A stretch of DNA of 64,000 bases from Peptococcaceae bacterium CEB3. Its GTDB lineage: Bacteria; Bacillota; Desulfitobacteriia; Desulfitobacteriales; Desulfitobacteriaceae. The position numbers and the translations under genes are program-made. Below are positions 1 to 64,000 of the stretch, piece by piece (position 1 is the stretch's first letter; each line of letters begins with the position of its first letter). The notes under the pieces were generated by a model, which was not told the DNA's origin, ran no database searches, and saw only the letters and a program-made list of their open reading frames with translations. The stretch is taken from the NCBI GenBank assembly GCA_001029295.1, contig LDXJ01000044.1:1-64000 (forward strand). The letters are read 5' to 3'.

Positions 1-615
1 ACGATCCGAGTGATGGATGACCCCTCTGGGTTGATTTGTTCGGAGGATGGCGCGCTCCAAAGCGTTCATGGCCAGTTCTTTGGTCATCGTACTATCCAAG
101 GACCAGCCGACGACCTGCTTGTCGCACAAATCGATAACGGCCGCCAAGTAGAGCCATCCTTCATCTGTCGGAATATACGTTATATCGCTTGCCCACAGCT
201 GGTTGAGCCCTTTAACCTTAAAATTTTGCTTGACAAGGTTCTCGGCAACCGGGTAATTGTGCTTCGAGTTGGTCGTTGCTTTAAACTTCCGCGGCCTTTG
301 TGAATGAATGCCGTTTTCTTTCATGAGCCGGTACACCCGATTGTGACCGCATTTTACCTTCTTGTTTAATTCATGGGTCATCGGTCGAACCCCATATAAC
401 CTTCGCTTGCGCTCGTGAATCGTCTTGATCAGATCAAGCAACTCCTCATTGGCCCTTTGCCGGTTGCTCTTTGGGCGCTTAAGCCAGCCGTAATAACCGC
501 TTCGCGACACTTCAAGCACTTGGCACATCTTCACCACCCGGAATTCGAAGCGGTGTGCGTCAATAAATTGAAACCTTACTTCCGGGGGTTTATGAAGATG
601 GCCGCTGCTTTTTTT
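1..615 (-). CDS. IS3-family transposase OrfB (partial, runs off window)
   Basis: This is the catalytic half of an IS3/IS150-type transposase, read on the minus strand and cut off by the left edge of the window. The frame is open from the slippery run at 609-615 to base 1. It shows the usual HTH_21-like start followed by the rve integrase core. The first catalytic Asp lies in WASDITYIPTDEG and the second in VIHHSDR at the very edge, so the third acidic residue lies outside. OrfB is probably made as an OrfA-OrfB fusion by -1 frameshifting on the A7G run (seven T on the plus strand), where the OrfB frame is -1 relative to OrfA. An internal ATG near 525 is a less likely independent start. The gene looks intact as far as it can be seen. 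Confidence 0.9.
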
Positions 616-881
616 AGGATAGCATTTTCCTCCTCAAGATCAGCCAGCCTACGCTTCATTCGGCGCATCTCTTCATCTATGGGTTTTAATTTGCCGCTAC
701 CAGGGAAGGCGTTGTTTGAGTCCTTCCGGAATGCCGCTACCCAGGCATAGAGGGTCTTCTCGCTAACGCCGAGATCTTTTGAGAGGCTGGGCACACTGCG
801 GCCCTTCTCAACAACGAGCTTTGCAGTATCCGTCTTAAACTCTTTGTTATACTTCCTACCATTATTGGTCATTTTAGGCAC
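576..881 (-). CDS. IS3-family transposase OrfA
   Basis: This 101-residue protein is the DNA-binding OrfA of an IS3-family element. Residues 10-50 hold a helix-turn-helix (SLSKDLGVSEKTLYAWV) and residues 65-95 a leucine-zipper-like helix (RMKRRLADLEEENAILKKAA), the standard OrfA plan. Its 3' end overlaps OrfB, and the codons encoding LKKAA carry the A7G slippery site for -1 frameshifting. No second IS end lies in the window, so the element extends to the left. It appears complete and potentially active. Confidence 0.92.
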   Translation of the reverse strand: MPKMTNNGRKYNKEFKTDTAKLVVEKGRSVPSLSKDLGVSEKTLYAWVAAFRKDSNNAFPGSGKLKPIDEEMRRMKRRLADLEEENAILKKAAAIFINPRK

Positions 882-900
882 CTCCGACTGTTTAATATTA

Positions 901-938
901 TCTCAGTTCGGAGTGTCTTTTAAACCGGGTACAATTCA
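901..938. mobile_element. Right-hand terminus of the IS3-family element
   Basis: Upstream of orfA the sequence carries a plausible IS3 terminus. Read on the minus strand it begins TGTACCCGGTTTAAAAGACA (complement of 914-933), with the TG tip and the length typical of IS3/IS150 inverted repeats. The exact boundary (933 or up to 938) cannot be fixed without the other end and the target duplication. The GH16 reading frame continues directly from this junction, which places the insertion within that gene's 5' end. Confidence 0.6.
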
Positions 939-944
939 GTCGTT

Positions 945-2495
945 ATGTTCCCAAGCATTCTGAATAGCACTGCTAAGATAGCGCAGGCAAATTCAACCGG
1001 TACCGACGAATATGCTCCGCCCGGATATATCCTGAAGTTCAGCGACTATTTTTTGGGAACATCTCTCGACACGACTAAGTGGAACTACCGTACGGACAAC
1101 AAATACGGTAGTCAGCAGACTCCGGCAAACGTTTCGGTAAACAACGGCTTGATAATTCGAGGCACTTCCGAGACAAATAACGGCACGACCAGTTATTACG
1201 GGGGAGGTATAGTTTCCAAAGAAGCATTTAAATATGGATACTATGAAGCCCGCGTTAAGATGCAAAATGAACCGAGTTGGCATTCCTCGTTTTGGGTGCA
1301 TGCGGGTGACGGAACCACGACCTATGATCCAAGTGCCGAAACTGAGATCGACGTATTTGAACGGCAAGCGGAATGGAACAATTACATCTATCAAAATGTT
1401 TACCAATGGAATAACGGGAATTTGGTCGCCACAATGCCGGGATCGGGGCAATTAAATATATCCTTTGATCCTTCTGCCGCTTACCACACATACGGAATGC
1501 TGTACACAGATAGGAACGTAAAGTTCTATATTGACGGCGTGCTTGAGAGAATTATTAATTACTCACCCAACGATTATCCTCAAGATAACATGAATATATG
1601 GCTGAGTATGATCGGACAAGGCGTGTCCACGACGATGTACGTGGATTACGTTAAATATTATGCTCCGCCTGCCACCTCACCGATCTATACAGGTTCGATA
1701 ATTGTAGACAACCAAGATCCTTCTTCCAGCTTTACTACGACAGGGACATGGATAAGCTCGACAGGTGTCAGCGGCTATTACGGGAACGATTATCTATATG
1801 ATGGGGAAAATGACCCGGGCAAAAGTGCAACGTTCACCCCCAGTATTGCAATGGCAGGAAATTACGACATTTATATGATGTGGACATCTTATGGTAATCG
1901 GTCGACGGCGGTGCCTTTAACGATTAAGTACAACGGTGGAACCGATAGCTCGAAAACTATTAATCAACAGCAAAATGGAGGGAGGTGGAACTATATTGGG
2001 ACCTATAGTCTTGCAGCCGGTACGACGAATTCCGTTACAATCGGCAGCTCACCCGGTTACACGATAGCAGATGCCGTCATGTTCGTACCCCATGAGGTTG
2101 ACGTTGATTTAGGAGATGTCGCCTATACGGAATCAGCGTCTTCCAGTAACCAATGGAGTCAATCGCCATTAACAGGATATAATGGCTCAGTCGTAAGAGG
2201 GTCCAATACAACCGGAGCTACAGCCACTTGGGATCCGGATTTATCTGCCGGAAGCTACCAAGTTTACATTTACAAAGTGGTTTCCTCTTATGGTGACAAT
2301 CGGGCCAAGATCAGTGTGGTAAGTGCCAATGGCACGGATACTCAATATCTGGACTACTCGAGCGGTTCCAGCGGATGGGTACTGCTGGGGACCTTCAATT
2401 TCAATGATGGGTCAGCGGGATACGTCACAAACACTTTCAGCGGTAATGCCAATCAGTGGGCCCATTCAAATATGGTGAAATTTGTAAAGCAATAA
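945..2495 (+). CDS. GH16-family glycan endo-hydrolase, 5' end truncated by the IS
   Basis: This secreted-type glycoside hydrolase family 16 enzyme (516 residues as read) would cut internal beta-1,3/1,4 linkages of polysaccharides such as laminarin or red-algal galactans. The GH16 core spans about residues 25-242. It contains the signature E134-I-D-V-F-E139, with E134 as nucleophile and E139 as acid/base. Two beta-rich C-terminal modules follow (about 243-385 and 386-516); they resemble the golvesin/xanthan-lyase carbohydrate-binding type. The N-terminus looks like the tail of a signal peptide (VVMFPSIL...AQA), the frame is open back into the IS terminus, and there is no ribosome site before the ATG at 945. 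The native start and most of the export signal therefore seem to have been lost. The substrate cannot be read from the sequence. The sequence is AT-richer than the gal and lysine regions, suggesting transfer. Confidence 0.85.
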   Translation: MFPSILNSTAKIAQANSTGTDEYAPPGYILKFSDYFLGTSLDTTKWNYRTDNKYGSQQTPANVSVNNGLIIRGTSETNNGTTSYYGGGIVSKEAFKYGYYEARVKMQNEPSWHSSFWVHAGDGTTTYDPSAETEIDVFERQAEWNNYIYQNVYQWNNGNLVATMPGSGQLNISFDPSAAYHTYGMLYTDRNVKFYIDGVLERIINYSPNDYPQDNMNIWLSMIGQGVSTTMYVDYVKYYAPPATSPIYTGSIIVDNQDPSSSFTTTGTWISSTGVSGYYGNDYLYDGENDPGKSATFTPSIAMAGNYDIYMMWTSYGNRSTAVPLTIKYNGGTDSSKTINQQQNGGRWNYIGTYSLAAGTTNSVTIGSSPGYTIADAVMFVPHEVDVDLGDVAYTESASSSNQWSQSPLTGYNGSVVRGSNTTGATATWDPDLSAGSYQVYIYKVVSSYGDNRAKISVVSANGTDTQYLDYSSGSSGWVLLGTFNFNDGSAGYVTNTFSGNANQWAHSNMVKFVKQ

Positions 2496-2521
2496 AATTT
2501 GTCATACAATAATGAAAGCAG

Positions 2522-2550
2522 TTGACAAATTGGACTCAATCCACTAAACT
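2522..2550 (+). promoter_or_regulatory. Sigma-A-type promoter before the sugar ABC operon
   Basis: A perfect -35 box TTGACA (2522-2527) is followed after 17 bases by TAAACT (2545-2550, four of six matches to TATAAT). It lies 25 bases after the GH16 stop codon and upstream of the binding-protein gene, so the transporter can be expressed independently of the IS-damaged GH16 gene. Confidence 0.6.
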
Positions 2551-2601
2551 TAATTTAATTAATAAAGACCTTTTTGGTAACATAAGAGAGGGACAATCAG
2601 G

Positions 2602-2703
2602 ATGGGAGGTGATATCCGTACCAAGAATCTTGGGGGCTGTGGCAAGGCTCAGTTTACACAGGTATTTGAGGAGAGTGCTGTGCCCGCGAGAATGGAGTGG
2701 TAA
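2602..2703 (+). pseudogene. 33-codon ORF, possible remnant of a decarboxylating dehydrogenase C-terminus
   Basis: A tiny open frame runs from ATG 2602 to TAA 2701-2703, with an AGAGGG stretch eight bases ahead. Its product contains DIRTKNLGGCGKAQFTQVF. That resembles the C-terminal strand-helix of isopropylmalate/tartrate/isocitrate dehydrogenases, where a T-x-DLGG-x-x-x-T pattern is usual. It is either a leftover of such a gene or a chance match. No upstream portion of such an enzyme is present. Confidence 0.25.
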
Positions 2704-2769
2704 ATTTGTCCACTGAACCAATGGTATTACGAGGTGCTATGGAAAGAAGTAAAGGGGGATACAGACAGA

Positions 2770-4068
2770 ATGAAAAGATTTGGTAAACTGTCCATAGTAA
2801 TTGTGGTGGTCGCAGTTTCGGCCCTTCTTACCGCGTGCGGAAACCAAACGGGCAATTCTTCGACAGGCTCCACTACTGCAAAGGAATCCTTGGTTTGGTC
2901 AGGCTGGGCCGCTAACGAAAAGTCGACGAAGCCATCGATCGACCAAATGACGAGCTCGTGGAATAAAGCACATCCCGACCAAACTGTAACTTGGCAAGGT
3001 TGGCCATACGATCAGACTGAGCAACAACTTATCATCAGGAGTCAAGGCGGACAGAAATTAGATCTGGCTCAAATCGATATGAACTGGCTGCCTACTCTCG
3101 CTAGCACGGGAGATTTGGTGAATCTGGAGTCGTTACTCGGAAAGCAGTGGTTACAAAGCAACTTCACTCAAAATCAATTGAACCTCGGACAAGTTGGTGG
3201 TAAACAGTACGGAGTTCCGTGGTCCATGGCCTCGATCGGTATGGTTTATAATCCGACTCTGCTCAAGAGTGTCAGTGTTTCAGCACCCCCTCAGACCACG
3301 CAGGAGTTTGAAAAGGACTTGGAACTGTTGAAAGCCAAGTACCCTAACAGCATACCATATGCTTTATCAACGAAGGGCACCAGTGAACTGGCTTCGGATT
3401 TCCAAATCTGGCTATGGACCTTCCATGCCAACGTTTTTGACGCACAGGGAAATCCGGTGATCAATTCACAAGGCGCTGTCCAGGCACTGACATTCCTCAA
3501 AGACCTGAAGGATAAGGGGCTTATCAAAATGGATGTCGGCCGCTTTGATGCACGGCAGTTCTTTGCCAAAGGTGATATCGGATTTTACCTTGACGCGTTT
3601 CCTGCGAACGCATTCGCCCAAACGAATGGAGTACCCGCGAAGGATATAGCCAAGACAATCCAGCCGATGCCCATGCCGGTCCTAAACCCTGGCGATCATC
3701 CCCAATCTCTCGCCTGGGGACACTTGTTAGTAGTGTTCAATAAATCCAAGGATCTGAAGACGGACGCTGCATTTATAAAGCACGTTCTGTCACCTTCTGA
3801 GGAATTAATGTATTTCAAAAATACTCAGATGCCTCCGGTCGAAAAATCTGTTGTTAGCGACAGCACAATTCAGGGAAATGCGTGGACCAAAGATTGGTTG
3901 TCAGGTGCCCAATTTGCCAAGAGGGACCAAACGTCAGCATATACAAATCAAAGCAAACTGCAGACCATTATTGGCAGTGCAGTCCAATCTGCCCTGTTGG
4001 GTCAGACCTCTCCGCAACAGGCCCTTAATAATGCCGAAAATCAAATCAAGTCTGCTGTTAAGAAATAG
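2770..4068 (+). CDS. Sugar ABC transporter substrate-binding lipoprotein
   Basis: This is an extracellular solute-binding protein family 1 member (432 residues) that would capture a mono- or oligosaccharide for the two permeases downstream. The start at ATG 2770 is preferred over the in-frame ATG at 2734, because AAAGGGGG lies just upstream and it gives a clean lipoprotein signal: KR, a hydrophobic stretch, then the lipobox LTAC with Cys23. The mature part has the SBP_bac_1 pattern, including the QTEQQLIIR and PWSMASIGMVYNP segments. It heads an operon with permeases at 4158 and 5075. No ATP-binding subunit is encoded nearby, so a shared MsmX/UgpC-type ATPase elsewhere must energise it. The ligand is unknown; context points to a galactan-derived sugar. 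Confidence 0.9.
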   Translation: MKRFGKLSIVIVVVAVSALLTACGNQTGNSSTGSTTAKESLVWSGWAANEKSTKPSIDQMTSSWNKAHPDQTVTWQGWPYDQTEQQLIIRSQGGQKLDLAQIDMNWLPTLASTGDLVNLESLLGKQWLQSNFTQNQLNLGQVGGKQYGVPWSMASIGMVYNPTLLKSVSVSAPPQTTQEFEKDLELLKAKYPNSIPYALSTKGTSELASDFQIWLWTFHANVFDAQGNPVINSQGAVQALTFLKDLKDKGLIKMDVGRFDARQFFAKGDIGFYLDAFPANAFAQTNGVPAKDIAKTIQPMPMPVLNPGDHPQSLAWGHLLVVFNKSKDLKTDAAFIKHVLSPSEELMYFKNTQMPPVEKSVVSDSTIQGNAWTKDWLSGAQFAKRDQTSAYTNQSKLQTIIGSAVQSALLGQTSPQQALNNAENQIKSAVKK

Positions 4069-4089
4069 TCTGAGTTTGGTAGGTTTCCT

Positions 4090-4122
4090 AAAGCGGGGTT
4101 CCGTGCAAGAAAACCCCGCTTT
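4090..4122 (+). promoter_or_regulatory. Intercistronic stem-loop between binding protein and permease
   Basis: Arms AAAGCGGGGTT (4090-4100) and AACCCCGCTTT (4112-4122) form a strong hairpin with an 11-base loop. There is no T-run after it, so it is more likely a partial terminator or mRNA-stabilising element that raises binding-protein expression over the permeases, as known for malE-malF type operons. Confidence 0.6.
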
Positions 4123-4157
4123 GGGTACTACCGGACACAGTAGAGGGGGGTTGCGGA

Positions 4158-5054
4158 TTGGATCTGCCGACTGCTAATAAACGAGCCTTGTCTGATAAAC
4201 AGGTTGGCGTACTATTGGTTGCGCCTGCGTTGATCATATTCTGTGTGATTACGCTCTATCCCCTTGTGAACACCGTATTAATGAGCTTTACAAATGCAAA
4301 CTTGCTCAGCAAATATCGCGCCTTTGTTGGTCTTGCTAATTTCAAGAGCATCTTGTCCGATCCCACCGCCTTGCAGGTGCTCGTGAACACGTTGATCTTC
4401 GTGATTGTCGCTACCCTAGTACCTTTCACCCTTGGCCTAATCTGGGCCATCGTTCTGAATGAAGGACGCAAAACGTCGGAGTTTCTCAGAGGTCTGACAC
4501 TAGTGGACTGGATTATACCAAGTACGGCAATCGGGTTCTTGTGGAGTTGGATCTTTCAAGGAAATTATGGCCTTCTGAATGCCGTACTGACGAAACTTGG
4601 CATGATCCATTCTAACATCGATTGGCTGGGCCGGCCGGGCACCGCCATGATAGCGGTTATTGTTGCCAAGACCTGGCAAACTCTTCCCTGGTTCATGGCA
4701 TTTCTGCTTGGCGGGCTGAAGGCTGTGTCCCATGAGCAGATAGAGGCTGCCCATCTCGACGGGGCGGGAAACATTAGAACATTCCTGTCTGTAATCATGC
4801 CCCAGATTAAGTCAATCGTTTCGGTTGTTTTAATCTTAGGCTTTATGGGCAGCCTGCAGCAGTTTGATTTAATTTGGGTTATGACTCAGGGTGGCCCCGC
4901 TTCAGCGACCACTACTTTTTCGATTGACGTATACACGGCTGCGTTCAATAACTATGACCTGGGAACGGCGTCAGCAATCGCGACGGTTTGGGTTATTATT
5001 GACTTGCTATTCGTTTTTCTCTATGTTAGGAGACTAAAAGACGATTTCCAATGA
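4158..5054 (+). CDS. Sugar ABC transporter permease (MalF/UgpA type)
   Basis: This inner-membrane permease subunit (298 residues) belongs to the carbohydrate uptake CUT1 family. The TTG start at 4158 follows GAGGGGGG with seven-base spacing. Six hydrophobic segments are visible, starting with VGVLLVAPALIIFCVITLYPLV. The cytoplasmic EAA loop that docks the ATPase is seen as EAAHLDGAGNIRTFLSVIMP (about residues 197-216). It pairs with the MalG-type permease 20 bases downstream and the binding protein upstream. Confidence 0.92.
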   Translation: MDLPTANKRALSDKQVGVLLVAPALIIFCVITLYPLVNTVLMSFTNANLLSKYRAFVGLANFKSILSDPTALQVLVNTLIFVIVATLVPFTLGLIWAIVLNEGRKTSEFLRGLTLVDWIIPSTAIGFLWSWIFQGNYGLLNAVLTKLGMIHSNIDWLGRPGTAMIAVIVAKTWQTLPWFMAFLLGGLKAVSHEQIEAAHLDGAGNIRTFLSVIMPQIKSIVSVVLILGFMGSLQQFDLIWVMTQGGPASATTTFSIDVYTAAFNNYDLGTASAIATVWVIIDLLFVFLYVRRLKDDFQ

Positions 5055-5074
5055 TATTTAGGGCGGTGTAAAAC

Positions 5075-5905
5075 GTGTTTGAAAGGACATTTGGCTTTAG
5101 AGTATTTTACTATACGTCGCTTATATTGGTGGGCTTCTTTGTACTATTTCCACTATATTGGATGATAAACACGGCCTTAAATCCGTCTCCGAACGTGTTC
5201 AGCATACAATTTCTACCCTTGCATGCGACTTTGAATAACTTCATCGGAGTGTTGGAGAACGGTTCAATCATGCGTTACCTTGCCAACAGCTTGATGGTCT
5301 CGATTGCTACAAGCTTTGTGGCAACGGTCGTGGCTGCTTACGCGGGGTACAGTTTCTCCAAGTTCCGCTACGCAGGCAGGAAATCTCTCATGCTATTGAT
5401 TATGACTTCACAGATGTTTCCGCAAGTTGCTTTATTGCTCACCTTGTATTTGATGATGAAGGCCTTTGGCCTGTTGAATACGTACCTGGCGTTGGTAATT
5501 TCATACGTATCGTTTACGTTGCCGGTGGGGACATGGACCTTGAAAGCCTACTTTGATCAGATTCCCAATTCATTGATCGAGTCTGCCAAGCTGGACGGAG
5601 CAGGCCAGATGAAAATTATCCACCGAATAATTTTTCCGCTGGCAGTGCCGGGTCTTGCATCCACAGCCATATACGGGTTCGTCTGGAGTTGGAACGATCT
5701 GCTGTACTCGTTAACCTTGATTACATCTAACTCGAAGAGAACGTTGGGTCCGGGACTGGTCCTTACCTACATGGGCCAATTTCAAAGTAACTGGAACAGC
5801 ATGATGGCAGCGTCGATCGTTGTCTCGATTCCCGTAACTGTCATGTTCATCTTTTTGCAACGATATTTTATACAGGGGCTTACGGCCGGAGCCGTTAAAG
5901 GTTAG
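5075..5905 (+). CDS. Sugar ABC transporter permease (MalG/UgpE type)
   Basis: This is the second membrane subunit of the CUT1 sugar importer (276 residues). It starts at GTG 5075 behind AGGGCGGTG. It has the short cytoplasmic N-terminus, six membrane spans and the EAA loop ESAKLDGAGQMKIIHRIIFP about two thirds along. It ends 102 bases before the corrinoid protein gene, with no clear terminator between, so transcription may continue into the methyl-transfer genes. Confidence 0.92.
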   Translation: MFERTFGFRVFYYTSLILVGFFVLFPLYWMINTALNPSPNVFSIQFLPLHATLNNFIGVLENGSIMRYLANSLMVSIATSFVATVVAAYAGYSFSKFRYAGRKSLMLLIMTSQMFPQVALLLTLYLMMKAFGLLNTYLALVISYVSFTLPVGTWTLKAYFDQIPNSLIESAKLDGAGQMKIIHRIIFPLAVPGLASTAIYGFVWSWNDLLYSLTLITSNSKRTLGPGLVLTYMGQFQSNWNSMMAASIVVSIPVTVMFIFLQRYFIQGLTAGAVKG

Positions 5906-6007
5906 CCAATGGCGGGAAGTATGGAAGCCGGGAGCCTGCAAGACGGGGTTTCGCAATTCAGTGGGCACATGTCGCAGAATGTCAAGGAATAAGAGGAGGT
6001 TTTAAAC

Positions 6008-6631
6008 ATGTCAACATTTGAAGAAATTGCTGCCGCAGTGATCAGCGGGAATGCCAAGAAAGTCAAAGAGTCTGCCGAACAAGCACTGGCTGAGGGGGCC
6101 GCTCCGCAGGCCATTGTCAATGAGGGATTGATTGCCGGGATGAACGTGGTCGGGGTCAAATTCAAAAATAATGAAGTTTACGTGCCTGAGGTTCTGATTT
6201 CCGCCCGGGCGATGCATGCCGGGATGGATGTGGTCAAACCGCTCTTGTCGGACGCGGACGTGCAAGACAAAGGCACGATATTGGTGGGCACCGTTAAAGG
6301 GGACCTCCATGATATCGGCAAAAATTTGGTGCGCATGATGCTGGAGGGGGCCGGCTACAAAGTTATCGACCTGGGAGTTGACATTGCCCCCGATAAGTTT
6401 GCTCAAGCGGTTGAGGAGCATAAACCGCAAGTTGTCGGGCTGTCGGCCCTGCTTACGACCACCATGAGCAGTATGAGGAGCACCATTGAGCGGCTCAAAG
6501 GCTATCCAGTCAAGGTGATGATTGGGGGAGCTCCGGTGACGCAGAAGTTCGCGGACGAGATCGGAGCAGACGCTTATGCGTCCGATGCGGCCAGCGCCGT
6601 GGAGAAGGCTGACCAGCTGATGGCTTCCTAA
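6008..6631 (+). CDS. Corrinoid (methyl-carrier) protein of a methyltransferase system
   Basis: This is a 207-residue cobalamin-binding methyl carrier of the MtbC/MttC/OdmB type. Residues 1-85 form the helical B12-binding cap (EEIAAAVISGNAKKV...). The Rossmann-like B12 domain follows with the base-off/His-on motif GDLHDIGKN: D99-x-H101-x-x-G104, His101 being the lower cobalt ligand. A downstream GGAP turn is also present. AGGAGG precedes ATG 6008 by eight bases. Such proteins accept a methyl group from a substrate-specific methyltransferase I and pass it to tetrahydrofolate through methyltransferase II. It sits between a sugar importer and a UroD-family methyltransferase (7919), which suggests O-demethylation of a methylated sugar. 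No reductive activator and no tetrahydrofolate methyltransferase are in the window. Confidence 0.93.
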   Translation: MSTFEEIAAAVISGNAKKVKESAEQALAEGAAPQAIVNEGLIAGMNVVGVKFKNNEVYVPEVLISARAMHAGMDVVKPLLSDADVQDKGTILVGTVKGDLHDIGKNLVRMMLEGAGYKVIDLGVDIAPDKFAQAVEEHKPQVVGLSALLTTTMSSMRSTIERLKGYPVKVMIGGAPVTQKFADEIGADAYASDAASAVEKADQLMAS

Positions 6632-6780
6632 GGAAAAGACGGGAAAGAGGAAGTGTTTGAGGGGTTTCTCGAACAAAACAAATGTTCGTAGAGAACTCAT
6701 GGCTTCAGCGGAAGTCGTACTGGCATAGTCGTTGCCACGTGGTGCTTGAAATAGCATTAAGGAATCCCGGGGGAAGATGT

Positions 6781-7731
6781 ATGAGAAGTAAAATTGATCA
6801 GGGAATTTACCGTGGGGCGCGGGCAGTCGTCTTGGAAAATGCGTTGCTTAAAGTCACCTTAGTCCCCGGTATGGGAGGGAAAATTGCCTCGATCATCTAT
6901 AAACCGCTTGACTCAGAATTACTTTGGCAGAACTCGTTAGAAAAATTTGTAGAAAGTGAGTATGATTCGCCTTTTTCTGACGGTGACATGAGCGGCATGG
7001 ATGATATGTTTCCTACCATTGATGAGTGCTTTTATCCGGACGGGCCTTGGAAGGGAACAAGGCTGCCGGACCATGGGGAAGTCTGGGCCTTGCCCTGGGC
7101 TTCTCACATTCACGGCACCGCAGTGACGCTTTCCGTTTTTGGGGTAAGGATTCCGTACAGACTAAGCAAGATCGTAAGCTTGTCGGAGGGGAAACTGGAC
7201 CTGCGCTATAGCTTGAAAAACTTGAGTCCATTTGACTTTAAATTTATTTGGGCCCTTCATCCTCTTTTCAAGGTAGATGAGTTTACTCGCATTGTCTTAC
7301 CGGAATCTGTGAAGAGGGTCATTAACGTTGGCAACTCACCTCTGAGGCTGGGGGCCTACGGGAGCACGCATTCCTGGCCAATCACCAAACATAGTTCTGG
7401 TGAAATTTATGATATGAGCAGAATTTTGCCGCCTGGAAAGGGAAATTACGACAAGTATTATGTCCAGGGTTCGGTTCCTGAGGGACGGTGCGCTTTGTAC
7501 AATGAACGAAGCGGCATGGAAATCGGCCTCACGTTTTCGCCAGAGAAAGTCCCGTTCCTTGGTATGTGGATCAATGAAGGCGCTTATCATGCACAATATA
7601 ATGTGGCACCAGAACCGTGTACCGGTGCTTTTGACAGGGTAGATATAGCCGCACAGTGGGGTGCGGTATCGACCATTCCTGCAATGGACACTTACGAATG
7701 GCAGATAGGCATGGACGTGAAACAGCGTTAG
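6781..7731 (+). CDS. Galactose-mutarotase-like (aldose 1-epimerase fold) protein
   Basis: This 316-residue soluble protein has the start of an aldose 1-epimerase/DUF4432-like beta-sandwich: LKVTLVPGMGGKIASIIYK at about residues 24-42. Further matching features are a WALHPLFKV strand and an ending typical of sugar-mutarotase folds (NVAPEPCTGAFDRVDIA). The ATG at 6781 is chosen because GGGGGAAG sits just ahead; the frame is open further upstream but lacks a ribosome site there. It could interconvert anomers of the imported sugar or act on a glycoside. The usual catalytic His/Glu pair of GalM cannot be assigned with confidence. It lies between the corrinoid protein and the UroD-type methyltransferase, so it probably handles the same methylated sugar. 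Confidence 0.65.
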   Translation: MRSKIDQGIYRGARAVVLENALLKVTLVPGMGGKIASIIYKPLDSELLWQNSLEKFVESEYDSPFSDGDMSGMDDMFPTIDECFYPDGPWKGTRLPDHGEVWALPWASHIHGTAVTLSVFGVRIPYRLSKIVSLSEGKLDLRYSLKNLSPFDFKFIWALHPLFKVDEFTRIVLPESVKRVINVGNSPLRLGAYGSTHSWPITKHSSGEIYDMSRILPPGKGNYDKYYVQGSVPEGRCALYNERSGMEIGLTFSPEKVPFLGMWINEGAYHAQYNVAPEPCTGAFDRVDIAAQWGAVSTIPAMDTYEWQIGMDVKQR

Positions 7732-7918
7732 ACAGTGCAAATAACAAAGTACAGTGCACTATGCCCTAACCCTTATTTCAGGAGAACTGTGTCAGGTCTA
7801 GTAATGTGCACGGCTTGATGTAACCTTGTTTCATGTCCGAACAATGATCACGAAATGAGATCAGAGGAACCAAGTTCATGCCTTAAGATGCCAAAGAACA
7901 AACGTGGGAGGGCTAAAA

Positions 7919-9070
7919 ATGAATTCTTATGAGAGAGTCCTCAGCGCTCTTCAGCACAAAGAGCCGGATCGTGTTCCTCTCGATCTGGGTGGAGGGTGTG
8001 TGACGGGAATTACAGGCAAAGCTTATCGTCATTTGCTTGATTATCTTGGATATAAAGATACCGGGATCTCTGTTCAGGATCAAGTGCAGCAGCTGGTAAG
8101 GGTAGATGAGTTCATCTTAGACAGGTTCGGGGTTGATACGCGGGCGGTGTGGCCTCAACCCCCTTCCACCTGGAATTTTGAACGCAAAGACGATGGCCAG
8201 TATTGGAGCTTTACGGACGAATGGGAAATTGTTTGGAAAATGCCCAAGGAAGACGGGTTCTACTACGACATGCGCAAGCACCCCCTGGCTGAAGTGGAGA
8301 GTGCTGAACAATTGACTGACTTTGCTTGGCCCAATCCATTGGATCCTGCTCGATTGCGGGGACTTGGAGCAAAGGCCAAGGATTTGCAACACAGTACCCA
8401 GGCCTGTTTGATGCTGAACGGTCCATCGGCCGGATTCTTTGAGTTGGGCGGCTGGCTGAGGGGATATGAGAATTGGTATATGGACATGCTCATCAACCCT
8501 CTGCTGGCTGAAAAGCTTTTGGACAAAACGTTGGAAATTAGAATGAAGTTCCTGGGTAAGGCCTTGGACGAACTAAAAGATTCCATTTTAGTAGTCGTAG
8601 AAACGGAAGACCTGGGTTCCCAAACGGGTCCCCTGATTTCGCCTCAACTCTACCGCAAGTTTGTTAAACCGCGGCAAAAGGAGCTATATTCCTTCATTAA
8701 AAAGAAAGCGCCGGGCGTATACGTCTTCCTTCACTCCTGCGGCAGTTATTATGAAATTATTCCCGACCTCATTGATGCGGGGGTTGATATTCTGAATCCT
8801 GTCCAATTTACCACTCCGAAAATGGATGCCGCAGGTCTTAAGAAGGAATTTGGCAAGGACCTCACCTTCTGGGGCGGTGGAGTTGACACCCAGTACACCT
8901 TGTCGCGCGGTACGCCGGAACAGGTGCGGGATGAAGTAAAGAGGCAAATTGAAGTACTGGCTCCCGGCGGCGGGTTTGTATTTAACACCGTGCATAATAT
9001 CCAGGCGGATGTTCCGGCCGAAAACATCATAGCTATGCTCGAAACAGTCAAAGAGTATGGCGCATACTGA
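7919..9070 (+). CDS. UroD-family corrinoid methyltransferase (MtaA/OdmA-like)
   Basis: This 383-residue TIM-barrel protein belongs to the uroporphyrinogen decarboxylase superfamily branch that moves methyl groups to and from corrinoid proteins, not the haem-pathway enzyme. It begins with YERVLSALQHKEPDRVPLDL, typical of this branch. It carries the metal-binding H272-S-C274 motif (FLHSCGSYY) and ends with GGGFVFNTVHNIQADVPAEN. ATG 7919 follows GGGAGGG. O-demethylase methyltransferase I proteins of acetogens belong to this superfamily. With the corrinoid protein at 6008, this gene would form the substrate-side half of an O-demethylase. Whether it takes methyl from a sugar ether (role I) or hands it on (role II) is not decided by sequence. 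Confidence 0.85.
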   Translation: MNSYERVLSALQHKEPDRVPLDLGGGCVTGITGKAYRHLLDYLGYKDTGISVQDQVQQLVRVDEFILDRFGVDTRAVWPQPPSTWNFERKDDGQYWSFTDEWEIVWKMPKEDGFYYDMRKHPLAEVESAEQLTDFAWPNPLDPARLRGLGAKAKDLQHSTQACLMLNGPSAGFFELGGWLRGYENWYMDMLINPLLAEKLLDKTLEIRMKFLGKALDELKDSILVVVETEDLGSQTGPLISPQLYRKFVKPRQKELYSFIKKKAPGVYVFLHSCGSYYEIIPDLIDAGVDILNPVQFTTPKMDAAGLKKEFGKDLTFWGGGVDTQYTLSRGTPEQVRDEVKRQIEVLAPGGGFVFNTVHNIQADVPAENIIAMLETVKEYGAY

Positions 9071-9139
9071 ATAGGAAGCGCCTGGTTCGCGCGAAATGCT
9101 GGGAAAGCATATCATCCTCGACAGAAGGGAGTGCCGTCT

Positions 9140-10114
9140 ATGACCGAATTACGTTATAACCCTCTCTTGGGGGATTGGACCATGGTGGCGGACAAACGGC
9201 AGTTCCGGCCCAACATGCCACAGGATTTTTGTCCTTTCTGTCCGGGGTCGGGCAGGGTGCCGGAGCACTATGAAGTCCTGAAATATGACAATGATTTTCC
9301 GGCTTTGCTGCCGGATCCCCCGGAGCCGAGTGTGGCCGGGACGGGGCCCTACCGGGTGGAGAAGTCCTACGGCAAGTGCGAGGTAATTCTCTACTCCCCG
9401 GACCACCGGGCGACCCTGCTGGAACTTTCCGTCGCTCACATTGTCAAGCTGGTGGATTTGTGGACGGAGCGCTACATTGAACTGAACCGGGACCCGCGCC
9501 ACCAATACGTCATGATCTTTGAAAACCGCGGGGAGGAAGTAGGGGTGACCATGCCCCACCCGCACGGGCAAATCTACGCTTATTCACAAATGCCTTTGAA
9601 GATAAAAACGGAACTCGCTAACTGCTGGGATCATTACGACAAGACCGGCCAGTGCCTTCTCTGCGACATGAACCGGACAGAGGAGGAGTTCGGAAAACGG
9701 ATCATCTATGAAAACGAGCACTTCCTGGCTTATTTGCCTTTTTTTACGGATTACCCGTTTGGTTTGTTTATTGTCAGCAAAGCCCACAAGACGGGTTTAG
9801 ATGAATTCACAAGCGCAGAGAAAGAGAGTTTGGCGCGCAGCCTGAAAGAAATGATCGGAGCGATGGATACCCTCTTCGAGCGGCCTTTTCCCTATATGAT
9901 GGTTCTGCATCAACGCCCGGCCCGGGGGGAAGAGACGCGGGATTATTATCATTTTCATATTGAATTCTATCCCCCTTTACGGGAAAAGAACAAAATAAAG
10001 TATTACGCCTCATCTGAGATGGGGGCTTGGGCTGCTTGTAACACGCAAGCGGTGGAGCAGACGGCGGCGGCGCTGAGACAAGCGCATCAAAACTATCTGA
10101 AGAAGCAGCCATAA
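9140..10114 (+). CDS. galT: Galactose-1-phosphate uridylyltransferase
   Basis: This is the cytoplasmic Leloir enzyme that swaps UMP between UDP-glucose and galactose-1-phosphate. It is 324 residues, with ATG 9140 behind GGGAG. It shows the zinc cysteines CPFC near residue 30, the nucleophilic H142 in H140-P-H-G-Q, a second CLLC pair around residue 174, and the C-terminal HFHIEFYPP strand, so it looks fully active. It begins 69 bases after the methyltransferase gene on the same strand and is followed by galK and galE. This ties the sugar uptake and demethylation block to galactose metabolism. GC content rises visibly from here on compared with the upstream block. Confidence 0.96.
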   Translation: MTELRYNPLLGDWTMVADKRQFRPNMPQDFCPFCPGSGRVPEHYEVLKYDNDFPALLPDPPEPSVAGTGPYRVEKSYGKCEVILYSPDHRATLLELSVAHIVKLVDLWTERYIELNRDPRHQYVMIFENRGEEVGVTMPHPHGQIYAYSQMPLKIKTELANCWDHYDKTGQCLLCDMNRTEEEFGKRIIYENEHFLAYLPFFTDYPFGLFIVSKAHKTGLDEFTSAEKESLARSLKEMIGAMDTLFERPFPYMMVLHQRPARGEETRDYYHFHIEFYPPLREKNKIKYYASSEMGAWAACNTQAVEQTAAALRQAHQNYLKKQP

Positions 10115-10171
10115 ACAATGTTCGTAGAGGAATCGCATTAAAGGGGCCGCCTTGGAACTGGCGTTGTAAAA

Positions 10172-10204
10172 AACTTTCATAGAACTTTCGTAAAGCTTTC
10201 ATAA
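10172..10204 (+). repeat. Three 11-bp direct repeats before galK
   Basis: AACTTTCATAG, AACTTTCGTAA and AGCTTTCATAA stand head to tail at 10172, 10183 and 10194, ending just before the first possible galK start. The 11-bp period is one helical turn, so this could be a protein-binding array or simply slippage-derived. Confidence 0.75.
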
Positions 10205-10237
10205 AAAATGCAAAAGAAGAAGGACGTATTCGTTATT

Positions 10238-11734
10238 ATGAACATCGCGGCAAGATTGAGAGACGGATCTCAGGAAACAGTTGCAAATGACGGGTCCGGG
10301 TCAGAGGCTCTTGAGCCGGGGTCGCAGGTTTTGACCCCGGCTGACAGAGCGGGGAGCGCGGAAGCTGCGCAAGGTGTTCCCGGCGGATCAAAAGTTTTGA
10401 CTCCGGCCGACGGAGCGGGGATGAGGCCTGACAGTGGGTTCCGGGTGGAAAAATTACGGGATGGATTTCGGCAGGCCTACGGGCATGAAGAAAAAGGGCC
10501 TCTGCGCTTCTTTTTCGCACCGGGCCGGGTGAACCTGATCGGGGAACATACGGACTACACAGGGGGGCTGGTCCTGCCGGCGGCACTGTCCAACGGCACT
10601 TGGGCCGTCGTGTGTGAGAGAAACGACAAGGTTGTCCATCTGGTTTCAGAGGGGTTTACTCCGAAGGTGATCTGTGACCTGACGGAGGAAATCGTCAACA
10701 CTCCGGAAGACGGCTGGGCCAACTACCCGAAAGGAATTATCAAGGCTTTTCTGGCTATGGGAGCGGCGATTCCCGGGCTGGACATTTACTTTTATGGAGA
10801 TATACCCAAAGGAGCCGGGCTTTCCTCTTCGGCTTCGCTTGAATTGGTGACGGCTGTGGCCCTGAATACCGTGACCCGGGCCGGATGGGATAGGCTAAGT
10901 TTGGTCAGGCTAGCTCAAGAAGCGGAAAACGGTTTCGTCGGAGTGAATTGCGGCATTATGGATCAATTCTCTGTCGGCTTGGGACGCGAGGGAGCGGCAT
11001 TGCTCCTCAACTGCGCCACCTTAGCCTATAGGCACATCCCGCTGGCCTTGGGAAAATATCGCTTGGTGATTGCCGACAGCTGCAAACAACGGGACCTCGG
11101 AGAATCAAAATATAACGAGAGACGCAGGGAATGTGAGGACGGATTCCGAATTATAAAGAGGTATCGGCCTGAGCTGGCTAATTTGGGCGAACTGGGGCTT
11201 CGGGAGTGGGAGGAAGTGAAAAAATATTTGCCCGCGCCGACGGCGGACCGGGTGGAGCACGTGGTGAGGGAGAACCACAGGGTGCTCTCCTCGGCGGCTG
11301 CCCTGGAGGACGGAGATGTGCTGACCTTCGGGCGGCTGATGCTTGAGTCACACCGCTCTCTGCGGGACCTTTACGAAGTGACCGGGCCGGAGCTGGACGC
11401 TCTTTACGAGGCGGCCCGCAAGGCCCCGGGATGTGTCGGAACCCGGATGACCGGAGCCGGCTTCGGCGGGTGTACGGTGAGTTTGGTTGAAGAAAAGAGC
11501 CTGACGGATTTTCAAAAGTACGTAGCTCGGGACTATGAAGCGCGAACGGGCTTGAGACCCATTTTTTACCCGGTAAGCGTGGGCGGCGGAGCCCGCGAGA
11601 TAAGTCCGGCCGGCGAAGGCGACCAGAGTGATCCCAACCCGGAGGATTCCGGAGAAGGAGGCGCGCTGTTCTCCGGAGAGGATGGGGGAAAACGGGAAAA
11701 CAAGCTTAGGCAGACAGGGACTAGCGGATGCTAG
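10238..11734 (+). CDS. galK: Galactokinase with extended low-complexity termini
   Basis: This GHMP-family kinase phosphorylates galactose at O1. The core carries the galactokinase signature GRVNLIGEHTDY (about residues 96-107), the ATP loop GAGLSSSASLE and the C-terminal GTRMTGAGFGGC motif, so activity is expected. At about 498 residues it is roughly 100 longer than usual. There is an N-terminal extension of about 65 residues with a duplicated VLTPAD-x-AG unit (66-bp spacing, 10327 and 10393). The C-terminus carries a tail rich in Gly, Glu and Asp. ATG 10238 is favoured over ATG 10208 because AGAAGGA lies before it, though at long spacing; the exact start is uncertain. Confidence 0.92.
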   Translation: MNIAARLRDGSQETVANDGSGSEALEPGSQVLTPADRAGSAEAAQGVPGGSKVLTPADGAGMRPDSGFRVEKLRDGFRQAYGHEEKGPLRFFFAPGRVNLIGEHTDYTGGLVLPAALSNGTWAVVCERNDKVVHLVSEGFTPKVICDLTEEIVNTPEDGWANYPKGIIKAFLAMGAAIPGLDIYFYGDIPKGAGLSSSASLELVTAVALNTVTRAGWDRLSLVRLAQEAENGFVGVNCGIMDQFSVGLGREGAALLLNCATLAYRHIPLALGKYRLVIADSCKQRDLGESKYNERRRECEDGFRIIKRYRPELANLGELGLREWEEVKKYLPAPTADRVEHVVRENHRVLSSAAALEDGDVLTFGRLMLESHRSLRDLYEVTGPELDALYEAARKAPGCVGTRMTGAGFGGCTVSLVEEKSLTDFQKYVARDYEARTGLRPIFYPVSVGGGAREISPAGEGDQSDPNPEDSGEGGALFSGEDGGKRENKLRQTGTSGC

Positions 11735-11847
11735 CCACAGAATAGCTTGGCTAGACGGGGACCGGTGGATCAAAGGCAGAAGGTCAGCTCGCATAGGGCA
11801 AGCGTGGAGTCAGTTCAGGAATTAGCGGACATTGTCGAGGAGGGCTT

Positions 11848-12852
11848 ATGGCTATTTTGGTCACAGGCGGCGCCGGCTATATCGGCAGCCACACAGTCAG
11901 GGAATTGCTGGAACAGGGGGAGAAAGTGGTTGTCCTAGACAACCTCTGCAAAGGGCATGCCGCGGCGGTGCCAGAGGGGCTTCTGGTCCGCGGGGATGTG
12001 CAGGACCAAGAACTCCTGCGCCGGCTCTTCAGGCGGCACGAGATCGAGGCAGTCATCCATTTTGCCGCTTTTTCCCTGGTCGGAGAGAGTGTGCAGGAAC
12101 CTCTGAAATACTACGAAAACAACGTCGTCGCTGCCCAAAAGCTCTTGACGGTGATGCGGGAGTGCGGCGTTAAGAGGTTCGTCCTCTCTTCCACGGCGGC
12201 AACCTACGGGGATCCTCAGAGCATCCCGATTGAGGAAAGCGATCCGACGCTTCCCACCAACCCGTATGGCGAGACAAAGCTGGCCATTGAAAAAATGTTG
12301 CACTGGTGTGACATGGCTTACGGGATGAAAGCGGTCTCCCTGCGCTATTTTAACGCGGCGGGTGCTCATGAGGATGGGGAAATCGGTGAGGACCATCAAC
12401 CGGAAAGCCATCTGATCCCGCTGATCCTCCAGGTGGCCTTGGGGCAAAGGGAGATGATCAATATCTACGGGGATGACTATGAGACCGAAGACGGCACGTG
12501 CATCCGGGATTACATCCAGGTCATGGACCTGGCCCAAGCGCATTGGCTGGCGCTGAAGCTTCTGCGGGAAAGAGAGACCGGCGGGACTTACAACCTTGGT
12601 AACGGGCGGGGTTTCTCCGTTAAAGAAGTAATTGCCCGAGCCAGGCTCATCACCGGGCACCCGATTCCCAGCCGGATCGACGCGCGGCGGGCCGGGGATC
12701 CGGCGGTTCTCGTGGCCTCGGCGGAGAAGGCGAAGCGGGAGCTGGGTTGGCGGCCGCGGCACTCGAGTTTGGATGAAATGATTGCCAGTGCCTGGAATTG
12801 GCACCGTAAACATCCCGCTGGCTATGGAGAGAATGGGCGAAAGCGTGAGTGA
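11848..12852 (+). CDS. galE: UDP-glucose 4-epimerase
   Basis: This extended short-chain dehydrogenase (334 residues) interconverts UDP-galactose and UDP-glucose, completing the Leloir set with galT and galK. It has the NAD-binding G7-G-A-G10-Y-I-G13 motif, the active-site Y140-G-E-T-K144, and the LSSTAATYGDP strand with the catalytic Ser/Thr. GAGGAGGG precedes the ATG. It lies 113 bases after galK with no terminator visible, consistent with one galTKE transcript. Confidence 0.97.
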   Translation: MAILVTGGAGYIGSHTVRELLEQGEKVVVLDNLCKGHAAAVPEGLLVRGDVQDQELLRRLFRRHEIEAVIHFAAFSLVGESVQEPLKYYENNVVAAQKLLTVMRECGVKRFVLSSTAATYGDPQSIPIEESDPTLPTNPYGETKLAIEKMLHWCDMAYGMKAVSLRYFNAAGAHEDGEIGEDHQPESHLIPLILQVALGQREMINIYGDDYETEDGTCIRDYIQVMDLAQAHWLALKLLRERETGGTYNLGNGRGFSVKEVIARARLITGHPIPSRIDARRAGDPAVLVASAEKAKRELGWRPRHSSLDEMIASAWNWHRKHPAGYGENGRKRE

Positions 12853-12913
12853 ATTTATACCTTCATCCAAGCGTGAGACTTGCACGACTACAAGTGGGAG
12901 TGGTCCCCGTTCT

Positions 12914-12948
12914 TCTGACTTCCGACTTCCGACCTCTGACTTCTGATT
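12914..12948 (+). repeat. Five 7-bp repeats before the ROK gene
   Basis: TCTGACT, TCCGACT, TCCGACC, TCTGACT and TCTGATT run head to tail and end directly before the GGGAGGG ribosome site of the ROK regulator. The unit is a simple pyrimidine-rich slippage-type repeat. Confidence 0.75.
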
Positions 12949-12963
12949 TGGGAGGGTATTCTT

Positions 12964-14184
12964 ATGGCACTGGGAACGCCCGTGGGCAGTTTTCAATGGA
13001 TGAAACTGCAGAATAAATCGAACATCTTGAACACGATACGCCTGCAGGGACCGGTGTCTCGAGCGGAAATCGCCGGTCTCACCGGGTTGACGCCGCCGAC
13101 CGTTACGAATATCGTCGCCGAATTACTGGAAGCGGATTTGGTCATCGAGAGTGAGCTGGGGGAATCTACCGGGGGGCGCAAACCGATCATGTTGCGGCTA
13201 AACGCGGATGGCTTTTATGTACTCGGGGTCTATGCCGGGATCAGCAAAGTCAAGGCTGTCAGCGCCGGCCTGGACGGCAGCATCCGGCAGCGCGCGGTTC
13301 GCTCCCTGCCCAAAGAACCGTCGCGGGAGCACTTTTTGAACCTGGTTAAAGAAGTCCTGTACGAGGTCATGGAGGGGAGCAACGAGAAGTACCTGGGCAT
13401 TGGGGTTGGCATGCATGGTTTAGTCGATACCGAGCGGGGGCTGTCCATCTTTGCCCCGAATCTCAAGTTGCGCAACATTCCGCTGAAAGCGGAATTGGAG
13501 GCCGAATTCAACCTGACGGTGGAAGTCGAAAATGATGTTCGCGCCTTGGCCCTGGGGGAGAGTTGGTTCGGTCAAGGGCAGGGGTTGGCCAACTTTATCT
13601 GTATTAACGTGGCCACCGGCCTCGGGGCCGGAATTGTCCTGGACCACAAGCTCTATGAGGGCAGTTCCTTTACAGCGGGGGAAATCGGGCACACCACGAT
13701 CGATATTAACGGTCCCCAGTGCACCTGTGGGAACCACGGCTGTCTGGAAGCCCTGGCGGCCGGTCCGGCCATTGCCGAACGCGCCCGCGGGCGGATCCTG
13801 CAGGGCGACTCCTCTCTCCTGAAAGCCTGGACAGACGGCCGCTTGGAAGAGATCACGGCGAAAATGGTGCATGATGCCGCGAAAGAGGGAGACGCGTTGT
13901 CTATCGGGGTTCTGGCCGACACGGGGCGCTATTTGGGTATTGGCATCGCCAATCTCCTCAATACCCTGAACCCTTCACGGATCATTCTTACCGGCGGAGT
14001 CGCTCAGGCGGGCGATTTCGTCTTGGGGTCTCTGAAAGAGACTGTGGCCAAGCGGGCTTTGGAGACACCGGCTCGAGCGGTATCGATCGTCACCTCCGAG
14101 ATGGGGGAGGATGCCGATGCCGTGGGCGCCTTGACTTTGGTTCTGCGCCGGATTTTTACCCCGATGGGGGTGAATGAGCTTTAG
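12964..14184 (+). CDS. ROK-family transcriptional regulator (NagC/XylR type)
   Basis: This 406-residue sugar-responsive repressor has an N-terminal winged helix (about residues 14-75: NILNTIRLQGPVSRAEIAGLTG). It is followed by a ROK sugar-kinase-fold domain with the zinc motif C253-T-C-G-N-H-G-C260 and a GLGAGIVLDHKLYEG loop. The first ATG sits seven bases after GGGAGGG. Placed directly behind galE on the same strand, it is the natural candidate regulator of the gal and methyl-sugar block, but no operator was identified. It ends four bases inside the convergent spoVB-like gene. Confidence 0.92.
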   Translation: MALGTPVGSFQWMKLQNKSNILNTIRLQGPVSRAEIAGLTGLTPPTVTNIVAELLEADLVIESELGESTGGRKPIMLRLNADGFYVLGVYAGISKVKAVSAGLDGSIRQRAVRSLPKEPSREHFLNLVKEVLYEVMEGSNEKYLGIGVGMHGLVDTERGLSIFAPNLKLRNIPLKAELEAEFNLTVEVENDVRALALGESWFGQGQGLANFICINVATGLGAGIVLDHKLYEGSSFTAGEIGHTTIDINGPQCTCGNHGCLEALAAGPAIAERARGRILQGDSSLLKAWTDGRLEEITAKMVHDAAKEGDALSIGVLADTGRYLGIGIANLLNTLNPSRIILTGGVAQAGDFVLGSLKETVAKRALETPARAVSIVTSEMGEDADAVGALTLVLRRIFTPMGVNEL

Positions 14185-15728
14185 ATATATTTCCCGATCC
14201 AGGGCAGGCGCCTGAGGTCGGTATACCTGATGGCTCCATTGAGCGAGAGTATAAGGCCGTAGACGACGAGCCCGGCAGCTACCTGTAAAAAGTAGCTGAG
14301 CGGGCTTTCGCCTGTGGCCAGATATAAGAGGCGAAGGGTGACCAGCATGCCGATGCCGGCGCTGAGGGGTTGCAAGAGAAAGTGCTGTAAGTCTAAGGGC
14401 AGGCCGGTGTGGCGGGCGATGGCGTGCAGGTTGAGCAGGGCCATAACCATAAAGCCGAGAGCATAAGCCAAAGCACTGCCGAGGAGGCCCCACTGGGGCA
14501 TAGCGGTGAGGATAATAATTAAAGGAATACGGACGGCCGCACCGGCGATCGAGTGTAAGAACGGGAGTTGAACTTTGCCCAGACCTTGTAGGATGCCACT
14601 GGTAGCTTGTTGGATATAGGAGAAAATCCCCCCAAAGACCAGAACGCGCAAGATGGGCGCGATAGCCGGACTTTTAAAGAAAGAGGTCAAGGGGGTGGCG
14701 TACATGAAGAGGACCATAAGAGCCGGCAGGCCGACGATTACGGTGAGCCGGATGGCTTCGCCGCTGCGCGCCCGAACAATGTGGAACTGTTTTTGCGCAG
14801 CCGCTTCCGAAATGGCCGGTACCAGAGAGGTGGCCAGGGCCAGGGTGAAAACGCTGGGAAATGTGAGCAGGGTGAAAGCCGAGCCGCCCAGTTGCCCGAA
14901 GAGAGTGGTTGCCTCTCGGGCGCTGTAGCCGGCGACCTGCAGGCGCTGGGGAATGATCATGGCGTCCGCGGCCGAGAGCCCGGTGGACAAAAGCCGCCCC
15001 ACGGTTATCGGAGAAGAGAGTTGAAAAAGCCGGCGCAAAGTTCCCCGGGTGCCGGCGCGGGTGGTGTCGGCGGTGCCTTCGCTGCGGAGGGGGGCATGGG
15101 GTCCGAACAGGTACTGAAGGACAATGATCAGCAGGCCGGCAAATTCCCCCGCGAGCATGCCAAAGGCGAGTCCGGCCGCCCCCCATTCCACCCCGCGGGG
15201 AAGAAAGCGCAGGGCGAGAGTGAAGCCGACGCTGATGCGCACGATCTGCTCGCAGATCTGGCTCAGCGCGGTGGGCACCATGTTCTGTTTGCCTTGGAAG
15301 TATCCCCGGAAAGCGGAGGCCACGGAAACGACGAAGATGGCCGGGGTGCAGATGAGAAACACCTTAAGGACTCTGGGGTCAGGAAAGAGCCGGTGAGACA
15401 TGACAGGGGCGATTTTGTAGAGAGCGAGAGTAACGACGACCCCGCTCACGGTCAGGATCCCCAAGGCCAGGTGAAAGATGCGCGCGGCCTGTTGCTCTTG
15501 GCCCAACGAAATCTCTTCAGAGATCATTTTGGAAATAGCCAAAGGAATCCCGGCCGTGGTGAGCACCAAGGCTGTCATGTAGACCGGAAAGACCATGGTG
15601 AAGAGGCCATAGGCTTCGCCGCCGATATGGGTCATGATCAGGTATTGATAGACAAAGCCGAGGATCCGGTTGATTAAGTTAGCCGCCAGCAAAATGGTGG
15701 CGCCGTAAACGAAGGTGCGTTTAACCAT
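14181..15728 (-). CDS. spoVB: SpoVB-type lipid-linked oligosaccharide flippase
   Basis: This polytopic membrane protein (515 residues, about 14 hydrophobic spans) belongs to the MOP/MATE exporter superfamily polysaccharide branch. It has the SpoVB/MurJ-like start FVYGATILLAANLINRILGFVYQYL and the conserved GIPLAISKMISEE segment. SpoVB-type proteins flip lipid-linked precursors for spore cortex or wall synthesis, supporting a spore-former. AGGAG lies before the ATG at 15728. It is encoded convergently to the ROK gene with a four-base overlap at the stops. Assignment to SpoVB rather than a paralogue such as YtgP is likely but not certain. Confidence 0.85.
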   Translation of the reverse strand: MVKRTFVYGATILLAANLINRILGFVYQYLIMTHIGGEAYGLFTMVFPVYMTALVLTTAGIPLAISKMISEEISLGQEQQAARIFHLALGILTVSGVVVTLALYKIAPVMSHRLFPDPRVLKVFLICTPAIFVVSVASAFRGYFQGKQNMVPTALSQICEQIVRISVGFTLALRFLPRGVEWGAAGLAFGMLAGEFAGLLIIVLQYLFGPHAPLRSEGTADTTRAGTRGTLRRLFQLSSPITVGRLLSTGLSAADAMIIPQRLQVAGYSAREATTLFGQLGGSAFTLLTFPSVFTLALATSLVPAISEAAAQKQFHIVRARSGEAIRLTVIVGLPALMVLFMYATPLTSFFKSPAIAPILRVLVFGGIFSYIQQATSGILQGLGKVQLPFLHSIAGAAVRIPLIIILTAMPQWGLLGSALAYALGFMVMALLNLHAIARHTGLPLDLQHFLLQPLSAGIGMLVTLRLLYLATGESPLSYFLQVAAGLVVYGLILSLNGAIRYTDLRRLPWIGKYI

Positions 15729-16126
15729 AGGCCGCTCCTATCTGAAAACGTCAAAGGATCCAACGAGACTTGCCGAAAAAAAGGAACGAGTGAGAAGGAA
15801 GGAATCCGGACGGGAATAATCAGACCATGAGGTCCTCGCCGAATAGATTAGCTCGCGCCGAAATCAGATTGGCTTCTAGTAACCTTATGCGCGTAGGGAA
15901 AAGCCCATGCGTGAAAAATTTCTCTGCTTTACAAATTCGAAAAAAGGATTTTTGCTTGAGAGTGACGAATTTTTTAGTAAACCCTAGGTTAGGGTTCAGT
16001 TAAGGTTTGTTAAAGGGGGACGAGGGCTGAACAAAATTCTCAGCATACGGAAAAGTAATGTTCGGCTGCGGGTTGAATAATTTGCAAAACAAGGGGTAAT
16101 ATACCTCCGAACAGGAGGGACCCCGG
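15729..16126. other. 398-base divergent intergenic region, no gene seen
   Basis: The region lies between the divergently oriented spoVB-like and isoaspartyl dipeptidase genes and must hold both promoters. No convincing -35/-10 pair, RNA structure or ORF was found. The right half (about 15905-16090) is AT-rich. Confidence 0.5.
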
Positions 16127-17320
16127 ATGTGGCAGTTAGTAAAAAATGCGAAGATTTACACGCCTGAACCGGTCGATGATACCGATGTCCTCATAGTCGG
16201 CGGGAAGATTGCGGCCTTGGGGAAAGGGTTGAGTCTACCGAGTTATGCCGAAGGGTCGGTCGTGGATGTGCAGGGAGCGGTTTTGACTCCCAGCTTTATG
16301 GATGCCCATGTGCACATTTGCGGTGGAGGGGGAGAAGCCGGGCCGGCTTCCCGGACGTCGGAAATTCAACTGTCTCACTTGACCCGGGCGGGCACGACGA
16401 CGGTTGTCGGTTGCCTGGGTACGGATTCCGTGTCCCGCAGTATGGCGGAGCTCTTAATCAAAGCCCGTGCTTTGGAGACTGAGGGTTTAACGACCTACAT
16501 TTACAGCGGAGGGTATCAAGTTCCGCCGAAAACCCTCTTCCCGACTCTGCGCCAGGATTTGGCCTTGATTGACAAAGTCATAGGGGCCGGGGAGATCGCC
16601 ATTTCAGATCACCGTTCCGCCCAACCCCAAATTGCCGAACTGGAGCATTTGTGTGCCGAAGCCCGGGTAGGGGGAATGCTGGGGGGAAAAGCCGGAATTG
16701 TCCATCTTCATTTGGGAGAGGGAAAGCATGGTTTAGAGCCGGTCCGGACGATTCTCAACCAGACCGAAATCCCCATCACTCAATTCATGCCCACCCATAT
16801 CAACCGGACCTATCCCTTACTGGAAGAGGGCGTCGAATTTCTTACAGCGGGCGGGCACATTGACCTCACGGCGGGGTGTGATGATTTCCCCCGGGACCTG
16901 CAAGTACCGGCTGTACTGAAGCTGCTTTATGACCGCCAAGTACTGAATGATCGGGTTACGGTGACCTCGGATGGCAACGGCAGCATGCCCCAATACAATG
17001 AAGCGGGGCAATTGGTGGGAATGGGCGTTGGTGACGTCAGCGTTCTCTGGCGGGATGTGCGTGAATCTATTATTTCCTACGGCTTGCCCTTGGAAGTGGG
17101 TTTAAGGACCATTACGGCGAATGTGGCCAGAGTTTTAAGCTTACAGAGGACAGGGATGATCCGTAAGGGGTATGAGGCGAATTTGGCGGTTTTGGATGAG
17201 GATTATCAGGTCCATCATGTCTGGGCCAAAGGTAAACTTATGGTTCGCGCCAAAGAAGCCCTCGTTCGGGGAACTTACGAGCAGCCCCCCATGCCGCCGG
17301 GTAGTGCTGTCACCGGGTAG
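16127..17320 (+). CDS. iadA: Isoaspartyl dipeptidase (beta-aspartyl-peptidase)
   Basis: This amidohydrolase-superfamily metalloenzyme (397 residues) hydrolyses beta-aspartyl dipeptides from damaged proteins. It shows the metal-binding H61-V-H63 after FMDA, a GGGGE loop, the later HLHLGEG and PTHINRT histidines, and the metal aspartate region VTSDGNGS. The start follows AGGAGGG. The last codons and stop lie inside a 16-bp tandem duplication (17297-17328). It stands alone between a divergent gene and the EF-G-like gene. Confidence 0.93.
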   Translation: MWQLVKNAKIYTPEPVDDTDVLIVGGKIAALGKGLSLPSYAEGSVVDVQGAVLTPSFMDAHVHICGGGGEAGPASRTSEIQLSHLTRAGTTTVVGCLGTDSVSRSMAELLIKARALETEGLTTYIYSGGYQVPPKTLFPTLRQDLALIDKVIGAGEIAISDHRSAQPQIAELEHLCAEARVGGMLGGKAGIVHLHLGEGKHGLEPVRTILNQTEIPITQFMPTHINRTYPLLEEGVEFLTAGGHIDLTAGCDDFPRDLQVPAVLKLLYDRQVLNDRVTVTSDGNGSMPQYNEAGQLVGMGVGDVSVLWRDVRESIISYGLPLEVGLRTITANVARVLSLQRTGMIRKGYEANLAVLDEDYQVHHVWAKGKLMVRAKEALVRGTYEQPPMPPGSAVTG

Positions 17321-17328
17321 TGTTGTCA
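17297..17328 (+). repeat. 16-bp tandem duplication across the iadA stop codon
   Basis: CCGGGTAGTGCTGTCA (17297-17312) is followed at once by CCGGGTAGTGTTGTCA (17313-17328). The unit contains TAG. Because 16 is not a multiple of three, only the second copy's TAG is in frame and ends iadA. Confidence 0.85.
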
Positions 17329-17515
17329 GGTGCAAACGACCGGAGCCCGTCAGAGCCGGCTAGGCGCACAGTCACTTCGGCCTCTGGCATCTGATTCCCG
17401 GCCTCTGTTTTGGACAACGGATATAGGGTTACTTCATTGAGTTAGGCAACAACTTCTATGGGTAAGCAAAAGGTATTGAGCCCTTTTCTTAATAAGGCAC
17501 AAGGAGGAGATTGTC

Positions 17516-19537
17516 TTGAAGACCTATGAGTTGGCAAATTTGCGCAATGTCTGTTTAATTGGGCATGGTGGAGCGGGAAAGACTTCTCTGGCAGAAGCTT
17601 TTCTCTTTGCTTCCGGAGCGACCAATCGCCTGGGAAAAGTGAGCGACGGCAACACTGTCTCCGACTACCTTCCGGAGGAGGTTAAACACAAGATTTCCAT
17701 CAGTACCAGCCTTATCCCGGTCGAATGGCAGGGGGTTAAGGTCAATGTGCTCGATACACCGGGCTATTCCGATTTCATGGGGGAAGTGATGAGTGCCCTA
17801 AGGGTGGCGGAATGCGGAGTCTTGACGATTTGCGGCGTTTCAGGCTTGGAAGTCCAGGCGGAGATTATCTGGGATATCATGGAGGAAAAGAAACTCCCAA
17901 GAATGGTTTTCGTCAACAAGCTCGACCGGGAAAACGCTAACTTGGACAAAGTGTTGGAACAGTTGCGGACGGCTTATCCGCAGGCCCGCTTTGCGCCTTT
18001 GCAGATACCGATCGGTCAGGAAGCCGGTTTCCGGGGTGTCGTGGATCTTCTCACGGACAAAGCCTGTTACTATGAGGAGAACGGCAGCGGAAAATATACG
18101 GCCAAAGAAATTCCCGCCGAATTGGCGGATGATGCGCAGATCCTCAAGGAAACCCTGGCGGAGGCAGTGGCCGAGGGGGATGATGAAGTCCTTGAGAAAT
18201 ACCTGGAAGGGGAACCTCTGAATAACGAAGACTTGATCAGGGCCCTGAAACCGGCGCTGGCCCAAAACCTAGTCGTGCCCGTGCTCTGCGGTTCGGCCTT
18301 TAAGAATATCGGGATTGCTCATCTTTTGGACTTCTTGACAGCTTATGCACCCGCACCGACGACGACTAACGAAAAGGCTGCCCTCATCTTCAAGACTCTG
18401 GCCGACCCCTATGTGGGGAAAATGAGCTTTCTTAGGGTGTATGGGGGGAAATTTACGGCTGATACCCTTGTTTTCAATGCCAAGAGAGGTTCAGAAGAAA
18501 AGATGGGGCAGCCTTTCTATTTGAGGGGAAAGGCCCAGGAGAACGTACAGATTGTCGGGGCCGGAGACATCGCTGTGGTGGCCAAGATGCAGGAGGTCGG
18601 TACCGGTGAGACCTTATGTGCGAAAGATAAACCGGTTGAATTGGAAGGGATAGAATTCCCCGAACCGACTCTCTCCGTGACTATTGAGCCGAAGAGCAAA
18701 GGGGATGAAGACAAGCTATCCACTGCGCTGACCCGGCTGGCGGAAGAGGATCCGACGATTCGGGTGAGCAAAAACACGGAGACAAAAGAGCAGATTCTGA
18801 CCGGTCTGGGAGAAATGCACCTGGAGATCGTCTTGGAAAAGCTCTCGCGTAAATTCGGCGTGGGCGTAACTATGCGGGTTCCGCGCGTTCCGTATCGGGA
18901 GACATTCAAGAAGGCGGTACAAGTAGAGGGCAAGCACAAAAAGCAGAGCGGGGGGCACGGGCAGTACGGTCACGTCTGGATCCGCTTGGAACCGAACGAG
19001 AACGCGGACTTTGAATTTACGGAAGAAGTCTTTGGGGGGGCTGTGCCCAGACAATATTTTCCCGCCGTGGAAAAGGGCATTCGTGAAGCGATGTCTGAGG
19101 GGATTTTGGCCGGCTATCCCGTGACCGGGTTTAAAGTCTGTCTTTACGACGGCTCCTACCACAGCGTCGACTCTTCCGAAATGGCCTTTAAACTGGCTGC
19201 GATTCTGGCTTTTAAGAAAGGTTCGGAGTTGGCGAAGCCGGTCTTGCTGGAACCCATTGCCGATGTCGAGGTGCGGGTGCCCGAGGTCTTCATGGGCGAC
19301 GTTATCGGCGACTTAAATTCCAAACGGGGCCGGGTGCTGGGGATGGAAGCCGACGGCAAATACCAGGTCATCAAGGCCCATGTTCCTCAGGCAGAGATGA
19401 TGCGCTATGCCATTGACCTCAAGTCACTGACCCAAGGGAGAGGAAAATTCGGCCTGTCTTTCCTTCAGTACGACGAGGTTCCGGCCAAAATCAGCGACAG
19501 TTTGGTGAATAAGCTCAAAGCGGCCCAGCAAGGCTGA
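17516..19537 (+). CDS. Elongation factor G-like translational GTPase
   Basis: This 673-residue GTPase is a paralogue of EF-G. It has the P-loop GHGGAGKT (residues 16-23), DTPGYSDF (80-87), NKLD (134-137), and EF-G domains II-V including the GHGQYGHVWIRLEP segment of domain IV. The switch I region differs from true EF-G: there is no ERGITI, and EVKHKISIS stands in its place. This is the hallmark of the FusA2/EF-G-like group, whose cellular role is unsettled. The start is TTG 17516, six bases after AAGGAGGAG. It is monocistronic, with a terminator at 19637. Confidence 0.9.
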   Translation: MKTYELANLRNVCLIGHGGAGKTSLAEAFLFASGATNRLGKVSDGNTVSDYLPEEVKHKISISTSLIPVEWQGVKVNVLDTPGYSDFMGEVMSALRVAECGVLTICGVSGLEVQAEIIWDIMEEKKLPRMVFVNKLDRENANLDKVLEQLRTAYPQARFAPLQIPIGQEAGFRGVVDLLTDKACYYEENGSGKYTAKEIPAELADDAQILKETLAEAVAEGDDEVLEKYLEGEPLNNEDLIRALKPALAQNLVVPVLCGSAFKNIGIAHLLDFLTAYAPAPTTTNEKAALIFKTLADPYVGKMSFLRVYGGKFTADTLVFNAKRGSEEKMGQPFYLRGKAQENVQIVGAGDIAVVAKMQEVGTGETLCAKDKPVELEGIEFPEPTLSVTIEPKSKGDEDKLSTALTRLAEEDPTIRVSKNTETKEQILTGLGEMHLEIVLEKLSRKFGVGVTMRVPRVPYRETFKKAVQVEGKHKKQSGGHGQYGHVWIRLEPNENADFEFTEEVFGGAVPRQYFPAVEKGIREAMSEGILAGYPVTGFKVCLYDGSYHSVDSSEMAFKLAAILAFKKGSELAKPVLLEPIADVEVRVPEVFMGDVIGDLNSKRGRVLGMEADGKYQVIKAHVPQAEMMRYAIDLKSLTQGRGKFGLSFLQYDEVPAKISDSLVNKLKAAQQG

Positions 19538-19636
19538 CCACAAGACCTTACCGTAGGCCCAGGCCGCGGATGGCGGCAAAACAGCGCGAGTTTATTGGCA
19601 TATGATGGCGATTTCCCAGGAACTAAGGTAGTGTAG

Positions 19637-19670
19637 GTGAGCGCTCACTCTTGCGGTGGGCGCTCCTTTT
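19637..19670 (+). terminator. Rho-independent terminator after the EF-G-like gene
   Basis: The stem GAGCGC (19639-19644) pairs with GCGCTC (19660-19665) with flanking partial pairing, and is followed by CTTTT. It sits 100 bases after the EF-G-like stop codon. Confidence 0.65.
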
Positions 19671-19740
19671 GAGTTATGAGATCTTAAGTCGTATGATCCT
19701 GAGCCCTGTGATCTTAGTCGCAGACAGAACGTACTGTTTA

Positions 19741-19760
19741 AGGTATAATAAGGTATAATA
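19741..19760 (+). promoter_or_regulatory. Duplicated -10 element before the activase gene
   Basis: AGGTATAATA occurs twice in tandem, giving two perfect TATAAT hexamers (19744-19749 and 19754-19759) about 60-75 bases before the activase start. No good -35 is present at 17-base spacing from either, so promoter use is plausible but unproven. Confidence 0.45.
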
Positions 19761-19818
19761 TTAATAAACGTACTATCAGAGAACGTAAGAGTGAGTTGTA
19801 ACTGAGCGGAGGAAGGAC

Positions 19819-22800
19819 ATGGGAGTTCTAAATGTCGGGCTCGATGTTGGTTCCACCACCGTGAAAATGGTGATTCTGGAAGAAGGAAAGATCATCTTCA
19901 AGCAGTACATGCGGCACTTTTCCAACATTAAACAGACCGTGGCCGCCCTGCTGGAAGACGCCAAAAATGTCTTGCAGAGGAACACCCTGACCATTATGAT
20001 TACAGGTTCGGGTGGCCTCAATATCTCGGAGAATCTGGACGTGCCTTTCATTCAAGAGGTGATCGCCAGTACCAAGGCTGTGAAGAGCCTCATCCCCGCG
20101 ACTGACGCCGCCATCGAGTTAGGGGGAGAGGACGCTAAGATTACCTATTTTGGGGAAGCGATGGAGCAGCGAATGAACGGCACTTGTGCGGGAGGCACGG
20201 GGGCTTTCATAGATCAGATGGCGGCACTTCTCCAGACGGATGCGGCCGGACTCAACGAGTTGGCGGAGCATCATAAACACATTTACCCCATCGCTTCACG
20301 CTGCGGCGTGTTTGCCAAGACAGATGTGCAACCTCTCCTGAACGAGGGGGCGGACAGGGCGGATATCGCGGCTTCCGTTCTGCAAGCGGTGGTCAACCAG
20401 ACGATCAGCGGCTTGGCTCAGGGCAGGCCCATTAACGGGCGGGTGGCCTTTTTGGGCGGTCCCTTGCACTTTATGCCGGAACTGCGCCAGCGTTTTATTG
20501 AGACTTTGAAACTCGCGGGAGAGGACATCATTTTCCCTGAGGATTCCCAGTACTTTGTGGCCTGGGGGGCCGCACTTTCTTCACGTGCGGAAGAACCGGT
20601 CTCCTTTGAGTGTCTCTACGAAAGAATCCCGGCCATCTATAATTTGGCCGGGACGGACAGCAATCCTCTGGAGGCGCTTTTTGCCGATGAGGCAGAGTAC
20701 CGGGCCTTTAAGCGGCGGCACGCGCAACACGCCGTGCCCAGAGCGGACCTGGAAAAATATGAGGGAGAGGCTTTTCTTGGGATCGACGCCGGATCTACCA
20801 CCACAAAAATCGTGCTGGTGGATGAGAGGGGGCGTCTGCTGTATTCTTTCTACGATAGTAATAAGGGAAATCCCCTTCAGTCGACGGTTGAGGCCTTAAA
20901 AACCTTGTACCGCAAACTCAATGCTCGGACCCGGATTGCTTATTCGGCCGTAACCGGCTATGGGGAGCATTTGCTTAAGGCGGCTCTGAAGGTGGATACG
21001 GGCGAGATCGAGACGGTGGCCCATTATAAAGCGGCGGATTTCTTTCTGCCGGGGGTCGATTTCGTTTTAGACATCGGCGGCCAGGATATGAAATGCCTTA
21101 TTGTGAAAAATGGGGTTATCGATTCCATCATGCTCAATGAAGCCTGCTCGTCCGGCTGCGGATCGTTTATCGAGACATTCGCCAATTCCCTGAACTACGA
21201 TGTGAAGGATTTCGCCAAGATCGGTTTGGCAGCCAAGAAACCGGTGGATTTGGGAACGCGCTGCACTGTCTTCATGAATTCCAAAGTGAAACAAGCCCAA
21301 AAAGAAGGGGCGGACGTGAGCGATATTTCAGCGGGAATATCACTCTCCGTCATCAAAAACGCACTTTTCAAGGTCATTCGGCTGCGCAGTACGGAGGAGT
21401 TGGGAGAGAAAATTGTCGTTCAGGGGGGGACTTTTTACAACGATGTCGTCCTGCGTTCTTTGGAGAAGCTGATCGGCCGCGAGGTGGTGCGCCCGGATAT
21501 TGCCGGGCTTATGGGGGCCTTCGGAGCGGCTCTCCTGGCCAAAGAGAGCTTCGCGGCGGGGCAGAAGACGACTCTGCTGCCGGCGGCGAAGCTGGACGGA
21601 TTCAGGGCCGAGACCGAAATGAAGCGCTGCGGTCTGTGCGGAAACAACTGTGTCGTGACCGTGAACCATTTCCCGGACGGCAGCGATTTTTATTCCGGCA
21701 ATCGCTGTGAACGCGGAGCCGGTCAGGAGAAAAAGAAGACGGATGTACCGAATATTTACGAATACAAATATCATCGGGTCTTCAACTACCGGCCTCTGGC
21801 GGAAAAAGAGGCACCCCGGGGCGTGATCGGTTTGCCCCGCGTGCTCAACATGTATGAAGACTATCCCTTTTGGTTCACGTTTTTTACGGAGTTGGGTTAT
21901 CGGGTGCTTCTCTCCGGCCGTTCTTCCAAGCGGGTCTATGAACTCGGAATGGAGACTATTCCTTCGGAATCCGCCTGCTATCCGGCCAAGCTGGTGCATG
22001 GACATATTGCGGACCTTGTGCGCAAGGGAGTCCGAAAAATCTTTTATCCCAGTATTCCCAACAATATTCCCGAAGATCCGGGAGCGAACAATAAGTACAA
22101 TTGCCCGATCGTCACCTCTTACCCGGAAACAATTCGGGCCAACATGGATATCCTGCGGGAGGTTACCTTTTACCATCCGTTTTTGCCGCTGGATATGCCC
22201 ACGCGCTTGATCCGGCGTTTGGCGGCGGAATTGAGCCCCGAAGGAATTCCTAAACGTGAGATCGTGTCGGCTGTGCGGCGGTCTTATGAGGAACTGGCCA
22301 GGTTTAAAGAGGATGTCCGGCATAAAGGTGAGGAGATCCTGCGCTACATCGAAGAGCACGGAAGTAAGGGAATTCTCCTCGCGGGCAGGCCTTACCACAT
22401 CGACCCCGAAATTAATCACGGGATACCAGAGATGATTCAGGCCTACGGTTTTGCGGTGCTGTCCGAAGATGCCATTCGCCATCTCGACCAGGTGGAACGT
22501 CCTCTGCGGGTTGTGGACCAATGGGTTTATCATTCCAGGCTCTACGCGGCTGCCACCTATGTGGCCAAACACAAGGACATCGAATTGGTCCAGCTCAATT
22601 CTTTTGGTTGCGGTTTGGACGCGGTGACTTCCGACCAAGTAAAAGAGATCTTGGAGCGCTACGGACGGATTTATACGGTTTTGAAGATCGATGAAATTAA
22701 TAATTTGGGTGCGGCCCGGATTCGGATTCGATCTCTAATCGCGGCGATCAAGGAACGGGACAAGAGAAATTTTGTCCCTCGGCGCTTGACTGAGCCGCAG

Positions 22801-24093
22801 GCCAGGGTGCCTTTTACCGTTGAGATGAAAGCCAAACACACGATCCTGGCCCCCCAGATGTCCCCTATTCATTTTCAGTTTCTGAAGACGACTTTTGAAC
22901 AGGCAGGGTACCGCATCGAGATTCTGCCTTCTGTGGATAAAACGGCGATCGACGAGGGCTTACGGTTTGTGCATAATGACGCCTGTTATCCGGCGATCAT
23001 CGTCGTCGGTCAGCTGATGAAGGCCCTGCGTTCAGGAAAATATGACTTAAACAATACCTCTGCTATTATCTCTCAGACAGGGGGCGGCTGCCGGGCCACC
23101 AATTATATTGCGTTTATTCGTAAGGCTTTACGGGATGCGGGTATGGCTCAGGTCCCGGTGATTTCCCTCAGCACGGGTGCGGCGGGTCTGGAGAACAATC
23201 CCGGCTTTAAACTGACGCTCAAATTGTTTAACCAAATGCTCAGGGCTTTGGTCTACGGTGATCTATTTATGCGTGTTCTTTACCGGGTGCGGCCTTATGA
23301 AAAAGTGCCCGGTTCGGCAGAACAACTTTATCAGTATTGGGTGGAGAAATGCCAGGCTCAGCTGCGTTCCGGCGGGAAAAAAGGGTTTAAGGAGAACATT
23401 TACGGGATAGTCCGGGATTTTGATCGGCTGGAGATTTATGAGGATCTGGTCAAACCGAGAGTGGGAGTCGTGGGAGAAATTCTGGTGAAATTCCACCCCA
23501 CGGCCAACAACAATATTGTGGGGCTCCTGGAAGCGGAGGGTGCCGAGGCGGTCGTACCGGACTTGATCGATTTTCTTTTGTATGGTGCCTATGACGCGAA
23601 GGTCAAGTATGAGCTCCTTTCCGGCAGTTTTTCCGGCATGTTGGGCGGTTTTCTCACCATTAACCGTATTGAGGCTTTCCGCAAGGAGATGAGAAAAGCT
23701 TTGACGGAGAGCAGGCGTTTTGAACCGCCCCATCCTATCGAACAGACCGCCCATCTGGCCGAGCGTCATCTTTCCCTCGCTAACCAGACCGGGGAGGGCT
23801 GGTTCCTGACCGGGGAAATGGTCGAGCTCATGCATAGCGGGGTCAATAATGTAGTCTGTCTGCAGCCTTTCGCCTGTTTGCCCAATCATATCACAGGTAA
23901 AGGGATGGTTCGGGAACTGAGGAGAGCCTATCCGGATTCCAATATTGCGCCTATCGACTATGATCCGGGAGCCAGTGAGGTCAATCAACTCAACCGGATC
24001 AAATTGATGCTGGCGGTGGCTCGGGAGCATCTGGGCCGGGAGCATTTGGGCGAGGTGCCCGCCCAAGCGGCCACGCACCGGTCAACCACTTAA
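19819..24093 (+). CDS. Giant 2-hydroxyacyl-CoA dehydratase activase-related protein
   Basis: This 1424-residue protein has four parts in one chain. ASKHA ATPase domain 1 (about 1-275) starts [13 protein letters not shown] and has cluster-type cysteines in [11 protein letters not shown] and [12 protein letters not shown] domain 2 (about 315-585) starts [18 protein letters not shown] and has cysteines in ACSSGCGSF and GTRCTVF. A DUF2229-type middle region with a CGLCGNNC motif follows. The C-terminal half resembles the HgdB/FldC dehydratase subunit ([26 protein letters not shown]). HgdC-type activators use an iron-sulfur cluster and ATP to inject an electron into a dehydratase; here activator and partner-like domains are fused. 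The true substrate is unknown. GGAGG precedes the ATG. Such giant proteins recur in anaerobic Firmicutes. Confidence 0.88.
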
Positions 24094-24115
24094 GGACTAA
24101 GCCGGGAGGAAAATA

Positions 24116-25675
24116 TTAGTCTTCGCTGGAGCCGGAGCCGAGGATGTGTCTTAGCTTAAGACCCAACTGCAGTTTGAGTCGGTCCTCGGGGTCGGACGCT
24201 TTTAAGCCGGTCAGTTCTTCGATTTTGCGCAGGCGGTGGCGCAGAGTTTGGCGATGTATGCCGAGCTGTTCTGCCGCCTGCTTAATGTTGCCCTGAAAGT
24301 TGAGGAAGGTCTCCAGGGTGAGCAGGAGCGCCTTTTGTCCATGTTCGCCCGCGGCGGCCAGGGGAGCCAGGGTTTCCTGATAAAACTCAGTTTGGGTTTC
24401 CCTGCCGGCGCTGAGTAGAAGTCGGTAAACACCCAATTCGTGATAAAGAGCAAGTGTATCCCGCCGACCCAGGGCCCGGCTGACAGCCAGGGCGGACGCG
24501 GCTTCCCGGTACGCCTGCGGGACCTTGGAAAGGTCGCGATATAAGTCGCCGCTGGCGATGGATAGGGTTGGACCGGCCAGGGCTTTCTTGGCGGTTTCCT
24601 TGAGGGCGAACAGGATGGCTTTAAATCGGCCTGTGTCCTCGCGGGGGGATAGTTGCCAAAAGACGACGACCGTTTCTCCCCTCACCTTTGCTGTGGGGCG
24701 GCAGCCGCGGTGATAGAAAAAGGGCCGGACTGAGGCGAGCAGAATTTCCCGGTAAGCGGGAGCAGCTGCTTCATCAGCAGGGGAATCTATATGGAGAACG
24801 ATCAGGGCAAAGGTGCGTCCCGGTTCATAGCCTAGGCGCCGAGCCCGCCTTTCCAGGGCTTCTCCCGAGGGAAAGGTGCCGTTGAGCATATCCTCAAGAA
24901 AATCACCGCGGGTGCGGTTCTCTGCTTCCAGCACGGCTTGTTCCTTGAGAATTTCCAGGGCGGTCACAGTGGCCGCCTGGCGAAGAGCCATTTCGTCCAT
25001 GGCATCCATCGCAGGTCTATTGGGCGGCGATTCGTGCGGACGGGTGAATATGGAGATGTAACCGTAAACGTTACTGCCGACGGCGACGGGCACGGTTTTC
25101 AGCGGTACTGCCCGGGGACAAGGCTGCGGATGTTCCGCCAGGATGGTGCCAGTGTCGCTTTGGATACGGACGGGCCGCTTGATCAATTGGCTCAAGGTTT
25201 GGGCAACCGCCACCAGGCCTCGGTTTTCTAGGATTACCTGAGTAAACTCCTGATTTATGCGTTCCGAATACTGCAGGTGTTCCATCTGCCGTCCGATGAT
25301 CCGTCGGAGTATAGCTTGAGTAAGGGTGGAAAAAGCTAAGTCTTGGGGCAAGAGGATGAGTGGCAGGGCGCAAGTATCGGCCTGTGTCCGCAGGACCGAC
25401 GGGATATCCTGGATATAGAACCCGGTCTGGATGGCCAAAGCGGCCAGGCCCTTGGCGGCCAGCGCCGGAATGAGGTGTTCCTGTAATCCCGGGTCCTCTT
25501 CCAGACCGAAAGCTGTGGTGACTAGCAGTTCTCCTGACTGGAGCAGTTGAATCTCGTCCAGCACTTCCAGAACACTCACCCAGGTAATTTCCCTGCTCAA
25601 GCCGGCCTCGCCGGCAATGACCCGAGCATGGCGCAGGATTTCCATGGCCAAAGCTTCTCTCACTGTCAGAATCAT
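24116..25675 (-). CDS. PucR-family transcriptional regulator
   Basis: This 519-residue regulator has the PucR N-terminal ligand domain (residues 1-125), a GGDEF-like central domain, and a C-terminal HTH_30 (NIKQAAEQLGIHRQTLRHRL, about residues 475-495). GGAGG lies before the ATG at 25675. It is divergent to the lysine fermentation cluster and convergent with the activase gene. By position it is the likely regulator of the kdd-kam genes and may bind the 16-bp repeats at 25922-26016. PucR proteins usually respond to nitrogen compounds or amino acids; the effector here is not known. Confidence 0.9.
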   Translation of the reverse strand: MILTVREALAMEILRHARVIAGEAGLSREITWVSVLEVLDEIQLLQSGELLVTTAFGLEEDPGLQEHLIPALAAKGLAALAIQTGFYIQDIPSVLRTQADTCALPLILLPQDLAFSTLTQAILRRIIGRQMEHLQYSERINQEFTQVILENRGLVAVAQTLSQLIKRPVRIQSDTGTILAEHPQPCPRAVPLKTVPVAVGSNVYGYISIFTRPHESPPNRPAMDAMDEMALRQAATVTALEILKEQAVLEAENRTRGDFLEDMLNGTFPSGEALERRARRLGYEPGRTFALIVLHIDSPADEAAAPAYREILLASVRPFFYHRGCRPTAKVRGETVVVFWQLSPREDTGRFKAILFALKETAKKALAGPTLSIASGDLYRDLSKVPQAYREAASALAVSRALGRRDTLALYHELGVYRLLLSAGRETQTEFYQETLAPLAAAGEHGQKALLLTLETFLNFQGNIKQAAEQLGIHRQTLRHRLRKIEELTGLKASDPEDRLKLQLGLKLRHILGSGSSED

Positions 25676-25921
25676 CTGTTTCCTCCGTTCTTACGGCTTA
25701 CGGCTCTGACTATATTCTAAAGGTTTTCCCCGGATTGGACAAGATAGGCGCATGCACCGCCACATAAGTGTCCATAATGGCTAAAATACGAGGGAACAAA
25801 ATGGCCACGGTGGGCATTGCTCAAGAGCCAGGGCCCGGGTAGACTGAAAAGTGAACTCGTTCGAGTAAAGTTGAACGTCGATGTCATAGAACGGCCCAAG
25901 AGTCCCCAGACCGCGAAAGCA

Positions 25922-26016
25922 TGTTCCCGCAGAAGATGTTCCCTCAGAAACATGTTCCCGCAGAAGAATGTTCCTGTAGAAGCGTGTTCCTGTAAAAACG
26001 TGTTTCCGTAGAAGCA
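25922..26016. repeat. Six tandem 16-bp repeats between pucR-like gene and kdd
   Basis: Six head-to-tail copies start at 25922, 25937, 25953, 25969, 25985 and 26001. The first is 15 bp and the rest 16 bp. The consensus is TGTTCCYGYAGAAGMR with a strongly kept TGTTC-C-x-x-x-AGAA core. The array ends 41 bases before the kdd start, between divergent genes, where operators or an upstream activating array would be expected. It has no spacers and is not a CRISPR. Confidence 0.9.
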
Positions 26017-26056
26017 TTCAGCGTTTAGCTGGAGCAAGACGAAAGGAGATCAAATC

Positions 26057-27115
26057 ATGAGCTTGGGATGCCCTTATGGAAGTCACAGAGTAGTCGAACC
26101 GAAAGGAGTGTTGCCCCAGCCCGCTTGGCGGCTGGACAACGATTTTTCAAAGCTTTTCGATAATGAGATTTTGCTGGAAGTCGAAGTTCTCAACATTGAT
26201 TCCGCCTCTTTTACGCAGATGAAAGAACAGGCCGGCGGAGACGCGGATGGGATCAAACAGATCATTTTGCAAACGGTGGCCGATCGGGGAAAACAGCACA
26301 ACCCCGTGACCGGTTCGGGAGGGATGCTGACCGGCAAGGTCAAGGCGATAGGCTCGGCTTTACGGGGGGATGGCCCGCTTTCTCCCGCAATCGACCTCAA
26401 GGTTGGGGATCGAATTGCCACTTTGGTTTCCCTTTCCCTTACCCCACTGCGGATTGACAAAATTCTTGCGGTCCACACCGAAGTGGACCAGGTTGAAGTT
26501 CAAGGGGAAGCGGTTCTCTTTGCCAGTGGGATCTATGCCAAGATTCCGGAGGACATACCGCAAAAACTGGCGTTGGCTGTTCTCGATGTTGCCGGAGCGC
26601 CCGCTCAAACGGCCAAGATCGTCAAACCGGGTGATACGGTCGTCGTTATCGGCGGGGGGGGCAAGTCGGGCCTTCTTTCCCTGCACGAAGCCTGCAAACG
26701 CGCGGGTGTAACGGGGAAAGTTATCGGAGTCAGCCACTCTGCGGCCGGTGTGGAGAGGATGAAAGCGTCCGGCTTGCCTGTGCTCCCCCTGCAGGGAGAC
26801 GCGCGCGATGCTCTCTGGCTCATGCGGGAGGTTGAGCGTTTAACGGGAGGAGCGATGGCTGACATCACCCTCAACATGGTCAACATTGCGCAGACGGAAA
26901 TGGGCAGTATCCTGGCGACGAAGGACGGAGGAACGGTTTACTTTTTCAGCATGGCTACTTCGTTTACGGCAGCCGCCCTCGGCGCGGAAGGAGTGGGCAA
27001 GGATGTCACGATGCTGGTGGGCAATGGTTACACCCATGGGCACGCCCAAATAGCTCTCCAGATCATGCGCGAAAATCCCCGCTTGCGTGAGCTTTACGAG
27101 CATATCTATGGCTGA
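26057..27115 (+). CDS. kdd: L-erythro-3,5-diaminohexanoate dehydrogenase
   Basis: This 352-residue NAD-dependent enzyme of lysine fermentation oxidatively deaminates 3,5-diaminohexanoate to 5-amino-3-oxohexanoate. It begins with the family's typical GCPYGSHRVVEPKGVLPQPA and carries a Rossmann motif VVVIGGGGKSGLLSL at about residues 196-210. GGAG lies before ATG 26057. It is the first gene of the cluster, and its last eight bases overlap the start of the kamB-like gene (ATGGCTGA), which suggests translational coupling. Confidence 0.95.
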   Translation: MSLGCPYGSHRVVEPKGVLPQPAWRLDNDFSKLFDNEILLEVEVLNIDSASFTQMKEQAGGDADGIKQIILQTVADRGKQHNPVTGSGGMLTGKVKAIGSALRGDGPLSPAIDLKVGDRIATLVSLSLTPLRIDKILAVHTEVDQVEVQGEAVLFASGIYAKIPEDIPQKLALAVLDVAGAPAQTAKIVKPGDTVVVIGGGGKSGLLSLHEACKRAGVTGKVIGVSHSAAGVERMKASGLPVLPLQGDARDALWLMREVERLTGGAMADITLNMVNIAQTEMGSILATKDGGTVYFFSMATSFTAAALGAEGVGKDVTMLVGNGYTHGHAQIALQIMRENPRLRELYEHIYG

Positions 27116-28382
27116 CACCTATTCGACTCAGTCCGGCCAGTCCCAAAGGAATAGAGATAGTGCCAGCTTTAGAGGCACGTCTCTGGCCGGCCCATCGGAC
27201 GTCCGGGCTGCCGTGCCGCCTGTTAATAGAGAGGAGACGACAGAAGATATAGATGCGTCAGGCACCTTTTCCGCGTGGCCGGGGAGTCTCCGTAAGTTCC
27301 GGCTGCTCGTTTTTGCCGGATTGGTTAAAAATGCGGGCAAGACCACGGCTTTTAATGCCGTGAACCGCTACTTTGCGCGGGAAGTGCGGGAAGCGCCGGG
27401 TATTACTTCTTTCGGTTATGACGGGGAAGAACGTGATGCCCTTTACGATGTGCCGAAACCCCCGGTGCAGGCTTATTCTGGGCAACTCCTGCTTACCGCG
27501 GCAAGTTTTCTGGGGCAAAGGCAGGAAGCGGGGGTCCTATCCGGAGAGGCCGGAAAAGCATTTGAAATTCTTGAAAGTTGGGGAGACCATCCTCAATATG
27601 GTCCTTGGCTAATCGTCCGTTGCTTGCGGGATGTTTCCCTGCATTTAGCCGGTCCGTCCAGTCTGCCGGAACTGGCCCGGGGAATGAAGAGATTGGAGGC
27701 GTTGGGCGCGGGCCGGATTCACCTGGACGGAGCGTTGGGCCGGCTTACACACCTGTCCTTGCCCTCGGCCGGCGTGATTCTTAGCACAGGGGCCGCTCTG
27801 GGGAATTCTCTCCAGGAAGTGGTGGAACGTACGCGTCGGGTTTTGGAGTACTTCAGGCTGCCTGTGGCGGGGGCGAGAGAGCTCGGATCCGGGGTATTTC
27901 CCGGCCTAAGCCCGGGCAATGGGCAAGATGCTGCGGAATCTGCTCTTTCGGCGGGGACCCCGCGGGGCGGGAGTGCCTATCGAGAGGGTGAACGGTGGCA
28001 TGATTTGCCCGGCTTCCTCTGGGCAAAAGATTTGCGGGCACTCCTGCCGCAAGGCTATGACCAGTTGTATGTGGCGGGGGCGTTGACGGACCGGCTCTAT
28101 CACGAACTTCGCAAGGCCGAACGTCTGCCCGGAACAATCCTTCTCGACCATCCGGGTCAGATTCTCCTTTCCGCTCAGGTCTGGCAAGGCCTAAAAGCGC
28201 GGGGCATTTCCGTCAGCCTGAGCCGGTGGCCAAACCTCGTCTGCTTGACTCTGAGTTCCTGGCACCCGCGGACTCCTATTCCCACGACGGAACTGGCGGC
28301 TGCCCTCAGGAGCCACAGCCACGTGCCTCTCGTGGATGTGGCAAAGGAACTGATTTGGCCGCCGGGGTTTGAACCCCAGTGA
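27108..28382 (+). CDS. P-loop protein, probable lysine 5,6-aminomutase reactivase subunit (KamB-like)
   Basis: This 424-residue protein carries a Walker A motif GLVKNAGKTT at about residue 70, after a low-complexity N-terminal stretch. In other lysine fermenters this position between kdd and the aminomutase genes is held by KamB/KamC, which swap inactive for fresh cobalamin on the 5,6-aminomutase. The VKNAGKTT loop and context fit KamB, but the identification rests mainly on these. ATG 27108 overlaps the kdd stop and is preferred to GTG 27087, which lies deeper in kdd. No MutS-like KamC partner is found in the window. Confidence 0.6.
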   Translation: MADTYSTQSGQSQRNRDSASFRGTSLAGPSDVRAAVPPVNREETTEDIDASGTFSAWPGSLRKFRLLVFAGLVKNAGKTTAFNAVNRYFAREVREAPGITSFGYDGEERDALYDVPKPPVQAYSGQLLLTAASFLGQRQEAGVLSGEAGKAFEILESWGDHPQYGPWLIVRCLRDVSLHLAGPSSLPELARGMKRLEALGAGRIHLDGALGRLTHLSLPSAGVILSTGAALGNSLQEVVERTRRVLEYFRLPVAGARELGSGVFPGLSPGNGQDAAESALSAGTPRGGSAYREGERWHDLPGFLWAKDLRALLPQGYDQLYVAGALTDRLYHELRKAERLPGTILLDHPGQILLSAQVWQGLKARGISVSLSRWPNLVCLTLSSWHPRTPIPTTELAAALRSHSHVPLVDVAKELIWPPGFEPQ

Positions 28383-28442
28383 ACAGGACTTTCCTCGGTG
28401 CACGTAACCTTGCGAGGGATGCGCGCGTTCTATAATCGGAGA

Positions 28443-28620
28443 GTTCGGAGAATACGAAGCAGGCGGCTGGAGCCGCCGATAGTTCATGGTGCGTCAAGGA
28501 CTAAGGGTTCGGAGAATACGAAGCAGCCGGCAGAGCCGTTGATAGGTCCATGGTGTTTCAAAACTAAGGCTTGGAGGATGCGAAAGCAGCCAGCTGGAGC
28601 AGCTTGCTCTGGCGAGTGAC
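28443..28620 (+). repeat. Three diverged ~63-bp tandem repeats with hairpins before kamDE
   Basis: Units begin at 28443 (GTTCGGAGAATACGAAGCAG), 28507 (the same 20 bases) and 28570 (CTTGGAGGATGCGAAAGCAG, diverged and shorter). Each contains a GC-rich inverted repeat: GGCGGCTGGAGCCGCC, CGGCAGAGCCG and AGCAGCCAGCTGGAGCAGCT. The first two end in ACTAAGG. The RNA would fold as a row of hairpins immediately before the aminomutase ribosome site. Confidence 0.85.
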
Positions 28621-28648
28621 AGCTTGTTTTTGGGAGGTGGAATAAATA

Positions 28649-31309
28649 ATGGTTCGCCCTTATGAAGAACGGAAATTGGCTTTAGATCCCGAACTGATTG
28701 CGCAAGGCCGTGAATTGGCTGAGCAGATCGTGGGCCAGGTGACGCCGTTTATTCTCGCTCATACTACCGTCAGTGTGGAACGGGCGGTCCTGCGCTTGTT
28801 CGGAATTGACGGCGTCAGCCGGGAAGGGATTCCCTTGGCGAATGTGGTGGTTGACGCCTTACAAGACGCGGGTGTGGGGGCAGACGGTGCCGCCCGGGCT
28901 CTGGCACGTATCTTTCTCCACTATGGGAAGTCGCCGCAGGAAGCCGCGTTTAGCTTGGAAAGAGGAGAAATTTCCCTGAGGCAACTGCCGGATTTGCCGG
29001 AAGCGGAGGTGGCAGAGGCAGCCAGACGCCTGGCACTCCCGGCGGTGGAAACAATCACGGCTCAACGCCGGGAACGGGAAACCCGCATGGCCCGGGGAGC
29101 GGGAAAGGAACCCTATCTGTATGTGATCGTGGCTACGGGAAACATCTATGAAGATGTCGTTCAGGCCAGGGCCGCGGCCAGGCAAGGAGCTGACATCGTC
29201 GCCGTAATCCGTTCCACCGGGCAAAGCCTTTTGGATTATGTCCCCTACGGTCCTACGACAGAGGGGTTCGGCGGTACCTTTGCTACCCAGGCCAATTTCC
29301 GGATCATGCGCCAGGCCTTGGATGAGGTGGGAGAGGAATTGGGACGTTACATCCGCCTGACGAATTATGCCTCAGGGCTCTGCATGCCGGAGATCGCAGC
29401 CATGGGCGCTTTGGAACGGCTGGATGTCATGCTCAACGACTCTATGTACGGAGTTATTTTCCGGGACATCAATATGCAGCGTACCTTTATCGACCAGTAT
29501 TTTTCCCGACTGATTCACGGTTTTGCCGGGATTGTCATCAACACTGGGGAAGACAATTACCTGACGACGGCCGACGCGATGGAGGCAGCCCACACTGTCC
29601 TCGCTTCCAATTTCATCAACGAGCAATTCGCTTTCCTGGCGGGTTTGCCGGAGGAACAACAGGGTTTAGGGCATGCCATGGAAATCAACCCGCAAGGGGA
29701 AGACTCGTTTCTTTATGAAATCGCCCAAGCGGAATTGATCCGGGAAGTCTTTCCGCGTTCTCCCCTTAAATACATGCCGCCAACCAAATATATGACGGGA
29801 AACATTTTCCGCGGGCAGGTTCAGGACGCCCTCTTCAACGCGGCTTCGGTGATGACCGGGCAGAGTATCCACCTTTTGGGGATGCTGACCGAGGCCATCC
29901 ATACTCCCCTGTTGCAAGACCGGGCTCTTAGCCTAGAATCGGCGCGCCTCGTCTTTCAGACCATGCGCCATCTGGGCGGGGAGATTGAATTTAAAGCGGA
30001 CGGGATCATCCGGCAGAGAGCCTCGGCGACCTTGCGCAAAGCCGTAAGCATGCTCGAGGAAATCAACGGCATGGGTCTATTCACCGCTTTGGAAAAAGGG
30101 ATGTTTGCCGAAATCTCCCGCAGCAGGCAGGGAGGGCGGGGCTTGGATGGGGTCATTGGCAAAAGTCCGCAGTATCTTAATCCCTTCCTGGAACTGCTGC
30201 AGCCGGAGGCGATCCGGCACAAACGGCCGGGGGTTGACGAGGCTGTGAAGGTTTCGGGCTCGGTCGGGGCTGAAAGTCCCGCGGAGGAACAGGACCCGAC
30301 GAGTATGCCAAATTCCGCACAGGTCCTTGACCGGGCGCAGCTCCCTGGTTCAGTAGAGGCCCAGCCGAGGGGTTCGGCGGAGGCCAGAGCGGAGGACCTG
30401 GCGGAGACGGCGGGTTTGGCTGGGGCGCAGATACTGGCGGAAGCAGAAGGTCCTGCCGGCCTGCGAGACTCAACGGAAGCGCAAGGTTCTGCAGAGGTCC
30501 AAAGTTCGACGGAAGCGTGGGACTCAGAGAACCCCGGTGGCGTGCCCGGCTTAAGCCGGAAAGTCGATCTGAGTTCTGTTAGGCCTTACGGGGATACTTT
30601 AGATGACGGCATGGTCCAACTTTCTCTCACACTGCCGGTTCCTGTGGGTGATGAGGCTCGGGAGGCGGCTCGGCGCTGGGCTTCGCAAAGCGGCTTCAGG
30701 GACCCGCAGGTGGTGCACGCTGAGACTTTGGGCGAGGGTTTTACTTTCTTCGTTCTCTACGCCCGCTCTGATGTGAGCGTTGATTTCTCCCGGATCGAAG
30801 TGCCGAAGCTCAGCCATCAGCGTTGGGAAAAGGCCGAGATTGACGCGCTGATCCGGGAAAAAATCGGGCGGAAATTGGTCGTCGTGGGCGCCTGTATCGA
30901 GAGTGACGCCCACACAGTGGGCATTGATGCCATCATGAATATGAAAGGGTACAACGGCCATAAAGGGTTAGAGAGTTACCACGGGATTGAAGCCCATAAC
31001 CTGGGGGCGCAAGTTTCCTGCGAGGATCTCCTGGCTCAGGCGGATGCGGTGGGGGCAGACGCCATCCTCATCTCGCAGGTGGTCACCCAAAAAGACATCC
31101 ACGTGCGCAATCTGACGCGTATGGTGGAAATCTTGGAGCTGGAGGGGTTGCGCCAGCGTTTTCTGCTCATTTGCGGAGGCCCCAGGCTAAATTATGAATT
31201 GGCTAAGGAATTGGGTTATGATGCCGGGTTTGGGCCGGGGAGCTATGCCGAAGATGTGGCGAGCTTCATCCTGGACCGGATGCTGCGAGGACAGACGGGT
31301 CTGTCGTAA
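28649..31309 (+). CDS. kamDE: Lysine 5,6-aminomutase, alpha (KamD) and beta (KamE) fused
   Basis: This B12- and PLP-dependent enzyme moves the terminal amino group of beta-lysine (or D-lysine) from C6 to C5. Residues 1 to about 530 are KamD (start VRPYEERKLALDPELI; TNYASGLCMPEIAAMGA; DINMQRTFIDQYFSR). Residues 639-886 are KamE (start VDLSSVRPYGDTLDDGMVQL) with the cobalamin motif D753-A-H755-T-V-G758. Known lysine 5,6-aminomutases make these as two proteins. Here they are one 886-residue frame joined by a roughly 105-residue Ala/Glu/Ser/Gly-rich linker, with no stop or internal ribosome site seen. GGGAGGTGG precedes the ATG. Gene order kdd-kamB-kamDE-kal-kce confirms the pathway. KamA (lysine 2,3-aminomutase) is not in the window. 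Confidence 0.93.
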   Translation: MVRPYEERKLALDPELIAQGRELAEQIVGQVTPFILAHTTVSVERAVLRLFGIDGVSREGIPLANVVVDALQDAGVGADGAARALARIFLHYGKSPQEAAFSLERGEISLRQLPDLPEAEVAEAARRLALPAVETITAQRRERETRMARGAGKEPYLYVIVATGNIYEDVVQARAAARQGADIVAVIRSTGQSLLDYVPYGPTTEGFGGTFATQANFRIMRQALDEVGEELGRYIRLTNYASGLCMPEIAAMGALERLDVMLNDSMYGVIFRDINMQRTFIDQYFSRLIHGFAGIVINTGEDNYLTTADAMEAAHTVLASNFINEQFAFLAGLPEEQQGLGHAMEINPQGEDSFLYEIAQAELIREVFPRSPLKYMPPTKYMTGNIFRGQVQDALFNAASVMTGQSIHLLGMLTEAIHTPLLQDRALSLESARLVFQTMRHLGGEIEFKADGIIRQRASATLRKAVSMLEEINGMGLFTALEKGMFAEISRSRQGGRGLDGVIGKSPQYLNPFLELLQPEAIRHKRPGVDEAVKVSGSVGAESPAEEQDPTSMPNSAQVLDRAQLPGSVEAQPRGSAEARAEDLAETAGLAGAQILAEAEGPAGLRDSTEAQGSAEVQSSTEAWDSENPGGVPGLSRKVDLSSVRPYGDTLDDGMVQLSLTLPVPVGDEAREAARRWASQSGFRDPQVVHAETLGEGFTFFVLYARSDVSVDFSRIEVPKLSHQRWEKAEIDALIREKIGRKLVVVGACIESDAHTVGIDAIMNMKGYNGHKGLESYHGIEAHNLGAQVSCEDLLAQADAVGADAILISQVVTQKDIHVRNLTRMVEILELEGLRQRFLLICGGPRLNYELAKELGYDAGFGPGSYAEDVASFILDRMLRGQTGLS

Positions 31310-31453
31310 GAAAGGCTAAAGCCGACTTGGGACTCGGGTACTACAACCTCAGATATGGCTGCTTTGTCTCGAGACCGGGGGCGGCTGTTCTAAGTGAACA
31401 TTACATTGTTCTCCCTTTCTGGTAACGCGGGGAGGAAGTCAAGAAAGGCGGAA

Positions 31454-31855
31454 ATGGCGATGTATGAAGCGAGAATACGTCTGAGGATCGCGGCGGGAGA
31501 CGCGCATTACGGGGGCGGGCTTGTAGACGGGGCCCATATGCTCAAATTATTCGGCGATGTGGCTACGGAACTTTTGATCTATACAGATGGGGATGAAGGG
31601 TTGTTTGTCGCTTATGATAATGTGGAGTTCCTCTCACCCGTCCGGGCTGGGGATTATATTGAAGCTTCCGGGGTGATTACGGGTTATGGGAACACTTCTC
31701 GAAAAATGGCATTTAAAGCCGAAAGGGTCATTGTCGCACTCCCCGGCAGTGATTCGGCTGCCCAGATACTGGAACAGCCTGTTACGGTCTGCCGAGCCAC
31801 CGGAACATGTATGGTTCCCAAAGAAAAGCAACGTTATAACCCGCCCAGGAGATAG
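31454..31855 (+). CDS. kal: 3-aminobutyryl-CoA ammonia-lyase
   Basis: This small hotdog-fold protein (133 residues) removes ammonia from L-3-aminobutyryl-CoA to give crotonyl-CoA in lysine fermentation. It starts [24 protein letters not shown], characteristic of the family, and ends with the conserved [22 protein letters not shown] tail region. The start is taken at ATG 31454 behind AAAGG (ATG 31460 is also possible). It is 11 bases ahead of kce and surely co-transcribed with it. Confidence 0.94.
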
Positions 31856-31866
31856 GAGGAAAAACC

Positions 31867-32709
31867 ATGGCGATGCCAAAATTGATCATTACCGCGGCTT
31901 TGGTCGGGGCGGAAGTCACCAGGGAGCAGACACCGTATCTTCCACTTTCTCCGCGCGAGATAGCGGATGAGGCCAGAAGGGCCTATGAAGCCGGGGCTTC
32001 GATAGTCCATCTGCATATGCGCGATGCCGCGGGAGAGTCTTCGCAAGACAAGAATCTTTTTGCCGAAGCGATTTCCTATATCCATGCCGAGACGGATCTC
32101 ATCGTCCAAGTCTCCACCGGAGGAGCGGTGGGCATGACGGCTGAAACGCGCGTTCAACCGGTCAGCTTGAGTCCAGAAATGGCCTCGTTGAGCACCGGGA
32201 CGGTAAACTTTGGGGAGGAGGTCTTCTCCAATCCCCTGCCCATGGTCCGTACGTTTGCCCGTGCCTGCCATACTTATGGGGTAAAGCCGGAGATCGAAGT
32301 CTTTGACAGCGGTATGGTCAGCAGTGCCCTCGCCCTTGTGCGCGAAGGTTTGTTACGGGAACCGCTGCATTTCAATTTCGTGTTGGGAGTTCCCGGTGGG
32401 ATGGCCGCGGCGGCCAAAAATCTTCTCTTTCTCTTGGACCTAATCCCACCGACCTCGACTTGGACCGTTTCCGCCGTCGGCCGTCACCAGCTTCCCCTGA
32501 ACACCCTGGGGATCCTATTGGGCGGGCATGTGCGCACAGGCCTGGAGGACAATATCTATTTGGCCAAGGGTGTGTTGGCCGAGGGAAATGCTCCTTTGGT
32601 GGAACGGATTGCCCGGTTAGCCCGCGAATTGGGCCGGCCGCTCGCCAAACCGGAGGAAGCGAGAGAGATTCTGGGTCTGAAGCGGCGGGCCGACGCTTTA
32701 GGGGAATGA
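31867..32709 (+). CDS. kce: 3-keto-5-aminohexanoate cleavage enzyme
   Basis: This 280-residue zinc-dependent TIM-barrel enzyme (BKACE/DUF849 family) cleaves 5-amino-3-oxohexanoate with acetyl-CoA to acetoacetate and 3-aminobutyryl-CoA. It shows LIITAALVGAEVTREQTPYLP, the metal motif HLHMRD (about residues 47-52), and the closing LGGHVRTGLEDN. AGGAGG precedes the ATG. It is the last gene of the cluster and ends at a bidirectional terminator. Confidence 0.95.
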   Translation: MAMPKLIITAALVGAEVTREQTPYLPLSPREIADEARRAYEAGASIVHLHMRDAAGESSQDKNLFAEAISYIHAETDLIVQVSTGGAVGMTAETRVQPVSLSPEMASLSTGTVNFGEEVFSNPLPMVRTFARACHTYGVKPEIEVFDSGMVSSALALVREGLLREPLHFNFVLGVPGGMAAAAKNLLFLLDLIPPTSTWTVSAVGRHQLPLNTLGILLGGHVRTGLEDNIYLAKGVLAEGNAPLVERIARLARELGRPLAKPEEAREILGLKRRADALGE

Positions 32710-32717
32710 GCATCCGG

Positions 32718-32752
32718 GGGCGAACTCGCAAGTCTGAGTTTCGCCCGTTTTT
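32718..32752. terminator. Terminator between kce and the convergent MFS gene
   Basis: GGGCGAACTC (32718-32727) pairs with GAGTTTCGCCC (32735-32745), with one bulge, and is followed by GTTTTTC. It closes the lysine cluster and may act on the minus-strand MFS transcript as well. Confidence 0.8.
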
Positions 32753-34020
32753 CATCTCGAGGTCGTGAGGGCAGCGCTCTCACCGGCCGGAATAATGGAG
32801 CGGGTCAGACGGTGAGTGAAAAAGCCCCCGACGAGTAACAGGCCGGAAATGGACAGGAACAGCGGCAAGCCGCCAAAGTGCGAGAACATCAGTCCGCCCA
32901 GCAAGGGGCCGATGGCTCGGGAAATGTTGTTTCTCATATTGAAGATGGCAAAGTACCTTCCCCGCATATCTTCCGGCGCAATGTAGGAAATGAGTTTGTT
33001 CTGATTAGGGAAGGTGATGCATTCTCCAACCGTAAAAATGATCTCGGCGGGTAATAGGAAAGCCACGGTATGCAAATACGGCCCGAAGCCGTAGCCGACG
33101 CCAACAAGGGCAAACAGAATGAATCCGGCCCAGAGAACGTGAGGAAGATAGTATTTTTCGGATTTCTTGGCCAGCCAAACGGCTGAGAAAACGACAATCG
33201 TACCATTCAAGGTCATTAAAGAAGAGAAAATCATTAAGTAATTGGTGAAACTTTGTTGTAAGTAGAGCGGAAAATTGGACTCCACTTGGGCGTAGAGCAA
33301 AGAGATGGGCAGCGACAGGACGAGCAGAGCAAACAAGAGCTTGTGTTCCGCGAACCGCATCCGGCGAGAGGGTGATAGTGCCGGCACATGATCGCTTCCT
33401 GTTCGGTTGCTCTTCGCGGCGTTTTTCTCCTTCTGGCGGTTTGCCTTCTCAAGGGTCTCCGGTATGAGGGCGTACACCAGGGCGGCGTAGAGCAAGAGAC
33501 TCACGGCCGAGGCCACGAAAACAAAGTTGTGGCTGATCTTGACCATGAGCAGCCCCAGCATGGGGCCCGCGGCTGCCCCGACATTCAGCGCGGTGTGCAT
33601 TAGGGCAAAAACTTCCAAACGTTGTGCCCCCGGCACAATATCCACAATCTGGGCGTTGGCTGCCGGGTAGTAAAGGGCAGAGGCCATCCCGTTGATGATA
33701 GAAATGATACAGAAGTGCAGCGCGGTGGACGCGAATATGTAGCCGAAGGTGGAAATGCCCTGAAAAATGAGGCTGTAGACCAACAGCGGCTTGCGCCCGT
33801 ATTTATCCGCCAGCCCCCCGGCCACGATATTGGTCACCAAGCCCATCAGGGGAGACAAGCCGAGAATGACGCCCAAAAGGTAGATGTTGCCGGTCTTGCC
33901 ATATAGGTACAGGGCGAGAAAGGGGCGAATGGCGAAGCTCGTAACTGTGGTGATAATGGTGCCAAAAGCCCGGATCCAGATGGTTTGGTCATAGCGATTC
34001 CAGAGACCGGTTAAGTTCAA
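32752..34020 (-). CDS. Major facilitator superfamily transporter
   Basis: This 12-span MFS permease (about 422 residues) has the loop 2-3 signature GGLADKYGRKPLLV and a charged central loop near the middle. It resembles drug:proton antiporter-type members; the substrate cannot be told. TTG at 34020 is preferred as start, because AGAGGGGGG stands just before it; a longer frame from GTG 34098 lacks a ribosome site and adds a charged, non-conserved leader. Next to the lysine cluster, it could move lysine or a product, but nothing in the sequence proves it. Confidence 0.82.
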   Translation of the reverse strand: MNLTGLWNRYDQTIWIRAFGTIITTVTSFAIRPFLALYLYGKTGNIYLLGVILGLSPLMGLVTNIVAGGLADKYGRKPLLVYSLIFQGISTFGYIFASTALHFCIISIINGMASALYYPAANAQIVDIVPGAQRLEVFALMHTALNVGAAAGPMLGLLMVKISHNFVFVASAVSLLLYAALVYALIPETLEKANRQKEKNAAKSNRTGSDHVPALSPSRRMRFAEHKLLFALLVLSLPISLLYAQVESNFPLYLQQSFTNYLMIFSSLMTLNGTIVVFSAVWLAKKSEKYYLPHVLWAGFILFALVGVGYGFGPYLHTVAFLLPAEIIFTVGECITFPNQNKLISYIAPEDMRGRYFAIFNMRNNISRAIGPLLGGLMFSHFGGLPLFLSISGLLLVGGFFTHRLTRSIIPAGESAALTTSR

Positions 34021-34168
34021 GCGAATCCCCCCTCTTTCTGCGCCGGTTGACCGACTTAGCCGCGGCTTACAATGTCGTTCGAATGAGCCTTTCTTCACAA
34101 GGAAATATGTACATTGTATTATGAATCGACGGAAAAAGATAGGGGGTTAATTCGCTTGTTTCGCAGTG

Positions 34169-34192
34169 AACTCTGCGGTTCGCAGAGGAGTT
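34169..34192. other. Inverted repeat in the gap downstream of a small membrane protein gene
   Basis: CTCTGCG (34171-34177) and CGCAGAG (34181-34187) form a tight hairpin with a 3-base loop and AACTC/GAGTT flanks, followed by TTTGTCTTT. It may be a weak terminator or an operator. Confidence 0.4.
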
Positions 34193-34285
34193 TGTCTTTC
34201 GCTCGGGATGCGGTGTCCCTTTTTCCAGCTTGTGGGTTTTGGTCATCTGTGCTAGAATCGTGCTAAGTGAGCGAAAAGATCAAGT

Positions 34286-34750
34286 TCAGACCTTCACGTC
34301 ATTGACTATTCGGTAAATCCAGGTTACCGCACCATGCCAAACGAGGTAGAGGATGAAAGGAGCGAGAAGGGTACCTAAGTTCCACTGGAAGATGCCGAGG
34401 TTGTGAAGAACATTGGAGAAAAGGACGCTGTAAAGTGCCGAGATGACCGGAAAGATGTAGGACCAGGTCTTTCCGGGCGGTAAGAGATAGAGATAGATGA
34501 CGAAATAGCTTGACCAGGCGATCAGGGGAAAGAAGGGGATTCCCAGAAAAGCGAAAGGGCCGTAATGTGTATAGCCGCCCATGCCGATAAGCTGCGCCAG
34601 AAGAATGGAGATCAGATCGCCAACCGCGCCGAAAAGGACGGCATAACGGAGCAGACGCCTGATATCCTGCCTCGGTACAAGGGCAAAAGTTGCGATGAGC
34701 AGAACACCTGTATAAGCAGGATAAACAAGGTAAGGGGGATAACTTGTCAA
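34286..34750 (-). CDS. Small polytopic membrane protein of unknown function
   Basis: This 154-residue protein has about five hydrophobic segments (YTGVLLIATFALVP, YAVLFGAVGDLISILLAQL, FFPLIAWSSYFVIYLYLL, IFPVISALYSVLF, LLAPFILYLVWHGA). It resembles small Clostridia membrane proteins of the CBO0543 type in size and layout. The start is TTG 34750, ten bases after AGAGGAG. No function is assigned. It stands alone between the MFS gene and the divergent coiled-coil gene. Confidence 0.6.
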   Translation of the reverse strand: MTSYPPYLVYPAYTGVLLIATFALVPRQDIRRLLRYAVLFGAVGDLISILLAQLIGMGGYTHYGPFAFLGIPFFPLIAWSSYFVIYLYLLPPGKTWSYIFPVISALYSVLFSNVLHNLGIFQWNLGTLLAPFILYLVWHGAVTWIYRIVNDVKV

Positions 34751-34951
34751 ATTGGTTCACTCCTCTTTGAGATTTGCCCTGATTATGCCCAAGTCCCGGA
34801 AAAAGTATGTATGTTCTCCGGGATAAGCGCCATAAGCTAAGGGTTTCAAACTACGGAGGCGTATAGATTAGTTTCCGTTTGTACCGGACCGGGAACGTAC
34901 CGGGCCGGGAAGGGTAAACGAGGAAGGCCGAGAGAGAAAGGGGAAGGGTTC

Positions 34952-35557
34952 GTGAACGAAGAGATTATGGGCATGTTGGGCAAGATATTGGAAAAGCAGA
35001 CCGAAATGTCCGTTCAAATTTCGGGTTTGGGCGAAAAAGTGACCCGGCTGGACGACAGGGTCGGAGGTTTGGAAGAGAAAGTGACCCGGCTGGACGACAG
35101 GGTCGGAGGTTTGGAAGAGAAAGTGACCCGGCTGGACGACAGGGTCGGAGGTTTGGAAGAGAAAGTGACCCGGCTGGACGACAGGGTTGGGGGTTTAGAA
35201 GAGAAAGTGACCCGGCTGGATGACAGAGTCGGGGGGTTGGAAGAGAAAGCGAATGATTTGAGCCGCGGAGTAGAAAAAAACAGAGTGCTCCTCGAACATA
35301 ATGAAGAGCACGTCGGCCTTTTCGGTGAGGGCCTTCTGAACATTCGTGAGCAGGTAGAGAGGGAATTCGCCGGAATCCATGAAGCTCTTGAGGAGAAGGC
35401 GGATCTGCTGTCGACCGTCATTAGGACCCATTCATCTGAGCTCAGCCGGTTAAGGAACGAGTCGAAGCATATCCAGGGAATCTTGGGCGAGCATGAAGTA
35501 GCCCTGAGGATACTGGAAGCCAAGTTTGATGAAGCTGCGGACGTACGAAGAGCCTGA
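34952..35557 (+). CDS. Repeat-built coiled-coil protein
   Basis: This 201-residue soluble protein is predicted to be almost all coiled coil. Residues about 27-98 hold five exact 14-residue repeats (EKVTRLDDRVGGLE), each two heptads long. The repeat is written in near-identical 42-bp DNA units at 35039, 35081, 35123, 35165 and 35207. The C-terminal half (about 100-201) is non-repetitive helix with heptads. The GTG start follows AAAGGGGAAGGG. There is no signal peptide or membrane span. Function is unknown; a trimeric or dimeric scaffold is likely. Copy number probably varies between strains. Confidence 0.75.
   Translation: MNEEIMGMLGKILEKQTEMSVQISGLGEKVTRLDDRVGGLEEKVTRLDDRVGGLEEKVTRLDDRVGGLEEKVTRLDDRVGGLEEKVTRLDDRVGGLEEKANDLSRGVEKNRVLLEHNEEHVGLFGEGLLNIREQVEREFAGIHEALEEKADLLSTVIRTHSSELSRLRNESKHIQGILGEHEVALRILEAKFDEAADVRRA
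35039..35248 (+). repeat. Five 42-bp in-frame tandem repeats (minisatellite)
   Basis: The unit begins GTGACCCGGCTGGACGACAG. Copies 1-3 are identical; copies 4 and 5 carry a few substitutions (35187-35248). The 42-bp unit encodes exactly two coiled-coil heptads, so gain or loss of copies keeps frame and heptad phase. Confidence 0.95.
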
Positions 35558-35737
35558 GATGTCGAATCCGGTAAACGCCCACTTCACGTTCAAACTGGCA
35601 GCCACCATTTGCGGAATATTCGCACTGCCGACGAAAGTTCATGGAAAGGATACAGCTAGGGAGTACGGTCGGGATTAATAAGGACTTTATCCGACTTGGC
35701 CAACACGAGTCTGAGCTAGGGCATCCGCCTCTTACTC
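35558..35737. other. Gene-free stretch upstream of the yjdF promoter
   Basis: No supported gene or structure was seen between the coiled-coil gene and the yjdF promoter. Confidence 0.5.
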
Positions 35738-35767
35738 TTGCAGGGAGGGCACGAAATCTTATATAAT
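35738..35767 (+). promoter_or_regulatory. Promoter of the yjdF transcript
   Basis: TTGCAG (35738-35743) and a perfect TATAAT (35762-35767) are 18 bases apart. Transcription would start near 35774, just before the structured leader. Confidence 0.6.
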
Positions 35768-35773
35768 CATAAT

Positions 35774-35890
35774 GTGAACATAAAAACACGGTCCGGTTGG
35801 TAGTCCGGATGCACTGATGCTCCGAGTCATCGGTGTCGTATCCTTCCCTCTCGGGATGTCCCTTGTTCGCAATCTGTTGTCGAGAGGGGT
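35774..35890 (+). ncRNA. Candidate yjdF (azaaromatic) riboswitch
   Basis: The leader of the yjdF gene folds into three local helices. TCCGG/CCGGA is at 35792-35809, CACTGATG/CATCGGTG at 35812-35835, and a long-range CCCTCTCG (35846-35853) pairs with CGAGAGGG (35881-35888). The last strand is the ribosome-binding site of yjdF (ATG 35897), so ligand-dependent opening would control translation. Assignment to the known yjdF RNA motif rests on its position before a genuine yjdF gene and this architecture; no covariance search was possible. Confidence 0.75.
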
Positions 35891-35896
35891 ACAAAG

Positions 35897-36307
35897 ATGA
35901 AACTGACAGTCTATTATGATGACCAATTTTGGGTAGGTGTTGTTGAGGAACGAGTTCAAACCGGCCTGACCGTAGCCAGGCACGTTTTCGGATCAGAACC
36001 GCATGATTCCGATGTTCTCTGGTTTGTCAACCATGTCATGCTGGATCTGCTTACCGGCTCAAAACCTCTAACTTATGATGCCAGACCCAAGGTAAGACCC
36101 GTGAATCCCAAGAGGCTTGCCAGACAGGTTTCCAAGGAGATGCGGGTACAAGGTGTCTCGACCTTGTCCCAACAAGCAATCAAGGAAAACCTGAAGAGCC
36201 TTAAGAAAGAAAGGCATGTCCAGGCCAGACTGGAGCGCGACGAACTCGCTAGGAAAAAACGTGCAATCGTCACTTCAAAGGCCAAGGCAAAACACAGAGG
36301 AAAATAG
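35897..36307 (+). CDS. yjdF: YjdF family protein (DUF2992)
   Basis: This 136-residue basic protein of the YjdF/DUF2992 family begins MKLTVYYDDQFWVGVVEE, the family's hallmark. It ends in a long Lys/Arg-rich helix (KSLKKERHVQARLERDELARKKR). The molecular function of YjdF is not known; in other Firmicutes it is governed by an RNA that binds azaaromatic compounds, suggesting a role in coping with such toxins. The ribosome site GAGAGGGG is buried in the leader stem. It is monocistronic, with a terminator at 36319. Confidence 0.92.
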   Translation: MKLTVYYDDQFWVGVVEERVQTGLTVARHVFGSEPHDSDVLWFVNHVMLDLLTGSKPLTYDARPKVRPVNPKRLARQVSKEMRVQGVSTLSQQAIKENLKSLKKERHVQARLERDELARKKRAIVTSKAKAKHRGK

Positions 36308-36318
36308 CGTCCTATCCC

Positions 36319-36347
36319 GACCGGGTTTATCGACCCGGTCTTTTTCT
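36319..36347 (+). terminator. Rho-independent terminator of yjdF
   Basis: GACCGGGT (36319-36326) pairs perfectly with ACCCGGTC (36333-36340) across a six-base loop, followed by TTTTTCTT. Confidence 0.9.
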
Positions 36348-36551
36348 TGCTTTCTCCTGGGCACCTGGTATTACCATCTGGTCTCTTATTTTTTGGCAAA
36401 GGGTGAACTCAACCGAAGTTTGTGGGTGCTGGGGTTGCTTCCGGCAACAGAGGAGGGTCGAGAGTATCCGAGGACGCGGTATCTTGAGGTAACTGCCTGT
36501 CTCCTTAGTCCCCAAATAGTCCCCAACACCCGGTTTTATGCACTCCCGCAT

Positions 36552-36582
36552 AAAATAAAAAATCCCGCAAATCCTTGCGGGA
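36552..36582 (-). terminator. Terminator of the tRNA-Trp transcript
   Basis: On the minus strand CCCGCA (36581-36576) pairs with TGCGGG (36569-36564) and is followed by ATTTTTTATTTTA. It lies 15 bases after the tRNA 3' end. Confidence 0.85.
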
Positions 36583-36596
36583 AGCGGTTTTCATTC

Positions 36597-36670
36597 TGGC
36601 AGGGGATGCAGGAGTTGAACCCACACTCGCGGTTTTGGAGACCGCTGTTCTACCATTAAACTAATCCCCT
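36597..36670 (-). tRNA. tRNA-Trp (anticodon CCA)
   Basis: The minus strand folds as a full cloverleaf. The acceptor AGGGGAT (36670-36664) pairs with ATCCCCT (36607-36601). The anticodon stem GCGGT/ACCGC encloses loop CTCCAAA with anticodon CCA. The T loop is GTTCAACTC, the discriminator G is at 36600, and a genomically encoded CCA end lies at 36599-36597. The D region (TTTAATGGTAGAAC) is typical of bacterial tRNA-Trp. It is flanked by its own promoter and terminator. Confidence 0.95.
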
Positions 36671-36699
36671 ACATATTAAAGCCATCGGCGACAAGATGT

Positions 36700-36728
36700 A
36701 TTATATTCAAGAATTAGCAGGCTGTCAA
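36700..36728 (-). promoter_or_regulatory. Consensus promoter of tRNA-Trp
   Basis: On the minus strand a perfect TTGACA (36728-36723) and a perfect TATAAT (36705-36700) are separated by 17 bases. The start point would be about 25 bases before the tRNA 5' end. Confidence 0.9.
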
Positions 36729-36995
36729 GAAGAACATGCGGTCTGTGCGGTCTGCGCCATTCATCAGATCATCAGATTGGGCCTGTTCCTTCTCATCAGC
36801 GAGGGCCAAAAGCGAGGGTCAATAAAGAAGGATTTTTAGGTTTTGATCCGAAAATATTAAAGGATAGAGCCAAGATAGATTAAGGCGAACAGGGGATAAG
36901 GCATTGCCGCTAAATGCCCCTTGTGGAATCGATGAGTTGAGAGGTCTGATTCATCCTGGGCTCAACAATGCTTCTTGGAGATGGGAGGGGGAGCT
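36729..36995. other. Gap between tRNA promoter and PHP gene
   Basis: No gene seen. Short direct duplications are visible: GCGGTCTGT/GCGGTCTGC near 36738-36755, ATCATCAGAT twice near 36764-36778, and AGCGAGGGCC/AGCGAGGGTC near 36799-36820. Confidence 0.5.
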
Positions 36996-37826
36996 ATGCG
37001 CATTGATTTGCACGTTCACACAATAGAATCAGACGGGGTTTGTTCCGTGGCGGAAGTCTTCGAAGCGGTTCGCCGGCACGGGGTAGGAATTTTTTCGCTA
37101 ACGGATCACGAGAGTACGCAGGGGATTGCGACAGCACAGGAATTGGCCCGAAAAAGCTCAGTGACGGTTATTCCGGGGGTTGAGCTTCTGACATCTTATC
37201 AGGGTCAGGAGGTTCACCTGCTCGGGTACTTTAAGGACGTGGATCATCCACTCCTGCAAAGTCGGTTGAAAGAACTGCGCGAGCATCGTACGGCCCTGGC
37301 TTATGATATGGTGAAATTGCTTCAGCAAAGCGGGATTGGGGTGAAGTGGCCGGATGTGGAAAAAGCGGCCGGAGGTGACGGTGCCGTCAGCAAAGGGCAC
37401 ATCATGCGTGTACTCTATCAAAAGGAAAGATTCACGGGCAAGTTTGATTGGGGTGATGTGGGGGCTTTCTTCCAACCGGGAGGGATGGCTTATCTGCCTT
37501 TTCTTGAACATCGTTTCGAGGAAGCGGTCGATCTTATTCTTGCCACCGGAGGAATGCCGGTCTTGGCCCACCCCGGAATTTTGCGGGACCCGGGAATTGT
37601 GCCGAAACTTCTCAGCTACCGGAGAATTGGTCTGGAGGTCTACTATGGCTACTGGAAAGAGCGCCAGGCTTTAATTGATTACTACGCTGGGGTGGCCAGG
37701 GAAAAAGCGCTCCTGGCGACCGGAGGAAGCGATTTTCATGGACCGTTCAGCACGGTCAAAATTGGTCAGATAGATGTTCCGATGGAGGGAGTTCGGATTC
37801 TGGAGGATTACCTGGAAATTCGCTGA
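36996..37826 (+). CDS. PHP-domain phosphoesterase (TrpH/RNase AM-like)
   Basis: This 276-residue metal-dependent phosphoesterase has the polymerase-and-histidinol-phosphatase motifs H6-V-H8, LTDHES, PGVEL, the LAHPG turn and the final SDFHG. Proteins of this layout (YciV/TrpH group) hydrolyse 3',5'-bisphosphonucleotides or trim 5' ends of RNA. The ATG at 36996 follows GGGAGGGGG; the in-frame ATG 21 bases upstream is less well placed. Its stop codon lies in a short imperfect duplication (CGCTGA at 37821 and 37841). Confidence 0.9.
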   Translation: MRIDLHVHTIESDGVCSVAEVFEAVRRHGVGIFSLTDHESTQGIATAQELARKSSVTVIPGVELLTSYQGQEVHLLGYFKDVDHPLLQSRLKELREHRTALAYDMVKLLQQSGIGVKWPDVEKAAGGDGAVSKGHIMRVLYQKERFTGKFDWGDVGAFFQPGGMAYLPFLEHRFEEAVDLILATGGMPVLAHPGILRDPGIVPKLLSYRRIGLEVYYGYWKERQALIDYYAGVAREKALLATGGSDFHGPFSTVKIGQIDVPMEGVRILEDYLEIR

Positions 37827-37997
37827 AACCAGCCGGGACTCGCTGAGATTCAGTAGATCTGTAAAAGGAACTGAGATCCACTAAAACTAACGGAAATTCG
37901 TGAGGTCTGGCAGGCCTTCTGACGGTGTTGGGGATAAAAATATTTCCCGCGTGAAAAACTAACTCTGTTTTAAGCTTTTCGCATGGGAGGTAAAATG

Positions 37998-38885
37998 ATG
38001 GGCCATATCCAATCGCAAGGGGAACTGCTCAAAGACATAAAGGACCTAATCCTCACGCATTTCGGCGAGAGTGGTCAAGGGATTCATGTTGAAGTAAAAG
38101 GGGATAAGGTTTCCCTTTGGGGTACTGTGGACACTTTGGCGGAGAAGGATTTTATCGCTCAGCGTATCAGCCGGATCGAGGGTGTGAAGGAATTGGATAA
38201 CTCCCTGACGGTGGCTGATGACGGCAAGATCAGTGATAAAGAAATTGAGGAATGGATCCGGCAACGGTTAGCCGGGTCAGGACATAAGGAGGTCTCCGGC
38301 TTAGGCTGCCGAGTGAGCCACGGAATCGTCACCCTTTTGGGCCACGTGGAGACCCGGAGTAATGAACGTTTGGCCAGGAAAATCGCTTCGCAGATTCGCG
38401 GGGTCAAAGAGGTTCGCAGTGAAATTCAGCTCAAAGGAAAAAGCGTCGAAGACGCGGAGTTGGTCAACCGGGTGGAAAACGCGTTGGCGGCTTCCCCTTG
38501 GGTAAATGCTCAGGAAATTAAAACAGCGGCCAGTAACGGTTTGGTTACTTTAACGGGTCTGGTGAACACTCCGGACGAGGTGGAGTGGGCGGTGGAAACA
38601 GCTTACCAGGTTGCGGGAGTGAAAGCGGTCGTCAGTGAGGTTCTGTCCCGTCATCATTCCCAGGGGGAAGATTTGCGTTTGACCGAGCAGCTTGTCAACG
38701 CTTTGGGGCTTAATCGTCTTAATTCGGCCCAAGTACACGCTTATGTGCAGGGCGGGATTGCTTTTCTTTCGGGAGAAGTGTACTCTCCGGAGGACCGGGA
38801 ACGTGCCGAGATTCTTTGCCAAGGAATTTCCGGTATCGACAATGTCGACAACAGTATCCGGGTAGCCGCTCATTGGAGCAAGTAA
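37998..38885 (+). CDS. Protein with four BON domains
   Basis: This 295-residue protein is made of four successive BON (OsmY/nodulation) repeats at about residues 8-72, 80-145, 153-215 and 222-292. Each has the IKVEVKDGKVTLSGxV-like core followed by a GVKEVxN/S turn (for example VEVKGDKVSLWGTVDT and GLVTLTGLVNTPDEVEW). There is no signal peptide or membrane span, so it would stay cytoplasmic. BON domains bind phospholipid or hydrophobic ligands and often appear in osmotic or envelope stress proteins. The start ATG 37998 follows GGGAGG; ATG 37995 is equivalent. Confidence 0.88.
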   Translation: MGHIQSQGELLKDIKDLILTHFGESGQGIHVEVKGDKVSLWGTVDTLAEKDFIAQRISRIEGVKELDNSLTVADDGKISDKEIEEWIRQRLAGSGHKEVSGLGCRVSHGIVTLLGHVETRSNERLARKIASQIRGVKEVRSEIQLKGKSVEDAELVNRVENALAASPWVNAQEIKTAASNGLVTLTGLVNTPDEVEWAVETAYQVAGVKAVVSEVLSRHHSQGEDLRLTEQLVNALGLNRLNSAQVHAYVQGGIAFLSGEVYSPEDRERAEILCQGISGIDNVDNSIRVAAHWSK

Positions 38886-38903
38886 AAAGATAACCCGTGA
38901 CAC

Positions 38904-38932
38904 TTGCGCTGAGATCAAAGAGAACGTATAAT
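38904..38932 (+). promoter_or_regulatory. Promoter of the imuB-like/dnaE operon
   Basis: TTGCGC (38904-38909) and a perfect TATAAT (38927-38932) are 17 bases apart. Transcription would begin near 38939, immediately before two LexA-like boxes. Confidence 0.65.
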
Positions 38933-38943
38933 AGGATTGATGG

Positions 38944-38956
38944 GAACATAAGTTTG
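38944..38956 (+). promoter_or_regulatory. LexA (SOS) box 1
   Basis: GAACATAAGTTTG fits the Gram-positive LexA/DinR consensus CGAACNNNNGTTYG, lacking only the first C. It lies just downstream of the -10 box, where repressor would block transcription. Confidence 0.75.
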
Positions 38957-38964
38957 ATGTATGA

Positions 38965-38977
38965 GAACCTAAGTTTG
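38965..38977 (+). promoter_or_regulatory. LexA (SOS) box 2
   Basis: GAACCTAAGTTTG is a second match to GAACNNNNGTTY. It is exactly 21 bases (two helical turns) after box 1, so both would sit on the same face of the DNA. Confidence 0.72.
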
Positions 38978-39028
38978 ATAAAAATCATGAACTTTGGGGA
39001 CAAAAACCCGGATAGTGGGGGGACCTAG

Positions 39029-40213
39029 GTGCATTGGCTGCTCTATTTGGCTTTTAAAAGTCCGGAACAGGGGGAGTTTAAGGATGTCTGTTCCGGTGAG
39101 GATTCCGAACGGTGTTCTTGTCCGCCGGGGTTAAGGAGAGAACTTGCCGGTTCCTCTTTAATTAAGGCACAGGAATTTTCCCCGGGGATAGAAAAGGGTC
39201 TGAATGAATACTGGCTGGAATTACGAGGTCCGGATACAGTTTTTAAGGTTATGCGGGAATTAAAAAAAGGGCCGCGGGTAATGGCACTTGCACCGAATAA
39301 GTGGTTGGCAAAACAATTGGCTCTCAACCTCAATCTTTTAAATTACCCCGCACAGGTGGAAATCGGCTCTTCATGGTATCTCTGGCGGGGGAGAAAGGTC
39401 TTTTCCCAGGGCCGGGAACTCGCGCTGGTATGTTTTTCCCCTAACCGCCACAAGGAAGATTTTTATCCGGATCCGGCTTCAGCCCGTCAAGCCTGGCAGG
39501 CTTGGGCCGAGAGCACCATCTGGCATGCTTTGCCCGTTCGGGGGCTTTGGTTTTTAACCCCCAAAGCCGTTGACGAACTGGAAAGACTGGGTTTTAACAA
39601 CCTCGGGCAGCTATTGAGCTTGGGGGATGATTTCCTTGGGCGAATGACGGGTAATCCGCACTTGCCAGCCTATTTAAAAGGAGGAGAGAATCTTCCCGGG
39701 CTTGAGAACAATTATCCCGAGCGGAGTTTGCGCCTTGCCGCGGACTTGCGAGATCCGGACAGTCAAGATGAGGCGGACAGTATCCGTCTGCAAGCTTCCG
39801 TGGAATTGCTTTCCTCCCACCTGGCCGCTCAATTAGCACAAAGGCAGCAGGGATGTCTGCGTCTGAGGTTGACCGTTTCCCATGCGGGAGAGAGGCTGAA
39901 TGGAGAGAGGAGCTTTTCTCCCCCCCAATATACCCCGGAGGCACTGAGGGAGAACATAACCATACTCTTGCGCACTTTGCCCTTTCCCAGCTATAGCGAA
40001 GTTTACCTGGAAGCGGAAGGGCTGCAAGCCGTAAGTTATCCTCAGTATGCTTTGTTTGCGGAACAGGCCCGTTTGGCGCAGGATCCGCATTTGACAGCGT
40101 TGGTCTCGCGCTTTTCGGGTGTACTGCAACGGGGAACGGAATTTTCCCGCCGGGAAAAAATGCTCACCCATTACGATCCTTGGCGTTTCAGCAGGCAAGG
40201 TTTTCGGGGTTGA
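39029..40213 (+). CDS. Degenerate Y-family polymerase (ImuB-like), catalytic palm missing
   Basis: This 394-residue protein starts at GTG 39029 behind GGGGGG. Its middle (GLWFLTPKAVDELERLGFNNLGQLLSL) resembles the helix-hairpin-helix thumb of Y-family polymerases. The following part (CLRLRLTVSHAGERLNGERSF...LRENITILLRTLPFPSYSEVYLEAEGL) resembles the little finger. The N-terminal palm motifs with the catalytic Asp and Asp-Glu are absent. ImuB proteins are inactive Y-family relatives that bridge the beta clamp and a DnaE2 polymerase in mutasomes; the dnaE gene directly downstream and the LexA boxes upstream support that role. Sequence similarity is weak, so the identity is inferred chiefly from these features together. 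Confidence 0.55.
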   Translation: MHWLLYLAFKSPEQGEFKDVCSGEDSERCSCPPGLRRELAGSSLIKAQEFSPGIEKGLNEYWLELRGPDTVFKVMRELKKGPRVMALAPNKWLAKQLALNLNLLNYPAQVEIGSSWYLWRGRKVFSQGRELALVCFSPNRHKEDFYPDPASARQAWQAWAESTIWHALPVRGLWFLTPKAVDELERLGFNNLGQLLSLGDDFLGRMTGNPHLPAYLKGGENLPGLENNYPERSLRLAADLRDPDSQDEADSIRLQASVELLSSHLAAQLAQRQQGCLRLRLTVSHAGERLNGERSFSPPQYTPEALRENITILLRTLPFPSYSEVYLEAEGLQAVSYPQYALFAEQARLAQDPHLTALVSRFSGVLQRGTEFSRREKMLTHYDPWRFSRQGFRG

Positions 40214-40397
40214 TGTTCAAGCGGCTCAGGCGGAACCTGCAGAAATACCCAAAGGCAAATATGCCGGTACATGGGTAGGTCGGGTAGCGGTACGGGATTC
40301 TCGGTATTTCAATATCAAGAATTTGACTGGGAAGCGAATAGCGCAGGATATCTCTTATAAACACATGAGAAAGCTAAGGGGGAGGAAAACTAAGGGG

Positions 40398-43300
40398 GTG
40401 TCCGGCTTGGATTTTGTCCATCTGCATGTACACTCCCCATATTCTTTTTTGGCTGGGGGGAGCCATCTCCACAATTTAGTGCGAAAAGCTAAGGAGTTGG
40501 GGTTCGGGGCGTTAGCTCTGACAGATTGGCACAGCCTGGCCGGGGTAGCCCGCTTTCAGGAATTGATGCTGGGAGCCGGACTCAAACCTATTTTCGGGGC
40601 GGAGGTGGCAGTCCGTTCACGAGAGTTGGTCCGGGAAAGCCGACAGGTACCTGTTGCGGGTACTCAGTATAGTTTCCGCGCAGACGGAGAAGGCGGGTTC
40701 GGTTCGCGTGCCGCGTATGACCCGTATGACCCGTATGACCCGGGAGCAGGCGGTCAGCGGGGCTTTACTCCGGACGACAGGTTCGCTGTCGGCGCAAATG
40801 GCCCGTGTTGTTCCTCTCTGTTCGGGCCAAGGCGGAGTTCGAAGGGTCAGGAGGGTCAGGAAAGTTACCACCTGGTCCTTTTGGCGCGAAATGCGGAAGG
40901 TTACCGGAACTTAAGCCGGTTGCTTACAGAGAGTCACCTGGATCACCCGCGGGGTGAGCCCTTGGTCGAATGGGAAAGTCTAAAAAAGTTCAGCTCGGGA
41001 TTATACGCCCTTTCGGGTTGCCGGCAAGGGGAAGTCCCTTTTTGGCTTTTGCAGGGGAAATACGAGCAGGCCAGGGCGTCAGCGGAAGCTTACCGAGAAC
41101 TTTTTGACGGCTATTTTTACCTGGAGGTCCAGGGGGACCGCCTTCCCGGTTGGAAATCCCTTTGGATGGGGATGCAAAGACTTCACCAAGAGTTGGGGAT
41201 TTCTTTGGTGGCGACGAATAATGTCCATTATGCCGCAAAAGAGGATTTCCAGGTCTTTGATCTGCTGACCTGCCTGCGCAAGAAGGTCAGGTTGGACGAA
41301 GCGGTGGCAGGGCGGTATCTGAACGCCGAAAATTATCTCAAAACCCCCGCGGAAATGCTGACGGCCTGTGGGGAAAGGCCGGAAATACTGGAGGAGAGTG
41401 CAAGAATTGCCGCGGACTGCAATGTCCGTTTAGGAGAGGAATCTTTTTTCCCTCAGTACCCTTTGCCCGGGGTCGAAGCCCGGGCGGGATTCTTAAGGGA
41501 GTTAACCTGGCAGGGGGCACGGCAGCGCTACGGACGGATCACGCCGGAGATTCAGCGGCGCCTCGAATATGAACTTGGGGTTATCAATCAACTGGAATTC
41601 GCCGACTATTTTCTGGTGGTCTGGGACGCTTTGCAGTTCGCCCGCCGCAAGGGAATCCGTTTTGCCGGGCGGGGTTCGGCAGCCGACAGTGCGGTGGCTT
41701 ACTGCCTGAAGATTACGGAGGTGGATGCCATCGGCAGGGGGCTGTTGTTCGAACGCTTTCTCAGTTTGGAACGCGCCGAGAAACCGGACATCGATGTGGA
41801 TTTCGATGCCCGTTACCGCGATCAGGTGGCGGCTTATTTCAGCGAGCGCTATGGGCGCGATCAGGTGGCGGCTGTCGGGACATTCCAAACTTTCCGGGCG
41901 CGCTCGGCGATTCGGGAAGTGGGGAAAGCTTTTGGCCTGCCGGAGGCGGAATTAGACGATTTGGCCAAACGTATGCCCTGGATAAATGCGGATGAAATTC
42001 AGGCGGCGATGTCTTTTTTCCCCGAATTGAAAGTTCTGCCGCCGGAGAGACAGAAAAACCTGCAAACCCTCTTGGCGTATTGCGCCCGGATTTCCGAGTT
42101 TCCGAAGTTTTTGGGCATGCATCTGGGCGGGATCGTGGTAAGCCGGGAACCGGTGGCAGACATTGTTCCTGTGCAATGGTCGGGGAAAGGGACCAGGGTG
42201 ATTCAAGCGGATAAACGGGATATTGAAGAGCTGGGACTGTTTAAAATTGATCTCCTCTCTTTGCGCACCTTATCGGTGGTGGACGACAGTATCCGCGATA
42301 TTCAGGCTTCAGACCACACGTTCCGGGAGGAGACGACGGTCGGGGATCACGAGGAGGTTTATGCCCGCCTGCGTACGGGTGAGACCATGGGGATTTTCCA
42401 GCTGGAGAGCCCGGCCCAAAGAGCCTTACAAAGCCGTTTGGGAGCCGAACGCTTTGAAGATGTTGTGGCCAGCGTGGCTTTGATTCGCCCCGGTCCGGTG
42501 AAGGGGGATATGGTTGAGCCCTATGTTGCCAGGCGCCAGGGTTTGGCTCCCGTGGCTTACCTGCACCCGGCCTTGGAGGCGATTTTGCGCAAAACGTATG
42601 GTGTCGTTTTATTTCAGGAGCAGGCTATTGAAATCGTGCAGAAAGTGGCGGGCTTTTCTTTGGGAGAGGCGGATCGCTTGCGCCGCGTGATGAGCCATGT
42701 CCGTTCTCAGGAGGAAATGCGGGAAATCGGGCGGATGTTTGAAAAACGGGCTATCGAAAGAGGGGTCGAAAAGAAAGTGGCGGAGACGATCTTCTCTTAT
42801 CTCGTTGGTTACGCGGGCTACGGTTTTTGCGAAGCCCACGCGGCGGCTTTTGCCACGACCGCCTTGAAGACCGCTTATTTGGTTGAGCACCATCCGGCGG
42901 AATTTTTCGCGGCTCTGCTCAATCACCAGCCGATGGGTTTTTATCCGGCGCATACCTTGGCGTTGGAGGCGAAACGGCGGGGAGTGCGGCTTTGGCCCCT
43001 GGATCTGCAAAAGAGCGTTTGGAATTTCCGAGTGGAAAACGGAGGGATCAGGACAGGGTTCAGGCAGTTGAAAAATATGAGCCGGGAGGTGGCTTCCCGC
43101 ATTGAACAGGAGCGCGACAAACAGGAGTTCCGCACTTGGCAGGATGCGGTCGCCAGGTGCGGGCTTTCCGACCCGATTTTGGAGAACCTCGTTTTGGCAG
43201 GTGCTTTTGAAACGCTCTTCCCCAATCGCAAGGCCCTGCTCTGGGAGATCCGTCAAGGCCGGGGTCGGGGGCTCTTTGCGGAAGAAAATTTCCTTGGGCC

Positions 43301-43781
43301 TGAGTACCCGGATTTTACCCTTCTGGAAAAAACTGAGTGGGAGTACAGGCTTTTAAAGCTCAACACAACCCACCGTTTGATGGAGATTTGGCGTCAGGTC
43401 TACGCCTGGCAGGGGTTTGCTACGACAAAAACCGTCGGCGGGCTGCCCGCGGGCGCGCGGGTGAGCCTCATAGGGCATGTTTTGCGTCCCCATCGCCCGC
43501 CGACCCGCAGCGGGCAAGTGGTGGTTTTCTTTACCTTGGAAGATGAGTTCGGTTTTTTGGATGTGACGCTTTTCGAACGGGATTATCAAAAATGCGGTCA
43601 GTGGCTTTTTGGTTCACGGAGTGGGCCTCGCCTGGTCTCGGGGGTTTTGCAGAGGAGAGGTCAGGGGGTGTCCTTGATTGCGGAGGCAGTGCTCCCTCCT
43701 CCGGGAGACAGCCGGCATCGGCCTGGGGAGACCAAGTATCTGCCTGGAGGCACCGGGCCCGATACTCTCGTTTCTCAGTGA
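40398..43781 (+). CDS. dnaE: DNA polymerase III alpha subunit, DnaE/DnaE2 type
   Basis: This C-family DNA polymerase is about 1127 residues. The N-terminal PHP domain begins FVHLHVHSPYSFLAGGS. The palm has the catalytic PDIDVDFDARYR motif, with the third acidic residue expected further on. The thumb/fingers segment is GRGSAADSAVAYCLKITEVD and SYLVGYAGYGFCEAHAAAFA, and the C-terminus carries an OB fold (VSLIGHVLRPHRPPTRSGQ...). It is probably the error-prone partner of the ImuB-like protein 184 bases upstream. The start is GTG 40398 or TTG 40407 (AAGGGGG eight bases ahead of the latter); the frame is open further upstream but that part is not conserved. A roughly 75-residue low-complexity insert (about 40630-40860, with DPYDPYDP) interrupts the PHP domain. 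Confidence 0.9.
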   Translation: MSGLDFVHLHVHSPYSFLAGGSHLHNLVRKAKELGFGALALTDWHSLAGVARFQELMLGAGLKPIFGAEVAVRSRELVRESRQVPVAGTQYSFRADGEGGFGSRAAYDPYDPYDPGAGGQRGFTPDDRFAVGANGPCCSSLFGPRRSSKGQEGQESYHLVLLARNAEGYRNLSRLLTESHLDHPRGEPLVEWESLKKFSSGLYALSGCRQGEVPFWLLQGKYEQARASAEAYRELFDGYFYLEVQGDRLPGWKSLWMGMQRLHQELGISLVATNNVHYAAKEDFQVFDLLTCLRKKVRLDEAVAGRYLNAENYLKTPAEMLTACGERPEILEESARIAADCNVRLGEESFFPQYPLPGVEARAGFLRELTWQGARQRYGRITPEIQRRLEYELGVINQLEFADYFLVVWDALQFARRKGIRFAGRGSAADSAVAYCLKITEVDAIGRGLLFERFLSLERAEKPDIDVDFDARYRDQVAAYFSERYGRDQVAAVGTFQTFRARSAIREVGKAFGLPEAELDDLAKRMPWINADEIQAAMSFFPELKVLPPERQKNLQTLLAYCARISEFPKFLGMHLGGIVVSREPVADIVPVQWSGKGTRVIQADKRDIEELGLFKIDLLSLRTLSVVDDSIRDIQASDHTFREETTVGDHEEVYARLRTGETMGIFQLESPAQRALQSRLGAERFEDVVASVALIRPGPVKGDMVEPYVARRQGLAPVAYLHPALEAILRKTYGVVLFQEQAIEIVQKVAGFSLGEADRLRRVMSHVRSQEEMREIGRMFEKRAIERGVEKKVAETIFSYLVGYAGYGFCEAHAAAFATTALKTAYLVEHHPAEFFAALLNHQPMGFYPAHTLALEAKRRGVRLWPLDLQKSVWNFRVENGGIRTGFRQLKNMSREVASRIEQERDKQEFRTWQDAVARCGLSDPILENLVLAGAFETLFPNRKALLWEIRQGRGRGLFAEENFLGPEYPDFTLLEKTEWEYRLLKLNTTHRLMEIWRQVYAWQGFATTKTVGGLPAGARVSLIGHVLRPHRPPTRSGQVVVFFTLEDEFGFLDVTLFERDYQKCGQWLFGSRSGPRLVSGVLQRRGQGVSLIAEAVLPPPGDSRHRPGETKYLPGGTGPDTLVSQ

Positions 43782-43809
43782 ACTCGCTCAGCAGAAGCTG
43801 AACATCACG

Positions 43810-43830
43810 ATAGTGTCCTGTGGACACTAT
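43810..43830. other. Perfect 9-bp inverted repeat after dnaE
   Basis: ATAGTGTCC and GGACACTAT flank a TGT centre. There is no T-run after it, so it is either a hairpin that protects the mRNA end or a dyad protein-binding site. Confidence 0.6.
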
Positions 43831-44017
43831 TGCCGAACCGCAAGCTTTCCAAGAATACTTGTGCGGTGAGGATGACCTCAGTGACGGAAGCCTCTAGTGG
43901 AGAATGTGGGCATTTTTGCCATGAACTCGGATGAAATCTCTCACATGAAACCCCAAGAAATGTGCTATAATAAGAACGGCTTAGACAGATGAAGGGTGAG
44001 AATGAGTCGAGGAGGGA

Positions 44018-44977
44018 ATGAAAACGGATCCGATCACACATGGGCTCATCGGGGCAAGTTTGGCCGTTTTGTCGGGGCACCCTGTCAGTTTGAACGATCC
44101 GGTATTTTTGAGCTGTACGCTGGGAGCGATGCTGCCCGATTTGGACATTGTAACACATCTTAAAGGAAGGCTTAACTATCTGCTTAAACACAGGGGAGCC
44201 AGTCATTCCTTGTTGGCTCTGGGCGGTATGGCCTTGGGGCTGACTACGGTTATTTACAGCTTTTACCCGCACACTTCCTGGTTTACCCTTTTTTTCTGGA
44301 CGCTGGTCGGCACTTTGTCACATGGTTTGATGGATGTCTTAAATTCGTATGGCGCCGAACTCCTCTGGCCCTTTTTCAAGAAGAAACTCACGGTCGACAT
44401 GATCATGCTGACCGACCCGGTTATTTTCGCCTTACTACTGATGGCTTTGGGCTTTTCTTCGCTGGATCCCGGTTCAGGGCCGCGTTTCATTGAACTTGCT
44501 TTCGCGGGCAGCGCTTTGTACTTGGGCCATCGCGAGTTAAGCAAACTCAAAGTCCGGGATATGGTTATGTCGGCTTATCACATTGCTAATAAAGACGAAG
44601 TCAAGATCCTGCCCGCCATGTATCGGCCTTTTGCCTGGAACTTTCTTCTGCAGCAGGAAGATCTCGTCCGCTTTGGTACGATCCATCACAAAGTTCCGCG
44701 CATCGAACGCGTTCTGCCGCGCTGGAATGATGCAGATCCGTACGTTACGGCGGCTTTGGAAGGAAATCTGGCGGAGATTTTTGACCAGTTCACCCCCTAT
44801 TATCACATTCTAGCCCTTGCCGGAGACGAGGAGTGCAAGGTGGAATTCGTGGACCTGCGCTACTGGACGAAGGAAGACTTTCTCTACACAGGCAAGGTTC
44901 TCGTAAACGCGGACTGCGAAATTGCCGAAGAAAAGTTTTATATGACGAACCGGAACAGGATCCTGTTAAGCTACTAA
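44018..44977 (+). CDS. YdjM/DUF457-type membrane metal-dependent hydrolase
   Basis: This 319-residue membrane protein of the YdjM/YfhO-like family has family motifs MKTDPITHGLIGASLA, GAMLPDLDIV, LKHRGASHSLLAL and LSHGLMDVLNSYG. These carry the His/Asp ligands expected of a metal hydrolase embedded in about four to five spans. The C-terminal third (about 200-319) is soluble. GAGGAGGG lies before the ATG, and an extended -10 TGCTATAAT is seen at 43962-43970. In E. coli ydjM is LexA-regulated, but no LexA box was found here. A terminator follows at 45083. Confidence 0.88.
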   Translation: MKTDPITHGLIGASLAVLSGHPVSLNDPVFLSCTLGAMLPDLDIVTHLKGRLNYLLKHRGASHSLLALGGMALGLTTVIYSFYPHTSWFTLFFWTLVGTLSHGLMDVLNSYGAELLWPFFKKKLTVDMIMLTDPVIFALLLMALGFSSLDPGSGPRFIELAFAGSALYLGHRELSKLKVRDMVMSAYHIANKDEVKILPAMYRPFAWNFLLQQEDLVRFGTIHHKVPRIERVLPRWNDADPYVTAALEGNLAEIFDQFTPYYHILALAGDEECKVEFVDLRYWTKEDFLYTGKVLVNADCEIAEEKFYMTNRNRILLSY

Positions 44978-45075
44978 GCTTCTGCTAAGCCGGTGAGTGT
45001 CTGATGAGTTTCCGGTAAGTGTCTGATAGTTCCGGTGAGTTGTGAGTTTCTAATGAGTTTCCGGTTTCCGGTGGG
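44978..45075 (+). repeat. Diverged short repeats after the YdjM-like gene
   Basis: Units related to GAGTTTCCGGTAAGTGTCTGAT recur four to five times (for example 45005-45028 and 45051-45075) with many small changes. The first begins at the stop codon region (GCTACTAAGCTTCTGCTAAGC, 44969-44989). No coding function is seen. Confidence 0.65.
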
Positions 45076-45082
45076 TTTTAGA

Positions 45083-45105
45083 GAAGGCCGTTAGGCCTTT
45101 TTTTC
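45083..45105 (+). terminator. Rho-independent terminator of the YdjM-like gene
   Basis: AAGGCC (45084-45089) pairs with GGCCTT (45094-45099) over a GTTA loop, followed by a run of T to 45104. Confidence 0.88.
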
Positions 45106-45170
45106 GTATCAGACCCATGAGACTCTGAAAAAAAGTAATGTTTGCCGGCACGGACGCATGAGTATTTCCG

Positions 45171-45240
45171 ATGTCTTACCCCGTGACCGCAGCCCGGTTG
45201 AAGCTGGGGACATGCGGCTAAACTTTGCGGTCACAAGGAA
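45171..45240 (+). ncRNA. Unclassified structured RNA candidate before the nitroreductase gene
   Basis: GTGACCGCA (45183-45191) pairs perfectly with TGCGGTCAC (45226-45234). Inside lies a hairpin CCCGG-TTGAAG-CTGGG. A second, overlapping pairing is possible between ATGTC...CCCC (45171-45182) and GGGGACAT (45206-45213). The order A-B-A'-B' means the two helices form either a pseudoknot or two alternative folds, as in a riboswitch. It does not match a riboswitch class I can recall. Confidence 0.45.
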
Positions 45241-45316
45241 AAAAGACGAATTTGTCCGACAGTAATTTCGCCGGAACCATGGTCAAAACCTTCCAGGGAT
45301 GCTAAGATAATCATGT

Positions 45317-45390
45317 TAAGGACAATGAGTCCGCATCCCCGCAGTGAAAGGACAATGAGCCCGCATTTCCGCATCGAAAGGAGCATGGAC
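45317..45390 (+). repeat. Tandem ~30-bp repeats carrying ribosome site and ATG
   Basis: AAGGACAATGAGTCCGCATC (from 45317) and AAAGGACAATGAGCCCGCAT (from 45346) repeat with a period of about 30 bases. A third truncated unit, AAAGGAGCATGGAC, supplies the real ribosome site. Each unit holds a purine-rich ribosome-site-like core plus ATG in the nitroreductase frame. Confidence 0.8.
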
Positions 45391-45930
45391 ATGGATTTCA
45401 CGGAGGTCATCCGCCGGCGCCGCAGCATTCGCGCCTACAAGTCCGATCCCGTCGCCAAAGAAATGATTGAGCAGGTTCTGGAGGCGGCGCGCCAGGCCCC
45501 TTCCTGGAAGAATTTACAGTGTTGGCGTTTTATCGTAGTGACTGAGCGCGAGAGGCGAGAGGCTGTCGCTCAGGCTTTCTCTCCGACAAATCCCGGCGTT
45601 AAGGCCTTGTTGGAGGCACCGCATATTGTCGTCTTGTGTGCCAATCCCTCCGAATCTGAGGTTTGGGAAGGAAAAGATTTTTATATGCTCGATGCCGGTT
45701 TGGCTATGGAACACCTTATCCTGGCCGCAACCGACCTGGGGCTTGCCACTTGCTGGCAGGGACTGTTCCATGAAGACAAGATCAAGGAGGCATTGGGCAT
45801 TCCTCCCGAAATTCGCGTTCCCGCTCTGACTCCTTTGGGCTATCCAAACCAGGAGCGCAACCAGCGTCCGCGAAAACTCCTGGGAGAGATCGCTTTTCGG
45901 GAAGTCTGGGCCGGACCCTGGCAGAGCTGA
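45391..45930 (+). CDS. Nitroreductase-family FMN flavoprotein
   Basis: This 179-residue cytoplasmic flavoprotein has the nitroreductase signature start DFTEVIRRRRSIRAYKSDPV, the FMN-contacting APSWKNLQCWRFIVV, and a central DLGLATCWQGLF segment. It reduces nitro compounds, quinones or related substrates with NAD(P)H; the substrate is not predictable. ATG 45391 is seven bases after AAAGGAG; ATG 45385 is too close to it. The frame continues upstream through the duplicated leader units, so longer forms are possible. Confidence 0.92.
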   Translation: MDFTEVIRRRRSIRAYKSDPVAKEMIEQVLEAARQAPSWKNLQCWRFIVVTERERREAVAQAFSPTNPGVKALLEAPHIVVLCANPSESEVWEGKDFYMLDAGLAMEHLILAATDLGLATCWQGLFHEDKIKEALGIPPEIRVPALTPLGYPNQERNQRPRKLLGEIAFREVWAGPWQS

Positions 45931-46124
45931 GAGAGTACGGGGAACCACTCCCTTCCGGAGAAACTTCTTTTCGGGGGGAGCATTTCCTCTTGTAGAAGTG
46001 AGAGTCTCACGAGTGGATCAAGAATAAACTTTCCGCATAGCTTTAAGACCCGGGCCGGTAGTATAGCCAGGAGACCCGGGCGCTTTCACCGATCATCAAG
46101 CTGGTCAGGCGGGAGGTAGGAATT

Positions 46125-47711
46125 TTGACGAAGCGGAGAAGAAACAGCGGGAGTATCGGCAAGAGGGTTCTGGGGACCGTGGCACTTTTGCTTTCCCTCC
46201 TTGGTTTTTTGGGCACATTTGGGGTTACAAGGCAGGGCAGAGCGGTAGCGGCCTATTTTACCGGGCTATTTGGGCACTTGGCCTGGATTGGACCGTACTT
46301 ATTATTCGCTATAGCGCTTTACCTGTGGTTCAGCCCGGGAAAGCCGCGCCGCGGAAACCGACGGGTCAGGTCGTCCGACCGGGACCCTAGGATGAAAAAA
46401 TCCGGGCAAAGGCGGGAACGCGAAACCCGGGGTTTATCAGAGGGGGACGGACCGCTTCTGGCGCACGGGGGGACTTTGTTTTCCGGGAGCCCGGCGAGTG
46501 ATAAGCGCGCCGCCAAAGCCAGGGGAACCGGCGGCAATCGCGGCGCAAAGAAGCGTGCCAAGCAGGAACAAGCCACTCACAACGGGACGGATGGTCAGCC
46601 GCGGGCAAGAGACTACACTGGGACGGACAGTAACCCGCAGGCAAGAGATTACAATGAGACGGAGGGTCGCCCGCGGCTACGAGAAGGCTTTTGGGCACGA
46701 CGGAAAGGTAAATTGCAGCCGGGCCGGGAACGACAGGGAAAAACGGCGGGGGATGAAAGAGGAAATTCTGTCGGCTTGCCCCTTCCGCCGACGAAACTGA
46801 CTACCCTTAAAGGATTCAACCGGTACTTCCGGGAAGACTGGCAGGAATTTGCTCCGCCGGGGCCCGAAAATTACCCGGAGTTGGGCCGAAACTTTTCTAC
46901 ATATTTCGGCGAAGGTGAGGCCGCGGGAAAGTCCACCCCTGTCATCAAGAGCTTGCATGGTCTCAGAGCTTACTTTCGGGAAGTGCAGAACGAAACCGCG
47001 GCAGAGATGCAGGCGGATCCCGGGATACATCCGGAGACCGCGGCGGGGACTTATAGGGAAACACCGGTGGCGATACACCGAGAGACACGGCCGGCGCTGC
47101 GTCGGGAGACACCGGTGGAGACACATCGGGAGACATCGGCGGCGACACATCGGGGGACACTTCCGACGACACCTCCGACGATATCTGCGACGATACAGGC
47201 GGAGACACTTCGGGATTCTCAGTTCGGGACAGCCAGTAAAATCCTAACGACAAACAAGGAGGAGATACCACCGGAAAAACATCCGGATCCTCTGCCCCGG
47301 GTTTCGGATCCGGTAAGAATGACGGTGCTTAGCGGGGATGGTGCCGGAATGGTCAGCGCTGGGGCCGGCATGTCGGTGCGGGAACAGCCGGACGACGAAG
47401 GTGCCTGCGACCAGCCGGCGGCTGACGAGTTGTCACTCGTGGCGTCGGCAACGGCCGAGGGAATGCCTGATCCGGATGCCCAGCTTTTCCTGGCAGCGGG
47501 AAGATTGTTCCTGAAAAGTGGTATGGCTTCGGTGACTTTTTTGCAACGGCGCCTGCAACTCGACTACGCTCGGGCTGCCGAAATCATGGACAAGCTTGAG
47601 GAAGGGGGAATCGTCGGGCCCTATGAAGGGAGCAAACCGAGACAGGTTCTCGTCGACTCGGCGGAGTTTGAAGAGCGGTATGGGCATTCTCTGAATGCAT
47701 TTTCGGACTGA
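46125..47711 (+). CDS. FtsK-like protein with membrane anchor and gamma domain but no motor
   Basis: This 528-residue protein starts at TTG 46125 behind GGGAGGTAGG. Two membrane spans (about 15-35 and 52-70) resemble the FtsK/SpoIIIE anchor. They are followed by about 370 residues of low-complexity linker rich in Arg, Glu, Thr and Pro, with a short-period RET/HRET repeat at about 310-370. The C-terminus (about 449-520) is a clear FtsK gamma winged helix (GMASVTFLQRRLQLDYARAA, EEGGIVGPYEGSKPRQVLV), which reads KOPS sites. The alpha/beta RecA-like ATPase that should lie between is entirely missing, with no Walker A or B motif. It may tether the chromosome to the membrane or modulate a real FtsK. 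Confidence 0.82.
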   Translation: MTKRRRNSGSIGKRVLGTVALLLSLLGFLGTFGVTRQGRAVAAYFTGLFGHLAWIGPYLLFAIALYLWFSPGKPRRGNRRVRSSDRDPRMKKSGQRRERETRGLSEGDGPLLAHGGTLFSGSPASDKRAAKARGTGGNRGAKKRAKQEQATHNGTDGQPRARDYTGTDSNPQARDYNETEGRPRLREGFWARRKGKLQPGRERQGKTAGDERGNSVGLPLPPTKLTTLKGFNRYFREDWQEFAPPGPENYPELGRNFSTYFGEGEAAGKSTPVIKSLHGLRAYFREVQNETAAEMQADPGIHPETAAGTYRETPVAIHRETRPALRRETPVETHRETSAATHRGTLPTTPPTISATIQAETLRDSQFGTASKILTTNKEEIPPEKHPDPLPRVSDPVRMTVLSGDGAGMVSAGAGMSVREQPDDEGACDQPAADELSLVASATAEGMPDPDAQLFLAAGRLFLKSGMASVTFLQRRLQLDYARAAEIMDKLEEGGIVGPYEGSKPRQVLVDSAEFEERYGHSLNAFSD

Positions 47712-47995
47712 CCCGGTTGACCACGATTCCTTCGTGCAAGGCTTTGTACCGGGTGTGCTTGACGATCCTGATTCCGGCACCTGCATCATGGCACGCAAAC
47801 GACCTAATGCACTGGTCATCTGGGTACCGCTTACTCTTGCTCATACTATAAGTATGGAGGTGTGAAAACTGATTGCCCCATCCCAAGACTGAGGAGTGGA
47901 TGAGGGATAGTGCGGTGCGAAAACCACCGGGGCCTAGCTTCCTACCTAACTTTACCGGCGAGATACATCCAACATTGTTGAACAACTAGCTAGGG
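47712..47995. other. Gap after the FtsK-like gene, no gene seen
   Basis: No credible gene, tRNA or terminator was found. Together with the next 480 bases it forms a worn stretch that also holds the ACT-domain fragment. Confidence 0.45.
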
Positions 47996-48140
47996 TCATG
48001 AGCGGGGGCGCAGGACGCCATAATCCTTAGTATTCGCTAACAACAGAGCTCGCACATTGACGCTGAGTTCGGCCAGCAGATTCAAAACCTCGGCCAACCG
48101 GCCTTTTGTATTTTCGAGAAAGATAGATAGGTGTAAAAGG
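47996..48140 (-). pseudogene. Fragment of an ACT-domain protein
   Basis: On the minus strand the frame ending at the TGA at 47998-47996 encodes FLENTKGRLAEVLNLLAELS followed by VNVRALLLANTKDYGVLR. This is a good ACT-domain beta-alpha-beta segment, as in the two-ACT proteins found beside phenylacetate-CoA ligases. A normal protein has about 140 residues; here only about 40 match, with no proper start and a stop soon after the motif. It is a decayed remnant. Confidence 0.6.
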
Positions 48141-48375
48141 GATCCAAGGAACAAAGGGAATCCAAAGAATGTCGGTAAGACCCGGTTTGGCGTTTGAGCG
48201 GAGGCTTGGCCCGGACCGGGTCTTTTGCCGATCCTGTCGGACAATAGCCAAGTTTCATCCTATCGTGAGAATGTCGCTTCTACAATTGGGAGTAGTTCTC
48301 AAGACGTGCTGGGCAGTGGCAAGGCAACCCGCTATTTCGGGAACCTTTTAACCCCTGAATAGTCACCATACCTAC

Positions 48376-48414
48376 GGACACATGATACGGATACATGATA
48401 TGGATAGAATTGGG
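48376..48414 (+). repeat. Three ~13-bp repeats before the glucan synthase gene
   Basis: GGACACATGATAC, GGATACATGATAT and GGATAGAATTGGG stand in tandem from 48376. They create extra upstream ATG codons in the glucan synthase frame, which makes its start ambiguous. Confidence 0.7.
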
Positions 48415-48474
48415 GATAATTATAGGGATTGCAAAAAAACATGCAAAAAAACCATGGATCACGGGGTCGATTCA

Positions 48475-51400
48475 ATGAAACTTAACACAGCCTACAAACT
48501 CATGGATGAACAACCGTTAAAAGATATTGTCCTCAACCACGACGAACTGCTCAGGCACGCTTTTGAAATCTCTCATTTTCACGCTTTAACAGGCCCGGGC
48601 AAGAAAAGGGTCTTTCTGATGCCGCGGGTTTCGGACAACGCGCGTTTCTTGCTGAAGGCTCACCGGGAGGTGAGCGCTTATGTCCAAAGGACCCAAGACA
48701 TGGTTCCTGCCGCGGAGTGGTTTTTGGATAATTACTATCTATTGAAAGATCTTCCCCGGGACATCCGGTTCAACCTCTCCAGGCATTACGAGCGCCAACT
48801 TCCCTGCCTGGCCGGCGGGGTGTTTTCTGGCTATCCGCGGGTCTATGCCCTGATGGTCGAGCTGATTGAACACACGGACAGCCTCTTACAGGAAGACAGT
48901 TTGAAGGATTTCATCAATACGTACCAGGAACAGGTTCCTCTTTCCAGTGGTGAACTCTGGGCCATCCCTACCATGCTGCGGGTAGCTCTCTTGGAAAACG
49001 TCCGTCGCCTGGTGGAACAGATTCTGGAGATTCAGAATGAGCGGGATGCGGCGGAGAAATGGCTGGAACCCTTTCGCAATACCGAGCAGGTGCCCCAAGA
49101 GTGGGAGAAAACCCTGGAGCGGGCCGATCAGCCGGACAGCTATTCTCCCGCTTACGGGGAGCGCCTGTTAAAGCGCATCCGGGAAATGGGCCTGGACGGG
49201 CTTCCTCTTCTGCGTCTGCTCGACCGCTTCATGGCGAAACAAGATACGAACATTGAAAGCCTGTCGAAGTTGGCTCACCAGCAGCAGGCGACTTGGCAGG
49301 TGTCCACGGCCCACGCGATCGGGAGCCTGCGCTTTCTGGGGGCGGAGGATTGGCCCCGCTTTTTTGAAGAAGTCAGCTTGGTCGAACGGGTGCTTCAGTC
49401 CGACCCGGCAGGGGTCTATTCTGAGATGGACTTCGAGTCCCGTGATGCTTACCGTCATGAAGTGGAACGGCTTTCCCGGCGTTTCGCGGTTTCCGAGACG
49501 ACGGTGGCCCTTAGGGTTCTGGAGCAAGCAAAGTCGGCCGCCGTGCCGGCAAATCACGTGGGTTATTATCTGTTGGGTCAAGGCAGAGCAGGGGTGGAAA
49601 AAGAGTTTGAACGGGAATGGGGTCCTGTGCACAATGTCTTGTGTCGAGTGCGCCATCTGCTCAAGCGTCGCCCGGCGGCCGCCTATTTTGGCGGGATCCT
49701 TCTTCTTGCAGCCTGTTTCCTTTATTTGCTCCATATGTATGCGCGCTTTGCCGGTATTCTCAACCCGGGTCTGGAGTTTGCCGCCCTCCTTCTGGCTCTG
49801 GGACCGGTGAGCAGTATCGCGATTGTATTGGTCAACGGGTTAGTCACTCAGCTTCTGCCCCCCAGTTATTTGCCGAAACTGGACCTCGGCGGGGGGATCC
49901 CAGCCCATCTCAGAACGATGGTGGTCGTGCCCACCCTTTTGCCCAGCGTAGGACGGGTACGGGAACTCCTGGAACAAATGGAGGTCTACTATCTGGCGAA
50001 TCAGGACGCCAATTTGCACTTCGCCCTTTTGGGCGATTATACGGATGCTCCGGCGGAAACTGTGCCCGGGGATAAGGCAATTTTGGCAGCGGCGGTTCGG
50101 GGAGTGGAAGATTTGAATGCCAAGTACGGGGAGGGAAGGTTTTTCTTCTTTCACCGGCATCGGTTATGGAATGCGCAGGAGGGTGTGTGGCTGGGGTGGG
50201 AACGAAAAAGGGGTAAACTGATTGAATTTAACCGGCTTCTGCGCCGCAGCGGACCGACCAGCTATTCTACGCAAGTCGGGGATCCGGCTCTTTTGCCCAC
50301 AATCAAGTATGTGATCACGTTGGACGCGGATACCCAGCTTTTGCGCGGGACGGCCAAAAAACTGATCGGCGCTTTGGCCCACCCTTTGCAAGCCGCGCGT
50401 CTGAATGAGGACGGATCACGCGTGCTTAGCGGCTATGGGGTTCTGCAGCCCCGCATAGGGGTCTCTGTCAGCAGTGCCAACGCTTCCTTCTTCTCCCGCT
50501 TGTTTTCGGGAAATGTGGGAATCGATCCGTATACGGCGGCGATTTCCGACGTCTACCAGGATTTATTCGGTGAGGGCATTTTTACCGGCAAAGGGATTTA
50601 TGATGTGGATGTCTTTGCCCGCATGACCGGAGATGCCTTCCCAGAAAATACCATCCTCAGCCACGATCTAATCGAGGGTATCTATGCCCGCACCGGGCTG
50701 GTGACGGATATTGAACTTTTTGACGGCTATCCGGCCAAGGTTCATGCTCACATGCGCCGGCTTCACCGCTGGGTGAGAGGAGACTGGCAGGTTGCGTCCC
50801 GGCTTTTTCAGCCTCTGCCTTTTGTTGCGAAATGGAAGGTCTTTGATAATCTGCGGCGCAGCTTGGTGGCACCTTTGGAATTCTTGCTCATCGTTCTGGC
50901 TTTTGCCGTCTTGCCAGGGCAGCCTTGGTTATGGGCCGGGATCGTCTTATTGGAACTCTTTTTGCCCACGGTTCTTTGCCTTGGCAACATGTTAGTCAAA
51001 CCCAAAGCTCAGCACACGGGTATCGCTGAAGGGCTGAAAAGCGGGTCGGCCCAGTTCTTGGTTCATGTTGTGCTGCTGCCCTATACGGCTTACACGATGG
51101 CAGACGCGCTGGTGCGCAGCCTCTACCGGCAATTGGTGAGCCACCGCCATCTTTTGGAATGGGAGACGGCGGCGGAAACGGAAAAACGCTTGGGAGCCAA
51201 CTTGGCCACTTCCTGGTCGCAAATGTGGCCGTCCGTTCTAACGGTTATCGTTGCCGGGGGCCTCGTCTCAGCGCTAAGTCTATACCGACTGGCTGCGTTT
51301 GGGCCTCTTTTCCTCCTCTGGTTCCTTTCCCCTTGGGTCGCTCATCGTCTCAGTCTTCCCCTGCCTCGGGAAGAGGAGGGGCTGAATTTGGCTGAACAGG

Positions 51401-54400
51401 CGGAGCTGCGCCTGTGGGCCCGCAGAATCTGGGGCTTTTTTGAAGAGTTCGTCGGTCCGGAGGATAACTGGCTCCCTCCTGACAATGTGCAGATTGATCC
51501 ACCCAACGGGGTGGCCCACCGGACGTCTCCGACCAATGTGGGGCTGGCGTTTTTGGCTAATCTGGCGGCCCGCGACTTGGGCTATGTTTCCCTGCAAACT
51601 TTTTTCGATCGGGTGGAGCGGACCCTCGGGAGTATGGAGAGTTTGGAACGGTGGCACGGTCATCTCTATAACTGGTATAACACGGTGCAAAAGACCCCGC
51701 TCCTTCCGCGCTATGTGTCTACTGTGGACAGCGGCAACCTGGCACTCTATCTCTTGACCTTGAAGCAAGGGATCGAGGAGATCCTAACTCTTCCGGTACT
51801 ACCGCACAGTTTGCTGATCGGCTTGGCGGATACCTACACGCTATATAGGCGCGAGGCGGACAGGGAAGGCAAGGCAGCCGCAGAAGCTGGGGAAGAAGAA
51901 TTTTCTGTGGCGCTGGAGAGCCTGCTCAAACGGCCGGAAGCGGAGGCGACTCTGACAGAGTGGTCTGACTTGTTGGCCAAGTGGCCGTCCGGTACCGCGG
52001 CGGGCGGAGAAAAACCGGCGAGTACCGGAGAAAAAGCGACGGGTGCCGGAGAAAAAGCGGCGGGTGCCGGGGAAGTCGCCTGTTCCGAAACGGCTCCGGA
52101 CCTCAGCGGCTCCGCGGAGGGTGAAGAGGAAGGCAGAGACTCAGCCGGTGAAAGCCTTTATTGGGCAGGACGTCTTTCCGGCATGGTGGAGGGATTGCGC
52201 GGTGAAATCTCCGCCTTTTACCCCTGGCTGGGCCGAGAAAATGAACTGACCGAGGAAGATCGGGAGATGTTGCAAAACGTGCGGTCGGCTTTGACTGTCC
52301 GGGAACTGAGGGATGCCTATGCTCGCTTGATCTCTAAGGGCTCAGGGGCCTTACGCGGGTTTGTTCGGCAAGGGTGGGCCGCGCTCGACCGGATGTCTGA
52401 CCAAGCCGCTAAGCAGCGGGAACGCCTGCAGTCGATGGCGGATGCCATAGATTTTAAGCCGCTTTATGATGAGCAAAGGCAGCTTTTTTCCATCGGTTTT
52501 CGTACCCAGGACGGGGCCCTGGACAAATCTTACTACGATCTCCTGGCCTCGGAGGCGCGTCAAGCCAGCTTTATCGCCATCGCCAAAGGAGACGTGCCGC
52601 AAAGTCATTGGTTTCGCTTGGGAAGAAATCTCACCAAAGTCAGAAGGCAACGGGGACTCGTCTCTTGGAGCGGCACGATGTTTGAGTTTCTCATGCCCCT
52701 CTTGGTCATGCGAAACTATGAGGGAACCCTATTGGACCAGACGTACCGGACAGTGGTCAGCGTGCAAAAAGCTTATGGAGAGGAGCACAAAATTCCCTGG
52801 GGCATCTCCGAATCGGGCTTTTATGCTTTCGATGCTCAGCTCAATTATCAATACAAGGCCTGCGGGGTCCCGGGCCTCGGTTTGAAGCGCGGGTTGATCC
52901 AGGACTTAGTGATCGCCCCCTACGCAACTTTCCTGAGCTTAATGGTTCAGCCAAAAGAAAGTATGGCTAACCTGGTTCGGATGGAGAGGGAAGGTTACTC
53001 CGGGCGTTACGGCCTTTACGAAGCCATCGACTATACCCCCGAACGCCTGGCGACCGGTGAAACCCACCGGGTTGTGCAAAGCTACATGGCTCATCACCAA
53101 GGTATGAGCTTTTTGGCTCTGACCAATGTTTTACTGGACAACGTCCTGCCTAAACGCCTCCATGCTGACGCCTTGATCCAGTCTTCCGAGCTCTTGCTTC
53201 AGGAGCGGATTCCGGGCAAGACGGATCTCACCCCGCAGCCGGAGGAACAGGCTCTCACCTATGAAACCAAACACTCTTTGCCGGCGGAGGACAAACGGGT
53301 CCTTACAGTGACGACGGCCCAGACGGGTATTCCGGTGGTTCACTTCATTGCGAACGGGCAATACTCTGTGATGCTGACGAATGCGGGTTCGGGTTTCAGC
53401 CGCTGGGGAGATATTGCGGTGTCACGCTGGCGTGAAGATGTAACCAGAGACCATTGGGGGATGTATTTCTACATTCAGAACCTCAATTCCGGCAATGTCT
53501 GGTCCGCCACCTATCAGCCCTGGGGGGACAGCGGAGAAGATTACAAAGCCGCTTATGCGCCGGACAAAGTAGAGTTCAGCCGACGGGACGGAAACATTAC
53601 CACGCGCACGGAAATTGTGGTCTCACCGGAAGACCCGGTGGAGATCCGGCGCCTCAGTCTGACCAACGATAGCCGGCATAGCCGCACCTTGGAAATCACG
53701 AGTTACTTTGAATGTGTCTTGGCCCAGACGAGCGAGGATCTGGCTCACCCGGCTTTCGGTAACCTTTTCATTCAGACGGAGTATTCGCACCAGGCCTTAC
53801 TCGCTACCCGGAGGCCGCGGCGTGAGGCCCAAAAACGCCTCTGGCTCATGCATACGCTGGCTCTGGAAGGGGAGGCTGTCGGCGGCTTGGAGTATGAAAC
53901 CGACCGGGCCCGTTTTATCGGCAGGGGTAGGACTCTGGCTCGACCTCAGGCCCTGGAACCAAATCAACCCCTTTCCGCCACGGTTGGTCAGGTGCTCGAC
54001 CCGATTATGAGCTTACGGCAAAGAGTCTTGGTCCGCCCCGGTCAAACCGTCAAGGTCTCCTTTGCGGTCGGGGCCGCCGAGAGCAGGGAGGAAGCCGTCC
54101 GTTTGGCGGAGAAATACCGCAGCCCCGCCGCAGTCAGCCGGGCGCACGAATTGGCCTGGACGTACAGCCAGATGGAACTGGGGCATCTTAATCTCACTGC
54201 GAGTCAAGCCAATGAGGCCTTGAGTCTTGCGGCTCATTTGGTCTATAACAGCCCGGTGCGGCAGGAGCAACAAGAGGCGTTGGCCCGGAACGTCAAAGGA
54301 CAGTCTGCTCTCTGGCCTTACGCCATTTCGGGGGACCTTCCCATCGTGCTCGTGCGGGTTCAGGAATTTTGTCAGACAGACCTCGTCCGGGATTGCCTGC

Positions 54401-57400
54401 GGATGCATGAATACTGGCGTCTAAAGGGTTTGATCGTTGATTTGGTGATTCTCAATGAGGATGACAGCGGGTATGTCCAGAGTTTCCAGGATACCTTACG
54501 GGATCTGATCGCCGTGGGACATGGGAGGGAGTTGGTGAACCGGCCCGGTGGGGCTTTTCTCTTGCAGAAGAAACACCTTCCGGAGGGAGACCTCACCTTG
54601 TTGTTGACGGCGGCGCGCATCGTCCTTTCCGGGGAGGCGGGCTCCTGCTCTTTGCAGCTGCGCAGGAAAAGTAAGGCCGCGGCCGCCGGGGAGCACGAAC
54701 GTCAGGGCGGAAACAGGTTGGAAAAGCCTGGGCCGGGGCGGTCGGGTTGGGCTCCCGGCCTCGATCTGAGCACCGGCTATCTGGCCGGTCAGTGGTCAGA
54801 GCAAGGTCCTGGCGCCGTTCGGGCCGGAAATAGGGATAAGGGGGCTCCGGAAGAAGATACCGCTGTCAACCGGGAACGCTCCGACTCCAACCGGGAACGC
54901 TCCGATTCCAACCGGGATGTGCTCTCCTCGAACCGGGAGATACCCGCCCCCGCCTTTAGAGTGCCCGTTTCCGACTCAAAGGCCGCCGGCTCCCGTGCCG
55001 CCCATCCGGCGGGAATGCTGCCTGCGGATCTTCAATACGGTAACGGGTATGGCGGATTCCGGGCCGAGACGCGCGAATACCTGATTGAACTCAGACCCGG
55101 CCTGCAAACCCCTTTACCCTGGCTCAACGTCATTGCCAATCCTAAATTTGGTTTTCAGGTTTCTGAGTCCGGAGCCGGATATACTTGGGCCGAAAACAGC
55201 CGGGAAAATAAACTGACCCCTTGGTCTAACGATCCCGTCCAGGACCCCCCGGGCGAAGTGTTGTACTTAAAGGACGAACTCAGCGGAAAGCTGTGGTCCC
55301 CGACTCCGGGCCCGATTCGGGACGGCGGCCGCTACCTGGTCCGGCATGGTCAAGGGTACACGGTTTTTCACCATGTCAGTGAGGATTTGGAACAAGAATT
55401 GCTGCTCTTTGTACCAGCGGATGATCCGGTCAAAATAATCCGTTTGACTTTACGTAATCTGGCCGCCACCGAGCGCCGTCTTAAAGCTACCTATTATGCC
55501 GAGATGGTTTTGGGGGTGGCGCGGGAGTTAACGGCTCCGTACTTGGTGACAGAATACGGAGAGGAAGAGGAGGCTCTTTTGGTCCGCAACACTTACCAGG
55601 AAGAATTCAGCGGGCGTGAAGCTTTTCTGGCGGGATTTGGCGGCAAGGTTCTCTCCTACAGCGGTGACCGGACCAAATTTATCGGCAGAAACGGCAGCCT
55701 TACGAGCCCTCGAGGGCTCAGCGTCTCCCGCTTATCCGGTGGCGTGGGAGCGGGGCTTGATCCTTGCGCGGCTCTTCAGTTGGAAGTGCTCCTGCCGCCC
55801 CAAGCGGAGCAAACGGTTTTCTTTTTTCTCGGGGAAGGGGAGAGTAGGGAACAGGTGCGGTCAGTTTTGCGAAAGTATCGGGATCCTCAGCGGGTCGAGG
55901 AGGCCCTGGCCGCGGTCAAAGACTTCTGGGGGACGCTCAGCGGCAGAATCCAGGTGCACACCCCGGATCAATCCCTGGATCTGCTCCTTAACAGCTGGCT
56001 CCTTTATCAAACGGTGGCTTGTCGCCTTTGGGCCCGGTCGGCATTTTATCAGTCGGGTGGAGCCTATGGCTTTCGGGACCAGTTGCAGGATGTTATGGCT
56101 TTGGCCGTCGTGGCTCCGGAACACACCCGCGCTCAAATCCTCGAGCATTGTGCCCACCAATTCAAAGAGGGGGATGTCCAGCACTGGTGGCACGCGGAAC
56201 GCGGCAAGGGCATACGCACCCGTTGCTCCGATGATTTTCTATGGCTCCCGTTCGTGACAGCCGATTATTTGGAACATAGCGAGGACTACGGGCTTCTGGA
56301 AGAAGGCGTGGCTTTTCTGGAGGATGAGCCCCTGGCGGAGGAAGAAGATGAACGCTATTCCGTTCCCCGGGTTTCCGAGGAAGAGGGCAGTGTCTATGAG
56401 CATTGCCTGCGTGCCCTGGACCACGGCTTGCGTTTCGGGGCGCACGGCCTGCCTCTCATCGGCTCCGGAGACTGGAATGACGGTCTCAACCGGATTGGCC
56501 GATGGGGAAAAGGGGAGAGCGTTTGGCTGGGGTGGTTCCTTTACCTCACTTTGCGGCGCTTTGGCGCGGTTTGTGCCAGGAAGTCGGATGAGGAGCGGGA
56601 AAAACGTTACCTTCGGGTCGCGGAGAAACTGCGCGAACACTTGGAGCGTGAAGGTTGGGACGGGGGCTGGTACCGAAGAGCGTATTTTGATGACGGAACG
56701 CCCTTAGGTTCGGCAGCCGGCGAGGAGTGTCAAATTGACGCACTGGCTCAATCCTGGGCGATCATTTCCGGAGCGGCGAGAGCCAGCCGGCAGGCGGACG
56801 CCATGTTGGCGCTGGAGCACTATCTCTGGCGGCGGGAGGAAGGAATCCTTCTGCTCCTCACCCCGCCTTTTGATCACGGTGACAAAGATCCCGGTTACAT
56901 TAAAGGGTATGTCCCGGGAGTACGTGAAAACGGCGGACAGTATACCCATGGTGCCATTTGGGCAGTCCTCGCTTACTGCGGAATGGGGGACGGGGACAAG
57001 GCCTATGAATTGTTCCAGATGCTCAATCCGATTAATCACTCCCGGACGGAGAGTGAGGCGAACCACTATAAGACAGAACCCTATGTGATGACGGCGGATG
57101 TTTATGCGATTCATCCGCATGCCGGGCGTGGCGGCTGGAGTTGGTATACCGGTTCGGCCGGCTGGATGTACCAGGCCGGCTTGGAAGGAATTCTCGGCTT
57201 CCGCCTGGCCGGTGACGAACTTAGCGTGGACCCGTGTCTGCCCCGGCGCTGGGACGGCTTTACCCTGGAGTATCGCCACCGGCAGACACTTTACCGGATA
57301 GTCGTGGAAAATCCCGATGGCAATATGCGTGGGGTTAAAGAACGGTTTCTCGACGGCAAACCTCTCGCCGAGGGTGCCATCAAGCTGGTCGATGACGGGA

Positions 57401-57429
57401 AAGTACATGAGCTAAAGCTAAGGCTGTAG
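48475..57429 (+). CDS. Giant cyclic beta-1,2-glucan synthase-type protein (GT84 + GH94)
   Basis: This membrane protein of about 2984 residues is of the NdvB/ChvB type. An N-terminal helical domain is followed by a GT84 glycosyltransferase with D617-A-D619 (ITLDADTQLL) and RRLHRWVRGDWQ at about 760, set among some eight membrane spans (about 425-1000). After these come a glycoamylase-like domain (AHHQGMSFLALTN) and two GH94-type regions with SDDFLWLPFVTADY, GSGDWNDGLNR (D2666-W-N-D) and GGQYTHGAIWA. The family builds cyclic or linear beta-1,2-glucans; the product here is unproven. Low-complexity inserts lie at about residues 1172-1226 and 2062-2186 (with NRERSDS repeats). The start may be 48475 or an in-frame ATG upstream at 48382; neither has a strong ribosome site. 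Confidence 0.88.
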   Translation: MKLNTAYKLMDEQPLKDIVLNHDELLRHAFEISHFHALTGPGKKRVFLMPRVSDNARFLLKAHREVSAYVQRTQDMVPAAEWFLDNYYLLKDLPRDIRFNLSRHYERQLPCLAGGVFSGYPRVYALMVELIEHTDSLLQEDSLKDFINTYQEQVPLSSGELWAIPTMLRVALLENVRRLVEQILEIQNERDAAEKWLEPFRNTEQVPQEWEKTLERADQPDSYSPAYGERLLKRIREMGLDGLPLLRLLDRFMAKQDTNIESLSKLAHQQQATWQVSTAHAIGSLRFLGAEDWPRFFEEVSLVERVLQSDPAGVYSEMDFESRDAYRHEVERLSRRFAVSETTVALRVLEQAKSAAVPANHVGYYLLGQGRAGVEKEFEREWGPVHNVLCRVRHLLKRRPAAAYFGGILLLAACFLYLLHMYARFAGILNPGLEFAALLLALGPVSSIAIVLVNGLVTQLLPPSYLPKLDLGGGIPAHLRTMVVVPTLLPSVGRVRELLEQMEVYYLANQDANLHFALLGDYTDAPAETVPGDKAILAAAVRGVEDLNAKYGEGRFFFFHRHRLWNAQEGVWLGWERKRGKLIEFNRLLRRSGPTSYSTQVGDPALLPTIKYVITLDADTQLLRGTAKKLIGALAHPLQAARLNEDGSRVLSGYGVLQPRIGVSVSSANASFFSRLFSGNVGIDPYTAAISDVYQDLFGEGIFTGKGIYDVDVFARMTGDAFPENTILSHDLIEGIYARTGLVTDIELFDGYPAKVHAHMRRLHRWVRGDWQVASRLFQPLPFVAKWKVFDNLRRSLVAPLEFLLIVLAFAVLPGQPWLWAGIVLLELFLPTVLCLGNMLVKPKAQHTGIAEGLKSGSAQFLVHVVLLPYTAYTMADALVRSLYRQLVSHRHLLEWETAAETEKRLGANLATSWSQMWPSVLTVIVAGGLVSALSLYRLAAFGPLFLLWFLSPWVAHRLSLPLPREEEGLNLAEQAELRLWARRIWGFFEEFVGPEDNWLPPDNVQIDPPNGVAHRTSPTNVGLAFLANLAARDLGYVSLQTFFDRVERTLGSMESLERWHGHLYNWYNTVQKTPLLPRYVSTVDSGNLALYLLTLKQGIEEILTLPVLPHSLLIGLADTYTLYRREADREGKAAAEAGEEEFSVALESLLKRPEAEATLTEWSDLLAKWPSGTAAGGEKPASTGEKATGAGEKAAGAGEVACSETAPDLSGSAEGEEEGRDSAGESLYWAGRLSGMVEGLRGEISAFYPWLGRENELTEEDREMLQNVRSALTVRELRDAYARLISKGSGALRGFVRQGWAALDRMSDQAAKQRERLQSMADAIDFKPLYDEQRQLFSIGFRTQDGALDKSYYDLLASEARQASFIAIAKGDVPQSHWFRLGRNLTKVRRQRGLVSWSGTMFEFLMPLLVMRNYEGTLLDQTYRTVVSVQKAYGEEHKIPWGISESGFYAFDAQLNYQYKACGVPGLGLKRGLIQDLVIAPYATFLSLMVQPKESMANLVRMEREGYSGRYGLYEAIDYTPERLATGETHRVVQSYMAHHQGMSFLALTNVLLDNVLPKRLHADALIQSSELLLQERIPGKTDLTPQPEEQALTYETKHSLPAEDKRVLTVTTAQTGIPVVHFIANGQYSVMLTNAGSGFSRWGDIAVSRWREDVTRDHWGMYFYIQNLNSGNVWSATYQPWGDSGEDYKAAYAPDKVEFSRRDGNITTRTEIVVSPEDPVEIRRLSLTNDSRHSRTLEITSYFECVLAQTSEDLAHPAFGNLFIQTEYSHQALLATRRPRREAQKRLWLMHTLALEGEAVGGLEYETDRARFIGRGRTLARPQALEPNQPLSATVGQVLDPIMSLRQRVLVRPGQTVKVSFAVGAAESREEAVRLAEKYRSPAAVSRAHELAWTYSQMELGHLNLTASQANEALSLAAHLVYNSPVRQEQQEALARNVKGQSALWPYAISGDLPIVLVRVQEFCQTDLVRDCLRMHEYWRLKGLIVDLVILNEDDSGYVQSFQDTLRDLIAVGHGRELVNRPGGAFLLQKKHLPEGDLTLLLTAARIVLSGEAGSCSLQLRRKSKAAAAGEHERQGGNRLEKPGPGRSGWAPGLDLSTGYLAGQWSEQGPGAVRAGNRDKGAPEEDTAVNRERSDSNRERSDSNRDVLSSNREIPAPAFRVPVSDSKAAGSRAAHPAGMLPADLQYGNGYGGFRAETREYLIELRPGLQTPLPWLNVIANPKFGFQVSESGAGYTWAENSRENKLTPWSNDPVQDPPGEVLYLKDELSGKLWSPTPGPIRDGGRYLVRHGQGYTVFHHVSEDLEQELLLFVPADDPVKIIRLTLRNLAATERRLKATYYAEMVLGVARELTAPYLVTEYGEEEEALLVRNTYQEEFSGREAFLAGFGGKVLSYSGDRTKFIGRNGSLTSPRGLSVSRLSGGVGAGLDPCAALQLEVLLPPQAEQTVFFFLGEGESREQVRSVLRKYRDPQRVEEALAAVKDFWGTLSGRIQVHTPDQSLDLLLNSWLLYQTVACRLWARSAFYQSGGAYGFRDQLQDVMALAVVAPEHTRAQILEHCAHQFKEGDVQHWWHAERGKGIRTRCSDDFLWLPFVTADYLEHSEDYGLLEEGVAFLEDEPLAEEEDERYSVPRVSEEEGSVYEHCLRALDHGLRFGAHGLPLIGSGDWNDGLNRIGRWGKGESVWLGWFLYLTLRRFGAVCARKSDEEREKRYLRVAEKLREHLEREGWDGGWYRRAYFDDGTPLGSAAGEECQIDALAQSWAIISGAARASRQADAMLALEHYLWRREEGILLLLTPPFDHGDKDPGYIKGYVPGVRENGGQYTHGAIWAVLAYCGMGDGDKAYELFQMLNPINHSRTESEANHYKTEPYVMTADVYAIHPHAGRGGWSWYTGSAGWMYQAGLEGILGFRLAGDELSVDPCLPRRWDGFTLEYRHRQTLYRIVVENPDGNMRGVKERFLDGKPLAEGAIKLVDDGKVHELKLRL

Positions 57430-57522
57430 TGGTTCTACACAGATTCCCGGCTTTGGCAGAACTGTGACGTGCTCAGCCTGGATACGGAACTGTAGTGGAT
57501 CCTCACGGATTTCCGGCTTCCG
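57424..57522 (+). repeat. Two ~33-bp direct repeats beginning at the glucan synthase stop codon
   Basis: CTGTAGTGGTTCTACACAGA (57424) and CTGTAGTGGATCCTCACGGA (57490) start similar 33-bp units 66 bases apart. The TAG of the first unit is the stop codon of the glucan synthase. Confidence 0.8.
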
Positions 57523-57658
57523 TTCCGGGTGGACAGCGGAAAACGACGGATCTATACTTGGGGTAGACTGGCAAAAGCGAATATCGTCACCCCCGTCTCC
57601 GGTCTTAGGCGGCTGGGGTATTGGCGATACACCCGGCTCTGACAACGGGGGTGTAAGT

Positions 57659-59335
57659 GTGTTTTGGCGTCTCTTTCTCAAGTTAGCCCAAAATATCAGC
57701 GTCATCGTTACCATTTCTTACTTGCTGAGCAAGACGAGGATTTTTAAGAAGGCGATGCGTCTTAAGAACAGTTGGGCAGAGAAATTACTGTTGGTCGCTG
57801 TATTCAGTGCTATTGGAATTATGGGCACCTATACGGGTGTTTCCATAAAGGGGGCTCTGGCCAACTCAAGGGTCGTGGGGGTGGTGGTGGGGTCTTTGCT
57901 CGGCGGGCCCTTTGTCGGCATCGGAGCCGGGATTATTGCCGGACTGCATCGCTACTTGATTGGCGGGTTTACGGCTTTTTCCTGCGCCTTGGCCACGGTG
58001 GCCGAAGCCGCCACGGCAGCCTGGTTCAGCCGCAAAGAAAGTCCCAAGAGGCTGTCCTGGAAATTCGGTTTGGCCATTGGGGTAGGGACTGAGACCTTGC
58101 AAATGCTTATCATCCTGGCTACCGCCCGACCCTTCGCCGCGGCCTGGGATTTGGTGCAAACGATTGGACTGCCCATGATCGTCATGAATTCCATCGGCAT
58201 TGCTATTTTCCTGGTGATCGCCCGGAATTCCCTGGAGGAGGAGGAAAGGGCCGGGGCGCTGCAGGCGCAAAAGGCCCTGGAGATTGCCAATATAACCCTG
58301 CCCATTTTGAGACAAGGATTAAACGAAAAGACGGCCCAAGAAGTAGCCAGGATCATCTTTGAACGAGCGGATGTGGAGGCGGTGGCCCTCACGAACCGGG
58401 AGATTATTTTGGCCCATGTGGGAAACGGCTGCTCACATCATTTGGCCGGAGCGCCGATCATGACGCAGGCGACCGGGGCGGCCGTTCAGGCCGGGGAAAT
58501 GAAGCTGGCCGAGGACAAAAGCCAGATTGGCTGCCGGAACAAGGAGTGCACCTTGCGTTCGGCCGTCATCGTACCTCTCTTCGGCCGCGGAGAGGTAATG
58601 GGTACCCTCAAGCTTTATCAAGATCGTGAGCACGGAATCGGGAGCGTGGAGATTCAATTGGCCCAAGGCTTAGCGGGCCTTTTTTCCACCCAGTTGGAGT
58701 TGGCCGCTCTGGAGGAGCAGGCGAAACTCGTGACCAAAGCGGAGTTGAAAGCGCTGCAGGCGCAAATCAACCCCCATTTTCTTTTCAACGCTTTGAATAC
58801 GATAGTCTCCCTCGTCCGAACGGACGGAGAGAAAGCACGCAAGTTGCTCATACAGCTGGGTGAGTTTTTTCGCAAAAATATCCAGCGCGGGGATAAGTTT
58901 GTCACTCTGCGTGAGGAACTGGAGCACATCCGGGCTTATTTGAGCATTGAGCAAGCCAGATTTGGCGATAGTCTGAAGGTGGTTGAACGGGTGCAGCCTG
59001 AGGCAGAAGATTGGCTGCTGCCGGCGTTGACTTTGCAACCCTTGGTGGAAAATGCCATCAAACACGGAATTTATCCCAAGATTGAAGGAGGCACGGTGGA
59101 AATCCGCTGTTGGATTGAAGAAGGTACTTTGCGCGTCATGATCGGGGACGACGGGGTCGGCATACGCGGGGAGAAGCTGGAGGAAGTGTACCTGAAAAAG
59201 AACGATTCCGCCCAGGGGGCCGGCGTAGGTCTCAGTAATGTGAATGACAGGTTGAAGTATTTGTATGGTACGGGTCTTACCATCGACAGTGAACCCGGGC
59301 ACGGTACGCGAGTCCTAATCAGGATTCCCGGGTGA
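57659..59335 (+). CDS. LytS-type sensor histidine kinase
   Basis: This 558-residue membrane kinase has an N-terminal 5TM-5TMR_LYT domain (LLVAVFSAIGIMGTYTGVSIKGA; GGPFVGIGAGIIAGLHRYLIGG) and a GAF domain (about 220-350). A histidine kinase core follows with the phosphoacceptor H373 in INPHFLFNALNTI, the N box LVENAIKHGI and the G box GDDGVGI. GTG 57659 is used as start, because GGGGG precedes it and the protein then has the family's usual length. With the LytTR regulator 37 bases downstream it forms a two-component system. The cstA gene next door suggests a pyruvate- or nutrient-sensing BtsSR/LytST role. Confidence 0.92.
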   Translation: MFWRLFLKLAQNISVIVTISYLLSKTRIFKKAMRLKNSWAEKLLLVAVFSAIGIMGTYTGVSIKGALANSRVVGVVVGSLLGGPFVGIGAGIIAGLHRYLIGGFTAFSCALATVAEAATAAWFSRKESPKRLSWKFGLAIGVGTETLQMLIILATARPFAAAWDLVQTIGLPMIVMNSIGIAIFLVIARNSLEEEERAGALQAQKALEIANITLPILRQGLNEKTAQEVARIIFERADVEAVALTNREIILAHVGNGCSHHLAGAPIMTQATGAAVQAGEMKLAEDKSQIGCRNKECTLRSAVIVPLFGRGEVMGTLKLYQDREHGIGSVEIQLAQGLAGLFSTQLELAALEEQAKLVTKAELKALQAQINPHFLFNALNTIVSLVRTDGEKARKLLIQLGEFFRKNIQRGDKFVTLREELEHIRAYLSIEQARFGDSLKVVERVQPEAEDWLLPALTLQPLVENAIKHGIYPKIEGGTVEIRCWIEEGTLRVMIGDDGVGIRGEKLEEVYLKKNDSAQGAGVGLSNVNDRLKYLYGTGLTIDSEPGHGTRVLIRIPG

Positions 59336-59372
59336 ACCAGGTGGGTTAAAGGGTGAGCGGGGAGAGGACAAA

Positions 59373-60140
59373 ATGATTCGAGTTTTTATTGTGGATGACG
59401 AAGCTCCGGCGCGGGACGAACTGAAATACCTCCTCGAACAGATGGGAGATGTTTCGGTCGTCGGTATGGCCCGCAACGGGAGAGAAGCTTTAGAATTGAT
59501 CCCGTCGGCTAAGCCTCAGGTTGTTTTCCTGGATATACAAATGCCGGATTTGTCGGGCTTGGCGGTGGCCCGCGAGCTGCTGGCACTCATGAAAGAGAAA
59601 GATTTTCCTTTGCTCGTCTTTGCCACGGCTTTTGACCGGCACGCTCTGGAGGCGTTTGAGGTCCATGCTCTCGACTATATTCTCAAACCTTTCAGTGCGG
59701 AACGACTAAACAACGCGGTGGATCACTTGCGCCGCACTTTGGCGGGGCGTTCTCCCGCGCAAGGGCCGGAGGCAGAGAAACTGGACCGGATTCTCAGCCT
59801 CTTAGAGAAGCCCACCCAGCCAAAGCTGGCGGTGGAGGAAAATGAACGGATTATTTTGTTAGAGGTAGATGAGATCATTTATGCCTGGGTAGAGGATCGG
59901 CACGTTTTTATCAAGACCAAAGATGCGTCTTACCAAACGGGATACAATTTGAGCGAACTGGAGGAAAGGTTAGGCCTTCTGCAAACCCACAAGAGTTATG
60001 TGGTGAACCGCGATAAGGTCCGGGAAGTCATTCCTTGGTTTAACGGCACTTATAATTTGGTCATGGCTGATCAGGCCAAATCCCAGGTTCCGGTAAGCCG
60101 GACTTATGTCAAGTCGGTGCGCCAGGCGCTGAAACTGTAG
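59373..60140 (+). CDS. LytTR-family response regulator
   Basis: This 255-residue regulator has an N-terminal receiver domain with acidic pocket D8-D9-E10, phosphoacceptor D54 (FLDIQMPD) and the Lys switch in YILKPF. The C-terminal LytTR DNA-binding domain (about 152-255) includes ERIILLEVDEIIYAWVEDRH and HKSYVVNRDKV. It is co-transcribed with the kinase and followed by a terminator, then cstA, its probable target. Confidence 0.95.
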   Translation: MIRVFIVDDEAPARDELKYLLEQMGDVSVVGMARNGREALELIPSAKPQVVFLDIQMPDLSGLAVARELLALMKEKDFPLLVFATAFDRHALEAFEVHALDYILKPFSAERLNNAVDHLRRTLAGRSPAQGPEAEKLDRILSLLEKPTQPKLAVEENERIILLEVDEIIYAWVEDRHVFIKTKDASYQTGYNLSELEERLGLLQTHKSYVVNRDKVREVIPWFNGTYNLVMADQAKSQVPVSRTYVKSVRQALKL

Positions 60141-60181
60141 CCCGGCGGGGGCAGGGTGGAAAACGTTTGTATTTTAACAAG

Positions 60182-60208
60182 AAAAACGTGCTTGTCAGGC
60201 ACGTTTTT
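60182..60208 (+). terminator. Terminator after the two-component genes
   Basis: AAAAACGTGC (60182-60191) pairs with GCACGTTTTT (60199-60208) around a short TTGTCAG loop. The T-rich right arm makes it an efficient intrinsic terminator, and its symmetry allows action on both strands. Confidence 0.9.
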
Positions 60209-60291
60209 CGACGTCTTTTGCAGTATTTTCCCCTTTTTTCACAGGGTGCCGCTATGATGTAAGGGCAAAAACAAGAAAAGGGGGATTACAA

Positions 60292-62112
60292 ATGCATGCA
60301 CTTTATCTCGTGATTGCGGCGGCCTGTGTCTTGCTCATTGGCTATCGTCTCTACGGGACCTTCATGGCCTCCAAAGTGCTGGCTGTCGACCCGCGCATCG
60401 TGACACCCGCCAAGCGTTTGGAAGACGGACATGACTATGTCCCGACCAATCGCTGGGTGGTTTTTGGTCACCATTTCGCGGCCATCGCGGCGGCCGGGCC
60501 GTTGGTGGGACCGGTCCTGGCCGCTCAATTCGGTTACCTGCCCGGGGCCTTGTGGATTCTGATTGGCGGCGTTCTCGGCGGAGCGGTCCATGATATGGTG
60601 GTCCTGTTCGCATCCATTCGCCATGACGGGGCGTCCCTGCCGCAGATTGCCAAGAAAGAGATCGGGCCTGTCACCGGGGTAGCCGCTTCCTTTGCGGTCT
60701 TATTTATCTTGCTCATCACGATGGCAGGTTTGTCGATCGTGATCGTTAACGCCCTGAACACCAACCCGTGGGGTGCCTTTACGGTCGGTATGACGATTCC
60801 GATTGCACTTTTTATCGGCATCTATATGCGCTTTTTGCGGCCGGGCAAACTGGGGGAGGCCTCCCTCATCGGGGTTGTGCTCATTCTCCTCGCTGTCGCT
60901 TTGGGTCCCATGATCAAAAATTCCGGCCTTGCTTTTTTCTTTAATTACAGTTCTAAAGCGATCGAAATCGCCTTGCCGGTCTACGCCTTTATCGCGGCTG
61001 CTCTGCCGGTCTGGCTGCTCCTGGCCCCCCGCGATTACTTGAGTTCCTACCTGAAGATTGGGACCATCGGGGCTTTGGCGATTGGAATTATCGCCGTAAA
61101 TCCGGTGCTTAATATGCCGCCCATCACAAAGTTTGTCAACGGCGGCGGCCCGATCATCGCCGGCAAGGTTTGGCCTTTCGTCTTCATTACGATTGCCTGT
61201 GGTGCCATGTCGGGATTCCATAGCCTGATTGCGGCCGGGACCACGCCCAAGATGCTGGAGAGTGAAAAAGACATTAAGATCGTCGGTTTCGGGGCCATGT
61301 TGATGGAATCCTTCGTGGCGATCATGGCCTTGATTGCCGCTTCCGTGCTCCCCGTCGGCGACTATTTTGCCATTAATACCATGCCGGCGGTCTTTGCGCA
61401 CTTGGGCATGCATGTGGACAAACTCCCCATGCTTTCACACCTGATCGGGGTGAATGTGGCCGGCCGTCCCGGCGGAGCCGTGTCTCTCGCTGTTGGCATG
61501 TCTTACGTCTTCAGCAGTGTTCCGGGACTCAGCCACCTCGTCGCCTATTGGTACCAGTTTGCCATTATGTTTGAGGCCGTGTTCATCCTCACGGCGGTTG
61601 ATGCCGGCACGCGGGCGGCCCGCTACGTGGTTCAGGATATGATCGGGGTCGTGATCAAACCGTTTAAGAAGATCAACTGGTGGCCGGGGGCCATTATCAG
61701 TGCGGCGCTCGTTTCCTTTGGCTGGGGTTACCTCCTTTACGGAGGGAATATTTCCACGGTCTGGCCGCTCTTCGGGGTTTCCAATCAACTCTTGGCCTCG
61801 TTAGCCATGGTTGTGGGTACCACGGTTATCCTGAAAAGCACGGGGAGAATTGCCTACGCGCTGACGACTTTCATTCCCTTCGTTTTCCTGTTTATCACGA
61901 CGCTGGATGCTTCCTACTTCAATGTTACGAAAGTTTACCTGCCTCAGCACATGATCCTTAATACGGTTCTTTCCGTGATTATGACGGTTCTGGCCCTGGT
62001 CATTGTGGTGGACGCGGTGATCAAGTGGAGCGGTCTTCTGCGGGACCGTAAAACTCTGCAGGCGCAGAAAGTCCGGCACCAGGCGATGGTGCGTGAACTG
62101 GCGGCCAAATAG
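60292..62112 (+). CDS. cstA: CstA-family carbon starvation/pyruvate transporter
   Basis: This 606-residue polytopic permease (about 15-16 spans) matches CstA/BtsT, peptide or pyruvate:proton symporters induced on carbon limitation. Family blocks seen include DGHDYVPTNRWVVFGHHFAAIAAAGPLVGP, GGVLGGAVHDMVVLF, GAMSGFHSLIAAGTTPKML and FGVSNQLLASLAM. AAAGGGGG lies before the ATG. It is placed after the LytS/LytT genes behind its own promoter region, as in species where LytTR systems switch on pyruvate transporters. A TATGAT -10 is visible at 60253-60258, without a good -35. Confidence 0.94.
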   Translation: MHALYLVIAAACVLLIGYRLYGTFMASKVLAVDPRIVTPAKRLEDGHDYVPTNRWVVFGHHFAAIAAAGPLVGPVLAAQFGYLPGALWILIGGVLGGAVHDMVVLFASIRHDGASLPQIAKKEIGPVTGVAASFAVLFILLITMAGLSIVIVNALNTNPWGAFTVGMTIPIALFIGIYMRFLRPGKLGEASLIGVVLILLAVALGPMIKNSGLAFFFNYSSKAIEIALPVYAFIAAALPVWLLLAPRDYLSSYLKIGTIGALAIGIIAVNPVLNMPPITKFVNGGGPIIAGKVWPFVFITIACGAMSGFHSLIAAGTTPKMLESEKDIKIVGFGAMLMESFVAIMALIAASVLPVGDYFAINTMPAVFAHLGMHVDKLPMLSHLIGVNVAGRPGGAVSLAVGMSYVFSSVPGLSHLVAYWYQFAIMFEAVFILTAVDAGTRAARYVVQDMIGVVIKPFKKINWWPGAIISAALVSFGWGYLLYGGNISTVWPLFGVSNQLLASLAMVVGTTVILKSTGRIAYALTTFIPFVFLFITTLDASYFNVTKVYLPQHMILNTVLSVIMTVLALVIVVDAVIKWSGLLRDRKTLQAQKVRHQAMVRELAAK

Positions 62113-62257
62113 ACCAGCTTGGCTGTGGTAAACCATGGAGGTAAGGGAGGCGGGTTTCTCCCGTCCAGGTCGGGCGAACCCCGGAGGTTTCATTCCGCCG
62201 CCCGGCAGCCCTTGTTCCCCTTGGCGGGGCTCAAAGAGTATCGGGAGGTGAGAAAGG

Positions 62258-62563
62258 ATGTGGACGATTTCGCCTGAAGCGCTGGCCTATCTCCGGAAGA
62301 GCGGGTCCGCGAGCTTAACGGTGGACCAGCCGCTAATCGTGGATGGATGCTGTCTGCAAATATCGGAACCGCCCGCGGTCTATTTGGGGGAACCCAAACC
62401 CGCGTCGGGTAAAAAGAGAAGCCCGGGGTCGTACACTGCCCTCGAAGTACACGGGATCAAGCTCCACGTCCCTTCCCATTTGAGCAGACTGGATCTCATC
62501 ATTGACCTCACTCGCTTTTTCCGAAGAGAGAAGCTGGTGGTAGAGGGCTGGAACCTGGTCTAG
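62258..62563 (+). CDS. CC/Se-motif family protein (Cys form)
   Basis: This 101-residue protein resembles the small CC/Se-motif family of Firmicutes, in which some members have selenocysteine in the GCU/GCC position. Here the motif reads DGCCLQ (about residues 30-35), so it is a cysteine-only homologue. The rest is typical: an N-terminal SPEALAYLRKSG helix, PAVYLGEPK, and a VHGIKLHVPSHL strand. Function is not known; a redox role is guessed from the vicinal cysteines. GGGAGGTGAGAAAGG precedes the ATG. Its stop codon lies in a 12-bp duplication (GAACCTGGTCTA/GAACCTGATCAG). Confidence 0.6.
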   Translation: MWTISPEALAYLRKSGSASLTVDQPLIVDGCCLQISEPPAVYLGEPKPASGKKRSPGSYTALEVHGIKLHVPSHLSRLDLIIDLTRFFRREKLVVEGWNLV

Positions 62564-62650
62564 AACCTGATCAGGGGCTTCGAGAAGCCGGTGCGGAATG
62601 TCTGGAATCTGTTATGAGGCTTCAGGAAGCAGAAGTCCTACGCATGGACT

Positions 62651-62696
62651 AAAAAAGAGAGCCGCTCGGCCCAATGGGGCTGAAACGGCTCTCTTG
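62651..62696 (-). terminator. Terminator for the minus-strand metallo-hydrolase transcript
   Basis: AGAGAGCCG and CGGCTCTCT flank a 24-base imperfectly paired loop. On the minus strand the stem is followed by TTTTTTAG (62656-62649), so it stops transcripts coming from 62851. On the plus strand there is only a weak T-run. Confidence 0.7.
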
Positions 62697-62850
62697 CAAG
62701 TGATTAGGTGTGTGTGTGGTTAGGTGCTTTGGGAACGTAATGAAGAGGGAGAAGAGGGAATAGAAGTTTGTTCTGCATTGCGAAGCCTTTCCCGTTTTCG
62801 GAGAGGTTTCTTTTTTGCTTCTGATTCAGCAGCATCAGGGTTGCACCGGA

Positions 62851-63498
62851 TTATTTTCCCGGCGCGGAAAACTCTAAGACGACGACTTCTTGAGTTTGGG
62901 GCAGTACAGCCCTATTGATTTCCAGAATTTTAGCCTTTTTGACTTGGGTAAAATGTTGCAGAAAATCATTGACTCCGGCGATGGGGAGAGTGACAGTCTC
63001 ATTTGGCTTATAGTGCATAGGCAAAATGACTTTGGGATTGAGCTGTCGCACGGTCTCATAGGCTTGGCCGGCGTCAATTGTGTAGAACCCGCCTACCGGG
63101 ATACAGATGATGTCCACCGATCCTATCTCCTGGCGCTGTTCCGGTGTGAGCAGGTGACCGAGGTCGCCCAGGTGGACGACACGGACTCCATCCAAGGTAA
63201 AGGCAAAAATTGTGTTCTGACCGCGTTTTGCCCCTTGTTCAGCGTCATGGAAAGTGGCTGTCCCCTGAAAGGTCAAGCCTGCCACCGTATGCCGACCGGG
63301 GCCCTCGACGACTTGCGGTTTGCCTGGAAGCACTTGAACGGCGTCGTGATCGAAATGATGGTGACTGATTGTGACGACGTCCGTCTCCGCCTGGGGTGTG
63401 GGATAACCCACGCTTTGGTCAAAAGGGTCTGTGAGCACCCTCACGCCTTCTTGGCCTGTGAACAGAAAACAGGAATGTCCAAGCCAGCGAATTTCCAA
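62851..63498 (-). CDS. Metallo-beta-lactamase-fold hydrolase (UlaG/YtkL type)
   Basis: This 215-residue soluble metal-dependent hydrolase has the motif HHHFDHD near residue 47 and a later HLGDLGH. A third ligand region is LPMHYKP. It resembles the stand-alone UlaG-like group of unknown substrate. TTG 63498 is preferred as start: GAGGTGAG sits just before it and the protein then begins MEIRWLGHSCF, as in relatives. GTG 63507 would overlap the ribosome site. Confidence 0.85.
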   Translation of the reverse strand: MEIRWLGHSCFLFTGQEGVRVLTDPFDQSVGYPTPQAETDVVTISHHHFDHDAVQVLPGKPQVVEGPGRHTVAGLTFQGTATFHDAEQGAKRGQNTIFAFTLDGVRVVHLGDLGHLLTPEQRQEIGSVDIICIPVGGFYTIDAGQAYETVRQLNPKVILPMHYKPNETVTLPIAGVNDFLQHFTQVKKAKILEINRAVLPQTQEVVVLEFSAPGK

Positions 63499-63760
63499 CG
63501 TTCTCACCTCATTTTTTGAAAATTGTCCTCATTCATTATATAACAAGCGGAAGAGTATGCAAGTTTTCGGCAAGGCGGGAACAGGGTCTCGTCAAGGTTA
63601 ATGAGCGAGTGTTGCAAGCGCTTAGCGGAATTTTTACTATCTGTGAAGAGAGGTTGCGGCCCGCAAGCATAAATCCCACGTGAAAGGCGAAACCTAGAGG
63701 CAGGATGTTGTGTTCCCAAATTCTGAACGATTAACGATTAAGGAGAAAGGTTGGAAGAAA

Positions 63761-64000
63761 ATGAGCAATTTGAAATGTGAGGCCGTCCGCTGCGCTTATA
63801 ATACGGACCGGTTCTGCAGTGCCAACGAAATCGAAGTTCAGGGCGGCAACACCCTGAGGGGGCGTTCTACCTACTGCGGAACGTTTGAAGAACGGGATCA
63901 AGCCGGCGGCATGAAAGAAATGAGCCAATTGAGCCAAACGGATCTGAGCGATCTTGCCGGTACGGGTTTGGATCCGGTCGTCGCCTGCAACGCCGAAAAC
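63761..64000 (+). CDS. DUF1540 domain protein (partial, runs off window)
   Basis: The frame opens at ATG 63761 and is still open at the window end after 80 codons. Residues 1-45 match DUF1540, a small Cys-rich module (KCEAVRCAYNTDRFCSANEI...TYCGTFE) with four cysteines likely to bind a metal. A second copy may begin near the edge (VVACNAEN), since two-copy members are common. AAGGAG lies 15 bases ahead, with GGTTGGA closer. Function is unknown; such proteins are frequent in spore-formers. Confidence 0.8.
   Translation, partial: MSNLKCEAVRCAYNTDRFCSANEIEVQGGNTLRGRSTYCGTFEERDQAGGMKEMSQLSQTDLSDLAGTGLDPVVACNAEN

Follow-up and report, generated by a model that had tools for sequence, protein, structure and literature searches.

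A predicted inactive, fingers-less Y-family polymerase relative encoded beside a DnaE2-type polymerase in Peptococcaceae bacterium CEB3

The locus and the anatomy of iPolY

The stretch analysed, 64 kb of contig C44 of Peptococcaceae bacterium CEB3 (hereafter the window), belongs to a 5.3-Mb genome from the genus of Acididesulfobacillus acetoxydans. ORF reading revealed at 39029-40213, on the forward strand, an intact frame of 394 codons with a GTG start, encoding an inactive Y-family polymerase relative (iPolY), and downstream of it a dnaE gene (Table 1). The iPolY gene is real and under purifying selection: it is conserved in three further genomes at 88, 51, and 48% identity, and comparison with A. 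acetoxydans yields a dN/dS of 0.24 for the whole gene and 0.11 for the palm remnant (0.14 for dnaE), with 0.29 for the iPolY pair of loci L009 and L010. L009 shares with the window the gene order PHP protein, BON-domain protein, iPolY, DnaE, and YdjM; L012, from another family of the same order, shares the BON protein, iPolY, DnaE, and YdjM, with extra genes between BON and iPolY. The window BON gene (37983-38885) encodes a four-BON-domain protein that also lies 5' of the iPolY locus in the close relatives examined.

Table 1. Features of the iPolY-dnaE2 locus (window positions)
Feature	Position	Strand	Basis
SOS (LexA/DinR) box-like site 1, GAACATAAGTTT in GGAACATAAGTTTGA	38944..38955	+	sequence pattern
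SOS box-like site 2, GAACCTAAGTTT	38965..38976	+	sequence pattern; 21 bp downstream of site 1
Fingers-less inactive Y-family polymerase relative (iPolY), 394 aa	39029..40213	+	alignment, hhalign, dN/dS, Foldseek
Palm strand beta-1 (WLLYLAFK), A for catalytic D8	39035..39058	+	MAFFT with DinB and 30+ iPolYs; AF2 strand E4-10 (low confidence)
Fingers-deletion site, ~33-residue linker in place of DinB 11-77	39059..39157	+	alignment
Palm remnant, residues 44-100: SPGIEKGLNEYWLEL hairpin, helix, VMALAPNKWLAK	39158..39328	+	hhalign
Thumb (HhH) domain, residues 161-232	39509..39724	+	hhalign
Little-finger domain, residues 233-338	39725..40042	+	hhalign
Predicted beta-clamp-binding motif QYALF, residues 339-343	40043..40057	+	conserved position in 36/36 aligned iPolYs
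Conserved C-terminal tail SRREKMLTHYDPWRF	40145..40189	+	invariant in close relatives, near-invariant family-wide
iPolY/dnaE2 spacer, 184 bp	40214..40397	+	single copy in genome; open in dnaE frame
DnaE2-type error-prone polymerase, 1127 aa, canonical Q clamp motif lost (GLFA)	40398..43781	+	NCBIfam, tree, motif

The best Pfam and NCBIfam matches of the protein are weak (IMS_C, E = 0.11; DinB, E = 0.09) and do not reveal the fold by themselves; likewise, PDB sequences searched with a profile of four reduced proteins returned nothing, and full-length orthologues were needed. We compared the fingers-less family, with the window protein as master, by hhalign to aligned DinBs of E. coli and clostridia, with 20 column shuffles as control. 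Residues 35-98 match the second palm segment, DinB 78-153 (probability 95.9, E = 6e-9), and residues 44-105 match DinB 91-153 (97.3, E = 2e-11; shuffles at most 0.7%). The thumb (residues 161-232 to DinB 170-236; 98.2, E = 3e-14) and the little finger (residues 233-345 to DinB 252-349; 91, E = 1e-6) follow in order, and shuffled controls reached 6.2% at most over all segments. MAFFT further aligned residues 3-10 with palm strand 1. Of the palm, the protein retains strand beta-1 and the (E)P hairpin with the helix after it, as well as the NKxLAK strand/helix; the only DinB stretch without counterpart, in alignments with DinB and with full-length orthologues, is the fingers (DinB ~11-77). The missing part is revealed by the L012 orthologue, which retains the full length (430-438 aa) and carries active-site mutations (VYLESFY, AENE). 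Y-family polymerases carry their fingers as an insertion that separates palm strand 1 from the remaining palm, so that absence of this segment alone indicates excision of one domain rather than loss of the palm. A 47-aa in-frame indel, seen as 47 extra residues in the sister species, falls at the end of the linker that replaces the fingers, as expected of a loose linker.

The first-pass annotation had described a reduced, dead Y-family relative adjoining a dnaE gene, with thumb- and little-finger-like regions but no catalytic palm. The reduced dead relative, its DnaE neighbour, and both C-terminal domains are borne out, whereas a degenerate palm is kept and the deletion has removed the fingers. 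Of the DinB catalytic residues D8, D103, and E104, whose full set marks an active Y-family polymerase, the first two are replaced (A8, N59) and the third persists as E60, which is not conserved in the closest relatives (ENG/EDG in L009 and L010). The alignments place the protein in the Y-family superfamily, its palm, thumb, and little finger being homologous to those of DinB, with the DinB-like fingers lost. A fold unrelated to this family was not seen either. Single-sequence AF2 modelling was useless (pLDDT 36) and the four-sequence model is of low confidence (pLDDT 46), although its strands and helices come in the expected order; every row listed by Foldseek for the latter is a Y-family polymerase, at low TM-scores (0.19-0.31) that, together with the model quality, make this result count as support only.

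C-terminal to the little finger lies the predicted clamp motif, of the type Q-x-x-L/I/M/F-F or QDLF in all 36 aligned iPolYs, little-finger-only ones included; the first-pass view of a pure adaptor linking DnaE to the clamp is plausible. The tail SRREKMLTHYDPWRF has no counterpart in DinB. In the window protein, no RecA-NT motif is detectable (profile score p = 0.49); scores are significant in L128, L134, L136, L005, L012, L117, L125, and L126.

Partner genes and SOS boxes

The best NCBIfam match of the window DnaE is the error-prone polymerase PRK05672 (808 bits, under its cut-off). The iPolY-linked DnaEs make up a single clade in our tree (100/99), which falls with the DnaE2 references (100/100); both DnaE1 sequences, that of E. 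coli and that of this genome, lie elsewhere. Pairing with a DnaE, as first annotated, can be refined to a predicted DnaE2; we assign it at that level, above the published subgroups DnaE2X and DnaE2B. Where E. coli DnaE has its clamp motif (QADMF, 920), the DnaE1 of this genome reads QISFF and the window DnaE shows a deletion plus GLFA; three iPolY-linked DnaEs carry QVLF there. Loss of the motif in DnaE and its retention in 36/36 iPolYs are complementary, which supports an adaptor role for iPolY. Besides PolC and DnaE1, the same genome encodes another DnaE at C52 (G000:C52:24392-25144; L142:5070-8066), a very divergent protein of 999 aa on a long branch that has no equivalent among the DnaE matches of the sister genome. 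A low-complexity insertion (YDPYDPYDP...; ~40610-40880) makes the PHP domain of the window DnaE longer than in relatives; in ImuB systems, PHP is the predicted ImuB-C contact.

The ImuB-C domain (PF20114), which defines ImuB, was not found in the 394-aa chain; separate genes encode it instead. A protein that would work like ImuB is hence not filed as one, contrary to its initial designation as an ImuB form, and is predicted to be the iPolY component of a system with a split ImuB. Syntenic loci in G003, G039, and G041 carry the ImuB-C gene between iPolY and dnaE. The window's genome holds ImuB-C genes unlinked to the operon, at C63, C18, and C34, each with GAACN4GTTC within 90 bp upstream; the C63 gene has an A. 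acetoxydans counterpart. The C18 and C34 genes are extra copies (G000:C18:12416-12619 and G000:C34:5495-5704; L140, L141), the latter near an integrase-like gene. Between iPolY and dnaE2, where relatives hold the ImuB-C gene, the A. acetoxydans spacer measures 12 bp, and in the 184-bp spacer of the window we saw no ImuB-C remnant or similarity. In the window's genus, ImuB-C has moved out of the operon. No ImuA occurs among the neighbouring genes read, and only one RecA-type gene was found genome-wide at E<=1e-20.

Upstream of iPolY, the window carries two tandem box-like sites, GGAACATAAGTTTGA and AGAACCTAAGTTTGA, which share their form with the box of the genome's own lexA (GCGAACATCTGTTTGC). 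Both strands of the 64-kb window contain no GAAC-N4-GTTTGA beyond the two in this tandem. A similar site is conserved upstream of iPolY in L008, L009, and L010, as a tandem pair in L008 (5715, 5736). Each window box has one mismatch, and the match is borderline taken alone (p = 0.055); across 34 loci, the best upstream LexA-box match beats random places in its own locus in 24 (p<0.05; 1.7 expected), with many perfect CGAACN4GTTCG among them. From sequence, an upstream LexA box, the mark of the SOS regulon, is predicted for the window operon and for most of the others.

Reduction of iPolY across the phylum

Of 398 genomes of the phylum, 31 yielded relatives with the profile of four reduced proteins; no relative was found in viral contigs, and none for the window protein on plasmids. 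Among 30 loci, 27 hold iPolY together with a standalone ImuB-C ORF (77-142 aa) and DnaE; of the remaining three, one is cut off by a contig edge, and L116 and L131 show neither partner in the stretch examined. We then grouped 52 distinct iPolYs, those from a second sampling of one class of the phylum included, according to how far beta-1 lies from the palm hairpin, which yielded 16 full, 33 fingers-less, and 3 little-finger-only proteins. The window protein shares the boundaries of its fingers excision with 32 other iPolYs. On a DnaE tree of 31 loci, presence or absence of fingers needs at least four changes, or seven losses if regain is disallowed, both approximate because some of the deep branches lack resolution; on the same tree, the full L114 is a close sister of the fingers-less L132. 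Loss of the fingers, as judged from these alignments, is common (33/52) and recurrent.

The three most reduced proteins (L119:5702-6262, L129:43-573, L133:5325-5855; 177-187 aa) consist of little finger, clamp motif, and tail, without thumb or palm. They keep the SRRE.ML..YDPWR tail and the iPolY position before ImuB-C and DnaE2, and no separate palm/thumb gene was found upstream of those in L119 and L133. These series raise the possibility that the dead Y-family subunit of Bacillota DnaE2 mutasomes has been stripped domain by domain, repeatedly and independently, first of its fingers and then of all but little finger, clamp motif, and tail, a scenario for and against which we see the balance as even.

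Proposed role, alternatives, and known systems

We consider it probable that iPolY is an inactive Y-family scaffold subunit of an SOS-induced DnaE2 error-prone polymerase and a putative tether between clamp and DnaE2, a non-catalytic clamp adaptor being the most likely function. LexA would repress the operon until DNA damage. Once made, iPolY would be unable to copy DNA, because its fingers are deleted from the palm and its catalytic acids are gone; its QYALF motif would bind the sliding clamp, its thumb and tail would bind DnaE2, and the separately encoded ImuB-C protein, assumed to be used in trans in the window's genome, would aid the scaffold. DnaE2, whose own strong clamp motif is lost, could thereby be brought to damaged DNA, with a presumably mutagenic output.

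Other readings fare less well against the same data. That iPolY is a clamp-binding regulator apart from DnaE2, displacing replicative polymerases at stalled forks, for instance, or recruiting RecA, would suit its strong clamp motif, the RecA-NT-like stretch kept in some relatives, and the lack of DnaE and ImuB-C in the stretches examined of L116 and L131; yet DnaE2 adjoins iPolY in nearly every locus and its clamp motif is lost in complementary fashion, which renders this possibility unlikely. Loss of the fingers, absence of ImuB-C from the operon, and low-complexity indels in the linker and the DnaE PHP domain could also portray a pseudogene on its way out, but four genomes keep the frame open, dN/dS is low, above all in the palm remnant, and the fingers-less form recurs phylum-wide with intact operons, so decay is very improbable.

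A truly palm-less ImuB, made of thumb and little finger only, would explain why Pfam and NCBIfam return weak matches to these two domains and none to IMS (palm/fingers). Shuffle-controlled alignment of the palm hairpin-helix-strand, the syntenic full-length orthologues that identify the missing part, and the absent ImuB-C domain leave it hardly any room. Residual polymerase or nucleotidyl transferase activity is extremely improbable, since E60, the one acidic residue of the catalytic set still present, is not conserved, the equivalents of D8 and D103 are lost, and there are no fingers to hold a nucleotide.

A scaffold subunit of DnaE2 would belong to a system of known type. Timinskas and Venclovas (PMC6511836; 2019) reported operons of inactive PolY, standalone ImuB-C, and DnaE2 in which RecA replaces ImuA, and a 2026 survey (PMC12926913) describes this group as DnaE2X-iPolY-ImuB-C-RecA, a possible precursor of ImuA-ImuB-DnaE2. 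Such modules (Kyrpidia tusciae-type; PMC6511836, PMC12926913) resemble the window locus in the inactive PolY by DnaE2, the standalone ImuB-C partner, the PolC-containing Bacillota hosts, the clamp motif on PolY, and the predicted SOS control; the window protein differs in its missing fingers and undetectable RecA-NT, and its genus in the location of ImuB-C outside the operon. ImuB of ImuA-ImuB-DnaE2 mutasomes is likewise a dead Y-family DnaE2 scaffold with a clamp motif, as described in the same survey, but the window protein lacks ImuB-C in its chain, has no ImuA seen nearby, and keeps the palm core. The survey's account of ImuB1/ImuB2, which often carry deletions and in their most reduced members comprise thumb, little finger, and ImuB-C, also qualifies the earlier statement that other ImuB proteins keep a mutated palm, which does not hold in general. 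The DinB2-type iPolYs of Streptomyces and Geobacter, comparable by description, accompany DnaE2B without ImuA and are presented as inactive PolYs without ImuB-C (PMC12926913). With DinB/Pol IV (E. coli; the genome's own at G000:C55), iPolY shares the second palm half, thumb, little finger, and C-terminal clamp motif, and it differs from it in lacking fingers and catalytic acids and in its SRREKML..DPWRF tail. DnaE2 was found to be extremely rare in PolC genomes in a 2013 survey (PMC3919608).

What appears to be undescribed is the repeatedly evolved, stripped-down form: fingers-less or little-finger-only iPolYs are not mentioned in the main text of PMC12926913. The common and recurrent loss of fingers in this family, and three relatives reduced to little finger and tail, thus appear to be new. 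Together, these reduced forms amount to a set of natural deletions in a mutasome scaffold and would show which domains are required for DnaE2 recruitment by a dead Y-family polymerase. The thumb is the essential part implied by present models of how ImuB contacts DnaE2; if the domain-by-domain stripping is true, the essential core would instead be little finger plus tail. With the little-finger-only members, what the thumb contributes can be tested directly. To our knowledge, DnaE2 systems in bacteria with PolC, DnaE1, and DnaE2 are experimentally uncharacterised so far. Two little-finger-only loci, L119 and L133, have no recognisable CGAAC box, and XRE/S24-peptidase (LexA-like) genes diverge from both (L119:4807-5592, reverse strand, checked with Pfam; L133:6166-6798, forward strand).
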